NCBI GenBank assembly: GCA_017405265.1
Contig: JAFRAS010000005.1
Span: 1-64,000 of the forward strand
Length of the DNA stretch: 64,000 nt
Origin: Candidatus Saccharimonadota bacterium
GTDB lineage: Bacteria > Patescibacteriota > Saccharimonadia > Saccharimonadales > Saccharimonadaceae
Direction of reading: 5' to 3'
Shown here: in pieces, positions 1 to 64,000 of the stretch
How the letters are laid out: every line of letters starts with the position of its first letter
Numbering within the stretch: the stretch's first letter is position 1
The notes under the pieces: model-generated
Told to the model about the DNA's origin: nothing
The model's input: only the letters and a program-made list of their open reading frames with translations
Database searches by the model: none
Made by a program: the position numbers and the translations under genes

Positions 1-345
1 AGACGCTACTGTGCCAGCTTTCGTGGAGGTTTCGGCAGTGTTGCAGACGAAGTTGCTGAAGGTGTAGTCTGCGGATTTGTATTTGATCGCGTATTCTTGT
101 TTTTGTTCATAGGCGACGTTGCTACCCGTGAAGTTGCCGTTACTGCTAATCACGACATAAACCGCGTAGTTAGTGTTCGCTTCGGCGGCTTTGTATGTTC
201 GGCTCGTGCTATCTTTTCCGAGAGTGACGCTGGTGTTGATGTAGGAGTTGCCAGAGTCGTATGAATTGAGGAGACATATAAATTTCACATTACCAGAAGC
301 GCCATTTTCGATGAATTGTAGGTTATTACAATAACCGTGAAATGC
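1..345 (-). CDS. Fragment of a secreted-type protein, runs off the window
   Basis: The minus-strand frame is open from the window edge to about position 519, inside tRNA-Arg, and contains no ATG. The nearest usable start is a GTG at 286-288, without a visible Shine-Dalgarno. The translated part is rich in Asn, Ser, Thr, Tyr and Val with few scattered Cys, the composition of an extracytoplasmic beta-rich protein; I do not recognise a family. It lies just downstream of the tRNA-Arg terminator. It may be the 5' part of a gene starting at GTG, or a remnant whose start was lost next to the tRNA. The C-terminal part lies outside the window. Confidence 0.4.
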
Positions 346-353
346 CCCCCGAC

Positions 354-384
354 AAAAAAATCGCGACGCTTTACGTCGCTTTTT
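354..384 (-). terminator. Bidirectional hairpin terminator after tRNA-Arg
   Basis: A six-base stem (GCGACG 363-368 with CGTCGC 374-379) is flanked by a run of seven A on the left and five T on the right, so it can terminate on both strands. On the minus strand it follows tRNA-Arg. A second hairpin, GCTCGC/GCGAGC at about 400-418, lies between it and the tRNA. Confidence 0.6.
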
Positions 385-452
385 GCAGTAAGTTTGCTTC
401 GCTCGCTTGGCTTGCGAGCTTTCCCTTCCATTTATCCCCGCAGGAGACTTAA

Positions 453-529
453 TGGTAGCGCCAGCAGGACTTGAACCTGCAACCTTGAGCTTAGAAGTCT
501 CCTGCTCTATCCAGTTGAGCTATGGCGCC
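453..529 (-). tRNA. tRNA-Arg(UCU)
   Basis: A 77-nt cloverleaf with encoded CCA. The acceptor arms GGCGCCA/TGGCGCT pair with one G-U; the D stem is GCTC/GAGC and the T stem GCAGG/CCTGC. The anticodon loop CTTCTAA gives UCU. The anticodon stem is weak: GGAGA against GCTCA pairs only at its three central positions. The gene follows rpsG on the same strand, where many bacteria have fusA. A TATAAT at 605-610 (minus), just after the rpsG stop, could be its promoter. Confidence 0.9.
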
Positions 530-549
530 AAAACAAGCTTAAACAAAAT

Positions 550-599
550 GAGGCGACCTAGAGTCATTTTTTTCGCCCAAAATCCCCACAGGTCGCCTC
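550..599 (-). terminator. Long-loop inverted repeat between rpsG and tRNA-Arg
   Basis: GAGGCGACCT (550-559) and AGGTCGCCTC (590-599) are perfectly complementary and enclose a 30-base loop. The element may attenuate or terminate the rpsL-rpsG transcript, or form the 5' leader of the tRNA-Arg precursor. There is no U-run immediately after the stem, so the terminator role is uncertain. Confidence 0.4.
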
Positions 600-611
600 A
601 CTTCCATTATA

Positions 612-1091
612 CTACGAACGCGCAAAATGTGCAAATGCACGGTTCGCTTCGGCCATTCTGTGGCAATCTTCCTTCTTTTTGAAGGCGGCGCCAGTTTCGT
701 GGCAGGCGTCGATAATCTCCGCCTCGAGGCGTTTCGCGTAAGGCATGCCCGAGCGAGCCCGCGCCGCCTGGACGAGCCAGGTGAACGCAAAGTGCGCTTG
801 GCGGTGACCGTCAATCGGGAACGGAATCTGGTAGTTCGCACCACCGACACGTTGCGAGCGAACTTCGAAGTTCGGCGAAACGTTCGAGATGGCCTGTTCG
901 AGCACCTCGACCGGGTTTTCCGACTTCATTTTCTTCGCTGCACCTTCAATTGCTTCATAAACCGCAGCTTCGGCGACGGTTTTCTTCCCGTCGAGCATGG
1001 ATTTGTTGATGAGTTTTTGCACCGCGACGGATTGGTAGCGGCGGTCCGGGAGGACTTTTCTCTCTAATGATTTAGTTTTCTTGCGTGGCAT
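612..1091 (-). CDS. rpsG: 30S ribosomal protein S7
   Basis: Small-subunit protein that nucleates assembly of the 30S head and contacts 16S rRNA near the E site. The 159-residue product has the family length. It opens with the S7 N-terminus (MPRKKT, then VLPDRRY) and carries the hallmark segment around residues 74-100 (NVSPNFEVRSQRVGGANYQI) and the basic helices that follow. AAGGAG lies 7 bases before the ATG. The gene starts two bases after the rpsL stop, so the two form one transcript. The usual next gene, fusA, is missing; an inverted repeat and tRNA-Arg follow. Confidence 0.97.
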   Translation of the reverse strand: MPRKKTKSLERKVLPDRRYQSVAVQKLINKSMLDGKKTVAEAAVYEAIEGAAKKMKSENPVEVLEQAISNVSPNFEVRSQRVGGANYQIPFPIDGHRQAHFAFTWLVQAARARSGMPYAKRLEAEIIDACHETGAAFKKKEDCHRMAEANRAFAHFARS

Positions 1092-1093
1092 AA

Positions 1094-1504
1094 TTAAGAC
1101 TCCTTCTTTGCGCCGTAGCGAGAACGACCTTGTTTACGACCCTGGACACCCTGAAGATCGAGCGTTCCACGAACAATGTGATAGCGCACACCCGGGAGGT
1201 CCGGTACACGTCCACCCCTGACGAGCACGACGGCGTGCTCCTGGAGGTTGTGGCCTTCGCCACCGATATACGCCCAAACTTCCTGCCCGTTAGTAAGGCG
1301 CACGCGCGCCACTTTCCGGAGAGCGGAGTTCGGTTTTTTCGGGGTTTTGGTCGTTACTTTGATGCAGACACCGCGCTTCAATGGTGCCGGGGTGTTGTAG
1401 CGACGAGTTTTAAGAGTGTTGACAATTGAGCCGAGAGCCGGAGCCTTCGACTTGTGTGCCGCCTTCTTGCGAGGGTGGCGAATAAGTTGATTGATAGTTG
1501 GCAC
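1094..1504 (-). CDS. rpsL: 30S ribosomal protein S12, Pro at the streptomycin lysine
   Basis: Decoding-centre protein of the 30S subunit. I place the start at GTG 1504, giving the canonical MPTINQL N-terminus (136 aa), with AGGA 9 bases upstream. A TTG six bases earlier would add two residues. It has the long loop of Firmicutes- and cyanobacteria-type S12 between PAL and KRGVC. The first streptomycin loop ([11 protein letters not shown], residues 54-64) is intact. In the second loop, GGRVKDLPG of most bacteria reads GGRVPDLPG, so the residue equivalent to E. coli Lys88 is Pro101. The adjacent Asp, the site of methylthiolation in E. coli, is kept. Confidence 0.96.
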
Positions 1505-1535
1505 TGTCAATAATCCTGATTAAACTTAATATTTT

Positions 1536-1588
1536 CCGTGCGCTAAAATACAGCAATCACGCACGGCTGAAACTCATCTATTATTATA
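1536..1588 (-). promoter_or_regulatory. rpsL-rpsG promoter and hairpin leader
   Basis: TATAAT on the minus strand (1588-1583) follows the trigger-factor stop codon. The leader of about 70 bases holds a stem CCGTGCG (1536-1542)/CGCACGG (1560-1566). Unlike most promoters here, this transcript has a real 5' UTR. The hairpin may be a regulatory element of the str operon, but I cannot match it to a known leader. Confidence 0.55.
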
Positions 1589-1591
1589 CAC

Positions 1592-2866
1592 CTATTTCGC
1601 TTGCGCGTCAACCAAGAAATCGAGAGTTTTCTCAATCGTCAGCCGATTTTTCACATCCATCCTGACTTCGGGCGCCGAAAGGCTCTTCAATGCGTCCGGT
1701 GCTTTTTTATAAACTTCTTTAAGTTCGGCAATTTTCGCATCAACGTCTTTGTCCTCGACGCTGATTTTTTGTTCCCGCGCGAGCATCTGGAGCACCAGCG
1801 AAGCCTTCACCCGTTTCTCGGCGAGCACCTTCGCCTCTTTTTCCCATTCTTCTTTCGTCGTCCCGACCCGTTCGAGATATTGCTCAAGCGAAAGCCCGGA
1901 GCTCTGGACGTTGCGCGAGAGGTCGCCCCGAATCTGTTTCATCTGGTCCTCAATCAAAATCTCCGGCGCCGCCACTTTCGACTTCTTTACGAGCGCCTCA
2001 ACGAGGTCGTCCTTGAACTTCGCCGTCGCGCGGCCCTCGTTCTGCTCCGAAAGATTTTTCCGAATATCTTTTTCGAGCTCTTCCATTGTCTTGAACGGTC
2101 CGCATTTTTTCGCGAACTCGCCGTCGAGCTTCGGCAAAATCACTTCATTCACTTGTTTCACGAGCGTTTCGAAAGTTGCCTTTTTCCCGGCCAACTTCTT
2201 CGCGCCATAATCTTTCGGAAAAGTCAAGTTGATGTCGAACTTATCGCCCGATTCGTGCCCCACAATCGCATCCTCGAACCCCGGAATGAAAGAATTCGAC
2301 CCGAGCGTGAGTTTATAATCTTTCGCCGAGCCGCCCTCGAACACTTCCTCTCCCATCTTCCCGACGAAATCAATCACCACCTCGTCGCCTTTTTCGGCCT
2401 TTTTCTTCGCAACTTTTTTCTCCGCATAAGCCGAGCGAATTCGCTCAATCGTCTCATCGACGTCCTTTTTCGAAACGCTCGTGTCTTCTTTTTTCACGCC
2501 GAGTTTCTTAAAATCGCCCAGTTTAATCTCCGGCACCACCTCCGCGGTCGCGACATATTCCGCCGACTCATCTGGGACGTATTTCGTCACGCTAATATTC
2601 GGCACCACGAGCGCCTTCTGCCCCTCGAACGCCTTCGGCGCGGTCGTCCGGACGGCGATATCGATAGTGTGGCTCGCGATGTCGTTCGGATTCAACATTT
2701 TCTCCGCCTTCGCCCGCGGAGCCTTCCCCTGGCGGAAGCCCTCGACTTTGACGTCTTTAATCAATCTTTCGATGGCCTTATCGCGCGCCACGGCGAGATC
2801 ATGGGCGTCGAGAGTAACAGTAATTTCAACTTTGGTATCATTAAGGTGTTTAACAGTAGTCTTCAT
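1592..2866 (-). CDS. tig: Trigger factor (ribosome-associated chaperone, PPIase)
   Basis: Binds the nascent-chain exit and protects new proteins; the middle domain is an FKBP-type prolyl isomerase. The ribosome-binding signature GFRQGKAP is at residues 43-50. The FKBP domain spans about 160-245 (GDEVVIDFVG ... IPGFEDAIVGHESGD) and the helical chaperone domain follows to 424. The frame is open 36 bases further upstream, but a TAAAAT box (2879-2874) sits inside that stretch and the MKTTVKHL start fits the family, so I use 2866. The mRNA should be leaderless. No clpP/clpX follows. Confidence 0.95.
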   Translation of the reverse strand: MKTTVKHLNDTKVEITVTLDAHDLAVARDKAIERLIKDVKVEGFRQGKAPRAKAEKMLNPNDIASHTIDIAVRTTAPKAFEGQKALVVPNISVTKYVPDESAEYVATAEVVPEIKLGDFKKLGVKKEDTSVSKKDVDETIERIRSAYAEKKVAKKKAEKGDEVVIDFVGKMGEEVFEGGSAKDYKLTLGSNSFIPGFEDAIVGHESGDKFDINLTFPKDYGAKKLAGKKATFETLVKQVNEVILPKLDGEFAKKCGPFKTMEELEKDIRKNLSEQNEGRATAKFKDDLVEALVKKSKVAAPEILIEDQMKQIRGDLSRNVQSSGLSLEQYLERVGTTKEEWEKEAKVLAEKRVKASLVLQMLAREQKISVEDKDVDAKIAELKEVYKKAPDALKSLSAPEVRMDVKNRLTIEKTLDFLVDAQAK

Positions 2867-2873
2867 ATCTGTA

Positions 2874-2879
2874 ATTTTA
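2874..2879 (-). promoter_or_regulatory. tig -10 box, leaderless
   Basis: Extended TGG-TAAAAT on the minus strand ends 7 bases before the ATG, placing +1 at or next to the start codon. No Shine-Dalgarno is present. Confidence 0.65.
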
Positions 2880-2954
2880 CCACAGCTCTCGCCCAAAATC
2901 AACGCTGTCTAAAAAATAAGATAAAATACTTGCAAAATAAAATTCTTGTGCTAA

Positions 2955-2960
2955 TATGAT
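2955..2960 (+). promoter_or_regulatory. -10 box of the pseudo-DHH gene
   Basis: TATGAT, with TTGTG upstream, lies 21 bases before the ATG. A better hexamer, TATAAT at 2975-2980, ends only one base before the ATG and is too close to serve it. The leader would be about 15 bases with only a weak AGG. Confidence 0.4.
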
Positions 2961-2981
2961 ACTAGATAGGTTTATATAATT

Positions 2982-4937
2982 ATGGACGACGAAAAACAAA
3001 AACAGGATAATACTCCCGACGCCTCCACTGACAACGGCGGAAAAATTTTGAGTGGAAAGCCCGCCCTGACCCGCGTCGCCTCGCGCATCCGCGACGTCGA
3101 GAATATTTTGGTCGCCATCTCGAGTAACCCTTCAGTGGACGAACTCGCTGCCGCGATTGGTTTTTCGCTTGTGCTTGACGAAATCGGGAAACATGCCACC
3201 GTAATTTACTCCGGTGCCACTCCGAACGCCCTGAAATTCCTGGAGCCCGAAAAAACCTTCGAAGAAAACACGAACTCCCTCCAAGATTTCATCATCATGC
3301 TCGACAAGGAAAAGGCCGACCATCTTCGCTACAAAATCGACGGCGACTTTGTCAAGATTTTCATCACCCCCTACCGTGTCCAGCTCTCCGAAGACGACCT
3401 CGAATTTTCGCACGGCGATTTCAACGTTGACCTGATTGTCGCCCTGAATGTCTCCTCCGCGACCGACCTCGACAACGCCCTCCGCGAGCACGGCCGCATC
3501 GTCCACGACGCCAGCACCATTAATATTAATAATGGTATCCCGGGCAAACTCGGCGAAATCGAGTGGTCCGACCCGACCGCCTCCTCGGTCTCCGAGCTCG
3601 TTTCCGACCTCTCTCTCGAACTTCTCGGCGAGGACAAAAAACTCGACACCCCTGCCGCGACCGCGTTCTACGCCGGTTTCGTTGCCGCGACCGAACACTT
3701 CTCGAATGCCAAAACCACCGCCGAAGCCCTCATGAAAGCCTCCGCCCTCGTCGGTCTCGGTGTGAACCCCCAAGAAGTCGCCGACAACGTCGCAATCGAG
3801 GGAAGCGTCGAAGAGGACGATAAAAAACCCGAAGACGGCACCTTCTTCGACCGCGAAAAAGACAACAAAAAAGACGAGAAAAAAGAGCGCGAAATCGACT
3901 TTAAGGAAGTCAAAGAACCCGAACCCACCCCTGAAAAATCCGATGAGAGCGCGCCCTCTGCCTCCGAAGAAAAACCCACCGAGCCTGTGGAAAACTCTGT
4001 GGAAAACTCTGCGCCAGAAGCCCCGAAAAATGAGATTGTCCACGGCGACACCCTGACTGAAAACATAGAAAATCCAGAAAATCCCGGCGTCCCCGAAGTT
4101 CCGCTTTCCTCTGGTGGTGGCCTGACTCTCGACCCGAACAATGCCGTTCCCCCGACCAATAATTACGGTGAAATGCTGAAGTCCGCTCTCGACGAAGCCC
4201 TCGGCAACGCCCCGAAACCCGAGTCTGAGAACACGAATCCCGTCGTCGAGGAAATGGTGAACCGCCTCCAAAGCGAGCCCGCTTCAATCGCTCCGGCTAT
4301 GCCGACCGAAGCCCCGGACAACACCGGCGTCCCAGATATGAATTTCAACCAACCTGCCCTCGAAGCTCCGGCCGAGATGCAACCGACTTTGACCGACGCC
4401 CCCGCGCCGCAACCCGCGAAAAACTCTGTCCCGCAGCCTGTAGAAAACCCCGCTCCGGCTCCCGCCCCCGCCCAAGGCATTCCGACCCCGAATAACCCCC
4501 TTTCCACCCCTGTTACGCCCTCTCAAACCCCGGAGACCCCGAGCGCGCTCCAATCCGCTCCGCTCCCCATGCCCGACAGCGAGATTTTGCCTCCTCCCCC
4601 AGCCCCGCCCGTCGATTTTAATAATGTCCCGCCCTCGACCGGCCCGACTCTGCCCCCCGTGGCTATGCCCGCCGCTCCCGAACCCGCCCCGGTGGAGCCC
4701 CAACCCGTCGAAAATCCCCTCGCGGCTCCCCTGAACCAACCCGTGACCCAGATGCCAAATCCCGTAGCCGGAAACCCCGGTTACGCCGTCGGCAACGACC
4801 CGGCCGTCATGAACGCTGTCTTAAACGCCGACCTCGCCTCCCAGCCCGCCCCGATGGCTCCGACTCCCGCGCCAATGAACTCCGCCCCAATGACGCCGAA
4901 CACCGACCCCGGCACCTTCCACATCCCAGGGGCTTGA
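2982..4937 (+). CDS. DHH-fold pseudo-phosphoesterase with long proline-rich tail
   Basis: Residues about 35-270 follow the layout of DHH/NrnA phosphoesterases (Rossmann-like start, NPxxDEL helix, later strands), but the metal-binding motifs are gone. HxNPDGD reads SSNPSVD, the strand that should end in Asp reads LIVALN, and the DHH triad is replaced by HDA. Residues about 275-380 are acidic and charged. Residues 380-651 are a disordered Pro/Ala/Asn tail with poly-Pro runs near 540-555. No signal peptide or membrane segment is visible. The fold call is an inference from the N-terminal pattern; the function is unknown, possibly nucleotide binding or scaffolding. Confidence 0.6.
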   Translation: MDDEKQKQDNTPDASTDNGGKILSGKPALTRVASRIRDVENILVAISSNPSVDELAAAIGFSLVLDEIGKHATVIYSGATPNALKFLEPEKTFEENTNSLQDFIIMLDKEKADHLRYKIDGDFVKIFITPYRVQLSEDDLEFSHGDFNVDLIVALNVSSATDLDNALREHGRIVHDASTININNGIPGKLGEIEWSDPTASSVSELVSDLSLELLGEDKKLDTPAATAFYAGFVAATEHFSNAKTTAEALMKASALVGLGVNPQEVADNVAIEGSVEEDDKKPEDGTFFDREKDNKKDEKKEREIDFKEVKEPEPTPEKSDESAPSASEEKPTEPVENSVENSAPEAPKNEIVHGDTLTENIENPENPGVPEVPLSSGGGLTLDPNNAVPPTNNYGEMLKSALDEALGNAPKPESENTNPVVEEMVNRLQSEPASIAPAMPTEAPDNTGVPDMNFNQPALEAPAEMQPTLTDAPAPQPAKNSVPQPVENPAPAPAPAQGIPTPNNPLSTPVTPSQTPETPSALQSAPLPMPDSEILPPPPAPPVDFNNVPPSTGPTLPPVAMPAAPEPAPVEPQPVENPLAAPLNQPVTQMPNPVAGNPGYAVGNDPAVMNAVLNADLASQPAPMAPTPAPMNSAPMTPNTDPGTFHIPGA

Positions 4938-4956
4938 TTTTCCCCTGAATCTTTGT

Positions 4957-4962
4957 TATAAT
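4957..4962 (+). promoter_or_regulatory. rpsJ-rpsP-khpA promoter
   Basis: TTGT-TATAAT with a following leader of about 80 bases, which ends in AAAGGA before the rpsJ ATG. Confidence 0.6.
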
Positions 4963-5050
4963 AAGAGAGCTTAATGGAAAAATTAACCCGTCGAAATTCA
5001 TAGACGGTTGCGTCTTGCACCATCTGAAGTTGCCCCGGGAGAAAGGAATT

Positions 5051-5386
5051 ATGCCTGAAAGCAAAAAAACTCCAGCGAAAACCGGAATGACGATTCGGAT
5101 TCGCCTCAAGGCCTACGATCACCGTTTGATTGATCAAAGCGCCAAACAAATCGTCGACACCGCCATCCGCACGGGCGCTTCCGTGTCCGGGCCTGTGCCT
5201 CTGCCGACCAAACGCAGCACCTTCACCGTTGTGAAGTCGCCGCACGTCTATAAAACCGGTGGGGAAGCGTTCGAAATGAAAGTCCATAAGCGTCTTATCG
5301 ACATCATCGACGCCACGCCAAAAACCGTTGAATCGCTCCAAAACCTCGCCCTCCCGGCCGGTGTGGACGCCGAGATTCGGATGTAG
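5051..5386 (+). CDS. rpsJ: 30S ribosomal protein S10
   Basis: Small-subunit head protein, also the NusE partner of NusB in transcription antitermination. The S10 core starts at [16 protein letters not shown] and ends with [11 protein letters not shown]; the product is 111 aa including about 12 extra N-terminal residues. AAAGGA 5 bases before ATG 5051 fixes the start against an in-frame ATG 36 bases upstream. In most bacteria rpsJ heads the S10 operon (rplC, rplD and so on); here it leads rpsP and a KH protein. Confidence 0.96.
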
Positions 5387-5396
5387 AAAGGAAAAT

Positions 5397-5720
5397 ATGC
5401 TTGTAATCCGTATACAAAGAATTGGCCGCACTCACCTCCCCGTTTATCGCCTGGTCGTCCAGGATTCTCGCCGCCACCCGCTCTCGGGTCGCGTCGTCGC
5501 CGAGGTCGGCTCCTATGACCCGAAGACGAAGAAAACCGTCTTGGACAAAGAAGCGATTGAAAAATACCTGAAAAACGGTGCTCAGCCGAGCACGCGCGTC
5601 GCGAAAATCCTCTCCGATAACAAGATTAAATTACCGGACTGGGTGAAAGCCGCGCCGAAGAAAACCGCTAAAGTTAAACATCCTGAGAAACGTCGCAAAA
5701 GTGCTATAATAGAAGCATAA
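5397..5720 (+). CDS. rpsP: 30S ribosomal protein S16
   Basis: Assembly protein of the 30S body. The 107-residue sequence begins [20 protein letters not shown] and includes GSYDPKTKK and the [14 protein letters not shown] segment of the family, followed by a Lys-rich tail. The AAAGGA directly after the rpsJ stop sets the start at 5397, not at an upstream in-frame ATG inside rpsJ. It is cotranscribed with rpsJ and the KH gene. Confidence 0.96.
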
Positions 5721-5740
5721 ACTTTAACCGGAGAATCTGT

Positions 5741-6148
5741 ATGGCAACAATTGACCAACAATTCATAGAATATATCGTAAAAACCCTGGTCGGCAATCCT
5801 GACAAAGTTTCCGTCGAACGCCAAATCGACGAAAAAGGCGTCCTCTTGTCGCTCTCCGTTGCTCCCGAAGATGTCGGTCGCATTATTGGTCGTCGCGGTG
5901 CCACCGCGCAATCCTTGCGCACCCTTCTCCGTGCTCTCGGCACGAAAAACGATGCTCGCTACAACTTGAAAATCGTGAACACCGACAATTACACCCCTGG
6001 CGAAAAGCCGGCAGAAACCTCTGAAGAGCCTGTGGAAAAACCTGTGGAAAACTCTGAAGAAACAGAGGAAGAATCCGAAGAAGAGCGCAGCGACTTGGCC
6101 GAAAAAACTCGCCAAGACCTCGCCGAATACGACGATCTCGATATTTAA
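5741..6148 (+). CDS. khpA: KhpA-like KH-domain RNA-binding protein
   Basis: Small KH protein of the KhpA/YlqC type, which follows rpsP in many Firmicutes. The KH core includes VGRIIGRRGATAQSLRTLLRA (GxxG loop IGRRG near residue 50). The typical protein is about 80 aa. This one has a roughly 50-residue acidic, Glu-rich extension after residue 85 that is probably disordered. CGGAGA precedes the ATG. KhpA usually pairs with KhpB to bind sRNAs and mRNAs; no khpB is in the window. Confidence 0.88.
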   Translation: MATIDQQFIEYIVKTLVGNPDKVSVERQIDEKGVLLSLSVAPEDVGRIIGRRGATAQSLRTLLRALGTKNDARYNLKIVNTDNYTPGEKPAETSEEPVEKPVENSEETEEESEEERSDLAEKTRQDLAEYDDLDI

Positions 6149-6165
6149 TCGCGCTTCGCAAAAAA

Positions 6166-6197
6166 GAAAATCCCCCGAATGTGGGGATTTTCTTTAT
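6166..6197 (+). terminator. Terminator after rpsJ-rpsP-khpA
   Basis: Stem GAAAATCCCC (6166-6175)/GGGGATTTTC (6183-6192) with a short loop and a T-rich stretch after it. Confidence 0.8.
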
Positions 6198-6216
6198 GTT
6201 TTTAAAAATCTTGTGC

Positions 6217-6222
6217 TATAAT
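6217..6222 (+). promoter_or_regulatory. FAD-oxidase -10 box
   Basis: Extended TGC-TATAAT. The ATG at 6221 lies inside the hexamer and cannot be the start, so 6233 (or 6236) is used. The leader is at most about 4 bases. Confidence 0.7.
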
Positions 6223-6232
6223 GGTTATAGTT

Positions 6233-7882
6233 ATGATGGGTGGCAAGAAATTAGCACTGTATTTGAATAAATATCTCGTGGGCAATGTTTACGACCGCGA
6301 GGAAATTCTCGAAAAATATTCGACCGACCAGTCAATTTTGAAATTGAAACCGGAACTTGTCGCGGTGCCGGCGAATTCGCGCGACTTGACGCGACTCCTG
6401 CTTTTCATTAACACTCTCGCCGAAAAAGGTTTTCGCATCCCCGTTGCCGTCCGCGGTGCCGGCACCAGCAAAAACGGCGACGACCTGACCGACGGCCTCC
6501 TCATTTTGACCGAAAAACTGAACAAAGTTCGCGCAATTAACATCCGCGACCGCCTCGTCCACGTCGAAGCCGGCGTGACCTTGGGCGAATTGAACGCCGC
6601 GCTCTCTCTCGTCGGTCTGACTCTGCCCGTGAAAGCGAACGACTCCGCCACCATCGGTGGCCTCATCGCCTCCGGCGTGAAAGACGATTACGCCGCCCAC
6701 TTCGGCGGTATCGAAAATTACATCGACCGCCTCGAATTTGCCGCCGCGAACGGCCAACTCATCCAAACTTCCTTTGTCTCTCGCCGCGCCTTAAAAGACA
6801 TCACCTCTGGAAAATCCTTCGAAGCTCGCCTCTATAACGACCTTTCCGCCGTCGTCGCGCCCGAATCGCCGTCCAGAAAGTCGCATAAAAAGGCCCTAAA
6901 ACTCGCCCGTGCCGCTGTCGAAGCCGAAACGAAAAAAGCTGAAGACGCTGGCCTTCCCTCGCTTGCGGGTTACCCTGGCGCTCGCCGTGTCCAAAAATAC
7001 CAGGGTCGCCACTTCGACCTCGCGCCTTTCCTCTTTGCCTCCGAAGGTTCGCTCGGCGTGATTTCCGAAGTGATTTTGCGTTGCGAATTGAAAGACCCCG
7101 ACCCGGCCGAAATGCTTGCGCTCTTCCCCGACCTCGCCCAGTCCGTCGAATTTTACGACAAAATTAAAGACTCTCGCCCCCTCTCCGCCGAAATCTACGA
7201 CACTCGCATTTTCAAGACTATCGACACTAACGACCCGAACCTCGCCCTCACCTCGAAGTCGAAAAAATACCTCGTCCGCGTCCAATATTCCACTCGCTCC
7301 CCGAGAAACGCCGCGAGAAATGTTGCTTCGGCGATGAAAAAAGTCCCCGCCTCCGCCCGCGCGATTAAAAAAGACGAGTTGAACTTCGAAACTTTCATCC
7401 GTGTCGATACTGCTATTTCCGCCTTCAAAAACCAGGCCCCCGGCTACCCCGCCTTCCTCGACGACTTCGGCCTTCCGCTCGAAAAACTTGGTGAATTCGT
7501 GAAAAATCTCTCGGAGACCGAGACCGCGCTCGAAAAAGACCTGATTTTCCTGGGCTCTCTTTCAAATCGCGTCTTCTCCGTCCGCACTACTCTCGACTTC
7601 TCCTCGAGCGAAGGGAAGAAAAACATCTTTCGCCTCCTCTCAGAAATCTCGAACCTCGTGCTCGACGCTGGCGGCGTGCTCTGTGGTGGCTCCGCCGAAG
7701 GCCGCACAAAATCCATCATCACCAACCGCCGCAACACCGTCGAGGACAAGGCTCTCTACGACGCAATTAACCTCGCTTTCGACCCGAACGACATCTTGGC
7801 CCCCGACATCAAACTCGGCGCCACCGCGAACAAGACCATCCGCAAAATTCGCGACACCGCTTTCTTGGATTTCATCAACTAA
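6233..7882 (+). CDS. FAD-linked oxidase, GlcD / D-lactate dehydrogenase type
   Basis: Flavoenzyme of the PCMH/VAO superfamily that oxidises 2-hydroxy acids such as D-lactate or glycolate. The FAD-binding domain shows VAVRGAGTSKNGDDLTDG, VEAGVTLGELNAAL and TIGGLIASG (residues about 75-150). The FAD-oxidase C-terminal cap ends with the family signature FDPNDILAPDIKLG. The C-terminal iron-sulfur domain of the larger GlpC/GlcF-fused forms is absent. Such an oxidase could pass electrons onward in an organism with a minimal respiratory chain; the substrate cannot be told from sequence. It is a single-gene unit with its own promoter. Confidence 0.85.
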   Translation: MMGGKKLALYLNKYLVGNVYDREEILEKYSTDQSILKLKPELVAVPANSRDLTRLLLFINTLAEKGFRIPVAVRGAGTSKNGDDLTDGLLILTEKLNKVRAINIRDRLVHVEAGVTLGELNAALSLVGLTLPVKANDSATIGGLIASGVKDDYAAHFGGIENYIDRLEFAAANGQLIQTSFVSRRALKDITSGKSFEARLYNDLSAVVAPESPSRKSHKKALKLARAAVEAETKKAEDAGLPSLAGYPGARRVQKYQGRHFDLAPFLFASEGSLGVISEVILRCELKDPDPAEMLALFPDLAQSVEFYDKIKDSRPLSAEIYDTRIFKTIDTNDPNLALTSKSKKYLVRVQYSTRSPRNAARNVASAMKKVPASARAIKKDELNFETFIRVDTAISAFKNQAPGYPAFLDDFGLPLEKLGEFVKNLSETETALEKDLIFLGSLSNRVFSVRTTLDFSSSEGKKNIFRLLSEISNLVLDAGGVLCGGSAEGRTKSIITNRRNTVEDKALYDAINLAFDPNDILAPDIKLGATANKTIRKIRDTAFLDFIN

Positions 7883-7888
7883 TCGTGC

Positions 7889-7894
7889 TATAAT
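7889..7894 (+). promoter_or_regulatory. -10 box, leaderless, of the 7901 membrane gene
   Basis: TGC-TATAAT ends exactly 6 bases before the ATG at 7901. There is no Shine-Dalgarno. Confidence 0.75.
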
Positions 7895-7900
7895 TTAACC

Positions 7901-8626
7901 ATGAACGTCTTCATGCTCGTATCTGTGGTTTTGATGGCCGGCCTAATCAACGCCTCTTTCCAGGTCGCCCCCGGAATCCTGCTTTTGCTCTACCACTCTA
8001 GCCTCGGCTGCAACATAACCGGAAAAACTCGCGCCCTCGCTTCGTCCTACATTTCCGGAGTCGCCTATATGCTCCTTCTGACTCTCGCCGCCGTGATTTT
8101 ACTCGTCTTGGGCGCCAATCTCGGCGTTCTTATTCACTCGCTCGTTCCCGCCGTTTCTGTCTCCTCTGGCAACTTTTTCGTTTCCGCCATTTTACTCCTC
8201 TTGACCGGCGTCGTTGCTCTGATTTTATACTACCGCCCTTCGCGCTCGACCGAACTTTGGTTAGCTCGCCCCGTCGCGCGATTTCTCGCTCGCCGCGCCG
8301 AACTCACCAACTCAAACACCGAAGCTTTCTCTCTCGGCCTCATGTCAGTCGTCGGCGAACTCCCCTTTTCTTTCGCGCTCATGGCGACCGTCGCGAGCTT
8401 CTCGGCGACTCTCCCTCTCGGCTACATCTGCCTCTCCCTCGCGCTTTTTACCATCGCCTCGATTTTGCCGCTCGTTCTTCTCCGCGCCTTCATCCGCCGC
8501 GGAAAAAGCGTCATCGATATCCAGCGCTGGCGCGTGAAAGAAAAAACTTTTCTGAAATATTTTTCCGGCATCGCTTTAATTTCGCTGGGGCTTTTCGTCC
8601 TCGCTTTCTTCGTTCTGGGAGTCTGA
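7901..8626 (+). CDS. Six-helix membrane protein, unknown
   Basis: 241 residues with hydrophobic segments at about 5-30, 50-75, 90-112, 143-165, 172-192 and 216-238, and basic loops such as RPVARFLARR and RAFIRRGKS. The organisation (three helices, basic loop, three helices) recalls small LysE/DsbD-like transporters, but I see no catalytic or binding motif. The mRNA should be leaderless. The next gene begins one base after the stop, so the two are cotranscribed. Confidence 0.7.
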   Translation: MNVFMLVSVVLMAGLINASFQVAPGILLLLYHSSLGCNITGKTRALASSYISGVAYMLLLTLAAVILLVLGANLGVLIHSLVPAVSVSSGNFFVSAILLLLTGVVALILYYRPSRSTELWLARPVARFLARRAELTNSNTEAFSLGLMSVVGELPFSFALMATVASFSATLPLGYICLSLALFTIASILPLVLLRAFIRRGKSVIDIQRWRVKEKTFLKYFSGIALISLGLFVLAFFVLGV

Positions 8627-8627
8627 C

Positions 8628-8882
8628 ATGAAAACAAAAATCGAAACTACTTTCTCGAGATTGAAACTAAAAGACGATATTTTACGTGAAGCCCGCGTCG
8701 CAAAAATCCCAGCCGGCTTCGCCGAAAAAATCGCCGACGAAGTCTCGCGAAATATCGAAAAATGGCTGGACAACCGCCCCGTCGTCACGAAAAAATCCTT
8801 CGACCTCGCCGTCATCCGCGAACTAAAAAAATACCACCCCGACCTCGCCTACATTTTCGAAAACCGTAATTTTATGATATAA
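8628..8882 (+). CDS. Small ATP-cone-like protein
   Basis: 84 residues. The C-terminal half (AEKIADEVSRNIEKW ... VTKKSFDLAVIRELKKYHPDLAYIFENR) resembles the second half of the ATP-cone fold that binds nucleotides in NrdR and ribonucleotide reductases. The Gly-rich and KRDG start of a complete ATP-cone is missing, so this is a tentative match. It is coupled to the upstream membrane gene (one-base gap). Its stop codon TAA is part of the TATAAT of the next promoter. Confidence 0.6.
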   Translation: MKTKIETTFSRLKLKDDILREARVAKIPAGFAEKIADEVSRNIEKWLDNRPVVTKKSFDLAVIRELKKYHPDLAYIFENRNFMI

Positions 8883-8883
8883 T
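8878..8883 (+). promoter_or_regulatory. -10 box inside a stop codon, gene 8907
   Basis: TGA-TATAAT; the TAA stop of the preceding gene lies inside it. A leader of about 16 bases carries a perfect AGGAGG 5 bases before ATG 8907, the strongest Shine-Dalgarno in the window. Confidence 0.7.
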
Positions 8884-8906
8884 TAAGATAATAATAGGAG
8901 GTAATT

Positions 8907-9323
8907 ATGAAAAATAAAAAAACCAGTCCGCGAGTAATCGTAAATACCTGCCTACTACTAGCCTTGACGATATTTTTCGGATTAGCAACAAAAAATGTCT
9001 TTTTCTGGACTAATAATGTGCCACGTGGCTATATTTATAATTCGAACCCGCCGCATCTTTGTTTCGAAAAGGAAGAGATGCTTGATGGGGGTATTCTCAA
9101 CGAAGGTGCTTATATCTGCAGCGTAGAACGTGACGAAAACGGGAAGCCGATTCATCTAACGGACGATGAAGATTATGCTTTGTTTATACAAAATCAGATG
9201 ACTTACGTTTTTTCAAGAAACTGGAGCGCAGTAACGGCGACAGTTTTAATATTCGGAATAATGTTAACGGCGGGAAGCCTGGTCGCGACCATAGTTTACT
9301 GGAATCACAACAGAGGAAGATAA
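8907..9323 (+). CDS. Two-helix membrane protein, atypical codon use
   Basis: 138 residues with membrane helices at about 11-31 and 107-130. The loop between them should be extracytoplasmic and holds two cysteines (about 52 and 71) that could form a disulfide. No family is recognised. Codon use is AT-rich and includes ATA, AAT and CTA, unlike the C-ending codons of its neighbours. With the unusually strong AGGAGG this suggests recent acquisition or very different expression. Confidence 0.65.
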   Translation: MKNKKTSPRVIVNTCLLLALTIFFGLATKNVFFWTNNVPRGYIYNSNPPHLCFEKEEMLDGGILNEGAYICSVERDENGKPIHLTDDEDYALFIQNQMTYVFSRNWSAVTATVLIFGIMLTAGSLVATIVYWNHNRGR

Positions 9324-9362
9324 CGCGACGCTCCATCAATTGCTCCGGTGGTCGGTTTGTGA

Positions 9363-9368
9363 TATAAT
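9363..9368 (+). promoter_or_regulatory. Sortase -10 box, leaderless
   Basis: TGA-TATAAT ends 6 bases before ATG 9375. Confidence 0.75.
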
Positions 9369-9374
9369 ATAGCT

Positions 9375-10541
9375 ATGAATCCAGACACCGGTGGGCAATC
9401 GCGCATTGAGCGCCAGAAAGAAACAGCACAACGCATCGCACGCGAACGCGTGATGGCGGCTTACGCTGCGAAAAATCCGAACACTGTCTCGACCGACACT
9501 TCCGCGAAAATGAAGGACGCCCCAATTGCGACCCGCCAGACCACCCCGACCGACTGGCAAAAATACCACTCCGCCTGGCAAAATTATTACCAAAAATACT
9601 ACTCAAACTACTATTCCAACGCCGCGAAGGACTACGTCGCGCGCGAAAAAATGAAGCTCGAGAGTGAAAAAGTCGTCATCGAAGCCTCGAAAAAGGCCGG
9701 AGACAGTAAGGGCGCTCCAATAGAAAATAACAGGGGTATTTCGGACGAGGAGGTAATCGGTCGAAGGCTAAAAGAAAGCTTTAAAAAGCGCGCTTTCCTG
9801 CAGGGTGAAAAGCGTCGCCGTCGCCGCCATCTCGTCCCCATCATCGCGAGCGTCGTCCTTATTCTTGTCGTGCTATTTTTGCAATACAACCGCCTCATTT
9901 TCGCTCCGATTATGGCCTACGTTTCGCCCGGCGAGTCCGCCTCGACCGAAATCAGCGCCGTTGACCCGACCGTCGCGGTGACCGTCTCCCCCGACCCAAA
10001 ACTCATCATCCCGAAACTGAACGTCGAAGTTCCCGTCGCCTTCGACATCCCGCTCTCCGAAGTTGACCACTCGATGATGACCGGCGTTGCCCACTTCAAA
10101 ATCGCCGGCGCCTCGGCTCTCCCAGGCGAAATCGGCAACCTCGTAATTTCCGGCCACTCCGCCGGCGACATCTACAGCAACATCCAATACAAATTCATCT
10201 TTTCCGGCCTCGAACGCCTTGAAAATAACGACCTGATTTACATCAACTACAACTCAAAAAGATACACTTACTCCGTCTTTGAAAAACGCGTCGTCGAGCC
10301 GACCGAAATTTCAGCTCTGACCGAGACGCGCACCGAGCCGACCCTGATTTTGCTCACCTGCACCCCGCTCGGCACTTCGCGCTACCGCTTACTTGTTTAT
10401 GCCAAACAAATCAGCCCCGTGGACGAAGGCGCCACCGTCGCGGACAAAGCCGGCGACGCCGAGCCGAACGCGAGCGAAGCCCTCCCCGCGAACCAACCAA
10501 CCTTCTTCGAAAACGTCTGGAATTGGCTGACGGGGAACTAG
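9375..10541 (+). CDS. Sortase (class D/E-like) with long cytoplasmic N-terminus
   Basis: Membrane transpeptidase that joins surface proteins to the cell wall or to each other. Residues 1-150 form a charged, Tyr/Lys-rich cytoplasmic region, followed by a basic stop (KRRRRR) and one membrane helix at about 152-170. The sortase barrel follows. The catalytic triad is complete: His261 in VISGHSAGD, Cys329 in LLTCTPLGT, and Arg336 or Arg338 in SRYRLLVYAK. The product is longer than usual sortases (about 200-250 aa) because of the N-terminus. Its stop abuts the stop of the convergent PEGA gene. I see no clear LPXTG substrate in the window. Confidence 0.9.
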   Translation: MNPDTGGQSRIERQKETAQRIARERVMAAYAAKNPNTVSTDTSAKMKDAPIATRQTTPTDWQKYHSAWQNYYQKYYSNYYSNAAKDYVAREKMKLESEKVVIEASKKAGDSKGAPIENNRGISDEEVIGRRLKESFKKRAFLQGEKRRRRRHLVPIIASVVLILVVLFLQYNRLIFAPIMAYVSPGESASTEISAVDPTVAVTVSPDPKLIIPKLNVEVPVAFDIPLSEVDHSMMTGVAHFKIAGASALPGEIGNLVISGHSAGDIYSNIQYKFIFSGLERLENNDLIYINYNSKRYTYSVFEKRVVEPTEISALTETRTEPTLILLTCTPLGTSRYRLLVYAKQISPVDEGATVADKAGDAEPNASEALPANQPTFFENVWNWLTGN

Positions 10542-11972
10542 TTATTTAATTCTCTGTCTCTCGATTCGGTCTTCCGTGAAATAATACACAAAATCACCAT
10601 TTTCCGAGAAAGTGATGGGCAGATTTTTGACATTAAGAGCGAGCGTAAAAGTGTTTCTCGCTTCCGCATCATACGCGACCAGTTTCCCGTCTTCGGTCAC
10701 GACATATTGCGAATATCCGTCAAGCGACCCGCGGCTTACGATTTTAGCGCTACCAATTTCTGAAGAAAGCATAGTCGCAATGTCGTAGTCGCTTATCCTA
10801 AATTCCTCGGCGTCGAAAAACGCGGCCGAGTTGCCATTTTGAAACACAACCGTCTTGCCGTTGCCGCCATTATCAACCACTGCCGGCGTCCACCCGAGCG
10901 TTTTTTCGGCCACGATTTTCATGGTATTTTTTCCGTCCGGCCAACGCCCCGAGAAAACCTTAACCTCCTCGCCCTCGGCGAGCGCAATATAATAATCCCC
11001 GTAATATTCATTAATTTTAATCAGTCGCGGCGAGAACAAGTCGGCGCTCTGATAAAGCGCAACCGACGTCAGCGTCCCGACCTCGGTCGTCCTGAGCTCT
11101 CGAACGCTCCGGTCCGCGACAATATTATCCCCATCGCTCGTCATCTCGCTATGCGGAAGCGAAACATAAGCAATCCTCGAGCCATAATTCACAAAACTCG
11201 CGACATCTGTCGCGGTCGTTGCAGTCGCCTCGGCGCTCACGACATTAATTTCGAAAATCTGGTGATTAGAAAGTCCGAGCAGTCGCTCCATCGAAGCATT
11301 TTCGGAGCGAACCTCGTCAAAATTCATCCCGAGATTTTTCGTCACGTTAATAGTCTCGGCAGTTTTATCTATCCGAATAATAACATAATCGCCGTCGGCG
11401 TTTTTCGCAAGCATTTTGTTGTGGTCGCCAGAAATTTCGACCACCTCAAAAGGTTTCTCAATCGGAAGCTCCGTAACATCTCCCTCGTTCGTGCGTAAAA
11501 TATAACACTTCCCCTCCTCCGTCCAATAAAGCATAATCTTCCTATCCGGCGAAACATAAGCACTCGAAGCCTCGACCGAGCTCGCGACCGTTTCGACTTC
11601 GCGCTCGAGTTTATATAGTCTCCTTGCGCCTGTGCGATACATCATCCCCTCAACCACATTAATCTCCCCCGCCCAAGAACTATACCCCGCACGCGAAAGC
11701 ACGATTTCGTGTTTCCCGGCGCTCAGCGTGCGATTCGTGCTCGTCCGGAAAAAAATCTCGTTGCCATCAATCGAAACTACCGCCCCGCCCGGTTCACTCG
11801 AAAACTCCACCAGCCCCAGCCGCTCGATTCTCCCCTCGCTCGGGTTAATCCCGTATCCCTGCACTACAAACAATAATATAATGGTGAGCAAAATAATCGT
11901 TACCGCCATCAGTCCCTCGGTAATCGCCACTCGAATTATGCGCTTTTTTTCGCGTTCTTTTATCGAATCCAT
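10542..11972 (-). CDS. PEGA-domain membrane protein with beta-propeller-like ectodomain
   Basis: One N-terminal membrane helix (about 16-40) precedes a PEGA domain at about 50-115 (VEFSSEPGGAVVSIDG ... GKHEIVLSRAGY), a small beta domain typical of surface proteins. Residues 125-476 are strand-rich with repeating YVSPDRK/VAYDAEA-type units, as in TolB-like or WD40-like propellers. It is probably an envelope protein exposed to the outside; a binding role is inferred only. A TAGAAT box ends 6 bases before the ATG, so the mRNA is leaderless. Confidence 0.75.
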   Translation of the reverse strand: MDSIKEREKKRIIRVAITEGLMAVTIILLTIILLFVVQGYGINPSEGRIERLGLVEFSSEPGGAVVSIDGNEIFFRTSTNRTLSAGKHEIVLSRAGYSSWAGEINVVEGMMYRTGARRLYKLEREVETVASSVEASSAYVSPDRKIMLYWTEEGKCYILRTNEGDVTELPIEKPFEVVEISGDHNKMLAKNADGDYVIIRIDKTAETINVTKNLGMNFDEVRSENASMERLLGLSNHQIFEINVVSAEATATTATDVASFVNYGSRIAYVSLPHSEMTSDGDNIVADRSVRELRTTEVGTLTSVALYQSADLFSPRLIKINEYYGDYYIALAEGEEVKVFSGRWPDGKNTMKIVAEKTLGWTPAVVDNGGNGKTVVFQNGNSAAFFDAEEFRISDYDIATMLSSEIGSAKIVSRGSLDGYSQYVVTEDGKLVAYDAEARNTFTLALNVKNLPITFSENGDFVYYFTEDRIERQRIK

Positions 11973-11978
11973 GTCTCT

Positions 11979-11984
11979 ATTCTA
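11979..11984 (-). promoter_or_regulatory. PEGA-gene -10 box, leaderless
   Basis: TGA-TAGAAT on the minus strand ends 6 bases before the ATG at 11972. Confidence 0.6.
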
Positions 11985-12017
11985 TCACCTTTTGATAAAA
12001 AAGCTCTTGATTTTTTA

Positions 12018-12049
12018 AAATGCTTAGCTTATTATAGTTATAAGCATTT
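12018..12049 (+). promoter_or_regulatory. Inverted repeat enclosing the 12063 promoter
   Basis: AAATGCTTA (12018-12026) and TAAGCATTT (12041-12049) are perfect complements around a 14-base loop that contains the likely -10 box (TATTAT, 12030-12035). This is a possible operator. GAGG precedes the ATG at 12063. Confidence 0.4.
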
Positions 12050-12062
12050 AAAGCGAGGAAAA

Positions 12063-12881
12063 ATGAATAGAACTGAAACTGAGCACGACAGCCAAGCGGA
12101 TCATATTACCGTCCAGCGTTCGACGACCCTGAACCGTCGCTACGTCCGTCGTCCCACGGTTGACACCGCCGAGCGCAACGCCCGCATCGAAAGTCGCAAA
12201 AAAGCCGAACAAAAACGTCGCGAAGCCCGTGCCGCCGAAATTAACCGCGCGCGCCTCATGGCCATCAAAAATCACAAATCCGCCTCTTCTGCTTCTTCTC
12301 GCTCTTCCGTCATGTCCGCCTCCGAGAAAAAGGACGCCGCCGTCTCGAAAGCTCTCCGAAACGTCGCGACTATGAACTCGAAATCCTCCTCGAAAAAATC
12401 CGCTTCATTTTCAAAGCGAAAATTCAGCGTCGGTCGCATCGTCCTGGCCTTTTCTTGCGCCGTCGCCTCGGTTATTGCTATTGTTTATTTTGTGAACCTG
12501 AACGTCCCCGACCTCTCCGCGCAAGTCATCGCCATGCGCTCCGGCATCGAAAATTCCTACCCCGACTACGTTCCGCGCGGCTACTCCCTGAAGTCCAGCG
12601 TCGCCGGCGACAATCGCATCACGCTTACCTTCGAAAACTCCGAAGAGAGCAAGAGCTTCCAACTCGTCGAAGAAAAATCCTCCTGGGACTCGAAAGCCCT
12701 CCTCGCGAACTACGTCGAGCCGACTTTCGAAACTTATGACGCCGTGCGCGAACAGGGTTTGACACTTTACATTTCCGGCTCCTCGGCCGCCTGGGTGAAC
12801 TCCGGCGTAAAATACATCCTCACCGCAGCTAACGGCACTCTCACGAACAAACAGATTAAATCCATTGCCGTTTCTCTCTAA
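12063..12881 (+). CDS. Membrane protein with DUF4367-like ectodomain
   Basis: Residues 1-118 are cytoplasmic, very basic and Ser/Lys/Arg-rich. One membrane helix lies at about 125-147. The C-terminal 120 residues resemble DUF4367: they begin DYVPRGYSLKSSVAGD, contain TLYISGSSAAWVNSGVKYIL and end KSIAVSL, matching the YVPEGY ... ly.ngveaaW..dgv.Y ... ia.Sl pattern. That domain occurs in anti-sigma-like and sporulation membrane proteins; the role here is unknown. A Shine-Dalgarno (GAGGAA) is present. Confidence 0.7.
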   Translation: MNRTETEHDSQADHITVQRSTTLNRRYVRRPTVDTAERNARIESRKKAEQKRREARAAEINRARLMAIKNHKSASSASSRSSVMSASEKKDAAVSKALRNVATMNSKSSSKKSASFSKRKFSVGRIVLAFSCAVASVIAIVYFVNLNVPDLSAQVIAMRSGIENSYPDYVPRGYSLKSSVAGDNRITLTFENSEESKSFQLVEEKSSWDSKALLANYVEPTFETYDAVREQGLTLYISGSSAAWVNSGVKYILTAANGTLTNKQIKSIAVSL

Positions 12882-12887
12882 TTCTGG

Positions 12888-12893
12888 TATAAT
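12888..12893 (+). promoter_or_regulatory. tsaE-tsaB -10 box, leaderless
   Basis: TGG-TATAAT ends 6 bases before ATG 12900. Confidence 0.75.
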
Positions 12894-12899
12894 ATAACA

Positions 12900-13295
12900 A
12901 TGATTATCCGCTCAGACGAGGAGATGCAGGATTTTGGTGAAAAGTTTGCCCGGTCCGCTCCGAAAGTAATTGAACTAATCGGCGACGTTGGCGCCGGAAA
13001 GACTACTTTTGTGAAAGGTCTGGCCTTGGGGCTCGGCGTGACAGAAGAAGTGACGAGCCCGAGTTTCGTCCTCTCAAAAAGATATAAAATTAAAGACGGC
13101 GAACTTATTCACTACGATTTTTACAGATTAAAAGAACCGGGGCTCATGGCCGACGAAATCTCCGAAGCCCTCGAAAATCCGCAAAATATCATTATTGTTG
13201 AGTGGGCCGAATCGGTCGAAAATCTGTTGCCGAAGACTCGCCAAAAAATCGAAATTAAAATCTTGGACGAAAACTCCCGGGAGCTCATTTTATGA
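12900..13295 (+). CDS. tsaE: tRNA t6A biosynthesis ATPase TsaE
   Basis: ATPase partner of the TsaB-TsaD complex that makes N6-threonylcarbamoyladenosine at position 37 of ANN-decoding tRNAs. Walker A is GDVGAGKTT (residues 28-36). Other family marks are TSPSFVLSKRY, HYDFYRL and the VEWAE motif. The product is 131 aa (family about 150). It overlaps tsaB by four bases (ATGA), the classic neighbour. Confidence 0.93.
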   Translation: MIIRSDEEMQDFGEKFARSAPKVIELIGDVGAGKTTFVKGLALGLGVTEEVTSPSFVLSKRYKIKDGELIHYDFYRLKEPGLMADEISEALENPQNIIIVEWAESVENLLPKTRQKIEIKILDENSRELIL

Positions 13296-13624
13296 AACTC
13301 TACCTCGACACTTCGACCGCGGTCTGTCGCCTAAAAATCGACGAAAAATCCTACGAATGGGAAGCCGGCCACGAAATGGCGGAGGGAATTTTCCGCTTCA
13401 TTCACGAAAAGTTGCAAGAAAACGGCGGCGACTGGCGCGACATCTCCGAAATCACTTATTTTTCTGGCCCCGGCTCTTTCACCGGACTCAGAATTGGCGC
13501 CTCTATCGTGAACGCCCTGTCTCATGAGCTCAAAGTTCCGCTTTTTGACCACAAAGGCCAAAAACACGACATCATTTTGCCCGAATATGGTCGCGAGGCG
13601 AACGTTACTCCCCCGAAAAAATAG
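13292..13624 (+). CDS. tsaB: TsaB, only the N-terminal half
   Basis: TsaB is the non-catalytic ASKHA-fold partner of TsaD in t6A synthesis. The product has the N-terminal lobe (MKLYLDTST at the start) and the family signature YFSGPGSFTGLRIG near residue 66, but it stops at 110 residues where bacterial TsaB is about 220-230. The second lobe is missing, and I see no continuation in other frames before the next promoter at 13650. The first lobe carries the TsaD and TsaE contacts, so a reduced TsaB may still work. It is translationally coupled to tsaE. tsaD is not in this window. Confidence 0.8.
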   Translation: MKLYLDTSTAVCRLKIDEKSYEWEAGHEMAEGIFRFIHEKLQENGGDWRDISEITYFSGPGSFTGLRIGASIVNALSHELKVPLFDHKGQKHDIILPEYGREANVTPPKK

Positions 13625-13649
13625 CCTTTTATTTTTTTAGGTTTTCGTG

Positions 13650-13655
13650 TATAAT
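13650..13655 (+). promoter_or_regulatory. -10 box of the zinc-ribbon/PrsW/rny operon
   Basis: CGTG-TATAAT, with a leader of about 13 bases containing AAGGAA before ATG 13675. Confidence 0.65.
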
Positions 13656-13674
13656 AAAACCTGTAAGGAATTTT

Positions 13675-14535
13675 ATGTCCCTGATTAAATGCCCAAACTG
13701 CGATAAATCCGTTTCCGACCAAGCCAAGACCTGCCCGCACTGCGGCGTTGATTTGACGGCAAAAAAGAAGACTAAAAAAACGAAAGTAAAATCCGCCCCC
13801 GCGGCTCCCGCTCCTGCGGCTCCGGCCCCGGTAGTTCCCGCTCCGCGTCCCCCGAAACCTCACCATTTCCCCTTCTTGCTCGGGTTTTTTATTGTTATTG
13901 CTGGTCTAATTTCCGCCGGCATTAATATTTTCTTCCTCATAAAATACATCGAAAAAACACAATCCCCCGAGAATAATTGCGAAGTTTCCGTCCTCCCGAC
14001 CGAAAATCCCGACGAGCCGAAAGATGAACCGAAAGACAGCCCGATCACTCCGACTCTCCCGACCACCGAAAATAAGACTTATACTGGCAAGCGCTTCTCT
14101 TTTGAATACCCTAGCGACTGGGCCATCGCGACCGACTCATATAATAATATATATGTCACAAAATCCACGAAAACCGACGGCACCCCAGATTATCCTTTCG
14201 TCATGGTCCACGAAGACGGCACCGACGACATGACCGCAAGAGACCTGATCAACGAATATTACAATAGCGCCGCGCGCTATTTTACGAATTACGAAGTCTA
14301 TTCCGAAATTACCACGGGAAAGCTAGGCGACCGTGGTTTTTATCAATATGCCTACACTTACAATGCCCCCTCAAGTTCCAATCGCATAATCGACTATCGC
14401 TACGCCCTGAAAGTTGGCGACGGTCTTTTTATGCTCAGTTCGTCAGTTGAGGAGGACGATAATGTTAAAACGACCCAATCCGACCTGAACAAAATCGTAA
14501 AATTAATTATCAAATCTCTCAAGAAAGGAGAATAA
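13675..14535 (+). CDS. Zinc-ribbon membrane protein with PsbP-like ectodomain
   Basis: An N-terminal zinc ribbon (CPNC ... CPHC, residues 6-25) is followed by a Lys/Pro/Ala linker, a membrane helix at about 62-83, an acidic Pro-rich spacer, and a folded ectodomain from about 135 (YTGKRFSFEYPSDWAI ...) to 286. The ectodomain pattern, starting with FSFEYPSDW, resembles PsbP-like or lipoprotein LpqN-type domains. The product probably senses or binds something outside while the ribbon is cytoplasmic. Its TAA stop overlaps the ATG of the PrsW-like gene (TAATG). Confidence 0.7.
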   Translation: MSLIKCPNCDKSVSDQAKTCPHCGVDLTAKKKTKKTKVKSAPAAPAPAAPAPVVPAPRPPKPHHFPFLLGFFIVIAGLISAGINIFFLIKYIEKTQSPENNCEVSVLPTENPDEPKDEPKDSPITPTLPTTENKTYTGKRFSFEYPSDWAIATDSYNNIYVTKSTKTDGTPDYPFVMVHEDGTDDMTARDLINEYYNSAARYFTNYEVYSEITTGKLGDRGFYQYAYTYNAPSSSNRIIDYRYALKVGDGLFMLSSSVEEDDNVKTTQSDLNKIVKLIIKSLKKGE

Positions 14536-15812
14536 TGGCATTAGTAAAATGTACCGAATGTGGCCATGAGATTTCCGATGCTGCGGAATCCTGCCCGAAA
14601 TGCGGCGCCCCCCAGGACCTCGCTTCGCGTCCAGTGAAATGTCCCGATTGTGGAACCATGGTTCCTGGGACCGCTGACGCCTGCCCGAAATGTGGCCGCC
14701 CCGTCGAACGCACGACTGTCGCTGGTAATTTCGGCGGCGCAATGAGTAACTCGCTCTCGAAATTGACCGGTGGTCTGAAAATGAAAGGAAAAGTCACCGC
14801 GAGCGACATCTTCCGTGACCTCTTCAAAAAGCACAACGCCGACGACATGGACAACGTATTTACGAAAGGCACAAAATACAACCCCGTTGACGTGAAAAAA
14901 ATCACTTCCGCCGACGCTTCGGCTTGGGCTTGGAGCCGGGTGCTCTTGTTGTTCCTCGCTCTCATCGCGATTTTCGCCATCGGCTACCTCGCTATTAAGG
15001 TCGGAACTCTGCTCCCGGGCTTTGTCTTTGCCTGTGCCTTTGCGCTTCCGCTCGCGGCGGTGATATTCTTCCACGAAATCGACATTCTGCACAACATTAC
15101 CCTCCGCAAAACCGCCGTCTATCTCTTGATTGGTGGCGCCGCGGCGATTATCGTGACCGTCTTCGAGTCTCAGGTCTTCAAGATGAACTCGAACGACTTG
15201 ATTTGGCAATGCCTCCTCATCTCTCTGACCGAGGAAGTCGCGAAAGCTCTCATCATCGCCGGAATTATCTCCGTTGACAAGCGCGCGAACTACATCTTAG
15301 ACGGTCTCTTAATCGGTGCCGCTGTCGGTGCTGGCTTCGCCGGTTTCGAAACGATGGGCTATCTCGTCGCCGCTGGCTCGATTAACCAGCTCACCAGCAT
15401 GGCCTTCCAGAGAGCAATTTTGTCTCTCGGTATGCACCTCGCTTGGGGCGCGCTCGAAGGCGCCGGCATCATGATGGCGAAGGGTTACAAAAAACGCTTC
15501 TCTTGGGCCAACCTCGGCTCCGTCCAATTCCTCGTCGCTTTCATCATCCCCTTCCTCTTCCACTGGCTCTGGGATGTCGTGGCGATGAATACCGGCACGA
15601 ACGCCTCGAACGACGACTGGGTTCCTTATATCCTCACCCTGGTTATCTGGGTGCCAATTATCTACACCATAAATATCGGTTTTGCGCAAGCTATCGACGC
15701 GAAAAACTACTACCTGAATCTCGCAACCGTTGCCGCCGCCAATAACGCCGAAAAAGTCGCCGACGAGAAAAAATCTACCAAATCTGCACCGAAGAAAACC
15801 GCTAAAAAATAG
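14535..15812 (+). CDS. Double zinc-ribbon PrsW-family intramembrane protease
   Basis: Two N-terminal zinc ribbons (CTEC...CPKC and CPDC...CPKC, residues 6-55) lead into a PrsW-type (M82) membrane core of about eight helices. The family marks are SLTEEVAKAL (Glu-Glu), GAAVGAGFAGFETMGY, HLAWGALEG and a final HWLWD. PrsW cleaves anti-sigma factors inside the membrane in Bacillus; the substrate here is unknown. The zinc-ribbon fusion is unusual relative to PrsW itself. A Lys-rich tail ends the protein. AAAGGAG precedes the ATG, and the gene is in one operon with the upstream ribbon protein and rny. Confidence 0.82.
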   Translation: MALVKCTECGHEISDAAESCPKCGAPQDLASRPVKCPDCGTMVPGTADACPKCGRPVERTTVAGNFGGAMSNSLSKLTGGLKMKGKVTASDIFRDLFKKHNADDMDNVFTKGTKYNPVDVKKITSADASAWAWSRVLLLFLALIAIFAIGYLAIKVGTLLPGFVFACAFALPLAAVIFFHEIDILHNITLRKTAVYLLIGGAAAIIVTVFESQVFKMNSNDLIWQCLLISLTEEVAKALIIAGIISVDKRANYILDGLLIGAAVGAGFAGFETMGYLVAAGSINQLTSMAFQRAILSLGMHLAWGALEGAGIMMAKGYKKRFSWANLGSVQFLVAFIIPFLFHWLWDVVAMNTGTNASNDDWVPYILTLVIWVPIIYTINIGFAQAIDAKNYYLNLATVAAANNAEKVADEKKSTKSAPKKTAKK

Positions 15813-15821
15813 GGAGAAACA

Positions 15822-17375
15822 ATGAGTCCAACAATCATCGCAGTCCTTGCGGCTGCCCTTGGACTGGGGTTCGGAGCTGGTGGAGTTGCTATTTATAACA
15901 AAACCAAAGAAAATAGTGGCAAAAACCGGGCCGACAACCTCGTCTTAAAAGCCAAGCGCGAGGCCTCAAACATCGTCCTCGAAGCCAAAAAGCAAGCTAG
16001 TGAAATCGCGAATAAATCCACTCGCGAAGAACGTGCCGCGTCCGAAAAGTTGAAAAACGAAGAAGCCGAGCGTCGCCGCGAATGGCAAAAAACTGAGTCG
16101 AGACTGTCTTCTCGCGAGACAGCGCTCGACCAGCGCATCGACCAACTCGAGAAAAAGAACGAAAAGTTGAATGCTGAAGAAAAAGAAATCGAGAAACTAA
16201 AGACCGAGATTAAGGGCATTCGCGCAAAGCAACAAGAAAAGCTCGAAAAAATCGCCGGTCTGACGAAGCAGGACGCGCGCGAAAAGTTGATGAAAATGAC
16301 TGAGAACGACACGAAACAAGACCTCGTGAATCTCGTCGTGAAACAACAACAAGAATTGAAAAACAACATCGACGACACTGCGCAAGAAATGCTCCTAACC
16401 GCCATGGAGCGCATGAGCGCCGAAGTCTCGACCGACCGCGCCGTGGCTTCTGTTCGGCTCCCGGACGATGATATGAAAGGCCATATCATCGGCAAAGAAG
16501 GCCGCAATATCCAGGCTCTCCAGCGCGCCACCGGTGTTGACGTCCTAATCGACGAAACCCCGGGCATGGTCGTGCTCTCGTCCTTCGACCCGATTCGTCG
16601 CCAAGTCGCAAAATACGCTCTCGAACGTATTATTAAAGACGGGCGCATTTCCCCCGCCTCGATTGAAAACGCCGTCGAAAAAGCCACGCGCGAAATCGAA
16701 AAAGAAGTCATCCAGGCCGGCGAAGATGCCGCTCGCGAAGTCGGCGTGATGGGCCTCCCGCGCGAAGTGATTCACCTTCTCGGCGAACTAAAATTCCGCA
16801 CTTCCTATGGCCAGAACGTCCTCGCCCACTCGGTCGAGATGGCGCACATCGCCGGCATGATTGCCGAGGAAATCGGCGCGGATAAACAACTTGCAAAAAC
16901 CGCGACCCTTCTCCACGACATGGGCAAGGCTGTGACGCACAAAATCGAAGGCAAGCACGCCGAGATTGGTGCCGAACTTGCGAAAAAATATGGTCTGAAT
17001 GACAAGGTTGTGAACGCCATCGCCGCACACCACAACGACATCGAGCCGACCACTCTCGAGGCTCTGATTGTGAAAATCGTGGACGCGATTTCCGCCGCTC
17101 GCCCTGGCGCCCGCAATATTTCCGCCGAAAACTTCGCCGAGCGTCTTCGTGACCTCGAAAATATCGCGAAATCCTTCAACGGTATCGATAAGGCTTACGC
17201 CATTTCCGCCGGTCGCGAAATCCGCGTTATGGTTCGCCCCGCTGAGATTGACGACCTTTCCGCCCTGAAGCTTGCTCGCGACATTGCGAATAAAATCGAA
17301 GCCACGATGTCCTATCCTGGCGTGATTAAGGTAAACGTCATTCGCGAAACGCGTGCCGTCGAGTACGCAAAATAA
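15822..17375 (+). CDS. rny: Ribonuclease Y
   Basis: Membrane-anchored endoribonuclease that initiates mRNA decay. Order: N-terminal membrane helix (about 4-26), a long charged coiled coil to about 200, a KH domain (GHIIGKEGRNIQALQRATG), an HD metal-dependent phosphohydrolase domain (LLHDMGKAVTHK, then AAHHNDIEP) and the conserved C-terminal domain ending VNVIRETRAVEYAK. The 517 residues match the family. AGGGAG sits before the ATG. It is the last gene of the 13675 operon; a 14-bp inverted repeat follows the stop. Confidence 0.97.
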   Translation: MSPTIIAVLAAALGLGFGAGGVAIYNKTKENSGKNRADNLVLKAKREASNIVLEAKKQASEIANKSTREERAASEKLKNEEAERRREWQKTESRLSSRETALDQRIDQLEKKNEKLNAEEKEIEKLKTEIKGIRAKQQEKLEKIAGLTKQDAREKLMKMTENDTKQDLVNLVVKQQQELKNNIDDTAQEMLLTAMERMSAEVSTDRAVASVRLPDDDMKGHIIGKEGRNIQALQRATGVDVLIDETPGMVVLSSFDPIRRQVAKYALERIIKDGRISPASIENAVEKATREIEKEVIQAGEDAAREVGVMGLPREVIHLLGELKFRTSYGQNVLAHSVEMAHIAGMIAEEIGADKQLAKTATLLHDMGKAVTHKIEGKHAEIGAELAKKYGLNDKVVNAIAAHHNDIEPTTLEALIVKIVDAISAARPGARNISAENFAERLRDLENIAKSFNGIDKAYAISAGREIRVMVRPAEIDDLSALKLARDIANKIEATMSYPGVIKVNVIRETRAVEYAK

Positions 17376-17382
17376 GATTAGT

Positions 17383-17416
17383 CACAATTCTCTCTATGAT
17401 TTTAGAGAGAATTGTG
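17383..17416 (+). repeat. 14-bp perfect inverted repeat before the tRNA-Pro promoter
   Basis: CACAATTCTCTCTA (17383-17396) and TAGAGAGAATTGTG (17403-17416) pair perfectly around a six-base loop. The right arm ends in the TG of the extended -10 box (TGG-TATAAT), so the repeat fills the -35 region. It may end the rny transcript or be an operator; there is no U-run. Confidence 0.8.
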
Positions 17417-17417
17417 G

Positions 17418-17423
17418 TATAAT
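17418..17423 (+). promoter_or_regulatory. tRNA-Pro/yebC -10 box
   Basis: TGG-TATAAT 9 bases before the first tRNA-Pro, placing +1 about three bases upstream of the mature 5' end. Confidence 0.75.
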
Positions 17424-17432
17424 TTAAATGTT

Positions 17433-17508
17433 CTGGGCGTGGCGCAGTTGGTAGCGCGCAGCGTTTGGGACGCTGAGGTCGCCCGTTCAAATCGGGTCGC
17501 CCAGACCA
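17433..17508 (+). tRNA. tRNA-Pro(UGG)
   Basis: A 76-nt cloverleaf with CCA. Acceptor CTGGGCG/CGCCCAG, anticodon stem CAGCG/CGCTG, loop TTTGGGA (anticodon UGG), T stem GCCCG/CGGGT. Confidence 0.95.
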
Positions 17509-17524
17509 TCAGAACATTACATAT

Positions 17525-17600
17525 CTGGGTGTGGCGCAGTTGGTAGCGCGCGCGGTTCGGGACTGCGAGGTCGTCAGTTCAAGTCTGATCACCCAGACCA
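17525..17600 (+). tRNA. tRNA-Pro(CGG)
   Basis: A 76-nt cloverleaf with CCA. Acceptor CTGGGTG/CACCCAG, anticodon stem CGCGG/CTGCG, loop TTCGGGA (anticodon CGG). Same transcription unit as the other two tRNA-Pro genes. Confidence 0.95.
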
Positions 17601-17626
17601 ATTTAATTCTCTCCCGGAGAATTTTT

Positions 17627-17701
17627 CTGGGCTTGGCGCAGTGGTAGCGCGCACGCCTGGGGGGCGTGAGGTCGCCAGTTCGATCCTGGTAGCCCAGACC
17701 A
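17627..17701 (+). tRNA. tRNA-Pro(GGG)
   Basis: A 75-nt cloverleaf with CCA. Acceptor CTGGGCT/AGCCCAG, anticodon stem CACGC/GCGTG, loop CTGGGGG (anticodon GGG). With it, every proline isoacceptor is encoded in this one cluster. yebC begins 26 bases after its CCA, with no terminator between. Confidence 0.95.
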
Positions 17702-17727
17702 AGTAATGAAATAATTGAGGAATTTTT

Positions 17728-18429
17728 ATGTCCGGACACTCAAAATGGGAAACGACAAAACGCCAGAAAGCTGTGGTGGACGCGAAGCGTGGCGCACTTT
17801 TTACGAAAATCGGTAACCAAATCGCCATTGCGGCTCGTGCCGGCACTGACCCGAACATGAACCCGTCTCTCGCGATGGTGCTCGAGAAAGCTCGCCTCGC
17901 GAACATGCCGAAGGCGAACATCGAGCGCGCCATCGCCCGCGTCGCCGACAAGGCTTCCGCCGCTCTCATCGAAGAAACCTACGAAGCCTACGGCCCCGGC
18001 GGTGTCGGCATTATTATCTCCGTCGCCACCGACAATAAAAACCGCACCATGCCCGAAGTCCGCAACGTCTTGACGAAGAGTGGCGGCCGCATGGCCGACC
18101 CCGGCTCGGTGATGTTCCAATTCGCCCACAAAGGCGTGATTTTGATTAGCGAAAAAGGCGAAGACGCCCTGATGGCCGCGCTCGACGCTGGCGCCGAAGA
18201 CGCCGAAGAAATCGACGAGGGAATTGAAATTACCACCGAAGCTTCCGACCTCATGAAAGTCCGGAAAAATCTCTTGGACGGCGGCCTCACCGTAACCGAA
18301 GCCGAGCTAAAATACGTTCCGACCACGACCGTCGCCGTCTCCGGCGAAGAAGCCGAGAAGCTCGAAAAACTCCTCGACCAAATCGACGACCTCTCGGACG
18401 TCGTTTCGGTCTTCACTAACGCTGAATAG
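17728..18429 (+). CDS. yebC: YebC/PmpR/TACO1-family protein
   Basis: The 233-residue product begins MSGHSKW and carries the family core IGNQIAIAARAG, MPKANIERAI, YEAYGPGGVGIII and RNVLTKSGGRMADPGSV. The family was first annotated as transcription regulators; as I recall, recent work on bacterial YebC and mitochondrial TACO1 shows that they relieve ribosomes stalled on proline runs. Its place directly behind all three tRNA-Pro genes fits that role. TGAGGA precedes the ATG. It converges on tyrS with a two-base gap. Confidence 0.96.
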   Translation: MSGHSKWETTKRQKAVVDAKRGALFTKIGNQIAIAARAGTDPNMNPSLAMVLEKARLANMPKANIERAIARVADKASAALIEETYEAYGPGGVGIIISVATDNKNRTMPEVRNVLTKSGGRMADPGSVMFQFAHKGVILISEKGEDALMAALDAGAEDAEEIDEGIEITTEASDLMKVRKNLLDGGLTVTEAELKYVPTTTVAVSGEEAEKLEKLLDQIDDLSDVVSVFTNAE

Positions 18430-18431
18430 TT

Positions 18432-19640
18432 TTACACCGTAAGGGCAAATTTATTTTTGCCCTTTTTGATGATTTTGCCCGCAACAATCTCGGCATTTTC
18501 ATCCGTGATTTTTTCGCCATTGACCGAAATTGCCCCGCCGGCGATATATTCCCGCGCCTTTTTCTTCGACTCGGCGAGTCCGGAATTCGTCACGATTTCC
18601 ACAAGTTTTCCACAAGGCGTTTTAGTTAATAATTCACCAAGCTCCCCGAGCTGAAGTGTCGAAAAATCGGTATTTTTATCAAACAATATATTTGACAGTT
18701 CTTCAACTTTATTAGCAAGCTCTTCTCCGTGCACAACGGCCGTAGCACCACGCGCAAGCGCTTTCTGGACCAAGCGTTTCTCCGGAGCCTCTTGCCCCTC
18801 GGCGATAATCCGGTCGATTTCCTCGGGCTCGAGAACAGTGTAGATTTTGAGAAGCCCCGGTGCCGCAAGGTCACTCTGGTTCAAGAAGAATTGATAAAAA
18901 TCGAACACCGAGGTTAAATTCGCATCGAGCCAGACCGCATTCCCCTCGGATTTCCCGAATTTTCGGCCCGTGATGGGGTCGATCACGAGCGGCGTGGACC
19001 ACGCGTCCGCGCGCGCATTCTCAAGCACGCGAATAAGATGAATCCCAGAGCTACAGTTCCCGAACTGATCCTCTCCACAAAGCTCAAGCGAAATGCCTTT
19101 TTCGCGGTACAAATGGAGAAAATCATATCCCTGGATGAGCGTGTAAGAAAACTCGGCATAAGAAATCCCCGAGCCACCCGCGCCGATGCGCTTCTCGACA
19201 AATTGTCGGTCGAGTAACTGCGTCATCGAGAAGTTTTTTCCGACCTCGCGCAAGAAATCGAGATAATTCACGTCACGAAACCAATCGAGATTGTCGAGCA
19301 TCGTGAGATTGTCGGACCGAATCAACCTCTCGAGTTGTTTTTTAATCGCGACTTTGTTCGCCTCGACTTCCTCAAGCGGCTTCAACTCGCGCTCGCCGTT
19401 ATCTTTCGGGTCGCCAATTTGCCCCGTCGCCCCACCGACCAGAAGATATGGCTCGTATCCATGGCGCACAAAACAAGCGCACATCATAATCGCGGCGAGA
19501 TTCCCAATCGTCAGCGAGTTCGCCGAAGGGTCCGCCCCAAAATAAAATTTCTTACTTTCGCGCTCGTCCAACTCCGAGGCGTCTTTGAACGTATTTTGTC
19601 CTCGAAATCCCCGATAAACCAATTCTTCTGACAATTTCAT
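18432..19640 (-). CDS. tyrS: Tyrosyl-tRNA synthetase
   Basis: Class I synthetase charging tRNA-Tyr. FGADPSANSLTIGNLAA holds the HIGH-type motif (near residues 34-50), and GRKFGKSEGNA is the KMSKS equivalent (KFGKS). A C-terminal S4 RNA-binding domain follows (KKAREYIAGGAISVNGEKI). 402 aa is normal. A TAAAAT box ends 6 bases before the ATG, giving a leaderless mRNA. It is divergent from tRNA-Leu. Confidence 0.96.
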   Translation of the reverse strand: MKLSEELVYRGFRGQNTFKDASELDERESKKFYFGADPSANSLTIGNLAAIMMCACFVRHGYEPYLLVGGATGQIGDPKDNGERELKPLEEVEANKVAIKKQLERLIRSDNLTMLDNLDWFRDVNYLDFLREVGKNFSMTQLLDRQFVEKRIGAGGSGISYAEFSYTLIQGYDFLHLYREKGISLELCGEDQFGNCSSGIHLIRVLENARADAWSTPLVIDPITGRKFGKSEGNAVWLDANLTSVFDFYQFFLNQSDLAAPGLLKIYTVLEPEEIDRIIAEGQEAPEKRLVQKALARGATAVVHGEELANKVEELSNILFDKNTDFSTLQLGELGELLTKTPCGKLVEIVTNSGLAESKKKAREYIAGGAISVNGEKITDENAEIVAGKIIKKGKNKFALTV

Positions 19641-19646
19641 AGCGTA

Positions 19647-19652
19647 ATTTTA
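19647..19652 (-). promoter_or_regulatory. tyrS -10 box, leaderless
   Basis: TGA-TAAAAT on the minus strand ends 6 bases before the ATG at 19640. Confidence 0.7.
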
Positions 19653-19682
19653 TCACATCTTCCCTTTTTTGTCATTTTGTGA

Positions 19683-19688
19683 TAAAAT
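19683..19688 (+). promoter_or_regulatory. tRNA-Leu -10 box
   Basis: TGA-TAAAAT, 12 bases before the tRNA 5' end. It lies back to back with the tyrS promoter. Confidence 0.6.
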
Positions 19689-19700
19689 AATATCGTATAC

Positions 19701-19788
19701 GCACCCGTGGTGAAATTTGGTATACACGCTACCTTGAGGTGGTAGTGGCCGAAAGGCTGTGCTAGTTCGAGTCTAGTCGGGTGCACCA
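19701..19788 (+). tRNA. tRNA-Leu(GAG)
   Basis: An 88-nt class II tRNA with a long variable arm and encoded CCA. Acceptor GCACCCG/CGGGTGC, anticodon stem CTACC/GGTAG, loop TTGAGGT (GAG), T stem CTAGT-type arm. The last 16 bases are overlapped on the other strand by the end of the cation ATPase gene. Confidence 0.93.
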
Positions 19789-22328
19789 ACAGAATCGTCT
19801 TTCGACGATTTTTTTGTTGGTGCACCCGGAACTTCGTAAACGGGTGCACCATGAAAATCCCCTTGGGATTTTTTTGTTGCCAACTTATATATCTCCACCA
19901 ACGCCAACACACTCAAAGCGATCAAAAACAAGATAAGAAGATGTGCCGCCGGCACAGGAGATATTTTTAATATCTCCGAAAATACCGGAATTTCGCTCAC
20001 GAGAATCTGGAGCAAAATCGAGCCGATAAAGACGAACGGGACGAGCTTATTCGAGAAGAACCGAATCGAAAACGCCGACTTTTTCTCGCTCCGGCAGTTG
20101 AAAAGATGAATATTCTGAATAAACACCATAAGCGCCATAATATATCCCCGTGCGAGCTCCGTTTCGAGCCCCAAACCCCTGAGTAGATACACCCAAACCG
20201 CGCTCACTACCGCCGCGATGACGACTCCCGAAAACAGAATCTCCAAAAACAGCTCTCGCGAAAATATCGATTCTTTCGGGCTGCGCGGCTCCTCATCCAT
20301 AATCCCGCCCTCGGCCCGCTCAAAAGAAAGCGCAAAATCCTGCAGCCCGTCCGTCACGACGTTAAGCCAGAGTAGCTGAATCGCGACAAGCGGCATCGGC
20401 AGGTCGAACAAAATCGAGAAACAAAAGAACAATACCTCCGCCAATCCGCAGGACATTAAAAACAGCACAATCTTCCGAATATTCGCATACGCAATCCGCC
20501 CCTCCCGCACCCCGGCGACAATCGAGCAAAAATTGTCGTCCACGATAATCATATCCGCCGTCTCGCGCGCAATGTCCGTCCCGCTCCCCATCGCGACGCC
20601 AATATTCGCCACTTTAAGCGCTGGCGCGTCATTCACCCCGTCCCCCGTCACCGCCACGAACTCGCCCTGGCGCTTCAGCGATTCGACAATCTTGAGTTTT
20701 TGAAGTGGCGAAACTCGCGCAAAAATCGTTTTCTCGCGCACAAATTTATCAAACCTCTCCTCGCCCCGCTCAATTTCCGCCGCCACTTCCGCCCCGCTCG
20801 CGACTTTAGAATAATCATCAACGAGCCCGAGCTCTCGCCCAATCGAAAACGCAGTTAGAGGGTGGTCCCCCGTAATCATCAGCACTCGAATCCCCGCCTT
20901 TTTGCACTCCGCAATCGACCCGACCGCTTCTTTTCGAATCGGGTCAATAAACCCGACCATTCCCGAAAACTCCAAATTTTTTATATCATATATGGTATAT
21001 TTCCCCTGTTTTTTCACCTTCCCACACGCCAGCGCAATCACGCGATACCCTTCTCGCGCCAGCCTCTCATTTTGCGCGTCAACCGCCTCCGGTATATCTC
21101 CACAAAACCCCTTTACTACCTCAAGCGACCCCTTTACTGTGCAATAAACTTCACCGTCTCGTTCAAAAAACACCGCGGAATATTTATTCTCCGACTCATA
21201 GGGCACCGTCTCGAGAATTTTCGGTGCCGCCTCGACGCCCCCGAACTTCTTGAGCAGCACCTTAAACGCAATATCAATCGAATCCCCGACCGGGTGCGCA
21301 CCCTCGATATTCGCTTCATTATTAATCGCCCCAAGCATCGCGACTTTCTTCGCCCGCTCGGGCTCCTCCCCGACGACCTCGCCCGAAAAATCGTGCCCCG
21401 TCCCAGTGATTTTATATTCGCTCCCGTCCGGAAGCAAAATCACTTTCGCAGTCTGTTCGTTCACGGTGAGCGTCCCAGTCTTATCCGACGCAATCACCGT
21501 GCAACTCCCGAGCGACTCCGCCGCCTTGAGCCGCCGAACCACGACATTTTTCTTCGCCATCCGGTTCGAGGCAATCGTAAGCGCCATCGTCAGCGCGAGC
21601 GGCAACCCTTCCGGCATCGCCGACACGGCGAGCGCAATCACCGAAAGAAAAATCGTGCCATGCGGCACTCCTTTCGAAAAAAGCAAAACCGCAACCAAAA
21701 TCCCCACCACTAAAATAATCGCACTAATCTGTCTGGACGTCTTTTCCATTCGAATCGTGAGCGGCGACTTCTCTTCTTTTGCATTCACGAGACTGTCCGC
21801 GATTTTTCCAATTTCCGTGTCCACCCCAATACTCGTAACCACCGCCCTCGCTCGCCCCGTCATCACTATCGTCCCTGAAAAGAGCTTATCGTCCTCAGCA
21901 CCTTTCTCCACCGGCAGACTCTCTCCAGTCAAAATCGACTCATCCGCCGTCAAGTTGTGCGCCTCGAGAATATGTAAATCCGCCGGGATTTTGTCCCCCG
22001 ACTCCAGCATCACTTCGTCCCCCACCGCCAAATCCTCCGCATCAACCATCACCACCTCGCCCCCGCGCAGCACCCTTACCTTCGTCTTAATCAACTTCGA
22101 CAGCGAATCCGCGGTTTTATTCGCGCGATTTTCCTGATATGTCCCCATAATCGCGTCAACTACAATAATAAACGCAATCACCGCCGCGTCAACATATTCT
22201 CCCGCGACAATCGAAAAAATAATCGCCGCGACAAGAAGTAAAACCATCGGGTCCAAAAATTCCTTGAAAAATATTTTCAAAATACTTTCTTTTTTCTTCG
22301 AGGGAAGGACGTTTCTCTGCGCTGCCAT
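19773..22328 (-). CDS. P2-type cation-transporting ATPase (Ca2+ ATPase-like)
   Basis: P-type pump with ten predicted helices. The actuator loop is LTADESILTGES, the metal-site helix SAMPEGLPLALTMAL (PEGLP, as in P2A Ca2+ pumps), the phosphorylation site SDKTGTLT and the hinge VTGDGVNDAPALK. The N-terminus is short: it begins at the RNVLPSKKKES step before helix 1 and lacks the usual cation-ATPase N region. An upstream MLM start is ruled out because the -10 box overlaps it. The last 30 residues, with three GAP repeats, are encoded by two terminator hairpins and the antisense of the tRNA-Leu 3' end, so the native stop was probably lost. Confidence 0.93.
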   Translation of the reverse strand: MAAQRNVLPSKKKESILKIFFKEFLDPMVLLLVAAIIFSIVAGEYVDAAVIAFIIVVDAIMGTYQENRANKTADSLSKLIKTKVRVLRGGEVVMVDAEDLAVGDEVMLESGDKIPADLHILEAHNLTADESILTGESLPVEKGAEDDKLFSGTIVMTGRARAVVTSIGVDTEIGKIADSLVNAKEEKSPLTIRMEKTSRQISAIILVVGILVAVLLFSKGVPHGTIFLSVIALAVSAMPEGLPLALTMALTIASNRMAKKNVVVRRLKAAESLGSCTVIASDKTGTLTVNEQTAKVILLPDGSEYKITGTGHDFSGEVVGEEPERAKKVAMLGAINNEANIEGAHPVGDSIDIAFKVLLKKFGGVEAAPKILETVPYESENKYSAVFFERDGEVYCTVKGSLEVVKGFCGDIPEAVDAQNERLAREGYRVIALACGKVKKQGKYTIYDIKNLEFSGMVGFIDPIRKEAVGSIAECKKAGIRVLMITGDHPLTAFSIGRELGLVDDYSKVASGAEVAAEIERGEERFDKFVREKTIFARVSPLQKLKIVESLKRQGEFVAVTGDGVNDAPALKVANIGVAMGSGTDIARETADMIIVDDNFCSIVAGVREGRIAYANIRKIVLFLMSCGLAEVLFFCFSILFDLPMPLVAIQLLWLNVVTDGLQDFALSFERAEGGIMDEEPRSPKESIFSRELFLEILFSGVVIAAVVSAVWVYLLRGLGLETELARGYIMALMVFIQNIHLFNCRSEKKSAFSIRFFSNKLVPFVFIGSILLQILVSEIPVFSEILKISPVPAAHLLILFLIALSVLALVEIYKLATKKSQGDFHGAPVYEVPGAPTKKSSKDDSVGAPD
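19778..19851. repeat. Three copies of the tRNA-Leu 3' end around terminator hairpins
   Basis: The tRNA end CGGGTGCACCAACA (19778-19791) is repeated inverted at 19815-19828 with a perfect 14-bp match, and CGGGTGCACCA is repeated directly at 19841-19851. The first pair encloses a terminator hairpin. The arrangement looks like a duplication and inversion of the tRNA end plus terminator. Confidence 0.85.
19793..19814 (+). terminator. tRNA-Leu terminator
   Basis: AATCGTC/GACGATT stem (19793-19799, 19804-19810), TTTC loop, then more T. It sits inside the inverted tRNA-end repeat and inside the ATPase frame on the other strand. Confidence 0.7.
19854..19875 (+). terminator. Second terminator after tRNA-Leu
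   Basis: AAATCCC/GGGATTT stem (19855-19861, 19865-19871) followed by T residues. Also within the ATPase coding frame of the opposite strand. Confidence 0.6.
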
Positions 22329-22335
22329 TAGCATT

Positions 22336-22341
22336 ATTATA
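22336..22341 (-). promoter_or_regulatory. Cation ATPase -10 box, leaderless
   Basis: TGA-TATAAT on the minus strand ends 7 bases before ATG 22328. An earlier in-frame ATG (22334) begins one base after the box and cannot be used. Confidence 0.7.
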
Positions 22342-22370
22342 TCACGCCAAGATTTTTCCGAAAAATATGA

Positions 22371-22376
22371 TATAAT
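22371..22376 (+). promoter_or_regulatory. -10 box of the HerA-like gene
   Basis: TGA-TATAAT; a short leader with CGGAG precedes ATG 22395. Confidence 0.65.
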
Positions 22377-22394
22377 TAAAAAAACGGAGTTTTT

Positions 22395-23906
22395 ATGTTT
22401 GTTAGCGAAAAAATCTTAGTAGGAAAAACCAAAGACGGGGTCGAGGCGGCAATTTTGCCGAAAATGGCGAACCGCCACGGTCTCATCACCGGCGCCAGTG
22501 GCTCGGGAAAAACCGTGACCCTGAAAGTTCTCGCGGAAAGTTTCTCTGCCGCCGGCATCCCGGTTTTCTTAACCGACGTGAAAGGCGACCTCGCCGGCAT
22601 GAGTCAGCCCGGCGACTACAGCGAAAAAATCAAGGAACGCGTCGAGGGTCTGAAACTTGAGGGCTACAAAAATCAGTCTTTCCCGACCCAATATTTCGAC
22701 ATGGACGGAAAATCCGGCCACCCGATTCGGACGACCGTTTCGAGCGTCGGCCCGCGCCTCCTCGCGCGGCTTTTGGATCTTAGCGACGCCCAAGAAGAAA
22801 TCCTCGGCATCATCTTTAAAATCAGCGCCGACGAACACCTCGAACTCGACAATCTCGACGACCTGAACTCGCTCGTGTCCTACGTTGACTCAAAGAAAAA
22901 GGAATATTCTGCAAAATATGGTAATCTCTCGACGCAGTCCCTGACCACCATCCGCCGCGCCGTGATGAATTTCAAAGAAAGTGGCGATAATTTCTTCGGC
23001 GAACCCGCCTTCGACATTCACGACCTCATGCGCACCGAAGCCGGCACCGGCCGCGGCTACATCAGCGTCCTCGACGCCGAAAATCTTTTCAAAAACCCGA
23101 CGACCTACGTCACTACTCTCCTCTGGCTTCTCACGACCATCTACAACGAACTTCCCGAAGTCGGCGACCTCGACCGCCCGAAACTGATTTTCTTCCTCGA
23201 CGAGGCGCACCTCATCTTTAGCGAGATGAAAGACGGCGTAATTAAACAACTCGTCCAAATCGTCAAACTTATCCGCTCGAAAGGCGTCGGGCTCTACTTC
23301 GTCTCCCAGTCTCCCTCCGACATTAAGGATGAGATTTTGTCTCAGCTCGGCAACCGCGTCCAGCACGTCCTCCGCGCCTACACGAAGACTGACGAAAAAT
23401 CCATCACTGCCGCCGCGAACGGCTTCCGCAAAAACCCGAATTTCAACACTGAAGAAACCATTAAACTTCTCGCGACCGGCGAAGCTCTCGTCTCTTTCCA
23501 AACCGAAAAAGGCGAACCGAGCATCGTCGAAAAAGTCACCATTCTTCCGCCCGAATCGCGCATGGGCACGATTTCGCCCGAAGAGCGCCAATCCGCCATT
23601 CGCCAAAATTCGCTCTACGGAAAATATGAAAACGCTACAAACGACGACTCCGCCACCGAAAAAATCGAGCGGATAAACGAAGAAACAAAACGCGCCGAAG
23701 AAGCGGAGCGGGCTCGCTTACAAAAAGAAAAAGAAGACGCCGCCCGCGCAAAAGAAGCCGCAAAAACCGCCTCTCGCGGAACCACCACCACTCGCGGCAC
23801 TGTCGGTCGCCCGAAAAAGTCCACCGCCGAAAAAGCCGCGGATAAACTCATCGACAAAACTCTGAACAAACTCACCTCGAAACTTATCAACAGTATTTTT
23901 AAATAG
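22395..23906 (+). CDS. HerA-like ATPase of the DUF853/YjgR type
   Basis: Hexameric RecA-fold ATPase related to HerA and FtsK translocases. Walker A is GASGSGKT (about residues 34-41), Walker B LIFFLDEAHLIF, and the family run GLYFVSQSPSDIKDEILSQLGNRVQH is followed by the LATGEALVSF segment. The C-terminal 110 residues are a charged coiled coil ending in KLTSKLINSIFK, perhaps for oligomer or membrane contact. Family members act on DNA or in translocation, but the role of DUF853 proteins is not well known. A perfect palindrome follows the stop. Confidence 0.85.
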   Translation: MFVSEKILVGKTKDGVEAAILPKMANRHGLITGASGSGKTVTLKVLAESFSAAGIPVFLTDVKGDLAGMSQPGDYSEKIKERVEGLKLEGYKNQSFPTQYFDMDGKSGHPIRTTVSSVGPRLLARLLDLSDAQEEILGIIFKISADEHLELDNLDDLNSLVSYVDSKKKEYSAKYGNLSTQSLTTIRRAVMNFKESGDNFFGEPAFDIHDLMRTEAGTGRGYISVLDAENLFKNPTTYVTTLLWLLTTIYNELPEVGDLDRPKLIFFLDEAHLIFSEMKDGVIKQLVQIVKLIRSKGVGLYFVSQSPSDIKDEILSQLGNRVQHVLRAYTKTDEKSITAAANGFRKNPNFNTEETIKLLATGEALVSFQTEKGEPSIVEKVTILPPESRMGTISPEERQSAIRQNSLYGKYENATNDDSATEKIERINEETKRAEEAERARLQKEKEDAARAKEAAKTASRGTTTTRGTVGRPKKSTAEKAADKLIDKTLNKLTSKLINSIFK

Positions 23907-23920
23907 TTCTATCCACCACA

Positions 23921-23947
23921 ATAAGCGGGTAAATTTTACCCGCTTAT
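23921..23947 (+). repeat. Perfect 27-base palindrome abutting the next promoter
   Basis: ATAAGCGGGTAAA (23921-23933) and TTTACCCGCTTAT (23935-23947) are perfect complements. The last T begins the TG of the extended -10 box (TGC-TATAAT) of the next gene. It is probably the terminator of the HerA-like gene, placed where the -35 element would be. Confidence 0.75.
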
Positions 23948-23949
23948 GC

Positions 23950-23955
23950 TATAAT
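23950..23955 (+). promoter_or_regulatory. Clp-unit -10 box, leaderless
   Basis: TGC-TATAAT ends 6 bases before ATG 23962. Confidence 0.75.
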
Positions 23956-23961
23956 GAAACT

Positions 23962-24324
23962 ATGTTAGCGCTATCATTATTCCGTTGGTGGTATCTCGAT
24001 GGTTTTCGCATCTCGGCACAAAAATCCCTCGAGCGACTGAAAAACACTTATGACTTTTTCTCCATTGGGCAACTCATGAGAACTTTCTTCTCGCCCTTCC
24101 GTCAAGTTTCCGCTCTCTCAGCGCACCCGACATTCTTCGAAAAACTTCTTGACAAGCTCGTTTCTCGCCTTGTCGGCGCCGCCGTTCGCTTTTTTATCAT
24201 CCTCCTGGGGCTCCTCGCCCTCATTTTTCAATCCGTCTTTTCGCTGGCGCTCATTCTTCTCTGGCCAGTGCTCCCGCTTTTGCCGATTGTTTGCCTCATT
24301 TTGGGCGTGAAAGGAGGATTTTAA
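23962..24324 (+). CDS. Small membrane partner of the Clp-like ATPase
   Basis: 120 residues. A conserved-looking amphipathic N-terminal half (FRWWYLDGFRISAQKSLERLKNTYDFFSIGQ... in part) is followed by hydrophobic helices at about 73-93 and 95-117. No known domain. It is cotranscribed with, and ends on the base before, the Clp-like gene; AAAGGAGG for that gene lies inside its last codons. The tight pairing suggests that the two proteins form one membrane complex. Confidence 0.7.
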   Translation: MLALSLFRWWYLDGFRISAQKSLERLKNTYDFFSIGQLMRTFFSPFRQVSALSAHPTFFEKLLDKLVSRLVGAAVRFFIILLGLLALIFQSVFSLALILLWPVLPLLPIVCLILGVKGGF

Positions 24325-26748
24325 ATGAACGAATTTAACCCCCATTCCACTCGCGCGAAAGAAGCCCGCCTCGGGAAGTTCCTCGGCCACTTCGCGATAA
24401 AAACGCTTTTCGCGCTCATCTCTGTTGCTTGCGCCGTTTTCGCAATTTATTACCTCGGAAAACCGCTCTCCTTTTTCCTCCTTATTCCACTTATTCTTAT
24501 TCTCATTCTCTATCTCTGGTACGCTTTTCATCTTTCCCACCTTCCGCTCGGAAAAACCGACAACATCACCGACCTACTTTCTGCGAACGCTATTATTGCC
24601 CTGGGTCACCACCCCTCTGTGGAAAAATCTACGCTTGTGGAAAACTTAAAAAACACCCGCTCCGGCCACTTCCTCGCCGCCCGCTACGGCCTGAATGAAA
24701 ATTTCCTAAAATCCCTCGACGCGACCGGCGTCACGCTCGAAAATATCTTCGAAAAAGCCCGCGAAGTCCGCGCGCTCGCCGAAGTCCCGAGTATTGCTGG
24801 CGGTGTATTACTTATCGCTTATGTTTTATCCTGTCAAAATCACGAACAAAAACTGAATGAAATCAAACTCGACAAAGACGACTTAATAAACGGCATGGTC
24901 TGGTACGATTATCTCCACGGCCTCGTGAAAGAAGCCAAAACTCGCCGCCGCACTGGCGGAATCGGGCGTGACCTCTCCTTCGGCTACATCCCAACCCTCG
25001 AAAAATATGGCGAAAATATCTCCGCTCGTCTCAGCGCTTATTCTCGCGTCCACGTCAACCAAGCGAACTCCACCGAAGCCGTCGCCCAAATGCTCAAAAC
25101 TTTCTCCACCGGCGGGCGCCAAAATGTCGCCCTCGTGGGAAAAGACGGCTCCGGTCGCTCAACTATCGTCACGGCCTTCGCCGACGCCCTCCTCGATTCG
25201 GACAATCCGCTCGTCCCGCACAACCTGAAATATCGCCAAGTTTTCAAACTCGATGCCGCGAGCCTCGTCTCCGGGACGAAAGAACAAGGCGACACTGAGC
25301 GCCTCGTCGCGGCGATTTTTGCCGAAGTCGCGAAAGCGAAGAACATTATTCTCTACCTCGACAACGCCGAACTTTTCTTCAAATCCGGCGTCGGCTCGGT
25401 CGATCTCACGAACCTCATCGAGCCCTACGTCTCGAATTCGAATCTTCGCCTCATTTTCACTTTCGACGAAGCCGCCTTTTTGGAACTTTCCGCGCACTCC
25501 CCACGCCTCTCATCCGACTTCAATAAAATCACCGTCACCGCCTCGGATGAAAAAGAAACTCTGAAAGTAATGCAAGACCGCGTTCCGCTTCTCGAGTCTC
25601 GACACAAAGTCGTTTATTCCATTTGGGCGCTGAAAGAGTCGTATCGCCTCTCTTTGCGCTATCTCCAAGACCTCGCCGAGCCTGGCGCCGCCGTGAACCT
25701 CCTCGAAACCGCCGCGACCTTCGCTGAAAATGGTTATGTTTCGGACGCCTCCGTTGCGCGCGCCGTCGAAAAAACCGTCGGCGTGAAACTCGGTGGCGAA
25801 ACTTCACTCGACACGAAAGAGGAGCGCGACCGGCTCCTGAACCTCGAAAGCCTCATCCACGAGCGCTTAATCGACCAAGTCCCCGCCGTGAAAGCCGTCT
25901 CCGACGCCCTGCGTCGCGCCGCCGCGGGGGTGAGAAACGAAAATCGCCCAATCGGCACCTTCCTCTTCCTCGGTCCGACCGGTGTCGGGAAAACTGAACT
26001 CAGCAAGGCCATCGCCGCGGTCTATTTTAACAATTCCGACAATTTCATTCGCGTTGACTTGAACGAATTTGTGTCAGAAAGCGACGTCGCCCGCCTCATC
26101 GATTCGAAAAATCCGACCGGCCTCATCTCGAGCATAAAATTGAACCCGTTCTCCGTCGTCCTCTTCGACGAAATCGAAAAAGCGCATCCGCTCGTTTTGA
26201 CGGCACTTTTGCAAGTTTTGGATGAGGGCATCTTGCGCGACGACCAAAATCACGACCTCTCGTTTAAAGATGCCATTATCGTCGCGACCAGCAACGCCGG
26301 CTCCGCCGAAATTCGCGAATGGGTGAAGTTGGGCGCCGACCTTTCCGCAAAAAAGGAAGAATTGACGAATAACTTAATTAAAAACGGCACCTTTAAACCC
26401 GAATTTTTGAACCGCTTTGACGAAGTCTGTCTTTTCAAGCCGCTCAGTAAAGACGATTTATTGAAGATGGTCGATATAATCTTAAACTCCGTGAATAAAA
26501 CTCTCGAACCGCGCAAAATCTCCATCACTCTGACCGACGACGCGAAAGCTCTCCTCGCCGAAAAGGGCTACGACCCCGAACTCGGCGCCCGTCCGCTCCG
26601 TCGCTTGGTCCAGTCCACCGTCGAAAACTTTGTCGCAAAACAAGTTATCGCCGGCGCCGCAACCTCCGGCTCAGTTTTGACTCTCGACGCGAACGCAATC
26701 AACTCCGAACTTCCGCCAGAAACTCCACTAACTCCGCCCGCGGCATAA
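24325..26748 (+). CDS. Membrane-anchored ClpB/ClpC-like AAA+ unfoldase with degenerate D1
   Basis: Two N-terminal membrane helices (about 24-44 and 47-68), a Clp_N-like helical region (about 80-230, ending IGRDLSFGYIPTLEKYG), then two AAA+ modules. D1 has a changed Walker A, GKDGSGRST (residues 272-280, Arg278 for Lys), and Walker B LYLDNAE (Asn347 for Glu), so it probably binds but does not hydrolyse ATP. D2 is intact: GPTGVGKTE (550-558), VVLFDEIEKAH, LNRFDE and the C-terminal D2-small domain (YDPELGARPLRRLVQ). The ClpB middle coiled coil is absent. It likely extracts or unfolds membrane proteins; no peptidase partner is in the window. Confidence 0.85.
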   Translation: MNEFNPHSTRAKEARLGKFLGHFAIKTLFALISVACAVFAIYYLGKPLSFFLLIPLILILILYLWYAFHLSHLPLGKTDNITDLLSANAIIALGHHPSVEKSTLVENLKNTRSGHFLAARYGLNENFLKSLDATGVTLENIFEKAREVRALAEVPSIAGGVLLIAYVLSCQNHEQKLNEIKLDKDDLINGMVWYDYLHGLVKEAKTRRRTGGIGRDLSFGYIPTLEKYGENISARLSAYSRVHVNQANSTEAVAQMLKTFSTGGRQNVALVGKDGSGRSTIVTAFADALLDSDNPLVPHNLKYRQVFKLDAASLVSGTKEQGDTERLVAAIFAEVAKAKNIILYLDNAELFFKSGVGSVDLTNLIEPYVSNSNLRLIFTFDEAAFLELSAHSPRLSSDFNKITVTASDEKETLKVMQDRVPLLESRHKVVYSIWALKESYRLSLRYLQDLAEPGAAVNLLETAATFAENGYVSDASVARAVEKTVGVKLGGETSLDTKEERDRLLNLESLIHERLIDQVPAVKAVSDALRRAAAGVRNENRPIGTFLFLGPTGVGKTELSKAIAAVYFNNSDNFIRVDLNEFVSESDVARLIDSKNPTGLISSIKLNPFSVVLFDEIEKAHPLVLTALLQVLDEGILRDDQNHDLSFKDAIIVATSNAGSAEIREWVKLGADLSAKKEELTNNLIKNGTFKPEFLNRFDEVCLFKPLSKDDLLKMVDIILNSVNKTLEPRKISITLTDDAKALLAEKGYDPELGARPLRRLVQSTVENFVAKQVIAGAATSGSVLTLDANAINSELPPETPLTPPAA

Positions 26749-26771
26749 AAAATCCCCCGAAAAACGGGGGA
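26746..26771 (-). terminator. hppA terminator
   Basis: TCCCCCG (26753-26759)/CGGGGGA (26765-26771) stem. On the minus strand it is followed by a run of T. It also lies just beyond the Clp gene stop. Confidence 0.75.
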
Positions 26772-26776
26772 AAGTC

Positions 26777-28888
26777 TTATTTGAACAGAGAGACATTTTT
26801 GATGACGGCCGCAAAGGTATTGGCAACAGTGGACATCGACTTGATGAAAATGTCGAGCGCGACGCCGACCACATCTTTTCGAGTGTCGCCGACCGTGTCG
26901 CCGACGACCGCCGCCTTGTGCGCGGCCGAGCCTTTTTCTTCGCCCTCGATCAGCCCGGACTCGATGGCCTTTTTCGCGTTATCAAACGCTCCGCCCGAGT
27001 TGCCCATGAAGAGCGCGCGAGTGATAGCGACGATGGTTGCGCCGACCAAGATTCCGCCGACGAACATCGGCCCGAACAACAGTCCGGCAACGATAGAAAC
27101 GAGCAGTGAAATCACCGACGGCCCCAACATTTTCTTCAGTGCCAGTTTCGTCGCGAGGTCGATCATTTCGTTATAATTGGGCTTTTTCGTGCCCTCGAGC
27201 ACACCCGGCTCTGAAAGTTGCGCGTCGCCGACGTCGGCCATAGCTCGCGCCGATTCGATGGTGTGGTCCGTGAGTAGCGCCGAGAAATATTCAATCAGCG
27301 CACCGCCCACAATTGCGCCCGCCACCACGACAAAGTTCGCGAGGTTGAGGTCCGGCGTTTCACCGAAAGCCGTGAAATTGCCGATGTAAGCATAAATCAG
27401 TGAAACTGTCGCGAAAGCCGCCGAACCGATGGCAAATCCCTTGCCAATAGCCGCCGTAGTATTCCCGACCGCGTCGAGCTTGTCGGTAATGACTCTGACC
27501 TCGGGGTCGAGGTGGCAGGATTCGGCAATTCCGCCGGCGTTGTCTGCGATTGGCCCGAAGGCGTCGATCGAAACTGTCGTCCCGACAAAGGACAACATTC
27601 CGAGTGCCGCAATGGCGATACCATATGTTCCACAAATTTTTCCAGAGAACAGCAATGCTACGCCGATAACGAGCACGGGCAGAAGTGTCGAGCGCGAACC
27701 GATAGCGTCGCCCTTTGTAATAACGAAGGCTTCGCCTTCTTTCGCAATTTTCGCGAGATTCATAGTCGGACGCTTCGTGAACGAAGTGTAGTGCTCTGTG
27801 AGCGCGCCAATCGCGACGCCCGAGGCAATGCCGAGCACCGCCGACACCCAGGGTGAAAACGCTCCGAGCGCGAATTCCTCCGGTAGATTTTGTCCCCGGA
27901 ACACGAAAAGGGAAGCAACCAGTCCGAAAGCCACAATCAGTCCCGCCGAGAAATAAGTCGCGAGATTGAGCTCGGCCTCCGGGTCGTCAGTCATTTCACG
28001 CCGCTGAGCGTAAAACAATGTGCCGACACAAGCCAGCAGTCCGACTCCCGCGAGTAAGAGCGGGAAACGGATCATCGCAAGAAACAGCGCTTCATCCGTG
28101 GTCGTGAGTACTGCGGCCGGAATAATCATGGCCGCGACCACCGTCGCTACGAATGATTCGAGTAGGTCCGAGCAGTTTCCAGCAATGTCGTTGACGTTGT
28201 CGCCGATGAAATCTGCGATGACGTTCGGAACCTTGGCGTCGTCTTCGGGCAGGTCGTGCCGAATTTTCGCCAAGATGTCGCTCGAAATGTCGGCGGCCTT
28301 GGTGTAGTTTCCGCCCGCCACGCGGTTAAACATCGCGACAAGCGAGCAACCGAGTGAATAAGCGGTGAGTCGAACAATAGTCGGGTTACACTTTAATCCG
28401 GTCAAAATTCCGGTGCCGACCGCGTCGCGGTCCACCATCCCGAAAATGACGAGACAAAGCCCGAGCCCGAGAAGTCCCAGCCCCTGCACGGCAATACCGC
28501 AAATCGAACCGCCCTCGAGGGCAACTTTCACAGTTTTGCCAATGGAGCGCGTTGTGAGTGCCGCGTTGACAGTGCGGACGTTTGAATAGGTCGCAGTTTT
28601 CATACCGAGAATACAGGCGGCAGAGCTCATAGCTGCGCCGATGAGCAGCGTAACTCCTGCAAATTTCTCGATGAAAAAACTGTACGCGAGCGCGACGATA
28701 ATCACGACAACGGTAATTACCGAAAATTCTCGCTTGACGAATGTGTCCGCGCCGCTTCGGATGGTTTGGCCCATCTCCACCATGTCCGGGTTTCCTTCAG
28801 ATTTTTTCTTCATAGCAAGGTAGGTTTCGACAATAAAATATATCGCACCTGCGATTGCTACCGCCAACAGGATCCATGTGAGAGTCAT
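26777..28888 (-). CDS. hppA: Membrane-bound ion-pumping pyrophosphatase
   Basis: Hydrolyses pyrophosphate to pump H+ or Na+ across the membrane. It has about 16 helices, the substrate segments NYTKAADISSD and GDNVNDIAGNCSDLLES, and DAFGPIADNAGGIAE with GNTTAAIGKGFAIGSAA. The Ala in NTTAA is the mark of the K+-dependent subgroup. The product is 703 residues. GGAGGGG before ATG 28888 sets the start; the frame continues six codons upstream only with a TTG. The Gly-His-rich-loop VGDTVGDTRKDVVGVALDI near the C-terminus is present. Pumping by PPi would save ATP in a fermenting cell. Confidence 0.95.
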   Translation of the reverse strand: MTLTWILLAVAIAGAIYFIVETYLAMKKKSEGNPDMVEMGQTIRSGADTFVKREFSVITVVVIIVALAYSFFIEKFAGVTLLIGAAMSSAACILGMKTATYSNVRTVNAALTTRSIGKTVKVALEGGSICGIAVQGLGLLGLGLCLVIFGMVDRDAVGTGILTGLKCNPTIVRLTAYSLGCSLVAMFNRVAGGNYTKAADISSDILAKIRHDLPEDDAKVPNVIADFIGDNVNDIAGNCSDLLESFVATVVAAMIIPAAVLTTTDEALFLAMIRFPLLLAGVGLLACVGTLFYAQRREMTDDPEAELNLATYFSAGLIVAFGLVASLFVFRGQNLPEEFALGAFSPWVSAVLGIASGVAIGALTEHYTSFTKRPTMNLAKIAKEGEAFVITKGDAIGSRSTLLPVLVIGVALLFSGKICGTYGIAIAALGMLSFVGTTVSIDAFGPIADNAGGIAESCHLDPEVRVITDKLDAVGNTTAAIGKGFAIGSAAFATVSLIYAYIGNFTAFGETPDLNLANFVVVAGAIVGGALIEYFSALLTDHTIESARAMADVGDAQLSEPGVLEGTKKPNYNEMIDLATKLALKKMLGPSVISLLVSIVAGLLFGPMFVGGILVGATIVAITRALFMGNSGGAFDNAKKAIESGLIEGEEKGSAAHKAAVVGDTVGDTRKDVVGVALDIFIKSMSTVANTFAAVIKNVSLFK

Positions 28889-28919
28889 GTAAAACCCCTC
28901 CTTCAAATATAAAAGTACG

Positions 28920-28947
28920 CCGGCTCGCGCCGGTTATTGTAATAATA
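28920..28947 (-). promoter_or_regulatory. hppA promoter and leader hairpin
   Basis: TGA-TATTAT on the minus strand (28947-28942) with a leader of about 45 bases that contains the stem CCGGC/GCCGG (28920-28933). Confidence 0.5.
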
Positions 28948-29003
28948 TCACACTCTCTGTAATTTTTCAACCGCACGGGGTTTTCAATTTTTATAAGTTG
29001 TGG

Positions 29004-29009
29004 TATAAT
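29004..29009 (+). promoter_or_regulatory. tRNA-Lys -10 box
   Basis: TGG-TATAAT, but about 104 bases before the tRNA, so the precursor has a long 5' leader with two hairpins. Confidence 0.6.
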
Positions 29010-29032
29010 ATAGCGGTGGTCATTCCACTACA

Positions 29033-29104
29033 TTCGGTCCGGTAAGCGCTACGCGCTTTCCGTTCCGGCGTTCGTCGAGAAAAACGAATAAATTCGTCTT
29101 TCTC
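29033..29104 (+). repeat. Hairpins and partial tRNA copy upstream of tRNA-Lys
   Basis: TTCGGTCCGGTA (29034-29044) repeats the sequence at the tRNA-Lys 5' end (TCGGTCCGGTA, from 29112). AAGCGC/GCGCTT (29044-29049, 29053-29058) forms a triloop hairpin. A 28-base hairpin spans 29077-29104 with one mismatch (arms GAGAAA..ACGAAT and its complement). Confidence 0.7.
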
Positions 29105-29113
29105 TCCTCACTC

Positions 29114-29190
29114 GGTCCGGTAGCTCAGTTGGTTAGAGCACGAGCCTCTTAAGCTTGGTGTCGAGGGTTCGAGTCCCTCCCGGATCACCA
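29114..29190 (+). tRNA. tRNA-Lys(CUU)
   Basis: A 77-nt cloverleaf with encoded CCA. Acceptor GGTCCGG/CCGGATC (one G-U), anticodon stem CGAGC/GCTTG, loop CTCTTAA (CUU), T stem GAGGG/CCCTC. The CCA is also the first three bases of the outer stem of the following structured repeat. Confidence 0.93.
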
Positions 29191-29274
29191 CGAAATTGGA
29201 ACTTTCGCAAAGCGAAAGTTCATTTTTTTGCTTCGCAAAAAAATGCGACGTCGAAGACGTCGCCAATTTCGTGG
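29188..29274 (+). repeat. Four-way-junction hairpin element beside tRNA-Lys
   Basis: The outer arms CCACGAAATTGG (29188-29199) and CCAATTTCGTGG (29263-29274) enclose three perfect hairpins that touch each other without spacers. A: GAACTTTCGC/GCGAAAGTTC, 29199-29221, loop AAA. B: ATTTTTTTGC/GCAAAAAAAT, 29222-29244, loop TTC. C: GCGACGTC/GACGTCGC, 29245-29263, loop GAA. Apart from the three triloops every base is paired. The function is unknown: it could be a structured RNA, a terminator complex or a recombination remnant. Confidence 0.9.
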
Positions 29275-29275
29275 A

Positions 29276-29331
29276 AAGCCGAGCAGGCGATACATCTTTT
29301 CCGTAGGAAAAGATGTTAGAGCGCGAGGCTT
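29276..29331 (+). repeat. Additional long hairpin after the junction element
   Basis: ACATCTTTTCC (29292-29302) pairs perfectly with GGAAAAGATGT (29306-29316) around a GTA triloop. AAGCC (29276-29280) and GGCTT (29327-29331) can close an outer stem. It uses the same triloop style as the four-way element. Confidence 0.8.
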
Positions 29332-29363
29332 ACCAGAATTAGCCCCCCTTGCCAATCTCCCAA

Positions 29364-29369
29364 TATAAT
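29364..29369 (+). promoter_or_regulatory. Possible -10 box of gene 29384
   Basis: TATAAT without the TG extension, 14 bases before the ATG; a short leader without a clear Shine-Dalgarno. Confidence 0.4.
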
Positions 29370-29383
29370 GTATCATACTAAGT

Positions 29384-30040
29384 ATGAAACAGCGGATTTT
29401 ATTTTGCAACATTGGGTGGGCAAATAGCTATCATGGCGAGATGGACGACAAGCCCACCGGCGATGCTAAATATATCAAAGAGGGCGGAGTTGGGCACGAG
29501 ATCGCTAACTTTGCGCTATCTAATGGATTTTACTACGGATTTGTCGAAACAAAATCCGCAAACGGTAAGGCCTGGACTATTCGGATTGAGAATATCGACT
29601 CGTCTGCCGCGAAAGCGGAGAAGATAGACAACGTGCTGGTCATTTGGTGCGCGACCGACAAGAAGCGTGGCGGAAAATATATTATTGGATGTTATAACAA
29701 CGCCACCGTATACAGAAATCGGCAACCAGCACCGAGCGATTCCAAACGCGGTGAACTTTACGAGAAAGGAATACTCGAGACGGCCGACTATATGATTCTG
29801 TGCCGAGAAAATGACGCGGTCTTGATAGAATCCGAACGGAGGTTTTTCCGAGTTCCGACCGCGCGAACGGACGGATACGGATTTGGCCAGTCAAATTTAT
29901 GGTACCCCACAAAAAGTAACAATAAGGAATTAGAGGAATACCTGGATTCGGTTAGGCAATATATTAATAGCGAATCGAGCAGGGCTACCCGCATGACTGA
30001 GGCTATGGAATTTCTCCTTGCCAACTCCACAAAACAATGA
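29384..30040 (+). CDS. Unrecognised protein in the tRNA-Lys islet
   Basis: 218 residues, no signal peptide or membrane helix. Conserved-looking patches are ILFCNIGW near the start, GVGHEIANF (about 36-44), VLVIWCATDK (about 84) and the run IIGCYNNATVYRNR (about 100). From memory, this GW ... GHE.NF ... VIW.AT ... NATVYR pattern occurs in N-terminal domains of proteins linked to nucleases or modified-base recognition, but I cannot confirm it. Codon use is mixed and AT-richer than neighbours (TAT, ATA, AAT). It lies between the hairpin array and a pseudo-carboxypeptidase, in what looks like an acquired segment. Confidence 0.65.
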   Translation: MKQRILFCNIGWANSYHGEMDDKPTGDAKYIKEGGVGHEIANFALSNGFYYGFVETKSANGKAWTIRIENIDSSAAKAEKIDNVLVIWCATDKKRGGKYIIGCYNNATVYRNRQPAPSDSKRGELYEKGILETADYMILCRENDAVLIESERRFFRVPTARTDGYGFGQSNLWYPTKSNNKELEEYLDSVRQYINSESSRATRMTEAMEFLLANSTKQ

Positions 30041-30046
30041 TATAAT
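30041..30046 (+). promoter_or_regulatory. -10 box using a stop codon as its TGn
   Basis: The TGA stop of the preceding gene (30038-30040) directly precedes TATAAT, giving TGA-TATAAT. A leader of about 33 bases ends with a GGGGGTG Shine-Dalgarno before ATG 30086. Confidence 0.65.
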
Positions 30047-30085
30047 ATACACGAATACTGTTACAAATTTATAGGGGGTGTTTTT

Positions 30086-30799
30086 ATGAAAACTAAAAAC
30101 AGTATCGTTGCCTTATTAACTTGTTTCCTGTTTGTCATGACTCTGCCGTTTTCTGCCCTGGCGGAGACGGTGCCCGAGGAAGACCCCTTCGCTGTTGCCC
30201 TGAACCCGGCCCGCGACTACCTCATCATCGTGGACAACGAACATCCGTATGAGTTTGGCGGTGATTATGACCAGTTGCTCCTCCCTGACGTCATTAACGA
30301 CCCGGACGTCGACGGCGTCGCTACGCCCATCGAAAAAGCGGCTTCGCTCGCCTTCGGGCAGCTCCAGGTTGCGCTATGGAAGAAGGGTATGACCGTCGGC
30401 CTCCTCAGTGCCTACCGCACTTACGAAGACCAAGATTGGGTGTATAACTACTACTCCAAAATCGATGGTTGGGAACACACGCCGAAAGCCGGCTATTCCG
30501 AGCACCACACTGGGCTGCTCCTCAACGTCATGATTCTCTACCCCGGCGACGACGGCGAAGAAATCTGGTACACCGAGACCGCGGAGCGCCAAAAAACAAT
30601 TCCGTTTTTCAAACTGCTCCACGAAACTCTGGCCGACTTCGGCTTCATCGACCGCTATCCGGCCGGAAAAGAAGACATTACCGGCATGCCCTGCCTGCCC
30701 TATCTGATTCGTTTCGTCGGGTCGAGCGAAGTCGCGCACGCCATTATGGACAACGGCCTCTGTCTCGAGGAATATGTCGCCGCAAACACGGAAAAATAA
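30086..30799 (+). CDS. Secreted VanY-like protein with lost catalytic residues
   Basis: Signal peptide (residues 1-26, cleavage after ALA) and a D,D-carboxypeptidase/VanY fold: SAYRTYEDQ (about 108), the SxHxxGxAxD zinc motif region and a C-terminal LEEYV helix. Active enzymes need His and Asp in SEHHTGLALD and Glu and His in EPWHxRYVG. Here the first reads SEHHTGLLLN (138-147, Asp to Asn147) and the second CLPYLIRFVG (203-212, both the Glu and the His replaced by Leu). One zinc His (140) is left. The protein is therefore probably a peptidoglycan-binding or regulatory pseudoenzyme of the envelope. Confidence 0.85.
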   Translation: MKTKNSIVALLTCFLFVMTLPFSALAETVPEEDPFAVALNPARDYLIIVDNEHPYEFGGDYDQLLLPDVINDPDVDGVATPIEKAASLAFGQLQVALWKKGMTVGLLSAYRTYEDQDWVYNYYSKIDGWEHTPKAGYSEHHTGLLLNVMILYPGDDGEEIWYTETAERQKTIPFFKLLHETLADFGFIDRYPAGKEDITGMPCLPYLIRFVGSSEVAHAIMDNGLCLEEYVAANTEK

Positions 30800-30814
30800 C
30801 AAAGTTAGCTCCTT

Positions 30815-30842
30815 ATAACACCGCGAAAGCGGTGTTATTTTT
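30815..30842 (+). terminator. Terminator after the VanY-like gene
   Basis: Ten-base stem ATAACACCGC/GCGGTGTTAT with a GAAA tetraloop and a T run. It is 13 bases before the lepA -10 box. Confidence 0.9.
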
Positions 30843-30854
30843 ATAATTTTATGA

Positions 30855-30860
30855 TATAAT
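30855..30860 (+). promoter_or_regulatory. lepA -10 box, leaderless GTG start
   Basis: TGA-TATAAT ends 6 bases before GTG 30867. Confidence 0.75.
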
Positions 30861-30866
30861 ATATAG

Positions 30867-32630
30867 GTGAAAATCCGAAACTTTTGTATTATTGCCCATA
30901 TCGACCACGGAAAATCCACCCTTGCGGACCGGATGATGGAATTGACTGGGACGGTCGAGAGACGCGAAATGAAGGCCCAGCTCCTTGATTCGATGGAACT
31001 TGAACGCGAGCGAGGAATTACCATAAAATTGACACCTGTGCAAATGCATTATAAAGGCTACGAACTGAATTTGATTGATACTCCCGGCCATGTTGACTTT
31101 TCTTACGAAGTTTCGCGCTCGCTCGCCGCGGTCGAGATTGCCGTTTTGGTCGTCGACGCCACCCAGGGCATCCAGGCTCAAACTCTCTCGAATATTTATC
31201 TCGCCCTGGAACAAGATCTAAAAATCATCCCCGTAATTAACAAAGTTGACCTCCCTGCCGCCGACGTCCCGAAAGTAAAAAGCGAAATAATTAACCTCCT
31301 CGGTTGCGCCGACTCCGACATTATTCCCGTCTCCGCCAAAACCGGCGAAAACGTCGAATCTGTCCTCGATGCGATTATTGGCGAGAATCGGAACGAACCT
31401 TGTGAGACCGTGTCCCGAGCTCTCATCTTCGACTCCTACTTCGACGACTACCGCGGCGTCGTGCTCTATGTTCGTCTTTTCGGCGGTACTATTGCGAAGA
31501 ACGACGAAATCTTAATGATGGCAAGCGGCGCGAAAGCCGAAGCCCTCGAAGTCGGCGTCTTGACTCCAAAAATGTCGCCCAAAAACGCCTTGACAGACGG
31601 CGAAATCGGTTACATCGTGACGAACTTAAAAACCACGAAAGAAGCTCGCGTCGGCGACACTGTTACTCTCGCGAAAAACCCTGCCACCACCCCCCTCCCC
31701 GGCTACAAAAACGTCCTCCCCTTTGTCTATGCCGGCTTTTTCCCGGTGAGCAACGACCAGTATAAAACCTTAAAAGACGCCGTCGAAAAACTCGCTCTCT
31801 CGGACTCCGCCCTGCGTTTCGAGCCCGAAAACTCTCCCGTCCTGGGCTTCGGTCTCCGAATTGGCTTCCTTGGGCTCCTGCATCTCGACATTATTAAAGA
31901 ACGTCTCGAGCGTGAATATAAACTCGACCTCGTCGTGACGAACCCGAGCACAAACTACCACATCGCTCTCGCAAGCGGCGAGACTATGGAAATCAAATCC
32001 GCTTCCGCCCTCCCCGACCTTTCCGAGGTCGCCGAAATTCGCGAACCCTGGGCGAAGGGCGAAATTATTCTCCCGACCCCGATGATTGGCCCAGTTTTGA
32101 GCCTCATTAACGAAAAACGCGGCCACCAAACCAACCTTTCCTACATCGAAGACCGCGCCGTCATCGATTTCGAAGCCCCGATGGCGAACCTCTTAACCGA
32201 TTTTTACGACCAACTAAAATCCGCAACCTCTGGCTACGCCTCTTTTAACTATGAGCTCGCCGGCTACCGCGCCGAAGACCTCGTCCGCGTCGATTTTCTC
32301 ATCGCCGGCGAGCGAATTGATGCCCTCTCTATTATGTGTCACCGTAGCGAAGCTGACGCCATCGGCCGCAGCACCACGAAAAAACTCAAAACCGTCATCC
32401 CGCGCCAAAATTTCGAAGTCGCGATCCAGGCCGCCATCGGCGCGCGCATCTTGGCCCGCGAAACTCTCGGCGCCTATAGAAAAGATGTCACCGTAAAAAT
32501 CCACACCGGCGACCGCGACCGAAAAGCGAAACTTCTCGACAAGCAAAAACGCGGCAAGGCCCGCATGAAACGCTTCGGCAAAATCGACATCCCCTCCGAA
32601 GCTTTCACAGTTATGCTAAAAAAGAATTAA
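30867..32630 (+). CDS. lepA: Elongation factor 4 (LepA)
   Basis: Ribosome-bound GTPase that assists initiation or back-translocation under stress. G1 is AHIDHGKSTLADRM at residues 8-21; DTPGHVDFSYEV (G3) and NKVDLP (G4) follow, and the LepA-specific C-terminal domain closes the protein (KQKRGKARMKRFGKIDIPSEAF). 587 residues is normal. It starts with GTG in a leaderless arrangement. The last four bases overlap the convergent rarA stop. Confidence 0.97.
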   Translation: MKIRNFCIIAHIDHGKSTLADRMMELTGTVERREMKAQLLDSMELERERGITIKLTPVQMHYKGYELNLIDTPGHVDFSYEVSRSLAAVEIAVLVVDATQGIQAQTLSNIYLALEQDLKIIPVINKVDLPAADVPKVKSEIINLLGCADSDIIPVSAKTGENVESVLDAIIGENRNEPCETVSRALIFDSYFDDYRGVVLYVRLFGGTIAKNDEILMMASGAKAEALEVGVLTPKMSPKNALTDGEIGYIVTNLKTTKEARVGDTVTLAKNPATTPLPGYKNVLPFVYAGFFPVSNDQYKTLKDAVEKLALSDSALRFEPENSPVLGFGLRIGFLGLLHLDIIKERLEREYKLDLVVTNPSTNYHIALASGETMEIKSASALPDLSEVAEIREPWAKGEIILPTPMIGPVLSLINEKRGHQTNLSYIEDRAVIDFEAPMANLLTDFYDQLKSATSGYASFNYELAGYRAEDLVRVDFLIAGERIDALSIMCHRSEADAIGRSTTKKLKTVIPRQNFEVAIQAAIGARILARETLGAYRKDVTVKIHTGDRDRKAKLLDKQKRGKARMKRFGKIDIPSEAFTVMLKKN

Positions 32631-33799
32631 AGAATCTTCGTTCCGCGCACTTTTTCGGGCAGACATCCGCCCTCGGGCTTGAATCCCGCCGCCCAATGAT
32701 AATCTTTCCCGTACCCGAGGTCTTTCATGAGACTCGTCGGCGCATTCCTAACTCCGAGCGGAATCGGCTCACCCATCGTTTTTTTCGCGATGTCGAGCGC
32801 GCGATACCACGCATCCGTCGTCTCGCGCGACTTTTTCACTTTCGAAAGTACCGTGACAACGTGCGCTAAAATCAGCCCCGACTCCGGCATTCCGACTCTC
32901 TCGATCGCCTGAAATGCCGACACCGCGAGCGTCAGCGCTCCGTTTCCCGCCAGCCCGACGTCTTCGCTCGCGAAAATCACCATTCTTCGCGCGATAAACT
33001 TCGGGTCCTCACCCGCCTCAACCATCCGCGCGAGATAATAGAGCGCGGCGTCCGCGTCCGAAGCCCGCATCGATTTGATAAACGCCGAAATTGTGTCATA
33101 ATGTCCGTCGCCTTTTTTGTCATAAACCGGTAACCTCTGTCCCGCCGCCTCTTTAACGAGCTCCACATCAACTTTCCTTCCGTTCGCAAGCGACAGTGAA
33201 AGCTCGAGGTCCCCGAGCGCCGCTCTTGCGTCCCCGCCCGAAAGCTCTGCGAGATATAGAAACGCCTCTTTCGTTACTTTCCCCTTCTCTTCCTTCGCCG
33301 CCCGTTTTAATACCGCAATAATTGCGTCTTTTGTCAACGATTTTAAAATCACTACTCTCGACCGCGATAAAAGTGGTGAAATCACCTCAAAACTCGGATT
33401 TTCCGTCGTTGCCCCGATTAAAATAATCAGCCCCGACTCGACGTGCGGCAAAAACGCATCTTGTTGCGCCTTATTGAACCGGTGAATTTCGTCCACGAAC
33501 AACACCGTCCGAATTTTCAAATTCCAATTCGTTTTTGCCCGCGCGACAACCGTCTCAATATCTTTTTTCCCGGCCGTCACCGCCGAAATTTCCACAAAAT
33601 CCGCCTTATATTCCTTCGCGAGAATCCGCGCCAGTGTCGTTTTTCCCGTCCCTGGCGGCCCCCAAAAAATCAGATTCACCGGCTCCCCCTTCTTCACAAT
33701 CTCCGTCAAAATCTTCCCCTCCCCAATAATCTCATCCTGCCCCAAGACCTCGTCGAGGCTCTTCGGACGCATCCGCTCAGCTAATGGTACTCTATTCAC
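32627..33799 (-). CDS. rarA: Replication-associated recombination protein A
   Basis: AAA+ clamp-loader-like ATPase (MgsA/RarA, WRNIP1 family) acting at stalled forks and gaps. RPKSLDEVLGQDEIIGEG opens the protein; Walker A is WGPPGTGKTT (about 47-56), Walker B VDEIHRFNKAQQDAFLPHVE, sensor ATTENPSFEV, and the C-terminal tetramerisation domain contains HYDTISAFIKSMRASDADAALYYLARM. 390 aa is slightly short. It has a leaderless GTG start, with the -10 box overlapping the pilB stop. Confidence 0.95.
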   Translation of the reverse strand: MNRVPLAERMRPKSLDEVLGQDEIIGEGKILTEIVKKGEPVNLIFWGPPGTGKTTLARILAKEYKADFVEISAVTAGKKDIETVVARAKTNWNLKIRTVLFVDEIHRFNKAQQDAFLPHVESGLIILIGATTENPSFEVISPLLSRSRVVILKSLTKDAIIAVLKRAAKEEKGKVTKEAFLYLAELSGGDARAALGDLELSLSLANGRKVDVELVKEAAGQRLPVYDKKGDGHYDTISAFIKSMRASDADAALYYLARMVEAGEDPKFIARRMVIFASEDVGLAGNGALTLAVSAFQAIERVGMPESGLILAHVVTVLSKVKKSRETTDAWYRALDIAKKTMGEPIPLGVRNAPTSLMKDLGYGKDYHWAAGFKPEGGCLPEKVRGTKIL

Positions 33800-33805
33800 C
33801 CCTAT

Positions 33806-33811
33806 ATTATA
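33806..33811 (-). promoter_or_regulatory. rarA -10 box inside the pilB stop
   Basis: TGA-TATAAT on the minus strand contains the TAA stop of pilB and ends 6 bases before GTG 33799. Confidence 0.75.
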
Positions 33812-35438
33812 TCACACGCGCAATCTCTTCGATAGTCGTGTCTCCCCGAAGCGCTGCGAGCAGTCCCTTTTGTTCGAGCGTCAACATCCCGCTCTCTCGT
33901 GCCACTTTTTCAATCGCTTTCTCATTTGCGTCCGCGACGTCACCGCGAATAAACTTCGAAATCTCATCCGAAACGACCAATTGCTCCATAATCACCGTCC
34001 GCCCCTTATACCCGAACGGATCGTCTTCGCCTCCCGGCTTCGGACGATAAAGTTTCATATTCTCGAGATTTACTCCGTGCTCCTCGAGATATTCCCGCGG
34101 CACTCCCTCGAGCGTCTCGCGGATATACTTTTTCTCCGCCTCGTCTGGCTCATATTCTTCTTTTGAATCGGACAATTTTCGGACCAGCCTTTGCGCAATC
34201 ACGAGCCGGACCGAAGACGAGAAAATCGGGTTGGTGCCAATGAGGTCAATCATCCTCGAAAACGCCGCCGAAGTCGAATTCGCGTGGAATGACGACAACA
34301 CGAGATGTCCCGTAATCGAAGCCTGAATCGCCGTGCGCGCCGTGTCGGCGTCGCGAATCTCGCCCACCATGACGACGTCCGGGTCGAGACGCAGTACCGA
34401 CCGCAGCCCGTCGCCGAACGACTGCCCCTTGGTCGTATTAATCGGAATTTGCGAAATCCCCGTGAGCCCATATTCAATCGGGTCCTCGAGCGTGATAATC
34501 TTTTTATCCGTCGAATTCAACGCGTTCAAAATCGAATAAAGCGTAGTCGATTTACCCGAACCGGTCGGACCGACCATAAGCACCAATCCTCTCGGATGTG
34601 ATACAATCTCGTTAATCTCCGCCCTCTCCTCATCCGAGAGCCCAAGCAAATCCAAATTAAGCAAAGACTCATCGAAGTTAAAAAGCCGAAGCACTGCGTC
34701 TTGCCCATACATTGTCGGCACCGTCTCGACACGAATGTTGAGCATGTGCGTCGCCCCGCCCCTCGTAATATCTTTTTGCATATGTCCAGATTGCGAAGTT
34801 TTCGCCGCCGCCGACACGTTCGCCCGGCTCGACAGCTCGCCCATAATCACGCGATATCTGTCGCGGTCGATATTCGCCACCGGATGCAACATCCCGTCCA
34901 CCCTCATTCGAATCCGAATCACGTCGCGCATATTCTCGACGTGAATATCCGATGCCCCGAGTTTGTCCGCCTGTTCCAAGAGAAAATCGAACACCTTTTC
35001 CGACCCGACTTTCGCCAGAGTCTCGGACACTTCGGAAATCGTCTCCGAATCCCCCTCTTTACTAATCTTAATATCATCATAATGCACTTGCTGAGGCGGG
35101 TCGTAGCGCAAAATGAACACCTTATAAGCCGAATTCGAAATCAAGAAAAAGTCCACCCTCTCGCCGTTGTCATTATATTCTCGAGTTTTATTTTCAATCA
35201 CCGAGCGCGGCGTCTGCGAAGTCACGAGGAATTGATAATGTTTATCTCCCCCACCAGCCTGAAGCGGAATAATGAAATTCTGATGCATTTCGTCGGTAGT
35301 AACCACCCCGCGCACCAAGGGAATATCATTCTCAAACTCGCGCGTATCAAGATACGGCAAATTCAAAATTTGCGCACGCGATTCGGTCGCCGCTTCCTCA
35401 TTATCTCGCCTATGTCGCTGAACCTCTTCTTCATTCAT
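33807..35438 (-). CDS. pilB: Type IV pilus extension ATPase PilB/GspE-like, without zinc cysteines
   Basis: Hexameric ATPase that powers pilus assembly. Walker A GPTGSGKSTTLYSIL, the Asp box (LEDPIEY), Walker B (VVMVGEIRDADTA) and the His box (GHLVLSSFHAN) are all present; the N-terminal segment GASDIHVENM is typical. After RLVRKL most PilB/GspE proteins carry a four-Cys zinc motif; here the cysteines are missing (SDSKEEYEPDE). It starts at ATG 35438, overlapping the upstream stop as ATGA. A TAAAAT box also ends 6 bases before the ATG, so coupled and independent leaderless expression are both possible. Confidence 0.93.
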   Translation of the reverse strand: MNEEEVQRHRRDNEEAATESRAQILNLPYLDTREFENDIPLVRGVVTTDEMHQNFIIPLQAGGGDKHYQFLVTSQTPRSVIENKTREYNDNGERVDFFLISNSAYKVFILRYDPPQQVHYDDIKISKEGDSETISEVSETLAKVGSEKVFDFLLEQADKLGASDIHVENMRDVIRIRMRVDGMLHPVANIDRDRYRVIMGELSSRANVSAAAKTSQSGHMQKDITRGGATHMLNIRVETVPTMYGQDAVLRLFNFDESLLNLDLLGLSDEERAEINEIVSHPRGLVLMVGPTGSGKSTTLYSILNALNSTDKKIITLEDPIEYGLTGISQIPINTTKGQSFGDGLRSVLRLDPDVVMVGEIRDADTARTAIQASITGHLVLSSFHANSTSAAFSRMIDLIGTNPIFSSSVRLVIAQRLVRKLSDSKEEYEPDEAEKKYIRETLEGVPREYLEEHGVNLENMKLYRPKPGGEDDPFGYKGRTVIMEQLVVSDEISKFIRGDVADANEKAIEKVARESGMLTLEQKGLLAALRGDTTIEEIARVI

Positions 35439-36841
35439 GCCTCTATTTTACCACGTTTATGCTTAAAACGGGAGAAAAACCGCCCAATTTCGTCATGAAA
35501 TTGCCATATAATATATATACTCCCAGCGAGCACAACGAGCCCCACGGCCCCGCCCGCAATAAAATCCGTTTTTTCATCCATCTCTTCCTGAGCCACAGCA
35601 TAATCCGCCCCCGTATTCGTCTTAATTTTTCGGCACCTTCCTGTCTCGGGATTGCGCTCATATCCCTCGCGGCACTCCGCCAGAGTCGCCGTTCCCGTTT
35701 CGTACGATTTGCATCTCCCCGTGAGCGGGTTGCGATATTTCCCCTCGGGGCATTCCTCGACCTCGGTGTCGAGCGACGTCGCCTTCACACAATTTCCAGT
35801 CGCCTCGTTAATCACTTTCCCCTCCTCACAGGTCTTAAATTTCTGAAAATCATTGTCCGCCCCCGGCGTCTGCGCATAAGTCTGAAGCCACTGCTCCGTC
35901 CCATCCTCGAGAAACCCGAATTGTGCCAGCGCCATCGCCCGTCTCTGGCCATTTTTCACTATCAACTCATCCACCACCGACCCGTCCGCGTCGATAATCT
36001 CGATTTTATTACTCGTGGTCGGATTTTTGGTCAGCGTCAGTCCCGCCGCGCTAGGGAAGAATACGAAATACTTTCCTGCCGGCACCACTCCCTCGAGCGG
36101 ATAATTTTTATTTTTATATTGAATAGAACACCCCGAAAGTTCCACTTCATCCCCATTATTAACAATCTCAATAAACTGTTCCGAGGCCAGATTTTCATAA
36201 TAAGTCAACACTTCCGAAAACGCCAAATTCTGACATTTTTTTGGCACGCTATATATAGCGTCTTCCTCGTTACCGCTATATATAGCGTCTCTTAGCGTCA
36301 CTTTTCCCGGTTCCGGAAAAACGTACTCCGAAAACGACACATAATCGAACCCCTCCGCGCCTCTTACGAGCACCACCGGATTTGCATTATCAAATTTCTT
36401 ATAATTTCCCCCTCCGTTCCAAAACAGTGACTCAATCGTTTCCTCATTAAAAACCAGTCTAATTCCGCCCGAAAGCGCGAGCTCCTTGCTGTAGCGAAAA
36501 TCCGCCTCCTCTAAAGAAGATTTAAAGCGAAGAATGACACTACTCCCTCCCGCCACCGTCGCCTCCGGGAATTCAAAAAGCAAACTCTCGGACCCCGAGG
36601 AATTAGTATAATAAATCGCGTATCCCGCGAGCTCCACCTCGTCCGGGCTGCCGTTCCCGATTTCAATGGCTTCATTGACGTTCTTTTCGTCGCCAATTTT
36701 AAAGCCCGGACTGATGGCTTTTATGAAAAGGGGGCCATGCTCGCCGGAGGTCTCAGCGAGAGCAAAGCGGGGAAAGGGTTGGAGAATGAAACTCGCCGCC
36801 ATGAAGATTAAAATGAGTAAAAATCTTTGCCAACTTTTCAT
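35435..36841 (-). CDS. Surface protein with lamin-tail domains and CxxG..N..TGxC repeats
   Basis: Signal peptide (1-29, FALA|E). Two lamin-tail-like beta domains follow: about 35-140 (EIGNGSPDEVELAGYAIYY) and about 205-310 (FIEIVNNGDEVELSGC). Three short Cys repeats follow at about 335-410: CEEGKVINEATGNC, CPEGKYRNPLTGRC and CREGYERNPETGRC. One membrane helix (about 432-453) and a basic tail close the protein. It is a type I membrane protein with a large exterior. It is cotranscribed with pilB, suggesting a role in pilus function or host-cell attachment. A weak TGA-TAGGCT box ends 6 bases before the ATG. Confidence 0.8.
   Translation of the reverse strand: MKSWQRFLLILIFMAASFILQPFPRFALAETSGEHGPLFIKAISPGFKIGDEKNVNEAIEIGNGSPDEVELAGYAIYYTNSSGSESLLFEFPEATVAGGSSVILRFKSSLEEADFRYSKELALSGGIRLVFNEETIESLFWNGGGNYKKFDNANPVVLVRGAEGFDYVSFSEYVFPEPGKVTLRDAIYSGNEEDAIYSVPKKCQNLAFSEVLTYYENLASEQFIEIVNNGDEVELSGCSIQYKNKNYPLEGVVPAGKYFVFFPSAAGLTLTKNPTTSNKIEIIDADGSVVDELIVKNGQRRAMALAQFGFLEDGTEQWLQTYAQTPGADNDFQKFKTCEEGKVINEATGNCVKATSLDTEVEECPEGKYRNPLTGRCKSYETGTATLAECREGYERNPETGRCRKIKTNTGADYAVAQEEMDEKTDFIAGGAVGLVVLAGSIYIIWQFHDEIGRFFSRFKHKRGKIEA
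35445..35450 (-). promoter_or_regulatory. Internal pilB -10 box
   Basis: TGG-TAAAAT on the minus strand, within the last codons of the upstream gene, ends 6 bases before ATG 35438. Confidence 0.55.
36247..36287. repeat. Two identical 14-base palindromes inside the surface-protein gene
   Basis: CGCTATATATAGCG occurs at 36247-36260 and 36274-36287. It encodes the repeated DAIYS pentapeptides (RDAIYSGNEEDAIYSV) and may reflect a local duplication. Confidence 0.8.
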
Positions 36842-36982
36842 GAGCCAAGCCTATCAAACCCCCGAAAATCTCGCAAGCGAAAGCACGATTAAAAACCGTA
36901 AAATCGGCACATCTCGAACTCCTTAATTTTCGTATCGCAAAAGGGGTGAAGAAAAATTTATTGCGAATATCTCCGAATGTGC

Positions 36983-36988
36983 TATACT
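36983..36988 (+). promoter_or_regulatory. PBP -10 box, leaderless
   Basis: TGC-TATACT ends 7 bases before ATG 36996. Confidence 0.65.
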
Positions 36989-36995
36989 TAAATAT

Positions 36996-39785
36996 ATGCC
37001 TGATAAAACTACGAAGAAGAAAAAACAACCCGTCGCGAAGAAAATTCGGGTTGTTGATTTGGATAAAGACGAACTCCCGAAGGCGACCCGCCGGATGGGA
37101 CTCAAAAAGAAGTCGAAAGAAACGAAACACAAAGTCCCCGACGGCTTGAATTTCTGGCAGCGGATGCAATACAAGAAAAAACTCCGCAAAGAAGAGCGCG
37201 CAAGAAAGCGCGCCGAGGACCTCGCGACCTTACCGAAAAACCCCTTCCTCCGCTTCTTCGCCCACTTCGCCCCGAAACGCGTTTTTCGCTACTGGTTTTC
37301 GCTCCACGGCCTCTGGGTTTTCACGAAAATCGTCATCGCCTTCGTTCTTATTGCCGTAATCGCCATCGGCGGCCTCTTTATCTATTATAAAAATCAGCTA
37401 AAAGACATCCAACTCGCCGACATCACCATCTCCGACACTGTGAACACTTATCTCGACCGCAATGGCGTTGTCCTCTGGGAAGATAAGGGCTCCTCGGATT
37501 ACCGCCTCGTCGTGGACGGCTCCAACATCGCGACCTACATGCGCCAAGCCACCGTCGCCATCGAGGACAAAAACTTCTACAACCACCCCGGCGTCGACTT
37601 CATCGCCCTCGTTCGCGCGACCATTTCCACCGTCAGCGGTAAGGGTGTCCAAGGCGGTTCGACCCTGACCCAACAGCTAATTAAACAAATTTACTTTAGC
37701 GACGAAGCCGCCTCCGAAGACCGCGGTGGTCTCTCGCGGAAGATAAAAGAGCTAATTCTCGCCGTCGAGCTTGAAAAGATGTACGACAAGGAACAGATTA
37801 TTACGATGTACTTGAACGAGTCGCCCTACGGCGGTCGTCGCAACGGCGTCGAATCCGCCGCCCAGACCTACTTCGGTAAGTCCGCGAAAGACCTGACCCT
37901 CGCCGAATCTGCCCTCCTCGCCGCCATCCCGAACAACCCCGCCGTCTTGAACCCTTATAACGACTATGGTCACGAAGCCCTCATCGCCCGCCAGCACAAA
38001 GTTCTCGACTCTATGGTCGAATTGAACTACGTCACGAAAGAAGAAGCCGAAGAAGCGAAATCCGTCGATATTATCGCCGCCATCCTCCCCGAAACTTCCC
38101 AATACGACAACATGCTCGCCCCGCACTTCGTTCTCGAGGTGAAGTCCTACCTCGAAAATAAATACGGCATCTCGACCATGCGCACCGGTGGCTTCACGAT
38201 AAAAACCACCCTCGACTACCGCGCCCAACAACTCGCCGAACAAGCCGTTGACGCCGGCGAAGCTCTGATGTATATGAACAGCTCCGACGACATCTCGCTC
38301 GTCTCGATTGACGTTGACACTTCTCAAATTCTCGCTATGGTCGGCTCCATCGATTTCAATATCCCTGGCTACGGCGAAGTTAACGCGGCGACCACCCTCC
38401 TTGAGCCCGGCTCCACGATTAAGCCCGTCTTGGACTACGGCCCCCTCTTCATGCAACGCTCTGGCCAAAACTTCGGCCCCGGGAGCATCTTAAAAGACGA
38501 AGACATCGATTCGATTTACTGCGCCGGCACTTACGGAAAATGCCATCTCGCGAACGCCACCGGTAAACACTACGGTAATGTGACAATTCGTAACGCTCTC
38601 GCTTGGTCCCTAAACATCCCCGCCGTAAAAGCCCTCTATATCAACGGCATCGACAACAGCCTCGAAATCGCGCACCAACTCGGCGACGTCTCTTATTGCG
38701 CCGGCGGAAACGAAGCTGGCCTCTCGATCGCCATTGGCTCTGGTTGTACCGTCCGCCCCGTCGAACACGCCAACGCTTACGCCTCCATTGCTCGCGGCGG
38801 CGTTTATAAAGATTACTCTTATGTCCTCGAAGTAAAAAACTCCTCTGGCGACATCATCGAATCCTGGCAAGACACCAGCGGCACCCGCGTTTACGACGAG
38901 CAAATCGCCTACATGATTTCGAGCATTCTCTCCGACGCCAAGGCTCGCTACGCCATCTGGAACTGGCTCTCGACCGCTCCTGGTCTCAATACTCCTGGTG
39001 TCTGGACCGCCGCAAAAACCGGTACCTCGACCAACGCCAACAACAACCCGAAAGACACCTGGCTCGTCTCTTACTCGACGAAAGTCGCCACGGTCGTCTG
39101 GAACGGTCGCCACGATGGCACCGCGCTCTCCACCGCTGTCCACGACGTCACCTTCAAAGTCGGCAGCCAATACATGGAACGCGTCCACAAGGATGTCTTT
39201 GAGCCCGACGGCTCCTGGCACTCTGGCGATCAACCCGCCCAGCCCGCCGGCATGCAAACCCTGAAAATCAACGGCATCACCGACATCTGGCCCTCCTGGT
39301 ACAACAAGACCATGTCCGGCGTCGAAGAAACCACCCTAATTTTCAATATGTTTAACCACAAAAAGGCCACTTCTTGCACCAAAGAAAACTACAAGATTTC
39401 CGTCGACGCGACCAAAACCGTTGACCCGATGACGAAGAAAGAAGTCTGGACCGTCCCCGAGCCTTATAACGCTGAAGAAGAAGACGACTGTACCTATAAC
39501 TACACCTTCCCGGGCTTGAGCTCCCTCACTCGCAGCGGCAACACCATCTCCTTCGTCATTACCGCCGGTAGCGAATCCCTGAAGTCCTACACCATCTCCG
39601 TTGACGACACCCTCATCGAAACCATCAGCATCAGCGCCGGCGGCGAATACACTTACGACGCTTCCTCCCTCACTGGCGAGAAAGCAAAAATCACCGTCTA
39701 TGACGTCTATGACGGCTCCACCTCTGGCTCAGTTTCTCTCCCGAAGAACACCGCTTCCGAGACCACTCCGTCCACCGGCGAATAG
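36996..39785 (+). CDS. Class A penicillin-binding protein (PBP1-type)
   Basis: Bifunctional peptidoglycan synthase. The cytoplasmic N-terminus is very basic (about 1-90), with one membrane helix at about 107-131. The glycosyltransferase domain (GT51) has IEDKNFYNHPGVD, GGSTLTQQLIKQ and YGGRRNGVESAAQTYFGK. The transpeptidase has all three motifs: GSTIKP (SxxK), WSLN (SxN) and AAKTGTSTNA (KTGT). About 200 C-terminal residues after the transpeptidase form beta-rich, Ser/Thr-rich modules. Everything needed for activity is present. At 929 aa it is a little long because of the C-terminal modules. Confidence 0.95.
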   Translation: MPDKTTKKKKQPVAKKIRVVDLDKDELPKATRRMGLKKKSKETKHKVPDGLNFWQRMQYKKKLRKEERARKRAEDLATLPKNPFLRFFAHFAPKRVFRYWFSLHGLWVFTKIVIAFVLIAVIAIGGLFIYYKNQLKDIQLADITISDTVNTYLDRNGVVLWEDKGSSDYRLVVDGSNIATYMRQATVAIEDKNFYNHPGVDFIALVRATISTVSGKGVQGGSTLTQQLIKQIYFSDEAASEDRGGLSRKIKELILAVELEKMYDKEQIITMYLNESPYGGRRNGVESAAQTYFGKSAKDLTLAESALLAAIPNNPAVLNPYNDYGHEALIARQHKVLDSMVELNYVTKEEAEEAKSVDIIAAILPETSQYDNMLAPHFVLEVKSYLENKYGISTMRTGGFTIKTTLDYRAQQLAEQAVDAGEALMYMNSSDDISLVSIDVDTSQILAMVGSIDFNIPGYGEVNAATTLLEPGSTIKPVLDYGPLFMQRSGQNFGPGSILKDEDIDSIYCAGTYGKCHLANATGKHYGNVTIRNALAWSLNIPAVKALYINGIDNSLEIAHQLGDVSYCAGGNEAGLSIAIGSGCTVRPVEHANAYASIARGGVYKDYSYVLEVKNSSGDIIESWQDTSGTRVYDEQIAYMISSILSDAKARYAIWNWLSTAPGLNTPGVWTAAKTGTSTNANNNPKDTWLVSYSTKVATVVWNGRHDGTALSTAVHDVTFKVGSQYMERVHKDVFEPDGSWHSGDQPAQPAGMQTLKINGITDIWPSWYNKTMSGVEETTLIFNMFNHKKATSCTKENYKISVDATKTVDPMTKKEVWTVPEPYNAEEEDDCTYNYTFPGLSSLTRSGNTISFVITAGSESLKSYTISVDDTLIETISISAGGEYTYDASSLTGEKAKITVYDVYDGSTSGSVSLPKNTASETTPSTGE

Positions 39786-39792
39786 AGGCAAC

Positions 39793-39824
39793 AAAAATCT
39801 GCGTGAACTCCACGCAGATTTTTT
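39793..39824 (+). terminator. Bidirectional terminator between the PBP and PIN-TRAM genes
   Basis: Thirteen-base stem AAAAATCTGCGTG/CACGCAGATTTTT with a five-base loop; A and T runs make it work on both strands. Confidence 0.9.
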
Positions 39825-39830
39825 CGTCAC

Positions 39831-40550
39831 CTAATGTTTCTTATTCTGTTTTTTCGAATTCACCGGCGCCGCGAAAATCATTCTCCCGGCCGAAGTTTGC
39901 AACAGTCGCACGAACTCCACCTCAATAATCTCGCCAATTTTATTCGCCGCATTATTCACCACCACCATCATTCCATTCGGCAAAAACCCGACGCCCTGCC
40001 CCGGATTCGCCCCTTTTTCGGTGATTTTGACCGAGAACTTTTCGCCCGGCAAAAATTCACTCCGAAGTGACAGCGTCAACTCATTCACATTGAGCACCGT
40101 AATATGCTCAGTTTTCGCCACTTTTTCGAGGTTAAAGTCACAAGTCATAATCGCCCCATGATTTTTCTTCGCAAGCTCAATCAACCTCTCATCCACCGGC
40201 GTGCGGTCGAGGTCGTCCTCGAGAATTGTAATATCAAAATGCGGAATTCTCTCGAGCTCCGAAACCACATCCATCCCCACTCGCGCCCGCGCCCGCTTCT
40301 CGCTGTCTTTTCCGTCCGCGACGAGTTGCATCTCGCGAATCACGGAGCGCGGAATAATCATATCGTCCGCAATAAACCCAGTTTTCGCCACCTCCAAAAT
40401 CCGCGCGTCCATCAGCGCCGACGAATCAATATAAACTTTTCTCTTATTTCCGCCCAAAATTGATTTTTTGCCCGTATTCATCGAGCGGACGAGCAAAACC
40501 GAGGTCTCTGCAAAAATCAGCACCCCGAAAACAATATTAAATAATTCCAT
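39831..40550 (-). CDS. PIN-TRAM domain protein (YacL-like)
   Basis: A PIN nuclease domain with its acidic residues (YIDSSALMDARI near residue 40, MTCDFNLEKVA near 140) is followed by a TRAM RNA-binding domain (GEKFSVKITEKGANPGQGVGFLPNGMMVVV). YacL-type proteins normally have four N-terminal helices; here only one short helix (about 1-20) precedes the PIN domain. It is a probable RNA-processing enzyme at the membrane. A TAAAAT box ends 8 bases before the ATG and AGGAG lies in that spacer. Confidence 0.85.
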   Translation of the reverse strand: MELFNIVFGVLIFAETSVLLVRSMNTGKKSILGGNKRKVYIDSSALMDARILEVAKTGFIADDMIIPRSVIREMQLVADGKDSEKRARARVGMDVVSELERIPHFDITILEDDLDRTPVDERLIELAKKNHGAIMTCDFNLEKVAKTEHITVLNVNELTLSLRSEFLPGEKFSVKITEKGANPGQGVGFLPNGMMVVVNNAANKIGEIIEVEFVRLLQTSAGRMIFAAPVNSKKQNKKH

Positions 40551-40558
40551 ACTCTCCT

Positions 40559-40564
40559 ATTTTA
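40559..40564 (-). promoter_or_regulatory. PIN-TRAM -10 box
   Basis: TGG-TAAAAT on the minus strand, 8 bases before ATG 40550. Confidence 0.55.
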
Positions 40565-40585
40565 CCACAAAACGCCAAAATATGC

Positions 40586-40591
40586 TATAAT
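40586..40591 (+). promoter_or_regulatory. Flavoprotein -10 box
   Basis: TGC-TATAAT; a leader of about 15 bases contains GGAGG (40604-40608) before ATG 40613. Confidence 0.7.
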
Positions 40592-40612
40592 CATCTAAAG
40601 ACTGGAGGAAAA

Positions 40613-42019
40613 ATGGCAAAAACTTATGATTATGATTTTATCGTGATAGGTAGCGGCCTGGCCGGTACCACTGCGGCCGAGGCGGCGAAAAAAGAGGGAA
40701 TGAAAGTCGCCGTAGTCGAAGCCAGCACCTGGGGTGGCTCATCTTTGAACGATAGCGACGTGCCCTATTCCGCCATGCTCCACTTTTCCCACCTCTATTC
40801 CGCCGCGAAAAACGGCGCGCGTTTCGGTCTTTCTTCCTCGAATTTGCGTTTTAACTTCCCGACCGCTTTCAATTGGCAACAAACCGCGAAAGAACGCGCC
40901 GGCGCCGACAACCCCGCCCGTCTAATTTCCGCCGGCATTGATTGTTATTCCGGCCACGCCTACTTCATTTCTCCGCACGAAATCTCCATTGCTCTCTCCG
41001 AAAAGACCGAAACCGGCGAATTCGCCGAAAAACGCCTGACTGCGAATCGTTTCCTGGTCGCGACCGGCTCGCTCCCGAGCGACGGCGGCGTCGCCGGGAT
41101 CGACAAAGTCCGCTGCTACACCCCCGCCGAAGCCATGCGCCTTCGCCGACTCCCCGAAGCCATTTTCATCGTCGGTGCCGGCCCGACTGGCGTCGAGCTC
41201 GCGGAACACTTCGCTTCTCTCGGCTCCACCGTCTTAATCGCCGACCTCTCGAGCCGCATTCTCCCCCGCGAAGACGCCGAAGTCGCCGAAGTCATGACCG
41301 CCTACCTCTCCGAAAAATTCGGCGTAAAAGTCCTGACCTCTTCCCGCGTCATCGGCGTGAGTAAAGACGGCGACAATAAGCGTGTCCATTTTGTCAACGA
41401 AACAAAAGAACACTCCACCGCCGTCCAGGCCGTCATTCTCGCCACCGGTGCAAAACCGAACACCAACCTCACCCTCGAAAACGCCGAAGTTGAAGTCCTA
41501 AAATCCGGCGGCGTGAAAGTCGACAAATTCCTCACGACCACCTCCCGCCACATCTTTGCCGCTGGCGACGTCATCTCTGGTCACTGTTCGCCCGAACGCG
41601 CCGTCTTCGAAGGTGCCGCCGTCGTCAAAAATTTCAGTAAACGCACCGCGGTCGCCCTCCCGAAAGAAGAACGCTTCACCTTCATCAACACCGACCCCGA
41701 AATCGTCTCCCTCGGCAAGACCGAAGACGAATGCGCCGTCTCTGGTCTCGCCTTCAAAAAATCTTTCCTTCCGCTCTCCGCCGTCTCCGCCGCAAATACG
41801 CGCGATTTTGAAGTCGGCTTCATCAAGCTCCTCGCCGACAAACAGGGCGCCATCATCGGCGCGACCCTGATTTGTCCCCACGCCTCGCTCATCGCTCCGG
41901 AAATTTCCCTCGCCATCGAAAAACGTCTCCAGGCTCGCGACCTCGCCTCGACACCTCACTTTTCTTCCACCTTCGCCGAACTTGTCCGTCTTGCCGCTCG
42001 CGACCTCGCCGTCGACTAA
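40613..42019 (+). CDS. Flavoprotein disulfide reductase-like protein without the redox cysteines
   Basis: FAD/NAD(P)-binding protein of the dihydrolipoamide dehydrogenase/mercuric reductase group. The FAD motif is VIGSGLAGTTAAEAA (11-25), the NAD motif VGAGPTGVELAEHFASLG, the second FAD motif IFAAGDV, and the C-terminal dimer domain ends PHFSSTFAELVRLAARD. In active enzymes GGTCLNVGCIPSK carries the disulfide; here it is GGSSLNDSDVPYS (41-53), so Cys44 and Cys49 are Ser and Asp. It may therefore act as an NAD(P)H oxidase, quinone reductase or transhydrogenase. The stop abuts the convergent mnmA stop. Confidence 0.85.
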   Translation: MAKTYDYDFIVIGSGLAGTTAAEAAKKEGMKVAVVEASTWGGSSLNDSDVPYSAMLHFSHLYSAAKNGARFGLSSSNLRFNFPTAFNWQQTAKERAGADNPARLISAGIDCYSGHAYFISPHEISIALSEKTETGEFAEKRLTANRFLVATGSLPSDGGVAGIDKVRCYTPAEAMRLRRLPEAIFIVGAGPTGVELAEHFASLGSTVLIADLSSRILPREDAEVAEVMTAYLSEKFGVKVLTSSRVIGVSKDGDNKRVHFVNETKEHSTAVQAVILATGAKPNTNLTLENAEVEVLKSGGVKVDKFLTTTSRHIFAAGDVISGHCSPERAVFEGAAVVKNFSKRTAVALPKEERFTFINTDPEIVSLGKTEDECAVSGLAFKKSFLPLSAVSAANTRDFEVGFIKLLADKQGAIIGATLICPHASLIAPEISLAIEKRLQARDLASTPHFSSTFAELVRLAARDLAVD

Positions 42020-43042
42020 TTACTCAATAATCCCGCCGCCGAGGCAAAGTTTTCCGTCGTAGAGCACGGCGGATTGCCCCGCGGCCGGGCGCCGAATCGG
42101 CTCTTTAAAATAAAGACAACTATTTTCGAATTTCGCCGAGATAAGCTCCGCGCGGTGGCGCATCCTGACCTCCACATTCTCGGGAATCTCCTCGCGCGCG
42201 AGTAAATTAGACAACCGAACTTCCTTAGTCCAAAGCCCCTCATGGTTCAGATTTTTCGAAACATAAACGATATTCTTCTCGAGGTCTTTATTCACGACAT
42301 AATACGGCAACCCCCCGCCGACATAAAGCCCATGCCTCTGCCCCAGGGTATAAAAAATCGCACCATCGTGCGCCCCGAGCACTTCACCCGTCTCTTTCTC
42401 AACAATTTCGCCTGGCCTCGCGTCGATATATTCGCGCAAAAATTCCTTCATTCCGACCTCGCCCACGAAACAAACCCCCATTGACTCCTTCTTATAAGCA
42501 TTCAAAAACCCATTTTTCGCGGCAATTTCTTTCACTTCCGGCTTCAACAACTCCGCCAACGGAAAGAGCGTCCGAGACAGCGCCTCTTCGGACATTCGGT
42601 AAAGAAAATAAGTCTGGTCCTTGTTCTCGTCCTTTGCGCGGTAAAGATGCCCATTTTCGCTCTTCGCGTAATGCCCAGTCGCAATAAAATCCGCCCCCGC
42701 CTCTCGCGCCCTCTCATAAAACAGCTTAAACTTAATCAACTCATTACACACCACATCCGGATTCGGCGTCCGCCCCGCCTTAAACTCCGCGAGCATATAA
42801 TCCACCACCTGCTCCTTATATTCCTTCTCAAAGTCCATCACGAAAAAGTCAATGTTAAGCTTCACCGCCACCCGTTTCGCGTCCGCCAGGTCCTCCGCCC
42901 AAGGACAGTGCGCGCCTGGCAAGTCTTTCGACCAGTTTTTCATATACACCCCGACGACTTTATACCCCTGTTCCTTCAAAAGCAGCGCCGAAACCGACGA
43001 ATCCACCCCGCCCGACATCCCAAGATACACCGTTTTATCCAT
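42020..43042 (-). CDS. mnmA: tRNA 2-thiouridylase MnmA
   Basis: Thiolates U34 of tRNA-Lys, -Glu and -Gln, taking sulfur from a cysteine desulfurase. The PP-loop SGGVDSSVSALLL is near residue 10. The catalytic Cys pair is NPDVVCNELIKF and MGVCFVG; the C-terminal domain holds LGQRHGLYVGGG. 340 aa. I start at MDKTVYLGMSGG (43042), with AGAGGA upstream; an ATG four codons earlier is possible. It overlaps the end of the upstream cysteine desulfurase gene, which supplies the sulfur. Confidence 0.96.
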   Translation of the reverse strand: MDKTVYLGMSGGVDSSVSALLLKEQGYKVVGVYMKNWSKDLPGAHCPWAEDLADAKRVAVKLNIDFFVMDFEKEYKEQVVDYMLAEFKAGRTPNPDVVCNELIKFKLFYERAREAGADFIATGHYAKSENGHLYRAKDENKDQTYFLYRMSEEALSRTLFPLAELLKPEVKEIAAKNGFLNAYKKESMGVCFVGEVGMKEFLREYIDARPGEIVEKETGEVLGAHDGAIFYTLGQRHGLYVGGGLPYYVVNKDLEKNIVYVSKNLNHEGLWTKEVRLSNLLAREEIPENVEVRMRHRAELISAKFENSCLYFKEPIRRPAAGQSAVLYDGKLCLGGGIIE

Positions 43043-44210
43043 AAATCCTCTCATGTTCCTCGTTTACGGCCGCGTTTATTAGCTCCGCCGCGCGAAGAAT
43101 CTCCTCTTTAGTATTCGTCGCCCCGAGCGAAATCCGAAGCGACCCAGCAATTTCCTTATCCGAAAGCCCAATCGCCGTGAGCGTCCTCGATTTTTCGCCT
43201 TTCCTGGCCGCGCAAGCCGCGCCGGTCGAGATGAGAACGCCATTCTCCTCGAGTTTATAAATCAGCCTCTCCGCGTCCAACCCCGGGTAAGAAATCGGTA
43301 AAAAGTTGACAAGTCTCGTTTTATTATTTCCGAGAAACTGCGGCGCGATTCGGTTTTCGGCTAATTTCTGGGCGAGAAGCGTCGTGAGTTCGGCATATTT
43401 TTTTCGCGCCGAAAAAAGATGTTCCTTCGCCTCCACCGCTGCCGTCGCGAACCCGATAAGAAGTGGCACATTTTCCGTCCCTGACCTCAAGTTATTTTCC
43501 TGTCCGCCCCCGCGCACTACCGGCTTCAACTTTTTCATCGCCTCTGGCGTCGCGAACAGTGCTCCGACCCCTTTCGGCCCATAAATCTTCGCCGAATTCA
43601 ACGTCATCATGTCCACCCCGAGCCGCGCCACCGAAACGTCGATGAGTGTCAGCGCCTGCGACGCATCGCTATGCAAAAAAATCGGAAGATTATTTCCAAT
43701 TTTCGCCCGCTTGAGCCTCTCCTCGCGAATTATCTCCGCAATTTCCGCCATCGGTTGAATCGTTCCAATCTCATTATTCGCAAGCGAAATCGAAACGAGC
43801 GAAACTCTGTCACTCAATTTTGCGCGAAAATCCTCGAGTAAAATCACTCCATTCTTATCAACTTTAATTTCCTCAAAATCGCACTGCCCGGCCGGCGCCC
43901 GCACTGCGTCGTGCTCCGTCGAAAGAATCAGCACCCTCGTCCCCTCCGGCACCAGCGTAAACGCGAGGTTATTCGCCTCGGTTGCCCCCGAACACACCAC
44001 GAGATCCGCCGCTTTCGCCCCAATGCTCTGCGCGAGCCGCGCTTTCGCCGCCTCATATTCGTCGCGCACCTCTTTCGCCGGCCAATACGGCGCCGACGGA
44101 TTATAATATTTCTCCGAAAAATACGGCATCATCGCCGAAAGTGCCGACTGACAAACCGGCGTCGCCGCCGCAAAATCGAGATTAATCGCCGGCGTTCTCT
44201 TCGCTTCCAT
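43035..44210 (-). CDS. Cysteine desulfurase (NifS/IscS family)
   Basis: PLP enzyme that releases sulfur from cysteine as a persulfide. The substrate segment NLDFAAATP starts the protein. STEHDAVRAP, the PLP lysine in SAKIYGPKGVGAL and the catalytic Cys in ISTGAACAARKG follow. The family length is met (391 aa) from ATG 44210, with GAGGAG nine bases upstream; an upstream in-frame ATG would add an unlikely Arg-rich stretch. It sits within mnmA's operon, so its main client is probably tRNA thiolation; no iscU/sufBCD is in the window. Confidence 0.94.
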   Translation of the reverse strand: MEAKRTPAINLDFAAATPVCQSALSAMMPYFSEKYYNPSAPYWPAKEVRDEYEAAKARLAQSIGAKAADLVVCSGATEANNLAFTLVPEGTRVLILSTEHDAVRAPAGQCDFEEIKVDKNGVILLEDFRAKLSDRVSLVSISLANNEIGTIQPMAEIAEIIREERLKRAKIGNNLPIFLHSDASQALTLIDVSVARLGVDMMTLNSAKIYGPKGVGALFATPEAMKKLKPVVRGGGQENNLRSGTENVPLLIGFATAAVEAKEHLFSARKKYAELTTLLAQKLAENRIAPQFLGNNKTRLVNFLPISYPGLDAERLIYKLEENGVLISTGAACAARKGEKSRTLTAIGLSDKEIAGSLRISLGATNTKEEILRAAELINAAVNEEHERIYG

Positions 44211-44664
44211 TTTTGGGCGTCTCCTCGGTCGCTTTCTCGGCGTTTTCGGTCTTATTTTCTGCATTTTTCCGCACAAACGTTGCAGCCCTCGACTCATCCT
44301 CGGGGTTCGTAATCGTGAAAGTCAACTTTTCGCGGTCGGTCTTGATGTCGAGCACATCCGTCACCTCCGAGTACCACGTCGTCTTAACCGTCAGCGTCTT
44401 ATCTTTCTCAACTTTCCAGGTCATATCATACGTCTCCGCCCCGTCCCCCGACGTAATTTTTCCCTTCCCGCCGTCCTGAAACTCCCAAATCACATTCACA
44501 TTGTCGCTCCTCGCCCACGGCGATTCATACACCAAAAAGTCCGCCACCGACATATTCATCACGGAAATATTACGCTTAATAATAAATTCAGTCAATTTAA
44601 TCGCGCCGAACACAATCCCCGCCGCGACCACGAGACCGATAACAATTTTCAAAGGCTTCTTCAT
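44182..44664 (-). CDS. Single-helix membrane-anchored protein, unknown
   Basis: 160 residues: one N-terminal helix (about 6-28), then an exterior beta-rich domain (EFQDGGKGKITSGDGAE ... WKVEKDKTLTV ... EKLTFTI) that looks like a small lipocalin- or DUF4923-like barrel, and a Glu/Asn/Lys-rich tail. The first gene of the unit with the desulfurase and mnmA, overlapping the desulfurase start by 29 bases. A connection to sulfur transfer is not evident. TATAAT ends 6 bases before the ATG. Confidence 0.65.
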   Translation of the reverse strand: MKKPLKIVIGLVVAAGIVFGAIKLTEFIIKRNISVMNMSVADFLVYESPWARSDNVNVIWEFQDGGKGKITSGDGAETYDMTWKVEKDKTLTVKTTWYSEVTDVLDIKTDREKLTFTITNPEDESRAATFVRKNAENKTENAEKATEETPKNGSEENAGD

Positions 44665-44670
44665 AATGGT

Positions 44671-44676
44671 ATTATA
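44671..44676 (-). promoter_or_regulatory. -10 box of the 44182-44664/desulfurase/mnmA unit, leaderless
   Basis: TGG-TATAAT on the minus strand, 6 bases before ATG 44664. The hexamer lies in a short palindrome, ATGGTATTATACCAT. Confidence 0.7.
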
Positions 44677-44681
44677 CCATA

Positions 44682-45167
44682 TTATATATGCTTTATTTGC
44701 ACCATTGCCGGCCGAATCACCTCGCCTTCGTACTTATACCCCGGCCGAAGCGTCGCCTTCACCACCTCTTTCTCTCCCTCGCCCTCCTCGACCGACACCG
44801 CCTCGTGCAACTTCGGGTCGAACGCTGTCCCCTCCGTGCTTTCAATTTTTTCCACCCCGACCTCGAGAAGCGCCTTTTCATAAGATTTCTTTAGCGGTTC
44901 GAGCTCTTTTTGATAGTTTAAAAACGCCAGTTCAAAGTTATCGAGAAGCGGCAACAATTTCTCCACCGTCCCAAATTTCGCAAAATCCGCCGCCTGTTTT
45001 TTCTGCACGTCCACAGTTTTCCGAAAATTCTCAAAATCCGCCCGCGTTCTCTGTAAATCGGAGGTCAATTCCGCGATTTTCGCGTCTTTTTCATCAAATT
45101 CCGCCCCGAATTCCTCGGAGTTTTCCACAGACTTTTCCACAGGTTTTTCCACAGGTTTCTTGCTCAT
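44682..45167 (-). CDS. grpE: Nucleotide exchange factor GrpE
   Basis: Releases ADP from DnaK and acts as a thermosensor. The N-terminus is charged (KKPVEKPVEK repeats), followed by a long coiled coil (LTSDLQRTRADFENFRKTVD), the dimer region and the beta domain signature EGTAFDPKLHEAVSVEE and VKATLRPGYKYEGEVIRPAMVQI. 161 aa. AAGGAG precedes the ATG, 10 bases after the hrcA stop, so the two are one CIRCE-controlled unit. dnaK and dnaJ are elsewhere. Confidence 0.95.
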   Translation of the reverse strand: MSKKPVEKPVEKSVENSEEFGAEFDEKDAKIAELTSDLQRTRADFENFRKTVDVQKKQAADFAKFGTVEKLLPLLDNFELAFLNYQKELEPLKKSYEKALLEVGVEKIESTEGTAFDPKLHEAVSVEEGEGEKEVVKATLRPGYKYEGEVIRPAMVQIKHI

Positions 45168-45177
45168 TTTACTCCTT

Positions 45178-45924
45178 TCATAAAGTTCTTTCTAGCATCT
45201 CGCCGGCTTGCCGAACCAACGCCATTACGCGCGAATAATTTTGCCTCGTCGGCCCGAGCACTCCGATATAACTCTTGTCCGAAAACGGCGACCGAAACTT
45301 CGAAATAATCAGCGACACCTCCGACGACCGCCCAATCGGATTTTCCCGCCCGATGAAGATATTGAGTGGCTCCCCTGGCGCCGCCTCTCTGAGCCACGGC
45401 TCAAGATTGTCGAGCAACTTCGCCACCGACCGAATTCTCTCCGGGTTCAAAAACTCCGGCTGCGAAAACAGCGACGAAATCCCCGAAAGATACAACTGTC
45501 CCCCAATCGTCGCGAGCCCGAGATTTCCCGTGAGCTCCACCAGCGAATTCACCGCCCCCCGAATCGCCTCCTCCGCGAGCGTCTGGGAATTTACCCTGAC
45601 CTCAATCGCGTGCGTCGCCCGCGAAAGCCGCGTGTCCCGCTCCTCCTCCTCAATCCTCCGTTCGTCATTCTCGACCAGGGAATTAACATAATACCGATAC
45701 CCCGCATCCGTCGGAATCCGCCCCGCCGACGTGTGCGGTTGCGCGATCAGCCCCAGCCTCTCGAGCCTCGCCATTTCCGCCCGAATCGTCGCCGACGACA
45801 CGTCGAACAACTTCGCCAGCGTCACCGATCCCACCGGCGCCGCCATCTCCGCGTACTCCTCAATAATCGCGTTCAAGATATCTTCCTGGCGCTCAGTCAA
45901 AAACGGCATATTATTCTCTTTCAT
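45178..45924 (-). CDS. hrcA: Heat-shock repressor HrcA, compact form
   Basis: Represses chaperone genes by binding CIRCE operators. A winged-helix N-terminus (LTERQEDILNAIIEEY ... SSATIRAEMARLERLGLI) and the family motif TSAGRIPTDAGYRYYV are clear. The C-terminal half includes YIGVLGPTRQNYSRVM. From ATG 45924 the product is 248 aa, whereas HrcA is usually about 340, so part of the inserted dimerisation domain is missing. TATAAT ends 6 bases before this ATG; an in-frame ATG eight codons upstream lies beyond the box. Confidence 0.93.
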   Translation of the reverse strand: MKENNMPFLTERQEDILNAIIEEYAEMAAPVGSVTLAKLFDVSSATIRAEMARLERLGLIAQPHTSAGRIPTDAGYRYYVNSLVENDERRIEEEERDTRLSRATHAIEVRVNSQTLAEEAIRGAVNSLVELTGNLGLATIGGQLYLSGISSLFSQPEFLNPERIRSVAKLLDNLEPWLREAAPGEPLNIFIGRENPIGRSSEVSLIISKFRSPFSDKSYIGVLGPTRQNYSRVMALVRQAGEMLERTL

Positions 45925-45930
45925 ACCCCC

Positions 45931-45936
45931 ATTATA
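45931..45936 (-). promoter_or_regulatory. hrcA-grpE -10 box, leaderless
   Basis: TATAAT on the minus strand ends 6 bases before ATG 45924. The CIRCE-like operator begins 5 bases upstream. Confidence 0.75.
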
Positions 45937-45941
45937 CGCCA

Positions 45942-45968
45942 TTAGCACTCAAAAAGCAAGACTGCTAC
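45942..45968 (-). promoter_or_regulatory. CIRCE-like operator of hrcA-grpE
   Basis: TTAGCACTC-N9-GACTGCTAC, compared with the CIRCE consensus TTAGCACTC-N9-GAGTGCTAA: the left arm is perfect, the right arm matches 7 of 9, and the spacer is exactly nine. It covers the -35 region, where HrcA would block RNA polymerase, so the operon should be autoregulated. Confidence 0.85.
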
Positions 45969-47176
45969 TACCTGAGCAGCGCGATTTTGTCCTCCCCGTA
46001 TTCCCTCGCATATTCCGCATTCCCCGTGAGAATTTTCTCATATTTTTCAATCATGTCCTCTCTGTGTAGCATCCGCGCGACCTCGAGCGCCAGGTGGTAC
46101 CGCGACGCCTCATTCATTGACAGCATTTCAAACGGCGTCGTCGTTGACCCTCTCTCCGTGTACCCGTGCGCCCGAATCCGCTTCCTGTCCGTATAATTCG
46201 CCAAAATATCCTTAAACGTCTCGGGATATCCGTGAAAATTCGCCACAATCGGTGCTTTTGTCCCGAAATATTCCTCAAACACCGCCTGCTCGAGTCGTTT
46301 TTCATGAGTTCCAATCGCGCCATAGCTCAGCGCCGAAATCCCCACGAACCTGAGCGGCACCCCCACTCCGTCCTCACGCAAGATATCCATAGCATAAAGC
46401 GCTTCTCTCGTCGCAATATCCCCCGCCGCCGTGAACGCCACCCCGCTCTCCCTAATATCTTCCGCGTCTCCCCTGAAATTCCAGTCCGACGCAAACCCGA
46501 ACACCGACGCCCCGCCGTTCTCGAACTGAAAATCCGCGTGCTTCGAATCAATCCACCTCGGCTCCGGATTTTTGTCAAAGGTCAAGAGATTCACCGCGTC
46601 CCGCGACTCCATCATAAACGAAAACGCGCTCTCCGCCGCCACGTCATCCACCGGGAACAGACAATTCACTTTCCCGCCCGGAATAGAAAGCAGGGAAGAA
46701 ATGAGCAGTGGCGACTGATGCGTAAACCCATTATGGTCCTGCCTCCAACAGGTCGAAGTTGAGAGTAAATTCACCGCCGGCCTCTTTTCTCGCCACGCCA
46801 CCGCCTCAGATTGCCGGATAAACTTGACATATTGCGCAATCTGTGATATAATTATAGGATAAAATGCTTCGTAAGAAGTCATCATCGCTTTTTCATTGTT
46901 CATAAGATGTCCGACCATCACCGCAAATAGCGCATTTTCGGACAATAGCTCCACAATTCTCCCCCGTTCGCTCTCTGGTAAGTCCCACTTTTCAATCGGC
47001 AAATTCCAAGCTCTCTCTGACCTCTCAAAAACCTTGTCCAACCTGTTCGAAGTCGTCTCGTCCGGCGAGAAAAAGTAAAATCTTGGGTCTTTCTCGAGCG
47101 TCGCGGCGAGCAACTCACCAATTCTCTCCGCCGGCGAAAACGCCTCGCGCCCCGGCCTCTCAATACTCTCAATCAT
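45968..47176 (-). CDS. Phosphoketolase, C-terminal half (separate gene)
   Basis: Carries the second part of xylulose-5-P/fructose-6-P phosphoketolase, a ThDP enzyme giving acetyl-phosphate. SPDETTSNR (the Glu that activates ThDP), TSTCWRQDHNGFTHQ (active-site His), GYPETFKDI and HGYTERGSTTTPF match the C-terminal domains of single-chain enzymes. 402 aa from ATG 47176. The start overlaps the stop of the N-terminal gene by eight bases (ATGATTGA). A 23-residue upstream extension of the frame is a shadow of that gene. Confidence 0.92.
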   Translation of the reverse strand: MIESIERPGREAFSPAERIGELLAATLEKDPRFYFFSPDETTSNRLDKVFERSERAWNLPIEKWDLPESERGRIVELLSENALFAVMVGHLMNNEKAMMTSYEAFYPIIISQIAQYVKFIRQSEAVAWREKRPAVNLLSTSTCWRQDHNGFTHQSPLLISSLLSIPGGKVNCLFPVDDVAAESAFSFMMESRDAVNLLTFDKNPEPRWIDSKHADFQFENGGASVFGFASDWNFRGDAEDIRESGVAFTAAGDIATREALYAMDILREDGVGVPLRFVGISALSYGAIGTHEKRLEQAVFEEYFGTKAPIVANFHGYPETFKDILANYTDRKRIRAHGYTERGSTTTPFEMLSMNEASRYHLALEVARMLHREDMIEKYEKILTGNAEYAREYGEDKIALLR

Positions 47177-48098
47177 ACAAATCCTCCATCTTGAAATGAT
47201 ACAACGCGAGCCACTTTTCGAGCATCTTGAGCTCCTTGGGGTCATTTTTCGGATTTTTGAGTGGCACCTGATGCGCGTCTTGGTGGCGTTTCGGGCTCCC
47301 GAATCCCTTTTCGCTCTTCAAAATCAGAAACGGATGTGTCGCTCCTCGCGCTTTTAAGAGCGCCGTCTGAAAGCTCGAAGCCGTATCATCTTGAATAAAA
47401 ATCGGCATATATCCAAACCCGCGGAAAAGCGACCCGAGCTCGTGGTCCGACTTCCGCCCATAAATCGTTGGCCCAGAAATTTTGTACCCATTAAGATGCA
47501 AAATCGGCCAAACTTTCCCGTTCGCCGGCCCGCCGAGCAACTTCACGAGATTGAGAGACGCCAGTGCCGTCGCCGTTTCGAGTTCCCCGTCGCCAATCAA
47601 AACCGCCACATTTTTCTCCGGATGCCCGAGCGCCAGCCCGAACGCTGCCCCGAGCGCATATCCGAGCTCCCCGCCTTCCGTAATCACCCCCGGCGTCATC
47701 GGCGACGCGTGCGACGGAAACCCGCCCGGCCACGAAAATTCGCGACAAAGATGCGCCATCCCGTCGTAATCGAGCGTCGCTCTCTCGTCCACCTCGGCAA
47801 GTTTCTGGTCGAGAAACAGATTCGCGTTGAGCGCCGGGAACCCGTGCCCCGGCCCGAGCACAAAATCACTCATCTTAAAATATTCGGAAAAACGCAAATT
47901 AGCATAAGCCACATTAATCCCGTGGCAAGTCCCAAAATGCCCGAGCAACCTCGGCTTCACGTCCCCGAACACGAGCGGTCTCTCGAGCGCAAAATTGTCT
48001 TTTAAATAAATCTGCGCCACCGAAAGATAATCCGCCACCCGCACCCGTCGCCGGATTTTATCATATTTTTCGCTGATATGCCCACCCGCGTCCGTCAT
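47169..48098 (-). CDS. Phosphoketolase, N-terminal half (separate gene)
   Basis: ThDP/Mg-binding N-terminal domain (XFP_N). GHFGTCHGINVAYANLR, VLGPGHGFPALNANL, FSWPGGFPSHASPMTPG, GELGYALGAAFG, the GDGELETA metal motif and ILHLNGYKISGPTI match phosphoketolase closely, and KRHQDAHQVPL plus the final ALYHFKMEDLYD correspond to the end of that domain in Bifidobacterium Xfp. The chain ends at 309 residues by TGA, and the rest of the enzyme starts within that stop codon. About 80 N-terminal residues of typical enzymes are also absent. The start overlaps the preceding gene's stop (ATGA). Confidence 0.93.
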   Translation of the reverse strand: MTDAGGHISEKYDKIRRRVRVADYLSVAQIYLKDNFALERPLVFGDVKPRLLGHFGTCHGINVAYANLRFSEYFKMSDFVLGPGHGFPALNANLFLDQKLAEVDERATLDYDGMAHLCREFSWPGGFPSHASPMTPGVITEGGELGYALGAAFGLALGHPEKNVAVLIGDGELETATALASLNLVKLLGGPANGKVWPILHLNGYKISGPTIYGRKSDHELGSLFRGFGYMPIFIQDDTASSFQTALLKARGATHPFLILKSEKGFGSPKRHQDAHQVPLKNPKNDPKELKMLEKWLALYHFKMEDLYD

Positions 48099-49579
48099 TT
48101 CTTCTCTTTCTTTTCGGCTTCATTCATCGTCGCCGCGATGCGCTCCGCCACTTTGTTTAGCCCAGCCGGCGCCTTCGCGTTTCCGCTCGCGCCAATATAA
48201 TTATTATTCCGCCCGTCAATCGAAGACGACCTGAGCCCATGCCGCTTCTCAAAGAACGTATCTTTCGCCTGCATATTTTTCACGGTGTTTTTCGTCTCTG
48301 TTTCGTGGCGGTGCCTGGCGTTCGCATTGCGATAGCGCGAATAAATTATAGCATAAAACACAAACCCCGCCGCGAGCAAAATGAACCAATATCCCGGCTC
48401 GTCATCCTCGTGGTCAGTATAATACGGATATTGCCGCGGCGTATAAGTCACGATGTAAAGAACCGCAGTAATAATTATAGCAATAATCTCAATAATCGCC
48501 GAAACAATAAAAAGCTTCGGTTTATGAATCGGCACCGACCCCATCGTCTCCTTCGTTCGCCCATTCACCGCGACGTAGTGCAACAACTTCTCCCCGTTGC
48601 TCTTCGTCTGCATATAAGAATACAGCCAGACCGGCAAATACGCCGCATCCCAATTCGACCCCCGAACCGCGCAATCTTGCGCACTCCAATTCACGCCCCG
48701 GTCATAAAATTTCAAAGTTTTATTCGCCGCAAACCGCGACACGTCGAGCGACTCGACTCTTGCGAGCTCAGCGACGTGCTCCACATTCAAATCGCGCTTC
48801 TCCGAAGAATATCCGCGAAGCAAATTCGCGTCCCATTTCACGCAATTTTCCGTATCAAACGGCAACACCGAATCAATAATATTCGTCGTCTTATCCTTCG
48901 CCGTCACATTCGCCTTGTCCGCCGACGACGACACCGCGAGATCCTCAATCTCAATATCAAAATCCCGCATTACTTTATACGCGTCAGCGTCATACCGCAC
49001 TTCTCTATTATCACCGCTCCCAACATAATATTTTCGCGTCTCATGCTCGCCCACACCTGAAAAATACGCGTGCGCATTCACGTCAACCAAAAGATACGGC
49101 AAATACACGCCCATAATATTCTCGGTCGTGAACTCGCGTCGGAACGCCGGGTGCGCAAAAAACCTGCGCTTCCCGACGAACTCCTCAATTTTTTCTTGCG
49201 CCTCCTCTTTTTTCACCGAGAACGGCAAGATAATGTCCGGCACCGCACCATTCGGCACGGGGTGGTTAAGGGAAAGATAATTTCGGCACCAGTGGCACCG
49301 CGCCTGCGCGGAGTCCTTCGTATTAATCGCAACTTCCGCGCCACAAGATTCGCACTTTAAAGTGATGATATCTTTCGCGTCCGCCGCAATGTCCGCCGCT
49401 CCGGCGGAAACTTTCCGCTCGCGAAGCTCAGAAATCTTGCCCCCCGCGACTTTCTCGGGCTTGAAAACATTGCGACAAAAGTTACACCGAAGCTCCCCCG
49501 CGGTTTTCGTCGGCTCGATGTCCGACGAACCGCATTTGGGGCATTTTATCTGTCCGTGCTTTTTCTCCACCTCGGACAT
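48095..49579 (-). CDS. Zinc-ribbon membrane protein, YdjG-like
   Basis: Two zinc ribbons of TFIIB type (CPKC...CNFC, about 14-35; CESC...CHWC, about 76-98), then a long beta-rich cytoplasmic domain (VYLPYLLVDVNAHAYF; DIEIEDLAVSSSADK; WDAAYLPVWLYSYMQ) and two membrane helices (about 358-382 and 400-418) with a charged tail. The arrangement, and the neighbouring SPFH gene, match the Bacillus YdjG-YdjH-YdjI membrane-stress system linked to PspA. No PspA is visible here. It is cotranscribed with the SPFH gene and with the phosphoketolase genes. Confidence 0.78.
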   Translation of the reverse strand: MSEVEKKHGQIKCPKCGSSDIEPTKTAGELRCNFCRNVFKPEKVAGGKISELRERKVSAGAADIAADAKDIITLKCESCGAEVAINTKDSAQARCHWCRNYLSLNHPVPNGAVPDIILPFSVKKEEAQEKIEEFVGKRRFFAHPAFRREFTTENIMGVYLPYLLVDVNAHAYFSGVGEHETRKYYVGSGDNREVRYDADAYKVMRDFDIEIEDLAVSSSADKANVTAKDKTTNIIDSVLPFDTENCVKWDANLLRGYSSEKRDLNVEHVAELARVESLDVSRFAANKTLKFYDRGVNWSAQDCAVRGSNWDAAYLPVWLYSYMQTKSNGEKLLHYVAVNGRTKETMGSVPIHKPKLFIVSAIIEIIAIIITAVLYIVTYTPRQYPYYTDHEDDEPGYWFILLAAGFVFYAIIYSRYRNANARHRHETETKNTVKNMQAKDTFFEKRHGLRSSSIDGRNNNYIGASGNAKAPAGLNKVAERIAATMNEAEKKEKK

Positions 49580-49584
49580 TTTTA

Positions 49585-50700
49585 TTACTCCGCTTTCTTT
49601 TCCTCGTCAGCTGGAGCCTCGGGCGCCGCTTTGCCCGGTTGTCCCGGATAATTCGGAGCAGCATTTTGACCATTATTCATCATCGCCCCCATCATGTTTC
49701 CAGCCGCATTCATACCCATCCCCATGAAACCCATCCCCATTCCGCCGCCATTTTCGCCGGCCGCTTGCATACCGCGCGCCGCCGCCTGTTGCATGAAGGC
49801 GTTGCCCCGAGCGCCCGAAAGCGCATCGGCTTTCTTGACGTCGGACATGAGTTTCTTCGTGTCCTCGTCGTATTCAATCGCAATAATCGCAGTTTTCTCG
49901 ATTTTGAGACCGCGGTCCGAGCTCCAGTGATATGCCTCTTCGACCGCCTGCCCGAGCGCCTGCGCGAATCCGAGTTGGTCAGACTGAATTTTCGTCATCC
50001 GATTCCCGCGCGACGGGTCATTCGTATAAATCGAAAACGCTGGCGAAAGCGAACCGACCACTTCGTTGAAAAGTTGCGTCGCTGCCTTGTTCTCCATGTC
50101 AGCTAGGTCGAAAATCGGCGCATTTTCTTGGAGATATTCGGCCGGCACAAATTGCTTAATGAAGAGCAATGGGTCAACAATCTTGAGCGTATAAGTCCCG
50201 CGCGTCACCGCTCCGACTTGTGTGCCAAAGAACGCATCATCCCAATAAATCTCGCCCTGCGTGCCGAATTTATTGTCCGGAATTTCTTTCAAATTGACAT
50301 AAAACGCGAGTTGCTGCGCGCCAGGCGTGCCGCCGAACTTGAACCTCTGCCACGAAGTCCCAAAGGTCGAAGCAAAGAAACCATCTCCCGCGAACATCGA
50401 GCGCGAATTCGGGTCATCAGATTTGTATTCATATCCGCCCGCCTCGGCCACGACCGCCGTAATCGCGCCGTCCTGAAGAGTAATAAGCGCCATTCCTTCC
50501 GGCACGACAATTTTCGAGCCGTTCGTGATGATATTTTCGCTACCTTTCGTGTTCGAACCGCGCCCCGCGTCCGTCCCTTTCGGCACCGCCGGAACGACCG
50601 CCGAAGTCGCCGTCATCGCCGGATGCGGCAGATAAAAATCTTTCCACTGATCCGCGAACGAACCCCCGAGCGCCCCCGCAAATGCTTTAATGAATCCCAC
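49585..50700 (-). CDS. SPFH/band-7 protein, YdjI-like
   Basis: SPFH-domain protein of the 'virion core protein'/YdjI type, which builds membrane microdomains. The SPFH core spans about 55-290 (SKIVVPEGMALITLQDG; FKFGGTPGAQQLAFYVNLKEIPDNKFG; ADMENKAATQLFNEVVGS). It is followed by a Gly/Met-rich repeat region (MGMGFMGMGMN) and a Pro/Ala/Lys tail. It starts with GTG 50700 with AAAGGAG before it; its promoter overlaps the stop of the next gene upstream. First gene of the four-gene operon ending with the split phosphoketolase. Confidence 0.85.
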   Translation of the reverse strand: MGFIKAFAGALGGSFADQWKDFYLPHPAMTATSAVVPAVPKGTDAGRGSNTKGSENIITNGSKIVVPEGMALITLQDGAITAVVAEAGGYEYKSDDPNSRSMFAGDGFFASTFGTSWQRFKFGGTPGAQQLAFYVNLKEIPDNKFGTQGEIYWDDAFFGTQVGAVTRGTYTLKIVDPLLFIKQFVPAEYLQENAPIFDLADMENKAATQLFNEVVGSLSPAFSIYTNDPSRGNRMTKIQSDQLGFAQALGQAVEEAYHWSSDRGLKIEKTAIIAIEYDEDTKKLMSDVKKADALSGARGNAFMQQAAARGMQAAGENGGGMGMGFMGMGMNAAGNMMGAMMNNGQNAAPNYPGQPGKAAPEAPADEEKKAE

Positions 50701-50725
50701 TTTATCTCCTTTCTTTTATATAATT

Positions 50726-50731
50726 ATTATA
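50726..50731 (-). promoter_or_regulatory. SPFH operon -10 box over a stop codon
   Basis: TGC-TATAAT on the minus strand overlaps the TAA stop of the HAD gene (50727-50729). The leader of about 20 bases has AAAGGAG. Confidence 0.7.
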
Positions 50732-51491
50732 GCACACCCAAAATCCCACGCAAAGCATAGGCCGTGTCTTCATGTGAGCGCACCGTAATCGTCTCGACCC
50801 CCATTTCTTTTACCGGATAATCATTCCCGCCCGGCTGCGTCATGTCGCCAAAATACAACACCTCCTCTTTCGTGACCCCGAGCTCCTGAAGTAGATGCGT
50901 CATCCCGAATTTTTTATTCATCCCCGGCGTAAACGCATTCACCGACGTCGTCCCGCCAATCTCGAAGTCGAACTCCGGCGCCAGCTCCTTCGCCCGCGCC
51001 TGAATTTTCTTACGCTTAGCTAAATCTGGGTCCCACGCATATTTCGCCTCCGTGTCTGCCTTCTGTCCGAGCGCCGAAAAAGTAACCTGCGACCCGCGAT
51101 TTTCAATAATAATATCCCCCTCTTTCAACTTATCTTCTTCCCAATACCCAAATTCCTTCGCCGCCGTCTCAATCGCATTCGTAATTTTCTCGACCTCCTC
51201 CGGTTTCAAAGGATAGTCATAAACTTTTTCCCACTCCTTCTTCTCTATATTATATCTATAATATTGCGTCCCCTGCGCCACGAAAAGATGCAGGTGCGAA
51301 AGTTGCTCCGGCGTCGCCTCAGTCAGCCGGTCCACAATCTGAATCATAAACTGGTCGAACTTCTGCCCCGAAATCGGACAAATTTCGAAATGGTCAAGAC
51401 ATTTTGTCAACAGCTCCGCAATTTCATCTGGTATTGGGGTTTTAGCGATATTGAGCGTCTGGTCAATATCAAAAGATAATACTTTTTTCAT
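50727..51491 (-). CDS. HAD phosphatase, phosphomannomutase-like
   Basis: HAD-superfamily IIB protein. Motif I is SFDIDQTLN (DxDxT), motif II the Ser/Gly of CPISGQKFDQF, motif III a Lys in MNKKFGMTHLL and motif IV YFGDMTQPGGNDYPV. IIENRGSQVTFSALGQKAD is the cap segment seen in eukaryote-type phosphomannomutases and mannosyl-3-phosphoglycerate phosphatases. 254 aa. The exact sugar phosphate cannot be decided. TATAAT lies 9 bases before the ATG. Confidence 0.82.
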   Translation of the reverse strand: MKKVLSFDIDQTLNIAKTPIPDEIAELLTKCLDHFEICPISGQKFDQFMIQIVDRLTEATPEQLSHLHLFVAQGTQYYRYNIEKKEWEKVYDYPLKPEEVEKITNAIETAAKEFGYWEEDKLKEGDIIIENRGSQVTFSALGQKADTEAKYAWDPDLAKRKKIQARAKELAPEFDFEIGGTTSVNAFTPGMNKKFGMTHLLQELGVTKEEVLYFGDMTQPGGNDYPVKEMGVETITVRSHEDTAYALRGILGVL

Positions 51492-51500
51492 AGTATCTTT

Positions 51501-51506
51501 ATTATA
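51501..51506 (-). promoter_or_regulatory. HAD-gene -10 box, nearly leaderless
   Basis: TATAAT on the minus strand 9 bases before ATG 51491, leaving about 2-3 bases of leader. Confidence 0.6.
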
Positions 51507-51527
51507 CCTTAATTTCGAAAAATAGTG

Positions 51528-51533
51528 TATAAT
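51528..51533 (+). promoter_or_regulatory. pgi-ruvB -10 box
   Basis: GTG-TATAAT; a leader of about 15 bases with AAGGAG before ATG 51555. An in-frame ATG at 51525 lies upstream of the box and is not used. Confidence 0.7.
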
Positions 51534-51554
51534 GGATTAAAAGAAGGAGTAAAT

Positions 51555-52799
51555 ATGCCAAAAGTCAGTACGACCGATTCTGGTATCAATATCGAAGAAG
51601 CTGACCGCTTACTCGGCGAGGTTATGAACGACCCGATGGGTGGCTGGTTTAAATTACCGTTCGACGAAAAAACCCTCGACCTTTCGCATATTAAAGCCGT
51701 CGCCTCCCGCATCCAAGCTTCCTCGAACTACCTCGTCTGCATCGGCATCGGCGGCTCTTACCTCGGGCACAAGGCTCTCCTCTCTGCCATTTCTGGTAGT
51801 GGCATCACGAAACTCCTCTTCGCTGGCAACTCCCTCTCCTCTTACGAACTCCTGAAAATCTTCGAAGAAATCGGCCACGCCGACTACTCCGTCCTCGTCA
51901 TCTCGAAATCCGGCACCACTTTGGAGCCAGCCACCGCCTTCCGCATTTTTAAAAAGCACTTAATCGCGAAATACGGCGAACGTGAAGCTCGCTCCCGCAT
52001 CTTCGTCACGACCGACGCTGAAAAGGGCAAGCTTTTCGAAGAAGCCTCCCGCGAAGAATACGAACGTTTCGTCATCCCTGACAACCTCGGTGGCCGTTTC
52101 TCCGTTTTGTCTCCGGTTGGTCTCCTTCCGCTCGCAGTCGCCGGCGTGGACATCGACGAAATTATCGCCGGCGCGCGCGAAGAAGCCGAGCCGCTTCTCC
52201 CCGAAAACCGCACCCCTCTGACCCTGTCGAATTCCGACGCCTTAAAATACGCTTACGCTCGCCATTTTTATCGTAGTAACGGCGCCGACACCGAAATCCT
52301 CGCCGTCTTCGAAGAGCGCCTCCGCGACTTCTCCGAATGGTGGAAACAACTTTTTGGCGAATCCGAAGGAAAGAACCAATCCGGCGTTTTCCCCGCCTCT
52401 GTAGTCTATTCCACCGACCTCCACTCCCTCGGCCAATATCTACAAGAAGGCCGCCGCAACATCTTCGAAACTGTTGTAAAAATTACAACACCACTCGCGA
52501 ATATCCCCATCCCGAATTTCGTGGACGACCCTGACGGCCTGTCTTATCTCGAAGGTAAAAACATGGATTTCATCCAGAAAAAGGCCACCGACGCCACCAT
52601 CACCGCGCACAGAAACGGCGGCATCGGTGTCATCGAAATCGAAATCCCCGACCTCTCCGAAAAAACTCTGGGCTCACTCATCTATTTCTTCGAACTCTCC
52701 TGCGCCATTTCGGCGAAACTCGCCGGCGTGAACCCCTTCGACCAGCCCGGCGTCGAAGCCTACAAATCCGAAATGTTCCGCCTCCTCGGAAGAAACTAA
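51555..52799 (+). CDS. pgi: Glucose-6-phosphate isomerase
   Basis: Interconverts glucose-6-P and fructose-6-[18 protein letters not shown] (about 62-78), [18 protein letters not shown] (the phosphate-binding SGTT loop), [21 protein letters not shown] and QPGVEAYK are family marks. The product is 414 residues, close to the short Firmicutes form. Start set by AAGGAG. One base separates it from ruvB, so the two are cotranscribed. Fructose-6-P is a substrate of the phosphoketolase in this window. Confidence 0.95.
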
Positions 52800-52800
52800 C

Positions 52801-53811
52801 ATGGGCATCGAAAGATTAGTTGACACTAAATCCCGCGCGAACGACTCCGCCGAAGAAGTTTTCGAACAAAGCCTCCGCCCGACCGATTTCGAAAACTACA
52901 TCGGCCAAGAACGCCTGAAAAACAACTTAAAACTCGCCATCTCCGCCGTGAAAAAGCGAAACGACGGCGGAACTCTGGATCACGTATTATTATACGGTCC
53001 TCCCGGCCTCGGGAAGACCACCATGGCTGGCGTCATCGCACATGAACTCGGCGCCAACCTAAAAATCACCAGCGGCCCCGCGATTGAGCGCGCCGGCGAC
53101 CTCGCCTCGATTTTGACCAACCTCGCCGACGGCGACGTCCTCTTCATCGACGAAATCCACCGCCTCCGTCGCGCCGTCGAGGAACTACTCTATTCCGCGA
53201 TGGAGGATTACAAACTCGACATCGTCGTCGGAAAAGGCCCCGCCGCCCACTCGATGCGCATCGACCTTTCGAAATTCACCGTCATCGGCGCCACGACTCG
53301 TACCGGCGCCCTGGCCGGCCCCCTTCGTGACCGCTTCGGCATCATCCACCGCCTCGAATATTACAAAAACAACGAAATCAAACAGATTATCACTCGCACC
53401 GCTGGCATCTTAAAAACCGAAATCACCGACGACGCCGCTGAAATGCTCTCGACCCGCTCCCGCCTCACCCCGAGAATTGCAAACCGCCTAGTGAAACGTG
53501 TCCGCGACTTCGCCGACGTGAACGGCGACGGAATTATTGACGAAAAAACCACAAAAAGCGCTCTTGAGCTTCTCGAAATCGACGAACTCGGCCTCGACCC
53601 CGCCGACCGTAATATGTTGAGACTAATGGAAGAAAACTACCCCGGTCGCCCCATCGGCCTCTCGACCATCGCCGCCCTGACCGGCGACGAGGCCTCGACA
53701 ATCGAGGATTATTACGAGCCTTATCTTCTCCAAATCGGCTTCATCGAGCGCACTCCGCGCGGCCGCATGGTGACCGCCCGCGGGAAAAAGCATTTGGGTC
53801 TCAACTCTTGA
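52801..53811 (+). CDS. ruvB: Holliday junction helicase RuvB
   Basis: AAA+ motor that drives branch migration with Ruv[23 protein letters not shown], Walker [63 protein letters not shown] and the winged-helix C-terminus ([16 protein letters not shown]) are present. 336 aa as usual. It follows pgi by one base; the last 11 bases overlap the convergent transporter gene. ruvA/ruvC are not nearby. Confidence 0.97.
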
Positions 53812-54733
53812 GTAAAATTATCCCCACTGTCGCCACCGCGACCGATATAAGGTGCGCAATCACCGTGCGTTTTTCCAGTTTCTCTCTCCCAAAATTCGGC
53901 CAAACAATCGAAAGCATCAGCCCTAAGAAAAATGTGATAATTAAATCCGACGCATTATAAACCACCGACACCAGCGCCACCGCACTCCCCGTGAGCGCCA
54001 CGCGATACACAAAACTCGCCACAAACCACGTGAAAAGTCGCGTCATGTGCGAAGTTATTAATTTCTTTTTATCTCTCCGCCAGGCCCTCCTGAACTGGTC
54101 GCGCCAAGGCTTCTTCACTCCCACCAAAATCGCATCCGTAACCCCCCGCCCAATATAAATCAGTCCCACCGACGTCAAAAATGAATATTTTCCTGAAACT
54201 GAAACTAAAATAAGATTCGCGACCGGACTCAAAAGATTATATAAACAAAAAGATGCTGCGGACTTATAGTCAATTTTCTTTTTACGTTTACTGTGCCCAA
54301 AAAATAGCGTAATCGCCGGCGCCGAGAGGACGATGAAAAATGCCAACCACTGCACCCCGGCGATTTTCTGTCCCAAAAAAATCGCCCCGAGAATAAGATA
54401 CGAAAGCGGAGAAAGTTGCGCAAAAATCCGCGAAGCCGTCGATTCTTCCCGCGCCAACCCCGCCTCAAAGAAAATCATCGAAATCGCATTGACCGCGCCC
54501 GCAATTAGCGGGAGTCCCACGGCCTCGAAATTCATCTCCGTCCCGCCCCCAGCCACAATCAAAATTATACCAACTATAGTATAAGCTACCGCAAAAAAGC
54601 ACTTATTGGCCTGCGGGTAGCGTTTTTTATAAACCACATCCGACATGTAATTTTCAACAAAACCACAAATCGCCCCCGATGTCGCCGCGAGCAGAGTAAA
54701 AACAATCCAGTTTTCCTTGATAAGCTCAAGCAT
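53801..54733 (-). CDS. EamA/DMT-family transporter
   Basis: About ten membrane helices over 310 residues in two EamA-like halves ([14 protein letters not shown] ...; [47 protein letters not shown] with the typical helix pair; second half from about 160). A basic loop, [18 protein letters not shown], divides helices in the second half. It is a likely metabolite exporter or importer of unknown substrate. TAAAAT ends 6 bases before ATG 54733, so the earlier ATG two codons upstream, which touches the box, is rejected. Confidence 0.8.
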
Positions 54734-54739
54734 AATCAT

Positions 54740-54745
54740 ATTTTA
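54740..54745 (-). promoter_or_regulatory. DMT transporter -10 box, leaderless
   Basis: TGG-TAAAAT on the minus strand, 6 bases before ATG 54733. It is back to back with the tpiA promoter, with 11 bases between the two hexamers. Confidence 0.7.
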
Positions 54746-54756
54746 CCATATTATGA

Positions 54757-54762
54757 TATAAT
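54757..54762 (+). promoter_or_regulatory. tpiA -10 box, leaderless
   Basis: TGA-TATAAT ends 6 bases before ATG 54769. Confidence 0.75.
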
Positions 54763-54768
54763 TTTCTT

Positions 54769-55542
54769 ATGAAAACTTATATCATTGGCAACTGGAAGAT
54801 GAACTTTTCGACGGGCGAATCGTCGCTTTATCTTCACAAATTACTAAACAAAGTCCCGAGCTACCGCGACATTGAAGTCGTCGTCGCCCCCTCGACACTT
54901 TCTCTTCAATCTCTCTCGCTCCAAACCGAGCGCCGAAAAATTAAACTCGCCGCCCAAAACGCTTACGCCGCGGACTACGGCGCCTTCACCGGCGAAACCG
55001 CCATGGCGAGCCTCCGCGGCATCGTGAATTATTGTCTCGTCGGCCACTCTGAACGTCGCCACATCTTCGGCGAAAGCGACAAAGATGTCCGCGCGAAAGT
55101 TGCCGCCGCTCTTCGCTTCGGCATCACCCCGATTCTCTGTGTCGGCGAAACCGAAATCGAACGCGACATGAAAGAAACCGCCTCCGTAATTAAGGACCAG
55201 CTCCTTGGGGGTCTCTCCGACGTCTCGAAAGAAGATTTAGACAAAGTTATCATTGCCTACGAGCCCGTCTGGGCCATCTCTGGTCATGGCAAGGCCACTA
55301 TTGCGAAACCGAGCGATGTTGACGAAGTCGTGAAACTCATCCGCGAAACTCTCGCCGCGACTTACTCGAAAAAAATCGCCGAAAATATCCCTGTTCTCTA
55401 CGGTGGTTCCGTGAAAACCACCAACGCCGCCGCCTACCTTTCCGTCCCTGGCGTGAACGGACTTTTAATCGGTGGCGCCTCCTTGATTGCCAGCGAATTT
55501 CTTGGTATAATAGATATCGCAAAAAGAACAATTGTGGAATAG
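54769..55542 (+). CDS. tpiA: Triosephosphate isomerase
   Basis: Interconverts dihydroxyacetone-P and glyceraldehyde-3-P. GNWKMNFS (catalytic Lys), LVGHSERR (His95-type electrophile), IAYEPVWAISGHGKA (catalytic Glu and the flexible lid) and LYGGSVKTTNA / GLLIGGASL phosphate loops are complete. 257 aa. Leaderless. Six bases before the next gene. Confidence 0.97.
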   Translation: MKTYIIGNWKMNFSTGESSLYLHKLLNKVPSYRDIEVVVAPSTLSLQSLSLQTERRKIKLAAQNAYAADYGAFTGETAMASLRGIVNYCLVGHSERRHIFGESDKDVRAKVAAALRFGITPILCVGETEIERDMKETASVIKDQLLGGLSDVSKEDLDKVIIAYEPVWAISGHGKATIAKPSDVDEVVKLIRETLAATYSKKIAENIPVLYGGSVKTTNAAAYLSVPGVNGLLIGGASLIASEFLGIIDIAKRTIVE

Positions 55543-55548
55543 ATTTTT

Positions 55549-56241
55549 ATGCCATCGTCAAAACCGCATTATATGGATATTATGGGCAAGCCGAAACCCG
55601 TTCGGCAGGACCCTCTCCTCGAGCGGCGCGTGAACCACATCACCGTTGACGATTTTTCTAATTCTAAAAAATCCGCCACCCCGTCGCCTAAAAAGGCGCC
55701 CCTAAAAATCACTTTAAGCGCCAATTCTATCTCTGACACTCACGCCGCTCCGGCTCCCGAGCCGACGATAAAGTCGAATACAGAGCCGAATAAGAACCCC
55801 GCCCCGAGGACCGCCGCCCCGAAACCAATTATCCGTCGTTCTCCCCGTTTTCGCAACGTTGACGTGAGCTCGAAAAAACGCCCCCTCTCCTCCCCTCGCC
55901 CGACTATGTCCGACATGAAGCGCCCCGCTCCGAAAAAAGTCGAAGAAAAAGTCGAGAAAAACTCCGTCCCGAAGACCGAACCGGTCGAAAAACCCGAAAA
56001 GTCCGCCGAAAAATCCCCATTTTTGGACTCCGTTTCCGTGAATAAGCGCCCCCTCGGCACTATTACTACTGAAAAAGCGAAATTCGCCCCCATCCCCGAA
56101 TTTGTCCACGAAACCGCCCCACGCCACCGCACGAAGAGCGAGAAACGTCGCGCCCGCGCCCCCTTCTTCGTGATCATTTTGCTCGCAATCTTGCTCGGCA
56201 TCGCCGTCGGCGCCCTAATATATTTTGTCTTCCCTAAATAG
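55549..56241 (+). CDS. Pro/Lys-rich protein with C-terminal membrane anchor
   Basis: 230 residues. Residues 1-198 look disordered, rich in Pro, Lys, Ser and Glu, with repeating KKP/PKK and EKPEKSAEK pieces. A single C-terminal helix (about 204-227, FFVIILLAILLGIAVGALIY) would place the bulk in the cytoplasm, tail-anchored. No domain is recognised. It is cotranscribed with tpiA without functional clue. Confidence 0.65.
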   Translation: MPSSKPHYMDIMGKPKPVRQDPLLERRVNHITVDDFSNSKKSATPSPKKAPLKITLSANSISDTHAAPAPEPTIKSNTEPNKNPAPRTAAPKPIIRRSPRFRNVDVSSKKRPLSSPRPTMSDMKRPAPKKVEEKVEKNSVPKTEPVEKPEKSAEKSPFLDSVSVNKRPLGTITTEKAKFAPIPEFVHETAPRHRTKSEKRRARAPFFVIILLAILLGIAVGALIYFVFPK

Positions 56242-56252
56242 AATAGATGTGA

Positions 56253-56258
56253 TATAAT
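56253..56258 (+). promoter_or_regulatory. tRNA-His/tRNA-Gly/nusA -10 box
   Basis: TGA-TATAAT, 12 bases before tRNA-His. Confidence 0.7.
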
Positions 56259-56270
56259 ATCAGAGGGTAT

Positions 56271-56348
56271 GGTGGGATTAGCTCAGTTGGTTAGAGCGTC
56301 TGATTGTGGTCCAGAAGGTCGTCCGTTCAAATCGGATATCCCACCCCA
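56271..56348 (+). tRNA. tRNA-His(GUG)
   Basis: Encodes the extra G-1 opposite C73 typical of tRNA-His. Acceptor GTGGGAT/ATCCCAC, D stem GCTC/GAGC, loop TTGTGGT (GUG), encoded CCA. The innermost anticodon-stem pair is an A-C mismatch. Confidence 0.94.
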
Positions 56349-56350
56349 CC

Positions 56351-56425
56351 GCGGGCATCGTATAGCGGTTAATATACAAGTTTTCCAAACTTGGGATGAG
56401 AGTTCGACTCTCTCTGCCCGCACCA
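56351..56425 (+). tRNA. tRNA-Gly(UCC)
   Basis: A 75-nt cloverleaf, acceptor GCGGGCA/TGCCCGC, anticodon stem CAAGT/ACTTG, loop TTTCCAA (UCC), CCA encoded. nusA starts 22 bases downstream. Confidence 0.94.
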
Positions 56426-56447
56426 AATATCATTTTATAGGAGCTTT

Positions 56448-57572
56448 ATGGAAGGATTAGATCTAAAACAAATGACGGCAATGCTTGCCGTAATCGCCGA
56501 AGAAAAAGGCCTCGCAGAAGAGGTCGTTTTAAACGTAATTGAAGAGGCGATTGCCGCGGCTTGGCGCCGAGATAACGGCGAACGCGACATGAACGTGCGC
56601 GCAGTTTTGAACACAAAAAGCGGTACCGCCGATGTTTTTGTGTCAAAAACCGTCGTCGAAGACGATATTGCTTATAATCCTGCCACTGAAATCCCCCAGA
56701 AAGAAGCCGGAAAGGGAAAGAACCTCGGCGACATCGTCGAAGAAAAGCACGAAGTGAAAAGTTTCGGCCGGGTTGCCGCCCAAATCGCGAAACAGGTCGT
56801 CCTCCAAGGTCTCCGCGAAGCCGAGCGTAACGCCGTCCTGAATGAATTCGAAGACAAAATCGGCACTGTAGTCGCCGGCGTTGTCCAGCGCGTCGAATCG
56901 CGTGGCGACGTTATCATTGACCTTGGTAAGGGCTCCGGCGTAATGCCGAGAAGCGAACAAATCGAAGGCGAATTTTACTCCGTTGGCTCCCGCATTAAAG
57001 TTTACATTAAAGGTGTTGACCGCGGCGAAAACCGCGCCCGCCTCATTCTCTCGCGTGGCGACGCAAAATTCATCGATTTCCTCTTCCGCCAAGAAGTCCC
57101 CGAGCTCGACAACGGCTCCGTTGACATCCGTGGCATCGTCCGCGAAGCCGGTCGCCGGACGAAAATCGCCGTCGCCTCGACTATTCCTGGCGTGGACGCT
57201 GTCGGCACCTTTGTCGGTGGCCGTGGTATCCGTGTCCAAGCCGTGATGAACGAAGTCGGCGAACGCGAAAAAATCGACGTTATCGGTTGGAGTGACAACC
57301 CCTCCGAATTCATCCGTGAAGCTCTCTCTCCAGCGGAAATCCTCCGCGTCGAAATCGACGGAAAATCCGCCAAGGTTTACGTCTCCGAAGACCAGCAACC
57401 CATCGCCATCGGTCGCCAGGGCCAAAACGTCCGTCTTGCCTCGAAACTCACCGGCTACGAAATCGACATCGTCACAGCAAAACCCGAAACGAAGAAGAAA
57501 AAACGCAGCAAAGACGCCGAAGACACCCTCTTCTCGGCTATCGAAGAAGCCGAAGACTCTTCCGAAGAATAA
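56448..57572 (+). CDS. nusA: Transcription factor NusA
   Basis: RNA polymerase-binding pausing and antitermination factor. The N-terminal domain (about 1-125, starting with LKQMTAMLAVIAEEKG and EEAIAAAWRR) is followed by S1 (about 134-200, VESRGDVIIDLGKGSGVMPRSEQ) and two KH domains (GGRGIRVQAVMNEVGEREKIDV; IGRQGQNVRLASKLTG). 374 aa, without the acidic repeats of E. coli NusA. AGGAG lies before the ATG; there is no separate promoter between tRNA-Gly and nusA, so the mRNA is probably released by tRNA 3' processing. rimP and infB are not adjacent. Confidence 0.96.
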   Translation: MEGLDLKQMTAMLAVIAEEKGLAEEVVLNVIEEAIAAAWRRDNGERDMNVRAVLNTKSGTADVFVSKTVVEDDIAYNPATEIPQKEAGKGKNLGDIVEEKHEVKSFGRVAAQIAKQVVLQGLREAERNAVLNEFEDKIGTVVAGVVQRVESRGDVIIDLGKGSGVMPRSEQIEGEFYSVGSRIKVYIKGVDRGENRARLILSRGDAKFIDFLFRQEVPELDNGSVDIRGIVREAGRRTKIAVASTIPGVDAVGTFVGGRGIRVQAVMNEVGEREKIDVIGWSDNPSEFIREALSPAEILRVEIDGKSAKVYVSEDQQPIAIGRQGQNVRLASKLTGYEIDIVTAKPETKKKKRSKDAEDTLFSAIEEAEDSSEE

Positions 57573-57584
57573 TCTCGTTTGTGC

Positions 57585-57590
57585 TATAAT
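57585..57590 (+). promoter_or_regulatory. PRC-barrel gene -10 box, leaderless
   Basis: TGC-TATAAT ends 6 bases before ATG 57597; an in-frame ATG at 57579 precedes the box. Confidence 0.75.
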
Positions 57591-57596
57591 GAGTTT

Positions 57597-58199
57597 ATGA
57601 TAATTGAGCTTTCTCGTTTACTCCAAACCAGGGTCTTGAGCCTCCAGCTCGGCGGCCCCATCGGGGAAGTAACGGATGCCATCGTTGACCACGAAAACCT
57701 GAAAATCCTCGCCCTGCGCCTGCGCGGCCCGATGATTAACGCGAAGTCCGGCGACATCCTGACCGTCGATTCCATCCGCGAATTCGGTAAACTCGGCATT
57801 ATCATAAACTCCGCCGACGACTTAGTTGGCGAAAACGACGTTATCCGTGTTGCGGACATTTTGAAACTCCAATTTTCTCTCATCGGTCTCAAGGCTCTCA
57901 CGAAGCGCGGCACGAAACTCGGCACCGTTACCTCTTATCATCTCGAGACTAATTCCATGATGGTAAAAGACCTCATCGTGAAACGCCGCGGTTTTAAAGC
58001 CATCTCCGACCCCGAACTCTTCATCCCCCGTTCCGAAATCGTCGAAATTAACGATTACGAAGTTATTGTGAAAGACGAAGAAGCGAAGATAAAGGTGAAG
58101 GCCGAAAAAGAAAATTTCATTCCTGATTTTGTGAATCCATTTCGCGAAGCAAATTTCGCGCCAGCTCAAACTCAAACCCCTGGCGGCAAAGATAACTAA
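57597..58199 (+). CDS. PRC-barrel domain protein
   Basis: 200 residues with two PRC-barrel units (about 8-80: VLSLQLGGPIGEVTDAIVD; about 92-165: ALTKRGTKLGTVTSYHL ... FIPRSEIVEINDYEVIV). PRC barrels occur in RimM and photosynthetic reaction centres and usually mediate protein or RNA contacts. There is no catalytic motif. Its last 83 bases overlap the convergent recX gene. Confidence 0.8.
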   Translation: MIIELSRLLQTRVLSLQLGGPIGEVTDAIVDHENLKILALRLRGPMINAKSGDILTVDSIREFGKLGIIINSADDLVGENDVIRVADILKLQFSLIGLKALTKRGTKLGTVTSYHLETNSMMVKDLIVKRRGFKAISDPELFIPRSEIVEINDYEVIVKDEEAKIKVKAEKENFIPDFVNPFREANFAPAQTQTPGGKDN

Positions 58200-59004
58200 T
58201 CATCTTATTGTCGTCGGGGTATTTTCGGCGCTTTTTTAATATAATCTTTTTTATTTCTTCCTCGTCGCTCCGCTCGCTCCCCGAAAAAACCTCCGAAACG
58301 ACGCTTTTTTCAATCCCTTTTTTCGCGAGCTCAAGCTTCAATTTTCGCCGCGAAATCCCCTTTTTTGTCGCCCGGTTCTCGATGTAAAATTTAGAAAAAG
58401 CCACGTCGTCCACGAGCCCCACTTTTCTTAACTTCTCTATAATTTTCTCTTGCATCTCCCGCCCGAAATTCGGCGCTGGCTTAGTCGGTAAATTCGTGCG
58501 ATAAAATCGCGTATATTCCGCCCGGTTGTCCTGCGTCCAGTCTTTTTCTTTTAACTTTTGATTTTTCTCACGTGTCTCTTCGCGGATTTTTTTCACTTTT
58601 TCGCGGTATTCTGGGTCATTTTTGAGTCGCGCGAGAAATTCGTCATATCTCCGATTCTCAATCTCGCGTTTTTTACGTTTCTGCTCGAGGTAGTCGCGAA
58701 TTTCGCGCTCCGACCTCGGTCTCGCGAGCGCCCAGACGAGCGTCGTTTCGTATAATTTTCCAAATTCCGACAGCGATTGGAGCGCGTCTCGTCTCTCCGA
58801 AGAAATTTCGCTCCCGACCTTCAATTTCTCGTCCACCACCTCTGATATCGTGAGCGAAAACGCGAACTTTTGGTCGAGAAAAACGTTCACCCTCTCCTTA
58901 TTCTTGAGGGCCGGTTTGAGCTCGGTCACCACAAAAAAGCCGGCGGACTCCTCGTCCTGCCCCGGCTTTTCCGAAAATTCCTCGCTATTGCTGATTATTT
59001 TCAT
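58117..59004 (-). CDS. recX: Recombination regulator RecX
   Basis: Binds RecA filaments and restrains recombination. The N-terminus ([18 protein letters not shown]) matches the RecX beginning; the RecX three-helix repeats occur at about 105-130 ([19 protein letters not shown]), 210-250 ([35 protein letters not shown]) and 265-292 ([22 protein letters not shown]). A charged, roughly 70-residue insertion lies between the first and second repeats. 295 aa is longer than most RecX. It overlaps the recA 3' end by 20 bases, so it is coupled to recA. Confidence 0.9.
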
Positions 59005-60019
59005 TTAATGCTTTGTCGCGCACTTCTTTTTCGATTTTTTTCATCACTTCGGGCTTCTCGCGGAAGAGTTTTTTCACCGCTTCGCGTCCCTGGCCGAGCG
59101 TCTCGCCGCCATATTTGAAGAACGCACCCGCCTTCTCAACCACGCCATATTGCACGCCAAGGTCGAGAATGTCACCAGTCTTACTAATACCCTCATTATA
59201 CATAATGTCGAACTCAGCCGTGCGGAACGGCGCCGCGATTTTATTCTTCACAATCTTAATCTTCGTGCGGTTGCCAGTGATATTGTCGCCCTCTTTAATC
59301 TGCCCAATCCGGCGAATGTCAATCCTGACCGAAGCATAAAACTTCAACGCGTTTCCGCCGGTCGTGGTCTCCGGATTTCCGAACATCACACCAATCTTCA
59401 TCCGAATCTGGTTGATAAAGATAACCGTAGCCTTACTCTTGCTGATAATACCAGTGAGTTTTCGCATCGCTTGCGACATCAAGCGTGCCTGGAGTCCCAT
59501 CTGCGCATCACCCATATCGCCATCAATTTCGGCCTGCGGCACGAGCGCCGCCACCGAATCCACCACGATAAGATCCACCGCCCCGGAACGCACCAGTGTC
59601 TCACAAATTTCGAGTGCCGACTCGCCGTTGTCCGGTTGCGAAATCAACAAATTCGCCGTATTAACTCCAATTTTCTTCGCATAAGCCGGGTCGAGCGCGT
59701 GCTCCGCATCAATAAACGCGGCCTGCCCGCCCTGTTTCTGGATTTCGGCAATCGCGTGAAGCGCCAAGGTGGTTTTTCCGGACGACTCCGGACCATAAAT
59801 CTCAATAATTCGCCCCTTGGGGTATCCTCCGCCGAGCGCAAGGTCGAGCGACAGCGAACCCGAGGGAAGCAACTCGACATCCATTTTTGGCGTATCTCCG
59901 AGTTTCATAATCGACCCGTCCCCGAATTGTTTCGTAATCTGCGCCATCGCGAGTTTCAGCGCCTCATTTTTACCGCTATCAACTTTCTCTTTTGGCGTAT
60001 CTTCTGCTTTCTTTGCCAT
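58985..60019 (-). CDS. recA: Recombinase RecA
   Basis: DNA strand exchange and SOS coprotease. [15 protein letters not shown] (Walker A, about 69-83), [58 protein letters not shown] and [19 protein letters not shown] match RecA throughout. 344 aa. AAGGAG before the ATG; TATAAT at 60043-60038 gives a leader of about 11-12 bases. No LexA box is evident upstream. Confidence 0.98.
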
Positions 60020-60037
60020 ATCACTCCTTTTGATTTA

Positions 60038-60043
60038 ATTATA
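60038..60043 (-). promoter_or_regulatory. recA-recX -10 box
   Basis: TATAAT on the minus strand with a leader that carries AAGGAG. The 60044-60133 stretch upstream shows nothing else. Confidence 0.65.
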
Positions 60044-60133
60044 CCCCAACTCGGCGAATTTGGAGCTTTAATTCCATCTTACACGACCAACCCCGCCCCC
60101 GCAAGCACAACTACAATAATAATCTGTTAATTA

Positions 60134-60427
60134 TTACTTTTTCGTTGACTTTTTCTTGGCGACCGTAGTCTTTTTTGTTACCGGCTTAGCCGTTTTCGCG
60201 CCTGTTGCTTTTTTCACTGCCGTCGCCTTTTTGGCCGCCGCGCGCTCGATTTTCTTCCCCTCGGAACTCGCTTTCTTCGCCACTTTTTTCGCGCTCCGCT
60301 TGATATCAGCCTGCGTCGCCTTCCCAGATTTCGGCGCATTCAAAACCCCCGCCACTGCCCCAATCGCGCCCCCGATCAGTGCCCCGATTAAAAATCCATT
60401 TTTCTTACTTTTTGTCTTTTTTGCCAT
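60134..60427 (-). CDS. YtxH-like protein with Lys/Ala-rich tail
   Basis: 97 residues: a Gly-rich hydrophobic helix (about 11-29, FLIGALIGGAIGAVAGVL) with the YtxH-like step NAPKSGKAT, then a tail of K/A repeats resembling histone H1-type segments that could bind nucleic acid. It overlaps the upstream gene by 23 bases with AAAGGAG inside it, so translation is coupled. The name is by pattern only. Confidence 0.65.
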   Translation of the reverse strand: MAKKTKSKKNGFLIGALIGGAIGAVAGVLNAPKSGKATQADIKRSAKKVAKKASSEGKKIERAAAKKATAVKKATGAKTAKPVTKKTTVAKKKSTKK

Positions 60428-60677
60428 TTTGGGCTCCTTTCATATTATCCACCATTTTTTCCGAAAAAGCCTGCACTACTCCCCCAACCGAGGTCAACCC
60501 CTTGACATTTTCCGCAATGTCTCCGGCCTTGTCCGCAACATACGCCCCCTTCTCGACCACTTTCTGCGTCTCTTTAACCAGCCCAATTAACTTTACTAAA
60601 AACACAATCCCGACCACCAAAAATACCAGTAGCGTGATTGCGAGAATAACCATAATAATCCATTCAGCAATGCTCAT
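60405..60677 (-). CDS. DUF948/YtxG-like small membrane protein
   Basis: 90 residues: one N-terminal helix (about 5-32) and an amphipathic heptad-type helix (ETQKVVEKGAYVADKAGDIAENVKGL). The pattern and the YtxH-like neighbour resemble Bacillus YtxG-YtxH general-stress proteins. It starts at ATG 60677; an upstream ATG lies before the -10 box. Confidence 0.65.
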   Translation of the reverse strand: MSIAEWIIMVILAITLLVFLVVGIVFLVKLIGLVKETQKVVEKGAYVADKAGDIAENVKGLTSVGGVVQAFSEKMVDNMKGAQNGKKDKK

Positions 60678-60683
60678 GCTTTC

Positions 60684-60689
60684 ATTATA
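60684..60689 (-). promoter_or_regulatory. YtxG/H-like operon -10 box, leaderless
   Basis: TGG-TATAAT on the minus strand ends 6 bases before ATG 60677. Confidence 0.75.
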
Positions 60690-60710
60690 CCACACGCCGA
60701 AAATCTGTGC

Positions 60711-60716
60711 TATAAT
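60711..60716 (+). promoter_or_regulatory. galU -10 box
   Basis: TGC-TATAAT; the leader of about 16 bases includes AAAGGAG before ATG 60740. Confidence 0.7.
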
Positions 60717-60739
60717 AATTCCATTAAAAAGGAGTTTTT

Positions 60740-61615
60740 ATGTATAAAAAACCGACAAAGGCGATTATTACCGACGCTGGCTTTGCCTCGCGTTACCTCC
60801 CCATCACCAAGACCATCCCGAAAGGCATGCTCCCCATCGGCGCGAAACCGATTATGCAATACGTAGTTGAAGAATGTGCCGAAGCCGGCATCGAAGAAAT
60901 CATTATCGTCGCTACGAAAGACGGCCAACCAATCTACGACGACTATTTCCACAACTCCGTCCCCCATATCGAAAAACAACTCGCTTCCCAGGGCAAGCAA
61001 GACCGCTTTAAGCCTGTGAAAGAAGTCTTGAACCTCCCAAAAATCACCGTCATCACCCAAAACCCCGATCTCCCTTATGGCAACGGCTCCCCCATCGCCA
61101 CCGCCAGGGAATATATCAACGATGACGAGGCCTTCGTGGTGCTCTACTCTGACGACGTCGTTTTCGGCTCTTCCGACGTCCGCACCCTAATCGACTCTTA
61201 CGAGTCCCACCCCGACGCGAAAGCCATCATCATCTCTCAAGAAATGCCGAGAGAAGTTTTGAATAAATACGGCATCATCCGCCTCGAAGACGAAGAAAAG
61301 AAAACCTTAAAAAATATCGTCGAAAAACCCGCGATTGAAGACGCTCCCTCGAACCTCACTTCCTACGGTCGCTACCTCCTAACCCCGGAAGTTTTCCCCT
61401 ATCTCGACCCGAAAAATATCGGTCTCGATAACGAACTCTGGACGGTTGACGCCATCACTCGCCTGACCGCCGACGGCCCAGTTTACGTCGAAAAAACCCG
61501 CGGCGAATGGATGACCACGGGCGACCCGAAGAATTACTTCATGGCTCACCTAAAATACGTCCTCGACCACGAAGAATACGCCGACGACACCCGCGAATTC
61601 ATCGGAAAACACTAA
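60740..61615 (+). CDS. galU: UTP-glucose-1-phosphate uridylyltransferase-like enzyme
   Basis: Nucleotidyltransferase that makes UDP-glucose or a similar NDP-sugar for envelope glycans. The start TKAIITDAGFASRYLPITKTIPKGMLPI aligns with the GalU motif AAGxGTRFLPATKxxPKEMLP: the GxGTR loop is changed to AGFASR while the catalytic Lys in PKGMLP stays. VVLYSDDV (Asp metal site), IVEKP and GEWMTTGDPKNYFMAH follow. 291 aa. The changed loop may alter base or sugar choice, so UDP-glucose specificity is not certain. Confidence 0.85.
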   Translation: MYKKPTKAIITDAGFASRYLPITKTIPKGMLPIGAKPIMQYVVEECAEAGIEEIIIVATKDGQPIYDDYFHNSVPHIEKQLASQGKQDRFKPVKEVLNLPKITVITQNPDLPYGNGSPIATAREYINDDEAFVVLYSDDVVFGSSDVRTLIDSYESHPDAKAIIISQEMPREVLNKYGIIRLEDEEKKTLKNIVEKPAIEDAPSNLTSYGRYLLTPEVFPYLDPKNIGLDNELWTVDAITRLTADGPVYVEKTRGEWMTTGDPKNYFMAHLKYVLDHEEYADDTREFIGKH

Positions 61616-61626
61616 AAACGCCAGGG

Positions 61627-61654
61627 AAATAGGGCTGAGCCAGCCCTATTTTTT
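61627..61654 (+). terminator. galU terminator
   Basis: Ten-base stem AATAGGGCTG/CAGCCCTATT with an AGC loop and a T run. It overlaps the stop codon of the convergent DUF308 gene. Confidence 0.9.
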
Positions 61655-62224
61655 CCTCCGCGCCTCTTTTCTTGCAATCGAATCTTCGATTTTCTGATTT
61701 TTGTTGTGAACCCCGTAGATTAAATTCGCCTCCCCGATAAGAATAAGATACGCCCCGAAAAATTGCATCCCAAAACTGTCCACGTTAAAAATCGCCGCCG
61801 CCGTGACGCAGCCAAAAATGCCGGACAGAAGCCAGATAAACCGGTCCGTCGGGTCGATAGTCGTTTTGAACGCAATAATAAGCTCGAAGATTCCGCGAAT
61901 CGCCGTGTAGCTCGCCGCAATAATATACCACGCATTATCAGTGCTATTGTTTAAAACCAGCATCATCGCGATCGCCACCGCCGCCTCGAACACCGCCGTA
62001 ATAATCGACACTCCCCACCCCTCTTTCCGGTGCGCTCTGAAAATCGCAATGAAAAAATCTATTACCGCAATCAGCAATAGATAAACCATAGTCGTAATTT
62101 TTAGCAACTCCGTGTCGCCCCCACGATAAAACAATAACAGCATCCCAATCAGCGTCCCGACGACCCCCCGAATAATATAAATCAACCAATGAACGTCGAT
62201 ATATGAGCGTTTGATGTGTGCCAT
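61646..62224 (-). CDS. HdeD/DUF308-family membrane protein
   Basis: 192 residues, six helices in pairs (about 14-34, 42-62, 73-92, 98-118, 127-146, 150-172) with the DUF308 pattern IIRGVVGTLIGMLLL and AIRGIFELIIAF. HdeD gives acid resistance in E. coli; here the function is unknown. tRNA-Gly(GCC) lies 29 bases upstream on the same strand with no terminator, so the gene is probably transcribed through the tRNA. AAGGAC precedes the ATG. Confidence 0.85.
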   Translation of the reverse strand: MAHIKRSYIDVHWLIYIIRGVVGTLIGMLLLFYRGGDTELLKITTMVYLLLIAVIDFFIAIFRAHRKEGWGVSIITAVFEAAVAIAMMLVLNNSTDNAWYIIAASYTAIRGIFELIIAFKTTIDPTDRFIWLLSGIFGCVTAAAIFNVDSFGMQFFGAYLILIGEANLIYGVHNKNQKIEDSIARKEARRKK

Positions 62225-62253
62225 TTTTGTCCTTTTTGTTTTAATTAAAATAC

Positions 62254-62330
62254 TGGTGCGAGCGAAGAGACTCTAACTCTCGACCTCTTCCTTGGCAAGG
62301 AAGCGCTCTAAACAACTGAGCTACGCTCGC
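62254..62330 (-). tRNA. tRNA-Gly(GCC)
   Basis: A 77-nt cloverleaf with CCA. Acceptor GCGAGCG/CGCTCGC, D stem GCTC/GAGC, anticodon stem CTTCC/GGAAG, loop TTGCCAA (GCC), T stem GAGAG/CTCTC-type. Confidence 0.94.
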
Positions 62331-62338
62331 ATAGTCCT

Positions 62339-62344
62339 ATTTTA
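62339..62344 (-). promoter_or_regulatory. tRNA-Gly(GCC)/DUF308 -10 box
   Basis: TGG-TAAAAT on the minus strand 8 bases before the tRNA 5' end, so +1 is at the mature end. Confidence 0.65.
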
Positions 62345-62376
62345 CCACGCCTCTTGCCGAATTTCAAGACTTAAAA

Positions 62377-62382
62377 TATAAT
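62377..62382 (+). promoter_or_regulatory. DUF2974 gene -10 box, leaderless
   Basis: TATAAT ends 7 bases before ATG 62390. Confidence 0.6.
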
Positions 62383-62389
62383 ATAACTT

Positions 62390-63472
62390 ATGGCAAATCT
62401 TTTGGATTATTTGAAGTGGCGTGGCGACCTCCGTTTTTCTCCCGCGCACCCGATTAACGACATCGACGCGATGATTTTTTCGCGCATTTCCTACCTTCCC
62501 TTCAATAAAATCCCCTTCCACCCGAACTCCTCGATTTCCTCCGCCCTAAAAAAGATGCAACCTCTGCCAAAATCTGCCTTCCTGTGGGATAAAGACCGCG
62601 AACTTGTTGACCTGCTCATCGATTCCGAGCGCTTTAAAAATCTCCGCCTCAGTTTCTACCGCCGTGAAAACGACAAAGACGCCGCAAAGCAATTTTCCGC
62701 CATCGCCATCCAATTCTCTCCTCGCGACTTTTTTCTCTCTTTTCTCGGCACCGATGGCACGATTTACGGCTGGCGCGAAGATTTCAATATGTCTCTCGGC
62801 GCCGAAGTTCCCGCCCAGGCCGAGGCGAAAAAGTATCTGAGTGATTTTTACCGTCGCCACCCGCTTTCTTCTCTTTATCTCGGCGGCCACAGCAAAGGCG
62901 GCAACCTCGCCGTCTATTCCGCCGTCACTGCCCCCGACAAAATCCAGCGCCGCATCCGCAAGGTCTATAATTTCGACGGCCCCGGTCTCTCAAAAGAACT
63001 TTTGAGCCAGGACCTCGGTTTCTCGATTTTGCCCCGCATCGATTCCTTCATTCCCCAAGATTCCGTCATCGGCCGCCTGATGGAGCACCGCGAAAAATTC
63101 ACCGTGGTAAAAAGCGTCGCCGAAAATCTCATGGAACATGATATTTACAGTTGGGAGGTCGAGGGAACTGAGCTCATCCGCTCGACCACCTCGAAACGTT
63201 CCGACTTCACCGACCGCACGATTACTCGCTGGCACGAATCTGCGACGGACGAAGAGCGCCAGGTTTTCGTGAGCGTCCTCTTCGACGTCCTCGAAAACAC
63301 CGGCGTCGGCACTCCGATGGACCTGGCGCTGAAGTGGAGCACTTCCGCCCCCGCCCTCGTGAAGTCTTATATGAATATTGACAAAGAACGCCGAAAAATC
63401 ATGACCGCCACCCTGAAAAAACTCGTGAACTCTATTCGCGCCTCCCGCCGCGAAGAAAAGGCCGAAAAATAA
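62390..63472 (+). CDS. DUF2974 alpha/beta-hydrolase (Mbeg1-like)
   Basis: The beginning NLLDYLKWRGDLRFSPAHP and the order of motifs match DUF2974: oxyanion segment FLGTDGTIYGWREDFNM (about 118), nucleophile elbow YLGGHSKGGNLAVY (GHSKG, Ser about 168), NFDGPG, and a C-terminal His region (LMEHDIYSWEV). It is probably a lipase or esterase acting on lipids or peptides; the substrate is not known. Its stop overlaps the next ATG (TAATG), so the two genes act as a unit. Confidence 0.85.
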   Translation: MANLLDYLKWRGDLRFSPAHPINDIDAMIFSRISYLPFNKIPFHPNSSISSALKKMQPLPKSAFLWDKDRELVDLLIDSERFKNLRLSFYRRENDKDAAKQFSAIAIQFSPRDFFLSFLGTDGTIYGWREDFNMSLGAEVPAQAEAKKYLSDFYRRHPLSSLYLGGHSKGGNLAVYSAVTAPDKIQRRIRKVYNFDGPGLSKELLSQDLGFSILPRIDSFIPQDSVIGRLMEHREKFTVVKSVAENLMEHDIYSWEVEGTELIRSTTSKRSDFTDRTITRWHESATDEERQVFVSVLFDVLENTGVGTPMDLALKWSTSAPALVKSYMNIDKERRKIMTATLKKLVNSIRASRREEKAEK

Positions 63473-63912
63473 TGTGGAAAATCCTCCGTCGTTTTCTGAT
63501 TATCCTCGGCGTCGTTATGGTCGTCGCGACCATTGTGAATCCCGGCTGGTGGCACGCCAAGGTCGTCCCGCCCTGGCCCACGGAATATGATTGCACCGCC
63601 ATCGAAGCCGAGATTAAAAAATACGATTGGGACACCGAGACCGCGACGGCCGTGATGAAAGCCGAAAGCTCTTGCAAGTCCGATAACGTCGGCGACACCG
63701 ACCTGATTTACGAAATTAACGGCAAAAAGTATGGCTACAGCGTCGGCGCTTTCCAGATTCGTATTCTCGAGGGGCGCGAGCTCTGCGACAGTTTCGATAT
63801 TGAGATGAATGTGCGCTGCGCCTACGAAATCTATTCTCGTTCTGGCTGGACCGCCTGGTCAATGTATAGCAATGGTCGCTACGAAAAGTTCCTCTGGCAC
63901 AAATTGTTTTGA
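63472..63912 (+). CDS. Lysozyme-like (SLT/transglycosylase) exported protein
   Basis: 146 residues. N-terminal helix (about 7-24, uncleaved anchor or signal), then a lysozyme-like fold: catalytic Glu in AVMKAESSC, YGYSVGAFQIRI, and the closing NVRCAYEIYSRSGWTAWSMYSNGRY typical of SLT/phage lysozyme-like domains. Four Cys (about 42, 69, 105, 116) could make disulfides outside the cell. It could remodel the cell's own wall or cut into a host's wall, which would suit an epibiont; that is inference. Confidence 0.85.
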   Translation: MWKILRRFLIILGVVMVVATIVNPGWWHAKVVPPWPTEYDCTAIEAEIKKYDWDTETATAVMKAESSCKSDNVGDTDLIYEINGKKYGYSVGAFQIRILEGRELCDSFDIEMNVRCAYEIYSRSGWTAWSMYSNGRYEKFLWHKLF

Positions 63913-63931
63913 CAAATTCGCGTCTTTGCGG

Positions 63932-63937
63932 TATAAT
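63932..63937 (+). promoter_or_regulatory. tRNA-Val -10 box
   Basis: GCGG-TATAAT, 8 bases before the tRNA. Confidence 0.65.
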
Positions 63938-63945
63938 GAAACTAC

Positions 63946-64000
63946 GGGCGGTTAGCTCAGTTGGCTAGAGCGCGTCTTTGACGTAGACGAGGTCAGAGGT
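63946..64000 (+). tRNA. tRNA-Val(GAC), cut by the window end
   Basis: 5' acceptor GGGCGGT, D stem GCTC/GAGC, anticodon stem CGTCT/AGACG with loop TTGACGT (GAC). The T arm and 3' end lie beyond the window. Confidence 0.88.

Follow-up and report, generated by a model that had tools for sequence, protein, structure and literature searches.

A perfectly paired four-way junction that starts inside the end of a tRNA gene raises the question of what kind of element would build its own stem from a tRNA. The junction lies behind tRNA-Lys(CTT) in a stretch of 64,000 nucleotides from a Candidatus Saccharimonadota bacterium, and the whole of this stretch is called the window here. An earlier note on this DNA knew of no named element with such a layout, and the junction has indeed neither an Rfam match nor a description in the open-access literature that was searched. 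The window contains no known Rfam family other than tRNA, and nothing credible is found at E<=5 in 29150-29400.

The junction and the unit to which it belongs

Positions 29188-29274 fold into a perfect four-way junction, in which the outer stem and three triloop hairpins provide 11 + 10 + 10 + 8 = 39 bp in 87 nucleotides and no base is left unpaired at the junction point (Table 1). The outer stem and the CCA of tRNA-Lys(CTT) start with one and the same C. The fold and the tRNA call together confirm the earlier claim of a perfect junction with an outer stem that begins in the tRNA CCA. The hairpin lengths of 10, 10 and 8 bp, the absence of unpaired bases and the total of 87 nucleotides also stand, but the outer stem has 11 bp and not the 12 bp first given. 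G29199 had been counted twice, because 12 + 10 + 10 + 8 bp would require 89 nucleotides. Since the stability of the fold corresponds to z = -7.6 and 0 of 200 shuffles folded equally well, the junction is not due to chance.

The junction makes up only the left half of its unit. The complete element has about 145 bp (29188-29335) and consists of the junction, which we call the A module, and a second hairpin, the B module. The boundaries proposed earlier were too short by about 60 bases, and these are the bases that hold the conserved part, namely the second hairpin and ACCA. The general plan is tRNA...ACCA, A module (three hairpins with a CCA/TGG closure), B module and ACCA. With the surrounding 161 bases as the query, the genome from which the window comes yielded two relatives, which lie behind tRNA-Lys(TTT) and tRNA-Glu(TTC). 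In the tRNA-Glu(TTC) copy, the outer stem again starts from the tRNA CCA (CCACGAAATTAG ... CTAATTTCGTGG) and encloses three hairpins of other sequence, which are followed by the conserved second hairpin and TACCA. A copy at tRNA-Ala(CGC) is built alike, except that its B hairpin is doubled.

Table 1. Features of the element and its host tRNA gene, in window coordinates
Feature	Position	Strand	Basis or occurrence
tRNA-Lys(CTT), host gene	29114..29190	+	ARAGORN, Rfam RF00005
Terminal CCA of tRNA-Lys(CTT), start of the first strand of the outer stem	29188-29190	+	
A module, left outer arm CCACGAAATTG	29188..29198	+	fold; design common to 22/23 copies
A module, hairpin 1, 10 bp, loop AAA	29199..29221	+	fold
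Hairpin 1 followed by ATTTTTTT, intrinsic-terminator-like site		+	T-run in 18/21 parsed copies
A module, hairpin 2, 10 bp, loop TTC; the two T-runs pair with each other	29222..29244	+	fold
A module, hairpin 3, 8 bp, loop GAA	29245..29263	+	fold
Hairpin 3 followed by ATTTTTTT, intrinsic-terminator-like site		-	19/21 copies
A module, right outer arm CAATTTCGTGG, terminal TGG complements CCA	29264..29274	+	fold
B module (second hairpin)	29275..29331	+	covariance model match 29272-29335, 82.7 bits
B basal stem AAGCC..GGCTT	within 29275..29331	+	
B internal loop, conserved, GGCGATA / TTAGAGC	29286-29292 / 29316-29322	+	
B apical stem CATCTTTTCC/GGAAAAGATG, loop GTA	within 29275..29331	+	
ACCA, closes the element on the right and repeats the tRNA 3' end	29332..29335	+	TACCA invariant in all plus-strand B copies

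The compensatory base changes that the earlier note had proposed to look for are present in the B module, where 15 of the 17 pairs have changes on both sides. Pairing is possible in 90.7 % of the cells of the B alignment compared with 69.9 % in shuffles and at most 44.1 % in slid versions, although the alignment was fitted to the model and somewhat favors that structure. Among the copies, which are flanked by (T/G)GGAA and TACCA, hardly any change is seen in the internal loop (AGCGATA / TTAGAGC) or in the closing TACCA.

Distribution of the family and shape of the A module

A covariance model of the B module (R1) was run over 174 genomes of the genus, which is one of gut Saccharibacteria, and 15 of them are genuine carriers. 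Those carriers that have names are metagenome genomes of Candidatus Saccharibacteria, and several come from goat gut. All of the genuine R1 matches are downstream of a tRNA gene and on the strand of the tRNA, which is the only position in which the model found them. By our own count, the sites are 26 tRNA genes for nine amino acids (Lys, Glu, Ala, Pro, Ile, Met, Val, Leu and Arg), so that the copies at other tRNA 3' ends that the earlier note had proposed to look for do exist. It had also been proposed that the structure would be a chance remnant if relatives had nothing analogous; relatives carry such structures. A 16th candidate genome (G045) was rejected as a chance hairpin, and two loci (L043 and L060) were rejected as chance matches.

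A wider covariance model (R2) was run over 393 genomes from 156 genera of the order, and it found the element in none of the 155 other genera sampled; in two complete carriers, R2 had no matches away from tRNAs. The genomes are metagenome drafts, and two were read nearly whole besides the window's own genome. The tRNAs of the carrier sites all end in ACCA (A73-CCA). Overall, ACCA-ending tRNA genes account for 24/35 in the window's own genome and for 30/46 and 28/40 in two others, and the chance of an all-ACCA set of carrier tRNAs is 0.69^23 = 0.0002. Viral carriage was rejected, as the scores from the model showed that 38 pattern matches in viral contigs were due to chance, and no similar DNA was found in phage or plasmid records. 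No prior description of such elements was found in the open-access literature, for which coverage was partial; as far as could be found, this non-coding repeat of about 145 bp is previously undescribed.

The A module keeps its shape and changes its sequence. As judged by RNAfold, 22 of the 23 copies have the layout of CCA, three hairpins and TGG, mostly with triloops. The exception (L069) is able to form three hairpins, although RNAfold favors a different fold; L058 is included in the 22 after a short B behind its junction was set aside, and the parse of L097 lies three bases too far to the left. Together, A and B measure 124-148 bp at unrelated tRNAs, with one copy excepted.

A strict detector of perfect four-way junctions was applied to three whole genomes (2.05 Mb) with first-order Markov controls. 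The genomes contain 3, 4 and 4 such junctions (n = 11) versus 0 in the controls. Nine of the 11 begin at, or no more than 2 nt from, a tRNA 3' end, and the other two lie after a 5S rRNA gene and upstream of a 16S gene. The 5S rRNA gene (own genome, C6:545-650, L018) is followed by a perfect three-hairpin junction and a fourth 10-bp triloop hairpin, in a plan that is the same except for the missing CCA. Upstream of the 16S rRNA in genome G088 (C8:439-550, L232) is a three-hairpin junction with a short B-like hairpin (AAGGGCGCGTTAGCGACCTAC); the direct repeat ACGATGAAA is present on both sides, and the outer stem begins with TGAAA. Because similar units sit at 16S and 5S rRNA, the wider class does not target tRNAs exclusively.

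The A module, and only the A module, has a G+C-containing hairpin followed by a T-run on both strands, as in intrinsic terminators. Judged by sequence, it would be a two-way terminator. The earlier suggestion of a multi-hairpin terminator holds for this half of the element, where the T-runs follow hairpin 1 on the + strand and hairpin 3 on the - strand, but not for the rest. One might go further and propose that the unit is simply a bidirectional intrinsic terminator of stable-RNA genes that evolved in place, with an incidental hairpin downstream. The sites on both strands, which are kept in 18-19 of 21 copies, and the similar junction after the 5S rRNA gene would agree with this. We consider it improbable, as it leaves unexplained why the B modules are homologous and have a conserved internal loop, why ACCA at the end is invariant, why the copies cluster by genome and why their presence is sporadic; the covariation of B and its conservation apart from termination already weaken it.

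The stems of the A modules contain 796 Watson-Crick and 12 G-U pairs (12/808), compared with 229 and 15 (15/244) in the tRNA acceptor stems of the window's own genome (Fisher p 0.0002). Since G-U pairs are rarer in the A stems than in the acceptor stems, these results would suggest that the palindrome matters or arises at the level of DNA. This pattern bears on a second alternative, in which the unit is an RNA element of the tRNA 3' trailer: its UGG would pair with the tRNA CCA, the downstream ACCA would be a decoy, alternative pairings would control 3' maturation or termination, and the copies would be under selection. We regard this as unlikely. The rarity of G-U pairs better suits DNA palindromes than RNA stems, the few carriers have the element at few tRNAs each, and the orthologous tRNAs are fine without it; moreover, hairpin 1 and its T-run should stop transcription ahead of B in 18 of 21 copies. 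A function as RNA at the 3' end of the tRNA fits poorly, because the presence is sporadic and a terminator precedes B, even though the CCA is paired in every A module, either CCA can pair with TGG, the covariation is strong, the element is always on the tRNA strand and a second family (type V, see below) has inverted and direct copies of the 3' end of its own tRNA. The reading of the junction as a stable small RNA, which the earlier note had listed, is conceivable but not supported.

Signs of movement and possible mobilizers

Copies within a genome resemble each other (mean identity 0.711 vs 0.645 when shuffled, p 0.0002), and copies at the same tRNA show no excess of similarity (p 0.47); the element has spread within genomes. 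For example, a relic after tRNA-Lys(TTT) in the window's own genome is 95 % identical to the A module of the window over 55 bases. Occupied and empty orthologous sites are also found. When the tRNA-Met locus is aligned by its upstream DNA, the element is present in G088 and G220, and the sites are empty in G053, G018 and G204, where a T-run comes directly after the CCA. The tRNA-Met locus of G182 (upstream DNA 97 % identical) has a decayed remnant, both ends of which match the G220 element, and a different tRNA-end insert sits between the tRNA and this remnant. At tRNA-Lys(CTT), the element is absent in about twenty other genomes of the genus whose genes were read.

New units are stacked next to the tRNA, and A modules are lost or exchanged. 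At tRNA-Ile(TAT), G231 has an additional A+B unit between the tRNA and a B module that it shares with G088, and its older A module is cut down to the right arm, GGATTTTGGGG. At tRNA-Ile(GAT), G088 and G182 are 95 % identical upstream and 98 % identical in B, and their A modules are unrelated in sequence and equal in plan. In G171, one pair of copies shares A (93 %) and not B, and another shares B (95 %) and not A.

The junction is therefore probably the left half of a mobile repeat that is non-autonomous and enters tRNA genes with an A73-CCA end directly behind the CCA. A non-autonomous mobile repeat at a tRNA end was among the earlier suggestions, and the many copies, the many tRNAs, the clustering by genome, the occupied and empty orthologous sites and the stacking bear it out. 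It is possible that the four-way junction has a role as a cruciform or recombination site. Against a mobile repeat, copies could also spread when tRNA loci undergo gene conversion or when DNA is taken up from relatives, and the evidence for movement is a comparison of draft metagenome genomes in which no transposition event was observed. With the order CCA..TGG..CCA and ACCA at both ends, the target and the end of the element are inseparable when one applies the terminal inverted repeat and target duplication criterion of MITEs: a target duplication looks the same as a fixed element end, because the target gives CCA and the element ends in ACCA.

Several candidates for a mobilizing enzyme were rejected. 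A Y1 transposase (PF01797) is encoded by one of the 15 carriers, and mobilization of the IS200/IS605 type by a resident enzyme is unsupported, as 14 of the 15 are missing it. Reverse transcriptase genes are present in only seven of the 15 carriers, so reverse transcription is not required and was therefore rejected. Most carriers have a single housekeeping Xer-like recombinase, the same as in non-carriers, and this universal copy does not favor a dedicated tyrosine recombinase. None of these three families (Y1 transposase, reverse transcriptase, extra integrase) tracks with the element in the 15 carriers, and no gene-carrying version with the same ends, which would be an autonomous parent, was found among the loci read.

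If the element is a mobile repeat, its anatomy would fit the following scheme. The A module might be carried as a two-way terminator, so that an insertion would spare the tRNA and its neighbors. The B hairpin, as single-stranded DNA or RNA, would be recognized by the mobilizing enzyme, which presumably acts in trans and may come from the host or from a visiting element. The TGG between A and B could pair with either copy of CCA, that of the tRNA or that of the right-end ACCA, and this pairing may help to choose and restore the tRNA end. In this pairing, the TGG would resemble the guide sequences of IS200/IS605 elements.

Other tRNA-end inserts and comparison with known systems

The same genomes have further tRNA-end inserts of the plan X - a - X' - b - X, in which the target is thus present in direct and inverted copy. 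In the type V family (core GCGGAACTTCGTAAAC), the 3' end of the host tRNA is repeated in inverted orientation as X' and in direct orientation as X. Its sites are tRNA-Met in five genomes (G182, G059, G063, G216 and G154) and tRNA-Leu(GAG) in the window, where, at positions 19778-19850, a hairpin comes after the tRNA and then the inverted 3'-end copy, the core GGAACTTCGTAAAC and the direct copy (CGGGTGCACCA). Type V occurs in tandem at tRNA-Met in G216 (L202). A strict type V detector gave no matches, and a permissive X-a-X'-b-X detector was too noisy for counting.

Direct copies of the last 8 nt follow 4/35, 12/46 and 5/38 tRNAs versus 0.04-0.07 expected, in counts that include neighboring tRNAs with the same end, e.g., three Pro genes. 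These direct copies, and the inverted ones, would be expected if host processes such as replication template switching or recombination at tRNA 3' ends make the units, which homologous recombination or natural transformation then shuffles. The independent swapping of A and B and the lack of a mobility gene that tracks with the element also agree with such an origin. However, the homology of the B modules is genuine, and unrelated tRNAs have A+B units of constant layout and length, as would not be expected of by-products; accordingly, we believe that a host origin of the units is quite unlikely and prefer the mobile repeat.

Several other structures were noticed in these genomes. A type II unit, which is a simple CCA-anchored hairpin followed by a B-like hairpin (GGGCAAACTCGCGAGC..GCGAGCGAGGCAAACCTACCA), is found after tRNA-Arg(TCT), Glu(CTC) and Lys(TTT), at about 388-452 on the minus strand of the window and at C5:13200-13270 and C7:64984-65053 of its own genome. 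In that genome, tRNA-Ser(CGA) (C2:7270-7600, L012) is followed by a giant junction, with an outer stem of about 20 bp from the tRNA CGCCA and three hairpins inside, and by repeats of GGCTCTAAGCACCGAGGCTTCTCGC. The 3' end of tRNA-Ser(GGA), TCCTCTCGGCTCCGCCA, occurs in three successive copies that are spaced by tens of bases (C2:395-520, L012). Two more families of large intergenic palindromes recur there, TTTTTTCTCGGG..CCCGAGAAAAAA with a G+C-rich interior (C3:43, C2:74837 and C4:127920) and AAAAAATTCCT..AGGAATTTTTT with the interior GGCCGAGC..GGCCTGCC (C2:74998, C4:20960, C4:89271 and C4:204271). In the window, the start of tRNA-Lys with its leader (29109-29122, CACTCGGTCCGGTA) is repeated 78 bases upstream at 29031-29044 (CATTCGGTCCGGTA), beside a small hairpin; this may be a counterpart, on the 5' side, of the tRNA-end inserts.

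We tentatively suggest, with more doubt than conviction, that these inserts belong to one superfamily of the plan X - a - X' - b - X, in which X is the local target: CCA in the present element, as much as 10-15 nt of the host tRNA end in other families, or TGAAA at an rRNA leader. If this were true, the inserts would move by a mechanism that copies its target or base-pairs with it, and they would build arrays like those of integrons, in which hairpin cassettes without genes line up at tRNA ends. Such a mobile system would be of a new kind. The genomes of Saccharibacteria are tiny and seldom have DNA to spare, and yet structured inserts crowd the tRNA 3' ends in this genus. Here, a repeat uses the universal tRNA CCA as a strand of its own stem and keeps a junction while almost every base changes. 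It also turns over between genomes that are 95-97 % identical, and such a repeat would be a natural laboratory for hairpin-driven mobility. The mode of movement of REP, RPE and mitochondrial hairpin elements is only partly solved, and the element would make the movement of gene-less palindromic repeats testable. Annotators would gain a family that is missing from Rfam.

The element shares with intrinsic (rho-independent) terminators a hairpin followed by a T-run, on both strands; unlike them, it has the terminator as one of its parts, and termination leaves B and the spread unexplained. REP and GTAG- or CGTC-tagged repeats, associated with RAYT (IS200/IS605-like), are likewise short non-coding hairpins that are thought to be mobilized in trans as single strands, and the CGTC repeats have no dedicated transposase (PMC3733652). 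Unlike these, the element lacks a GTAG or CGTC tag at the hairpin foot, and the B copies are flanked by (T/G)GGAA and TACCA instead. It also differs in that it has about 145 bp and four hairpins, is tied to tRNA 3' ends with few copies per genome, and occurs in genomes that, in 14 of 15 cases, are missing the Y1 transposase gene.

Rickettsia palindromic elements, ERIC and the mitochondrial GC clusters, double-hairpin elements and RHE are, like this element, small palindromic repeats with no known enzyme, and RHE of sponge mtDNA reportedly spread in this manner. To our knowledge, none of the RPE, ERIC or mitochondrial elements begins its own stem with a tRNA CCA or keeps a three-hairpin junction amid sequence change. 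The tRNA-targeting integrative elements also use the tRNA 3' end as a target, regenerate it on the far side and accrete in tandem; the repeat differs from them in being two orders of magnitude smaller, with no gene or integrase, and in sharing only ACCA as the common end.

Finally, in integrons, the attC core motif is RYYYAAC/GTTRRRY at the ends of the folded site. These boxes are absent at the ends of the B copies, and an internal GTTAGAG fails at the final base. The element also differs from integrons in having no cassette genes. The carriers mostly have one Xer-like recombinase, as non-carriers do, and seem to have no integrase that is specific to them. Nevertheless, as in attC sites and cassette arrays, the last part of the unit is a folded hairpin in which unpaired bases are conserved and the apex varies, and new units enter beside a fixed anchor, here the tRNA, and push the older ones outward.
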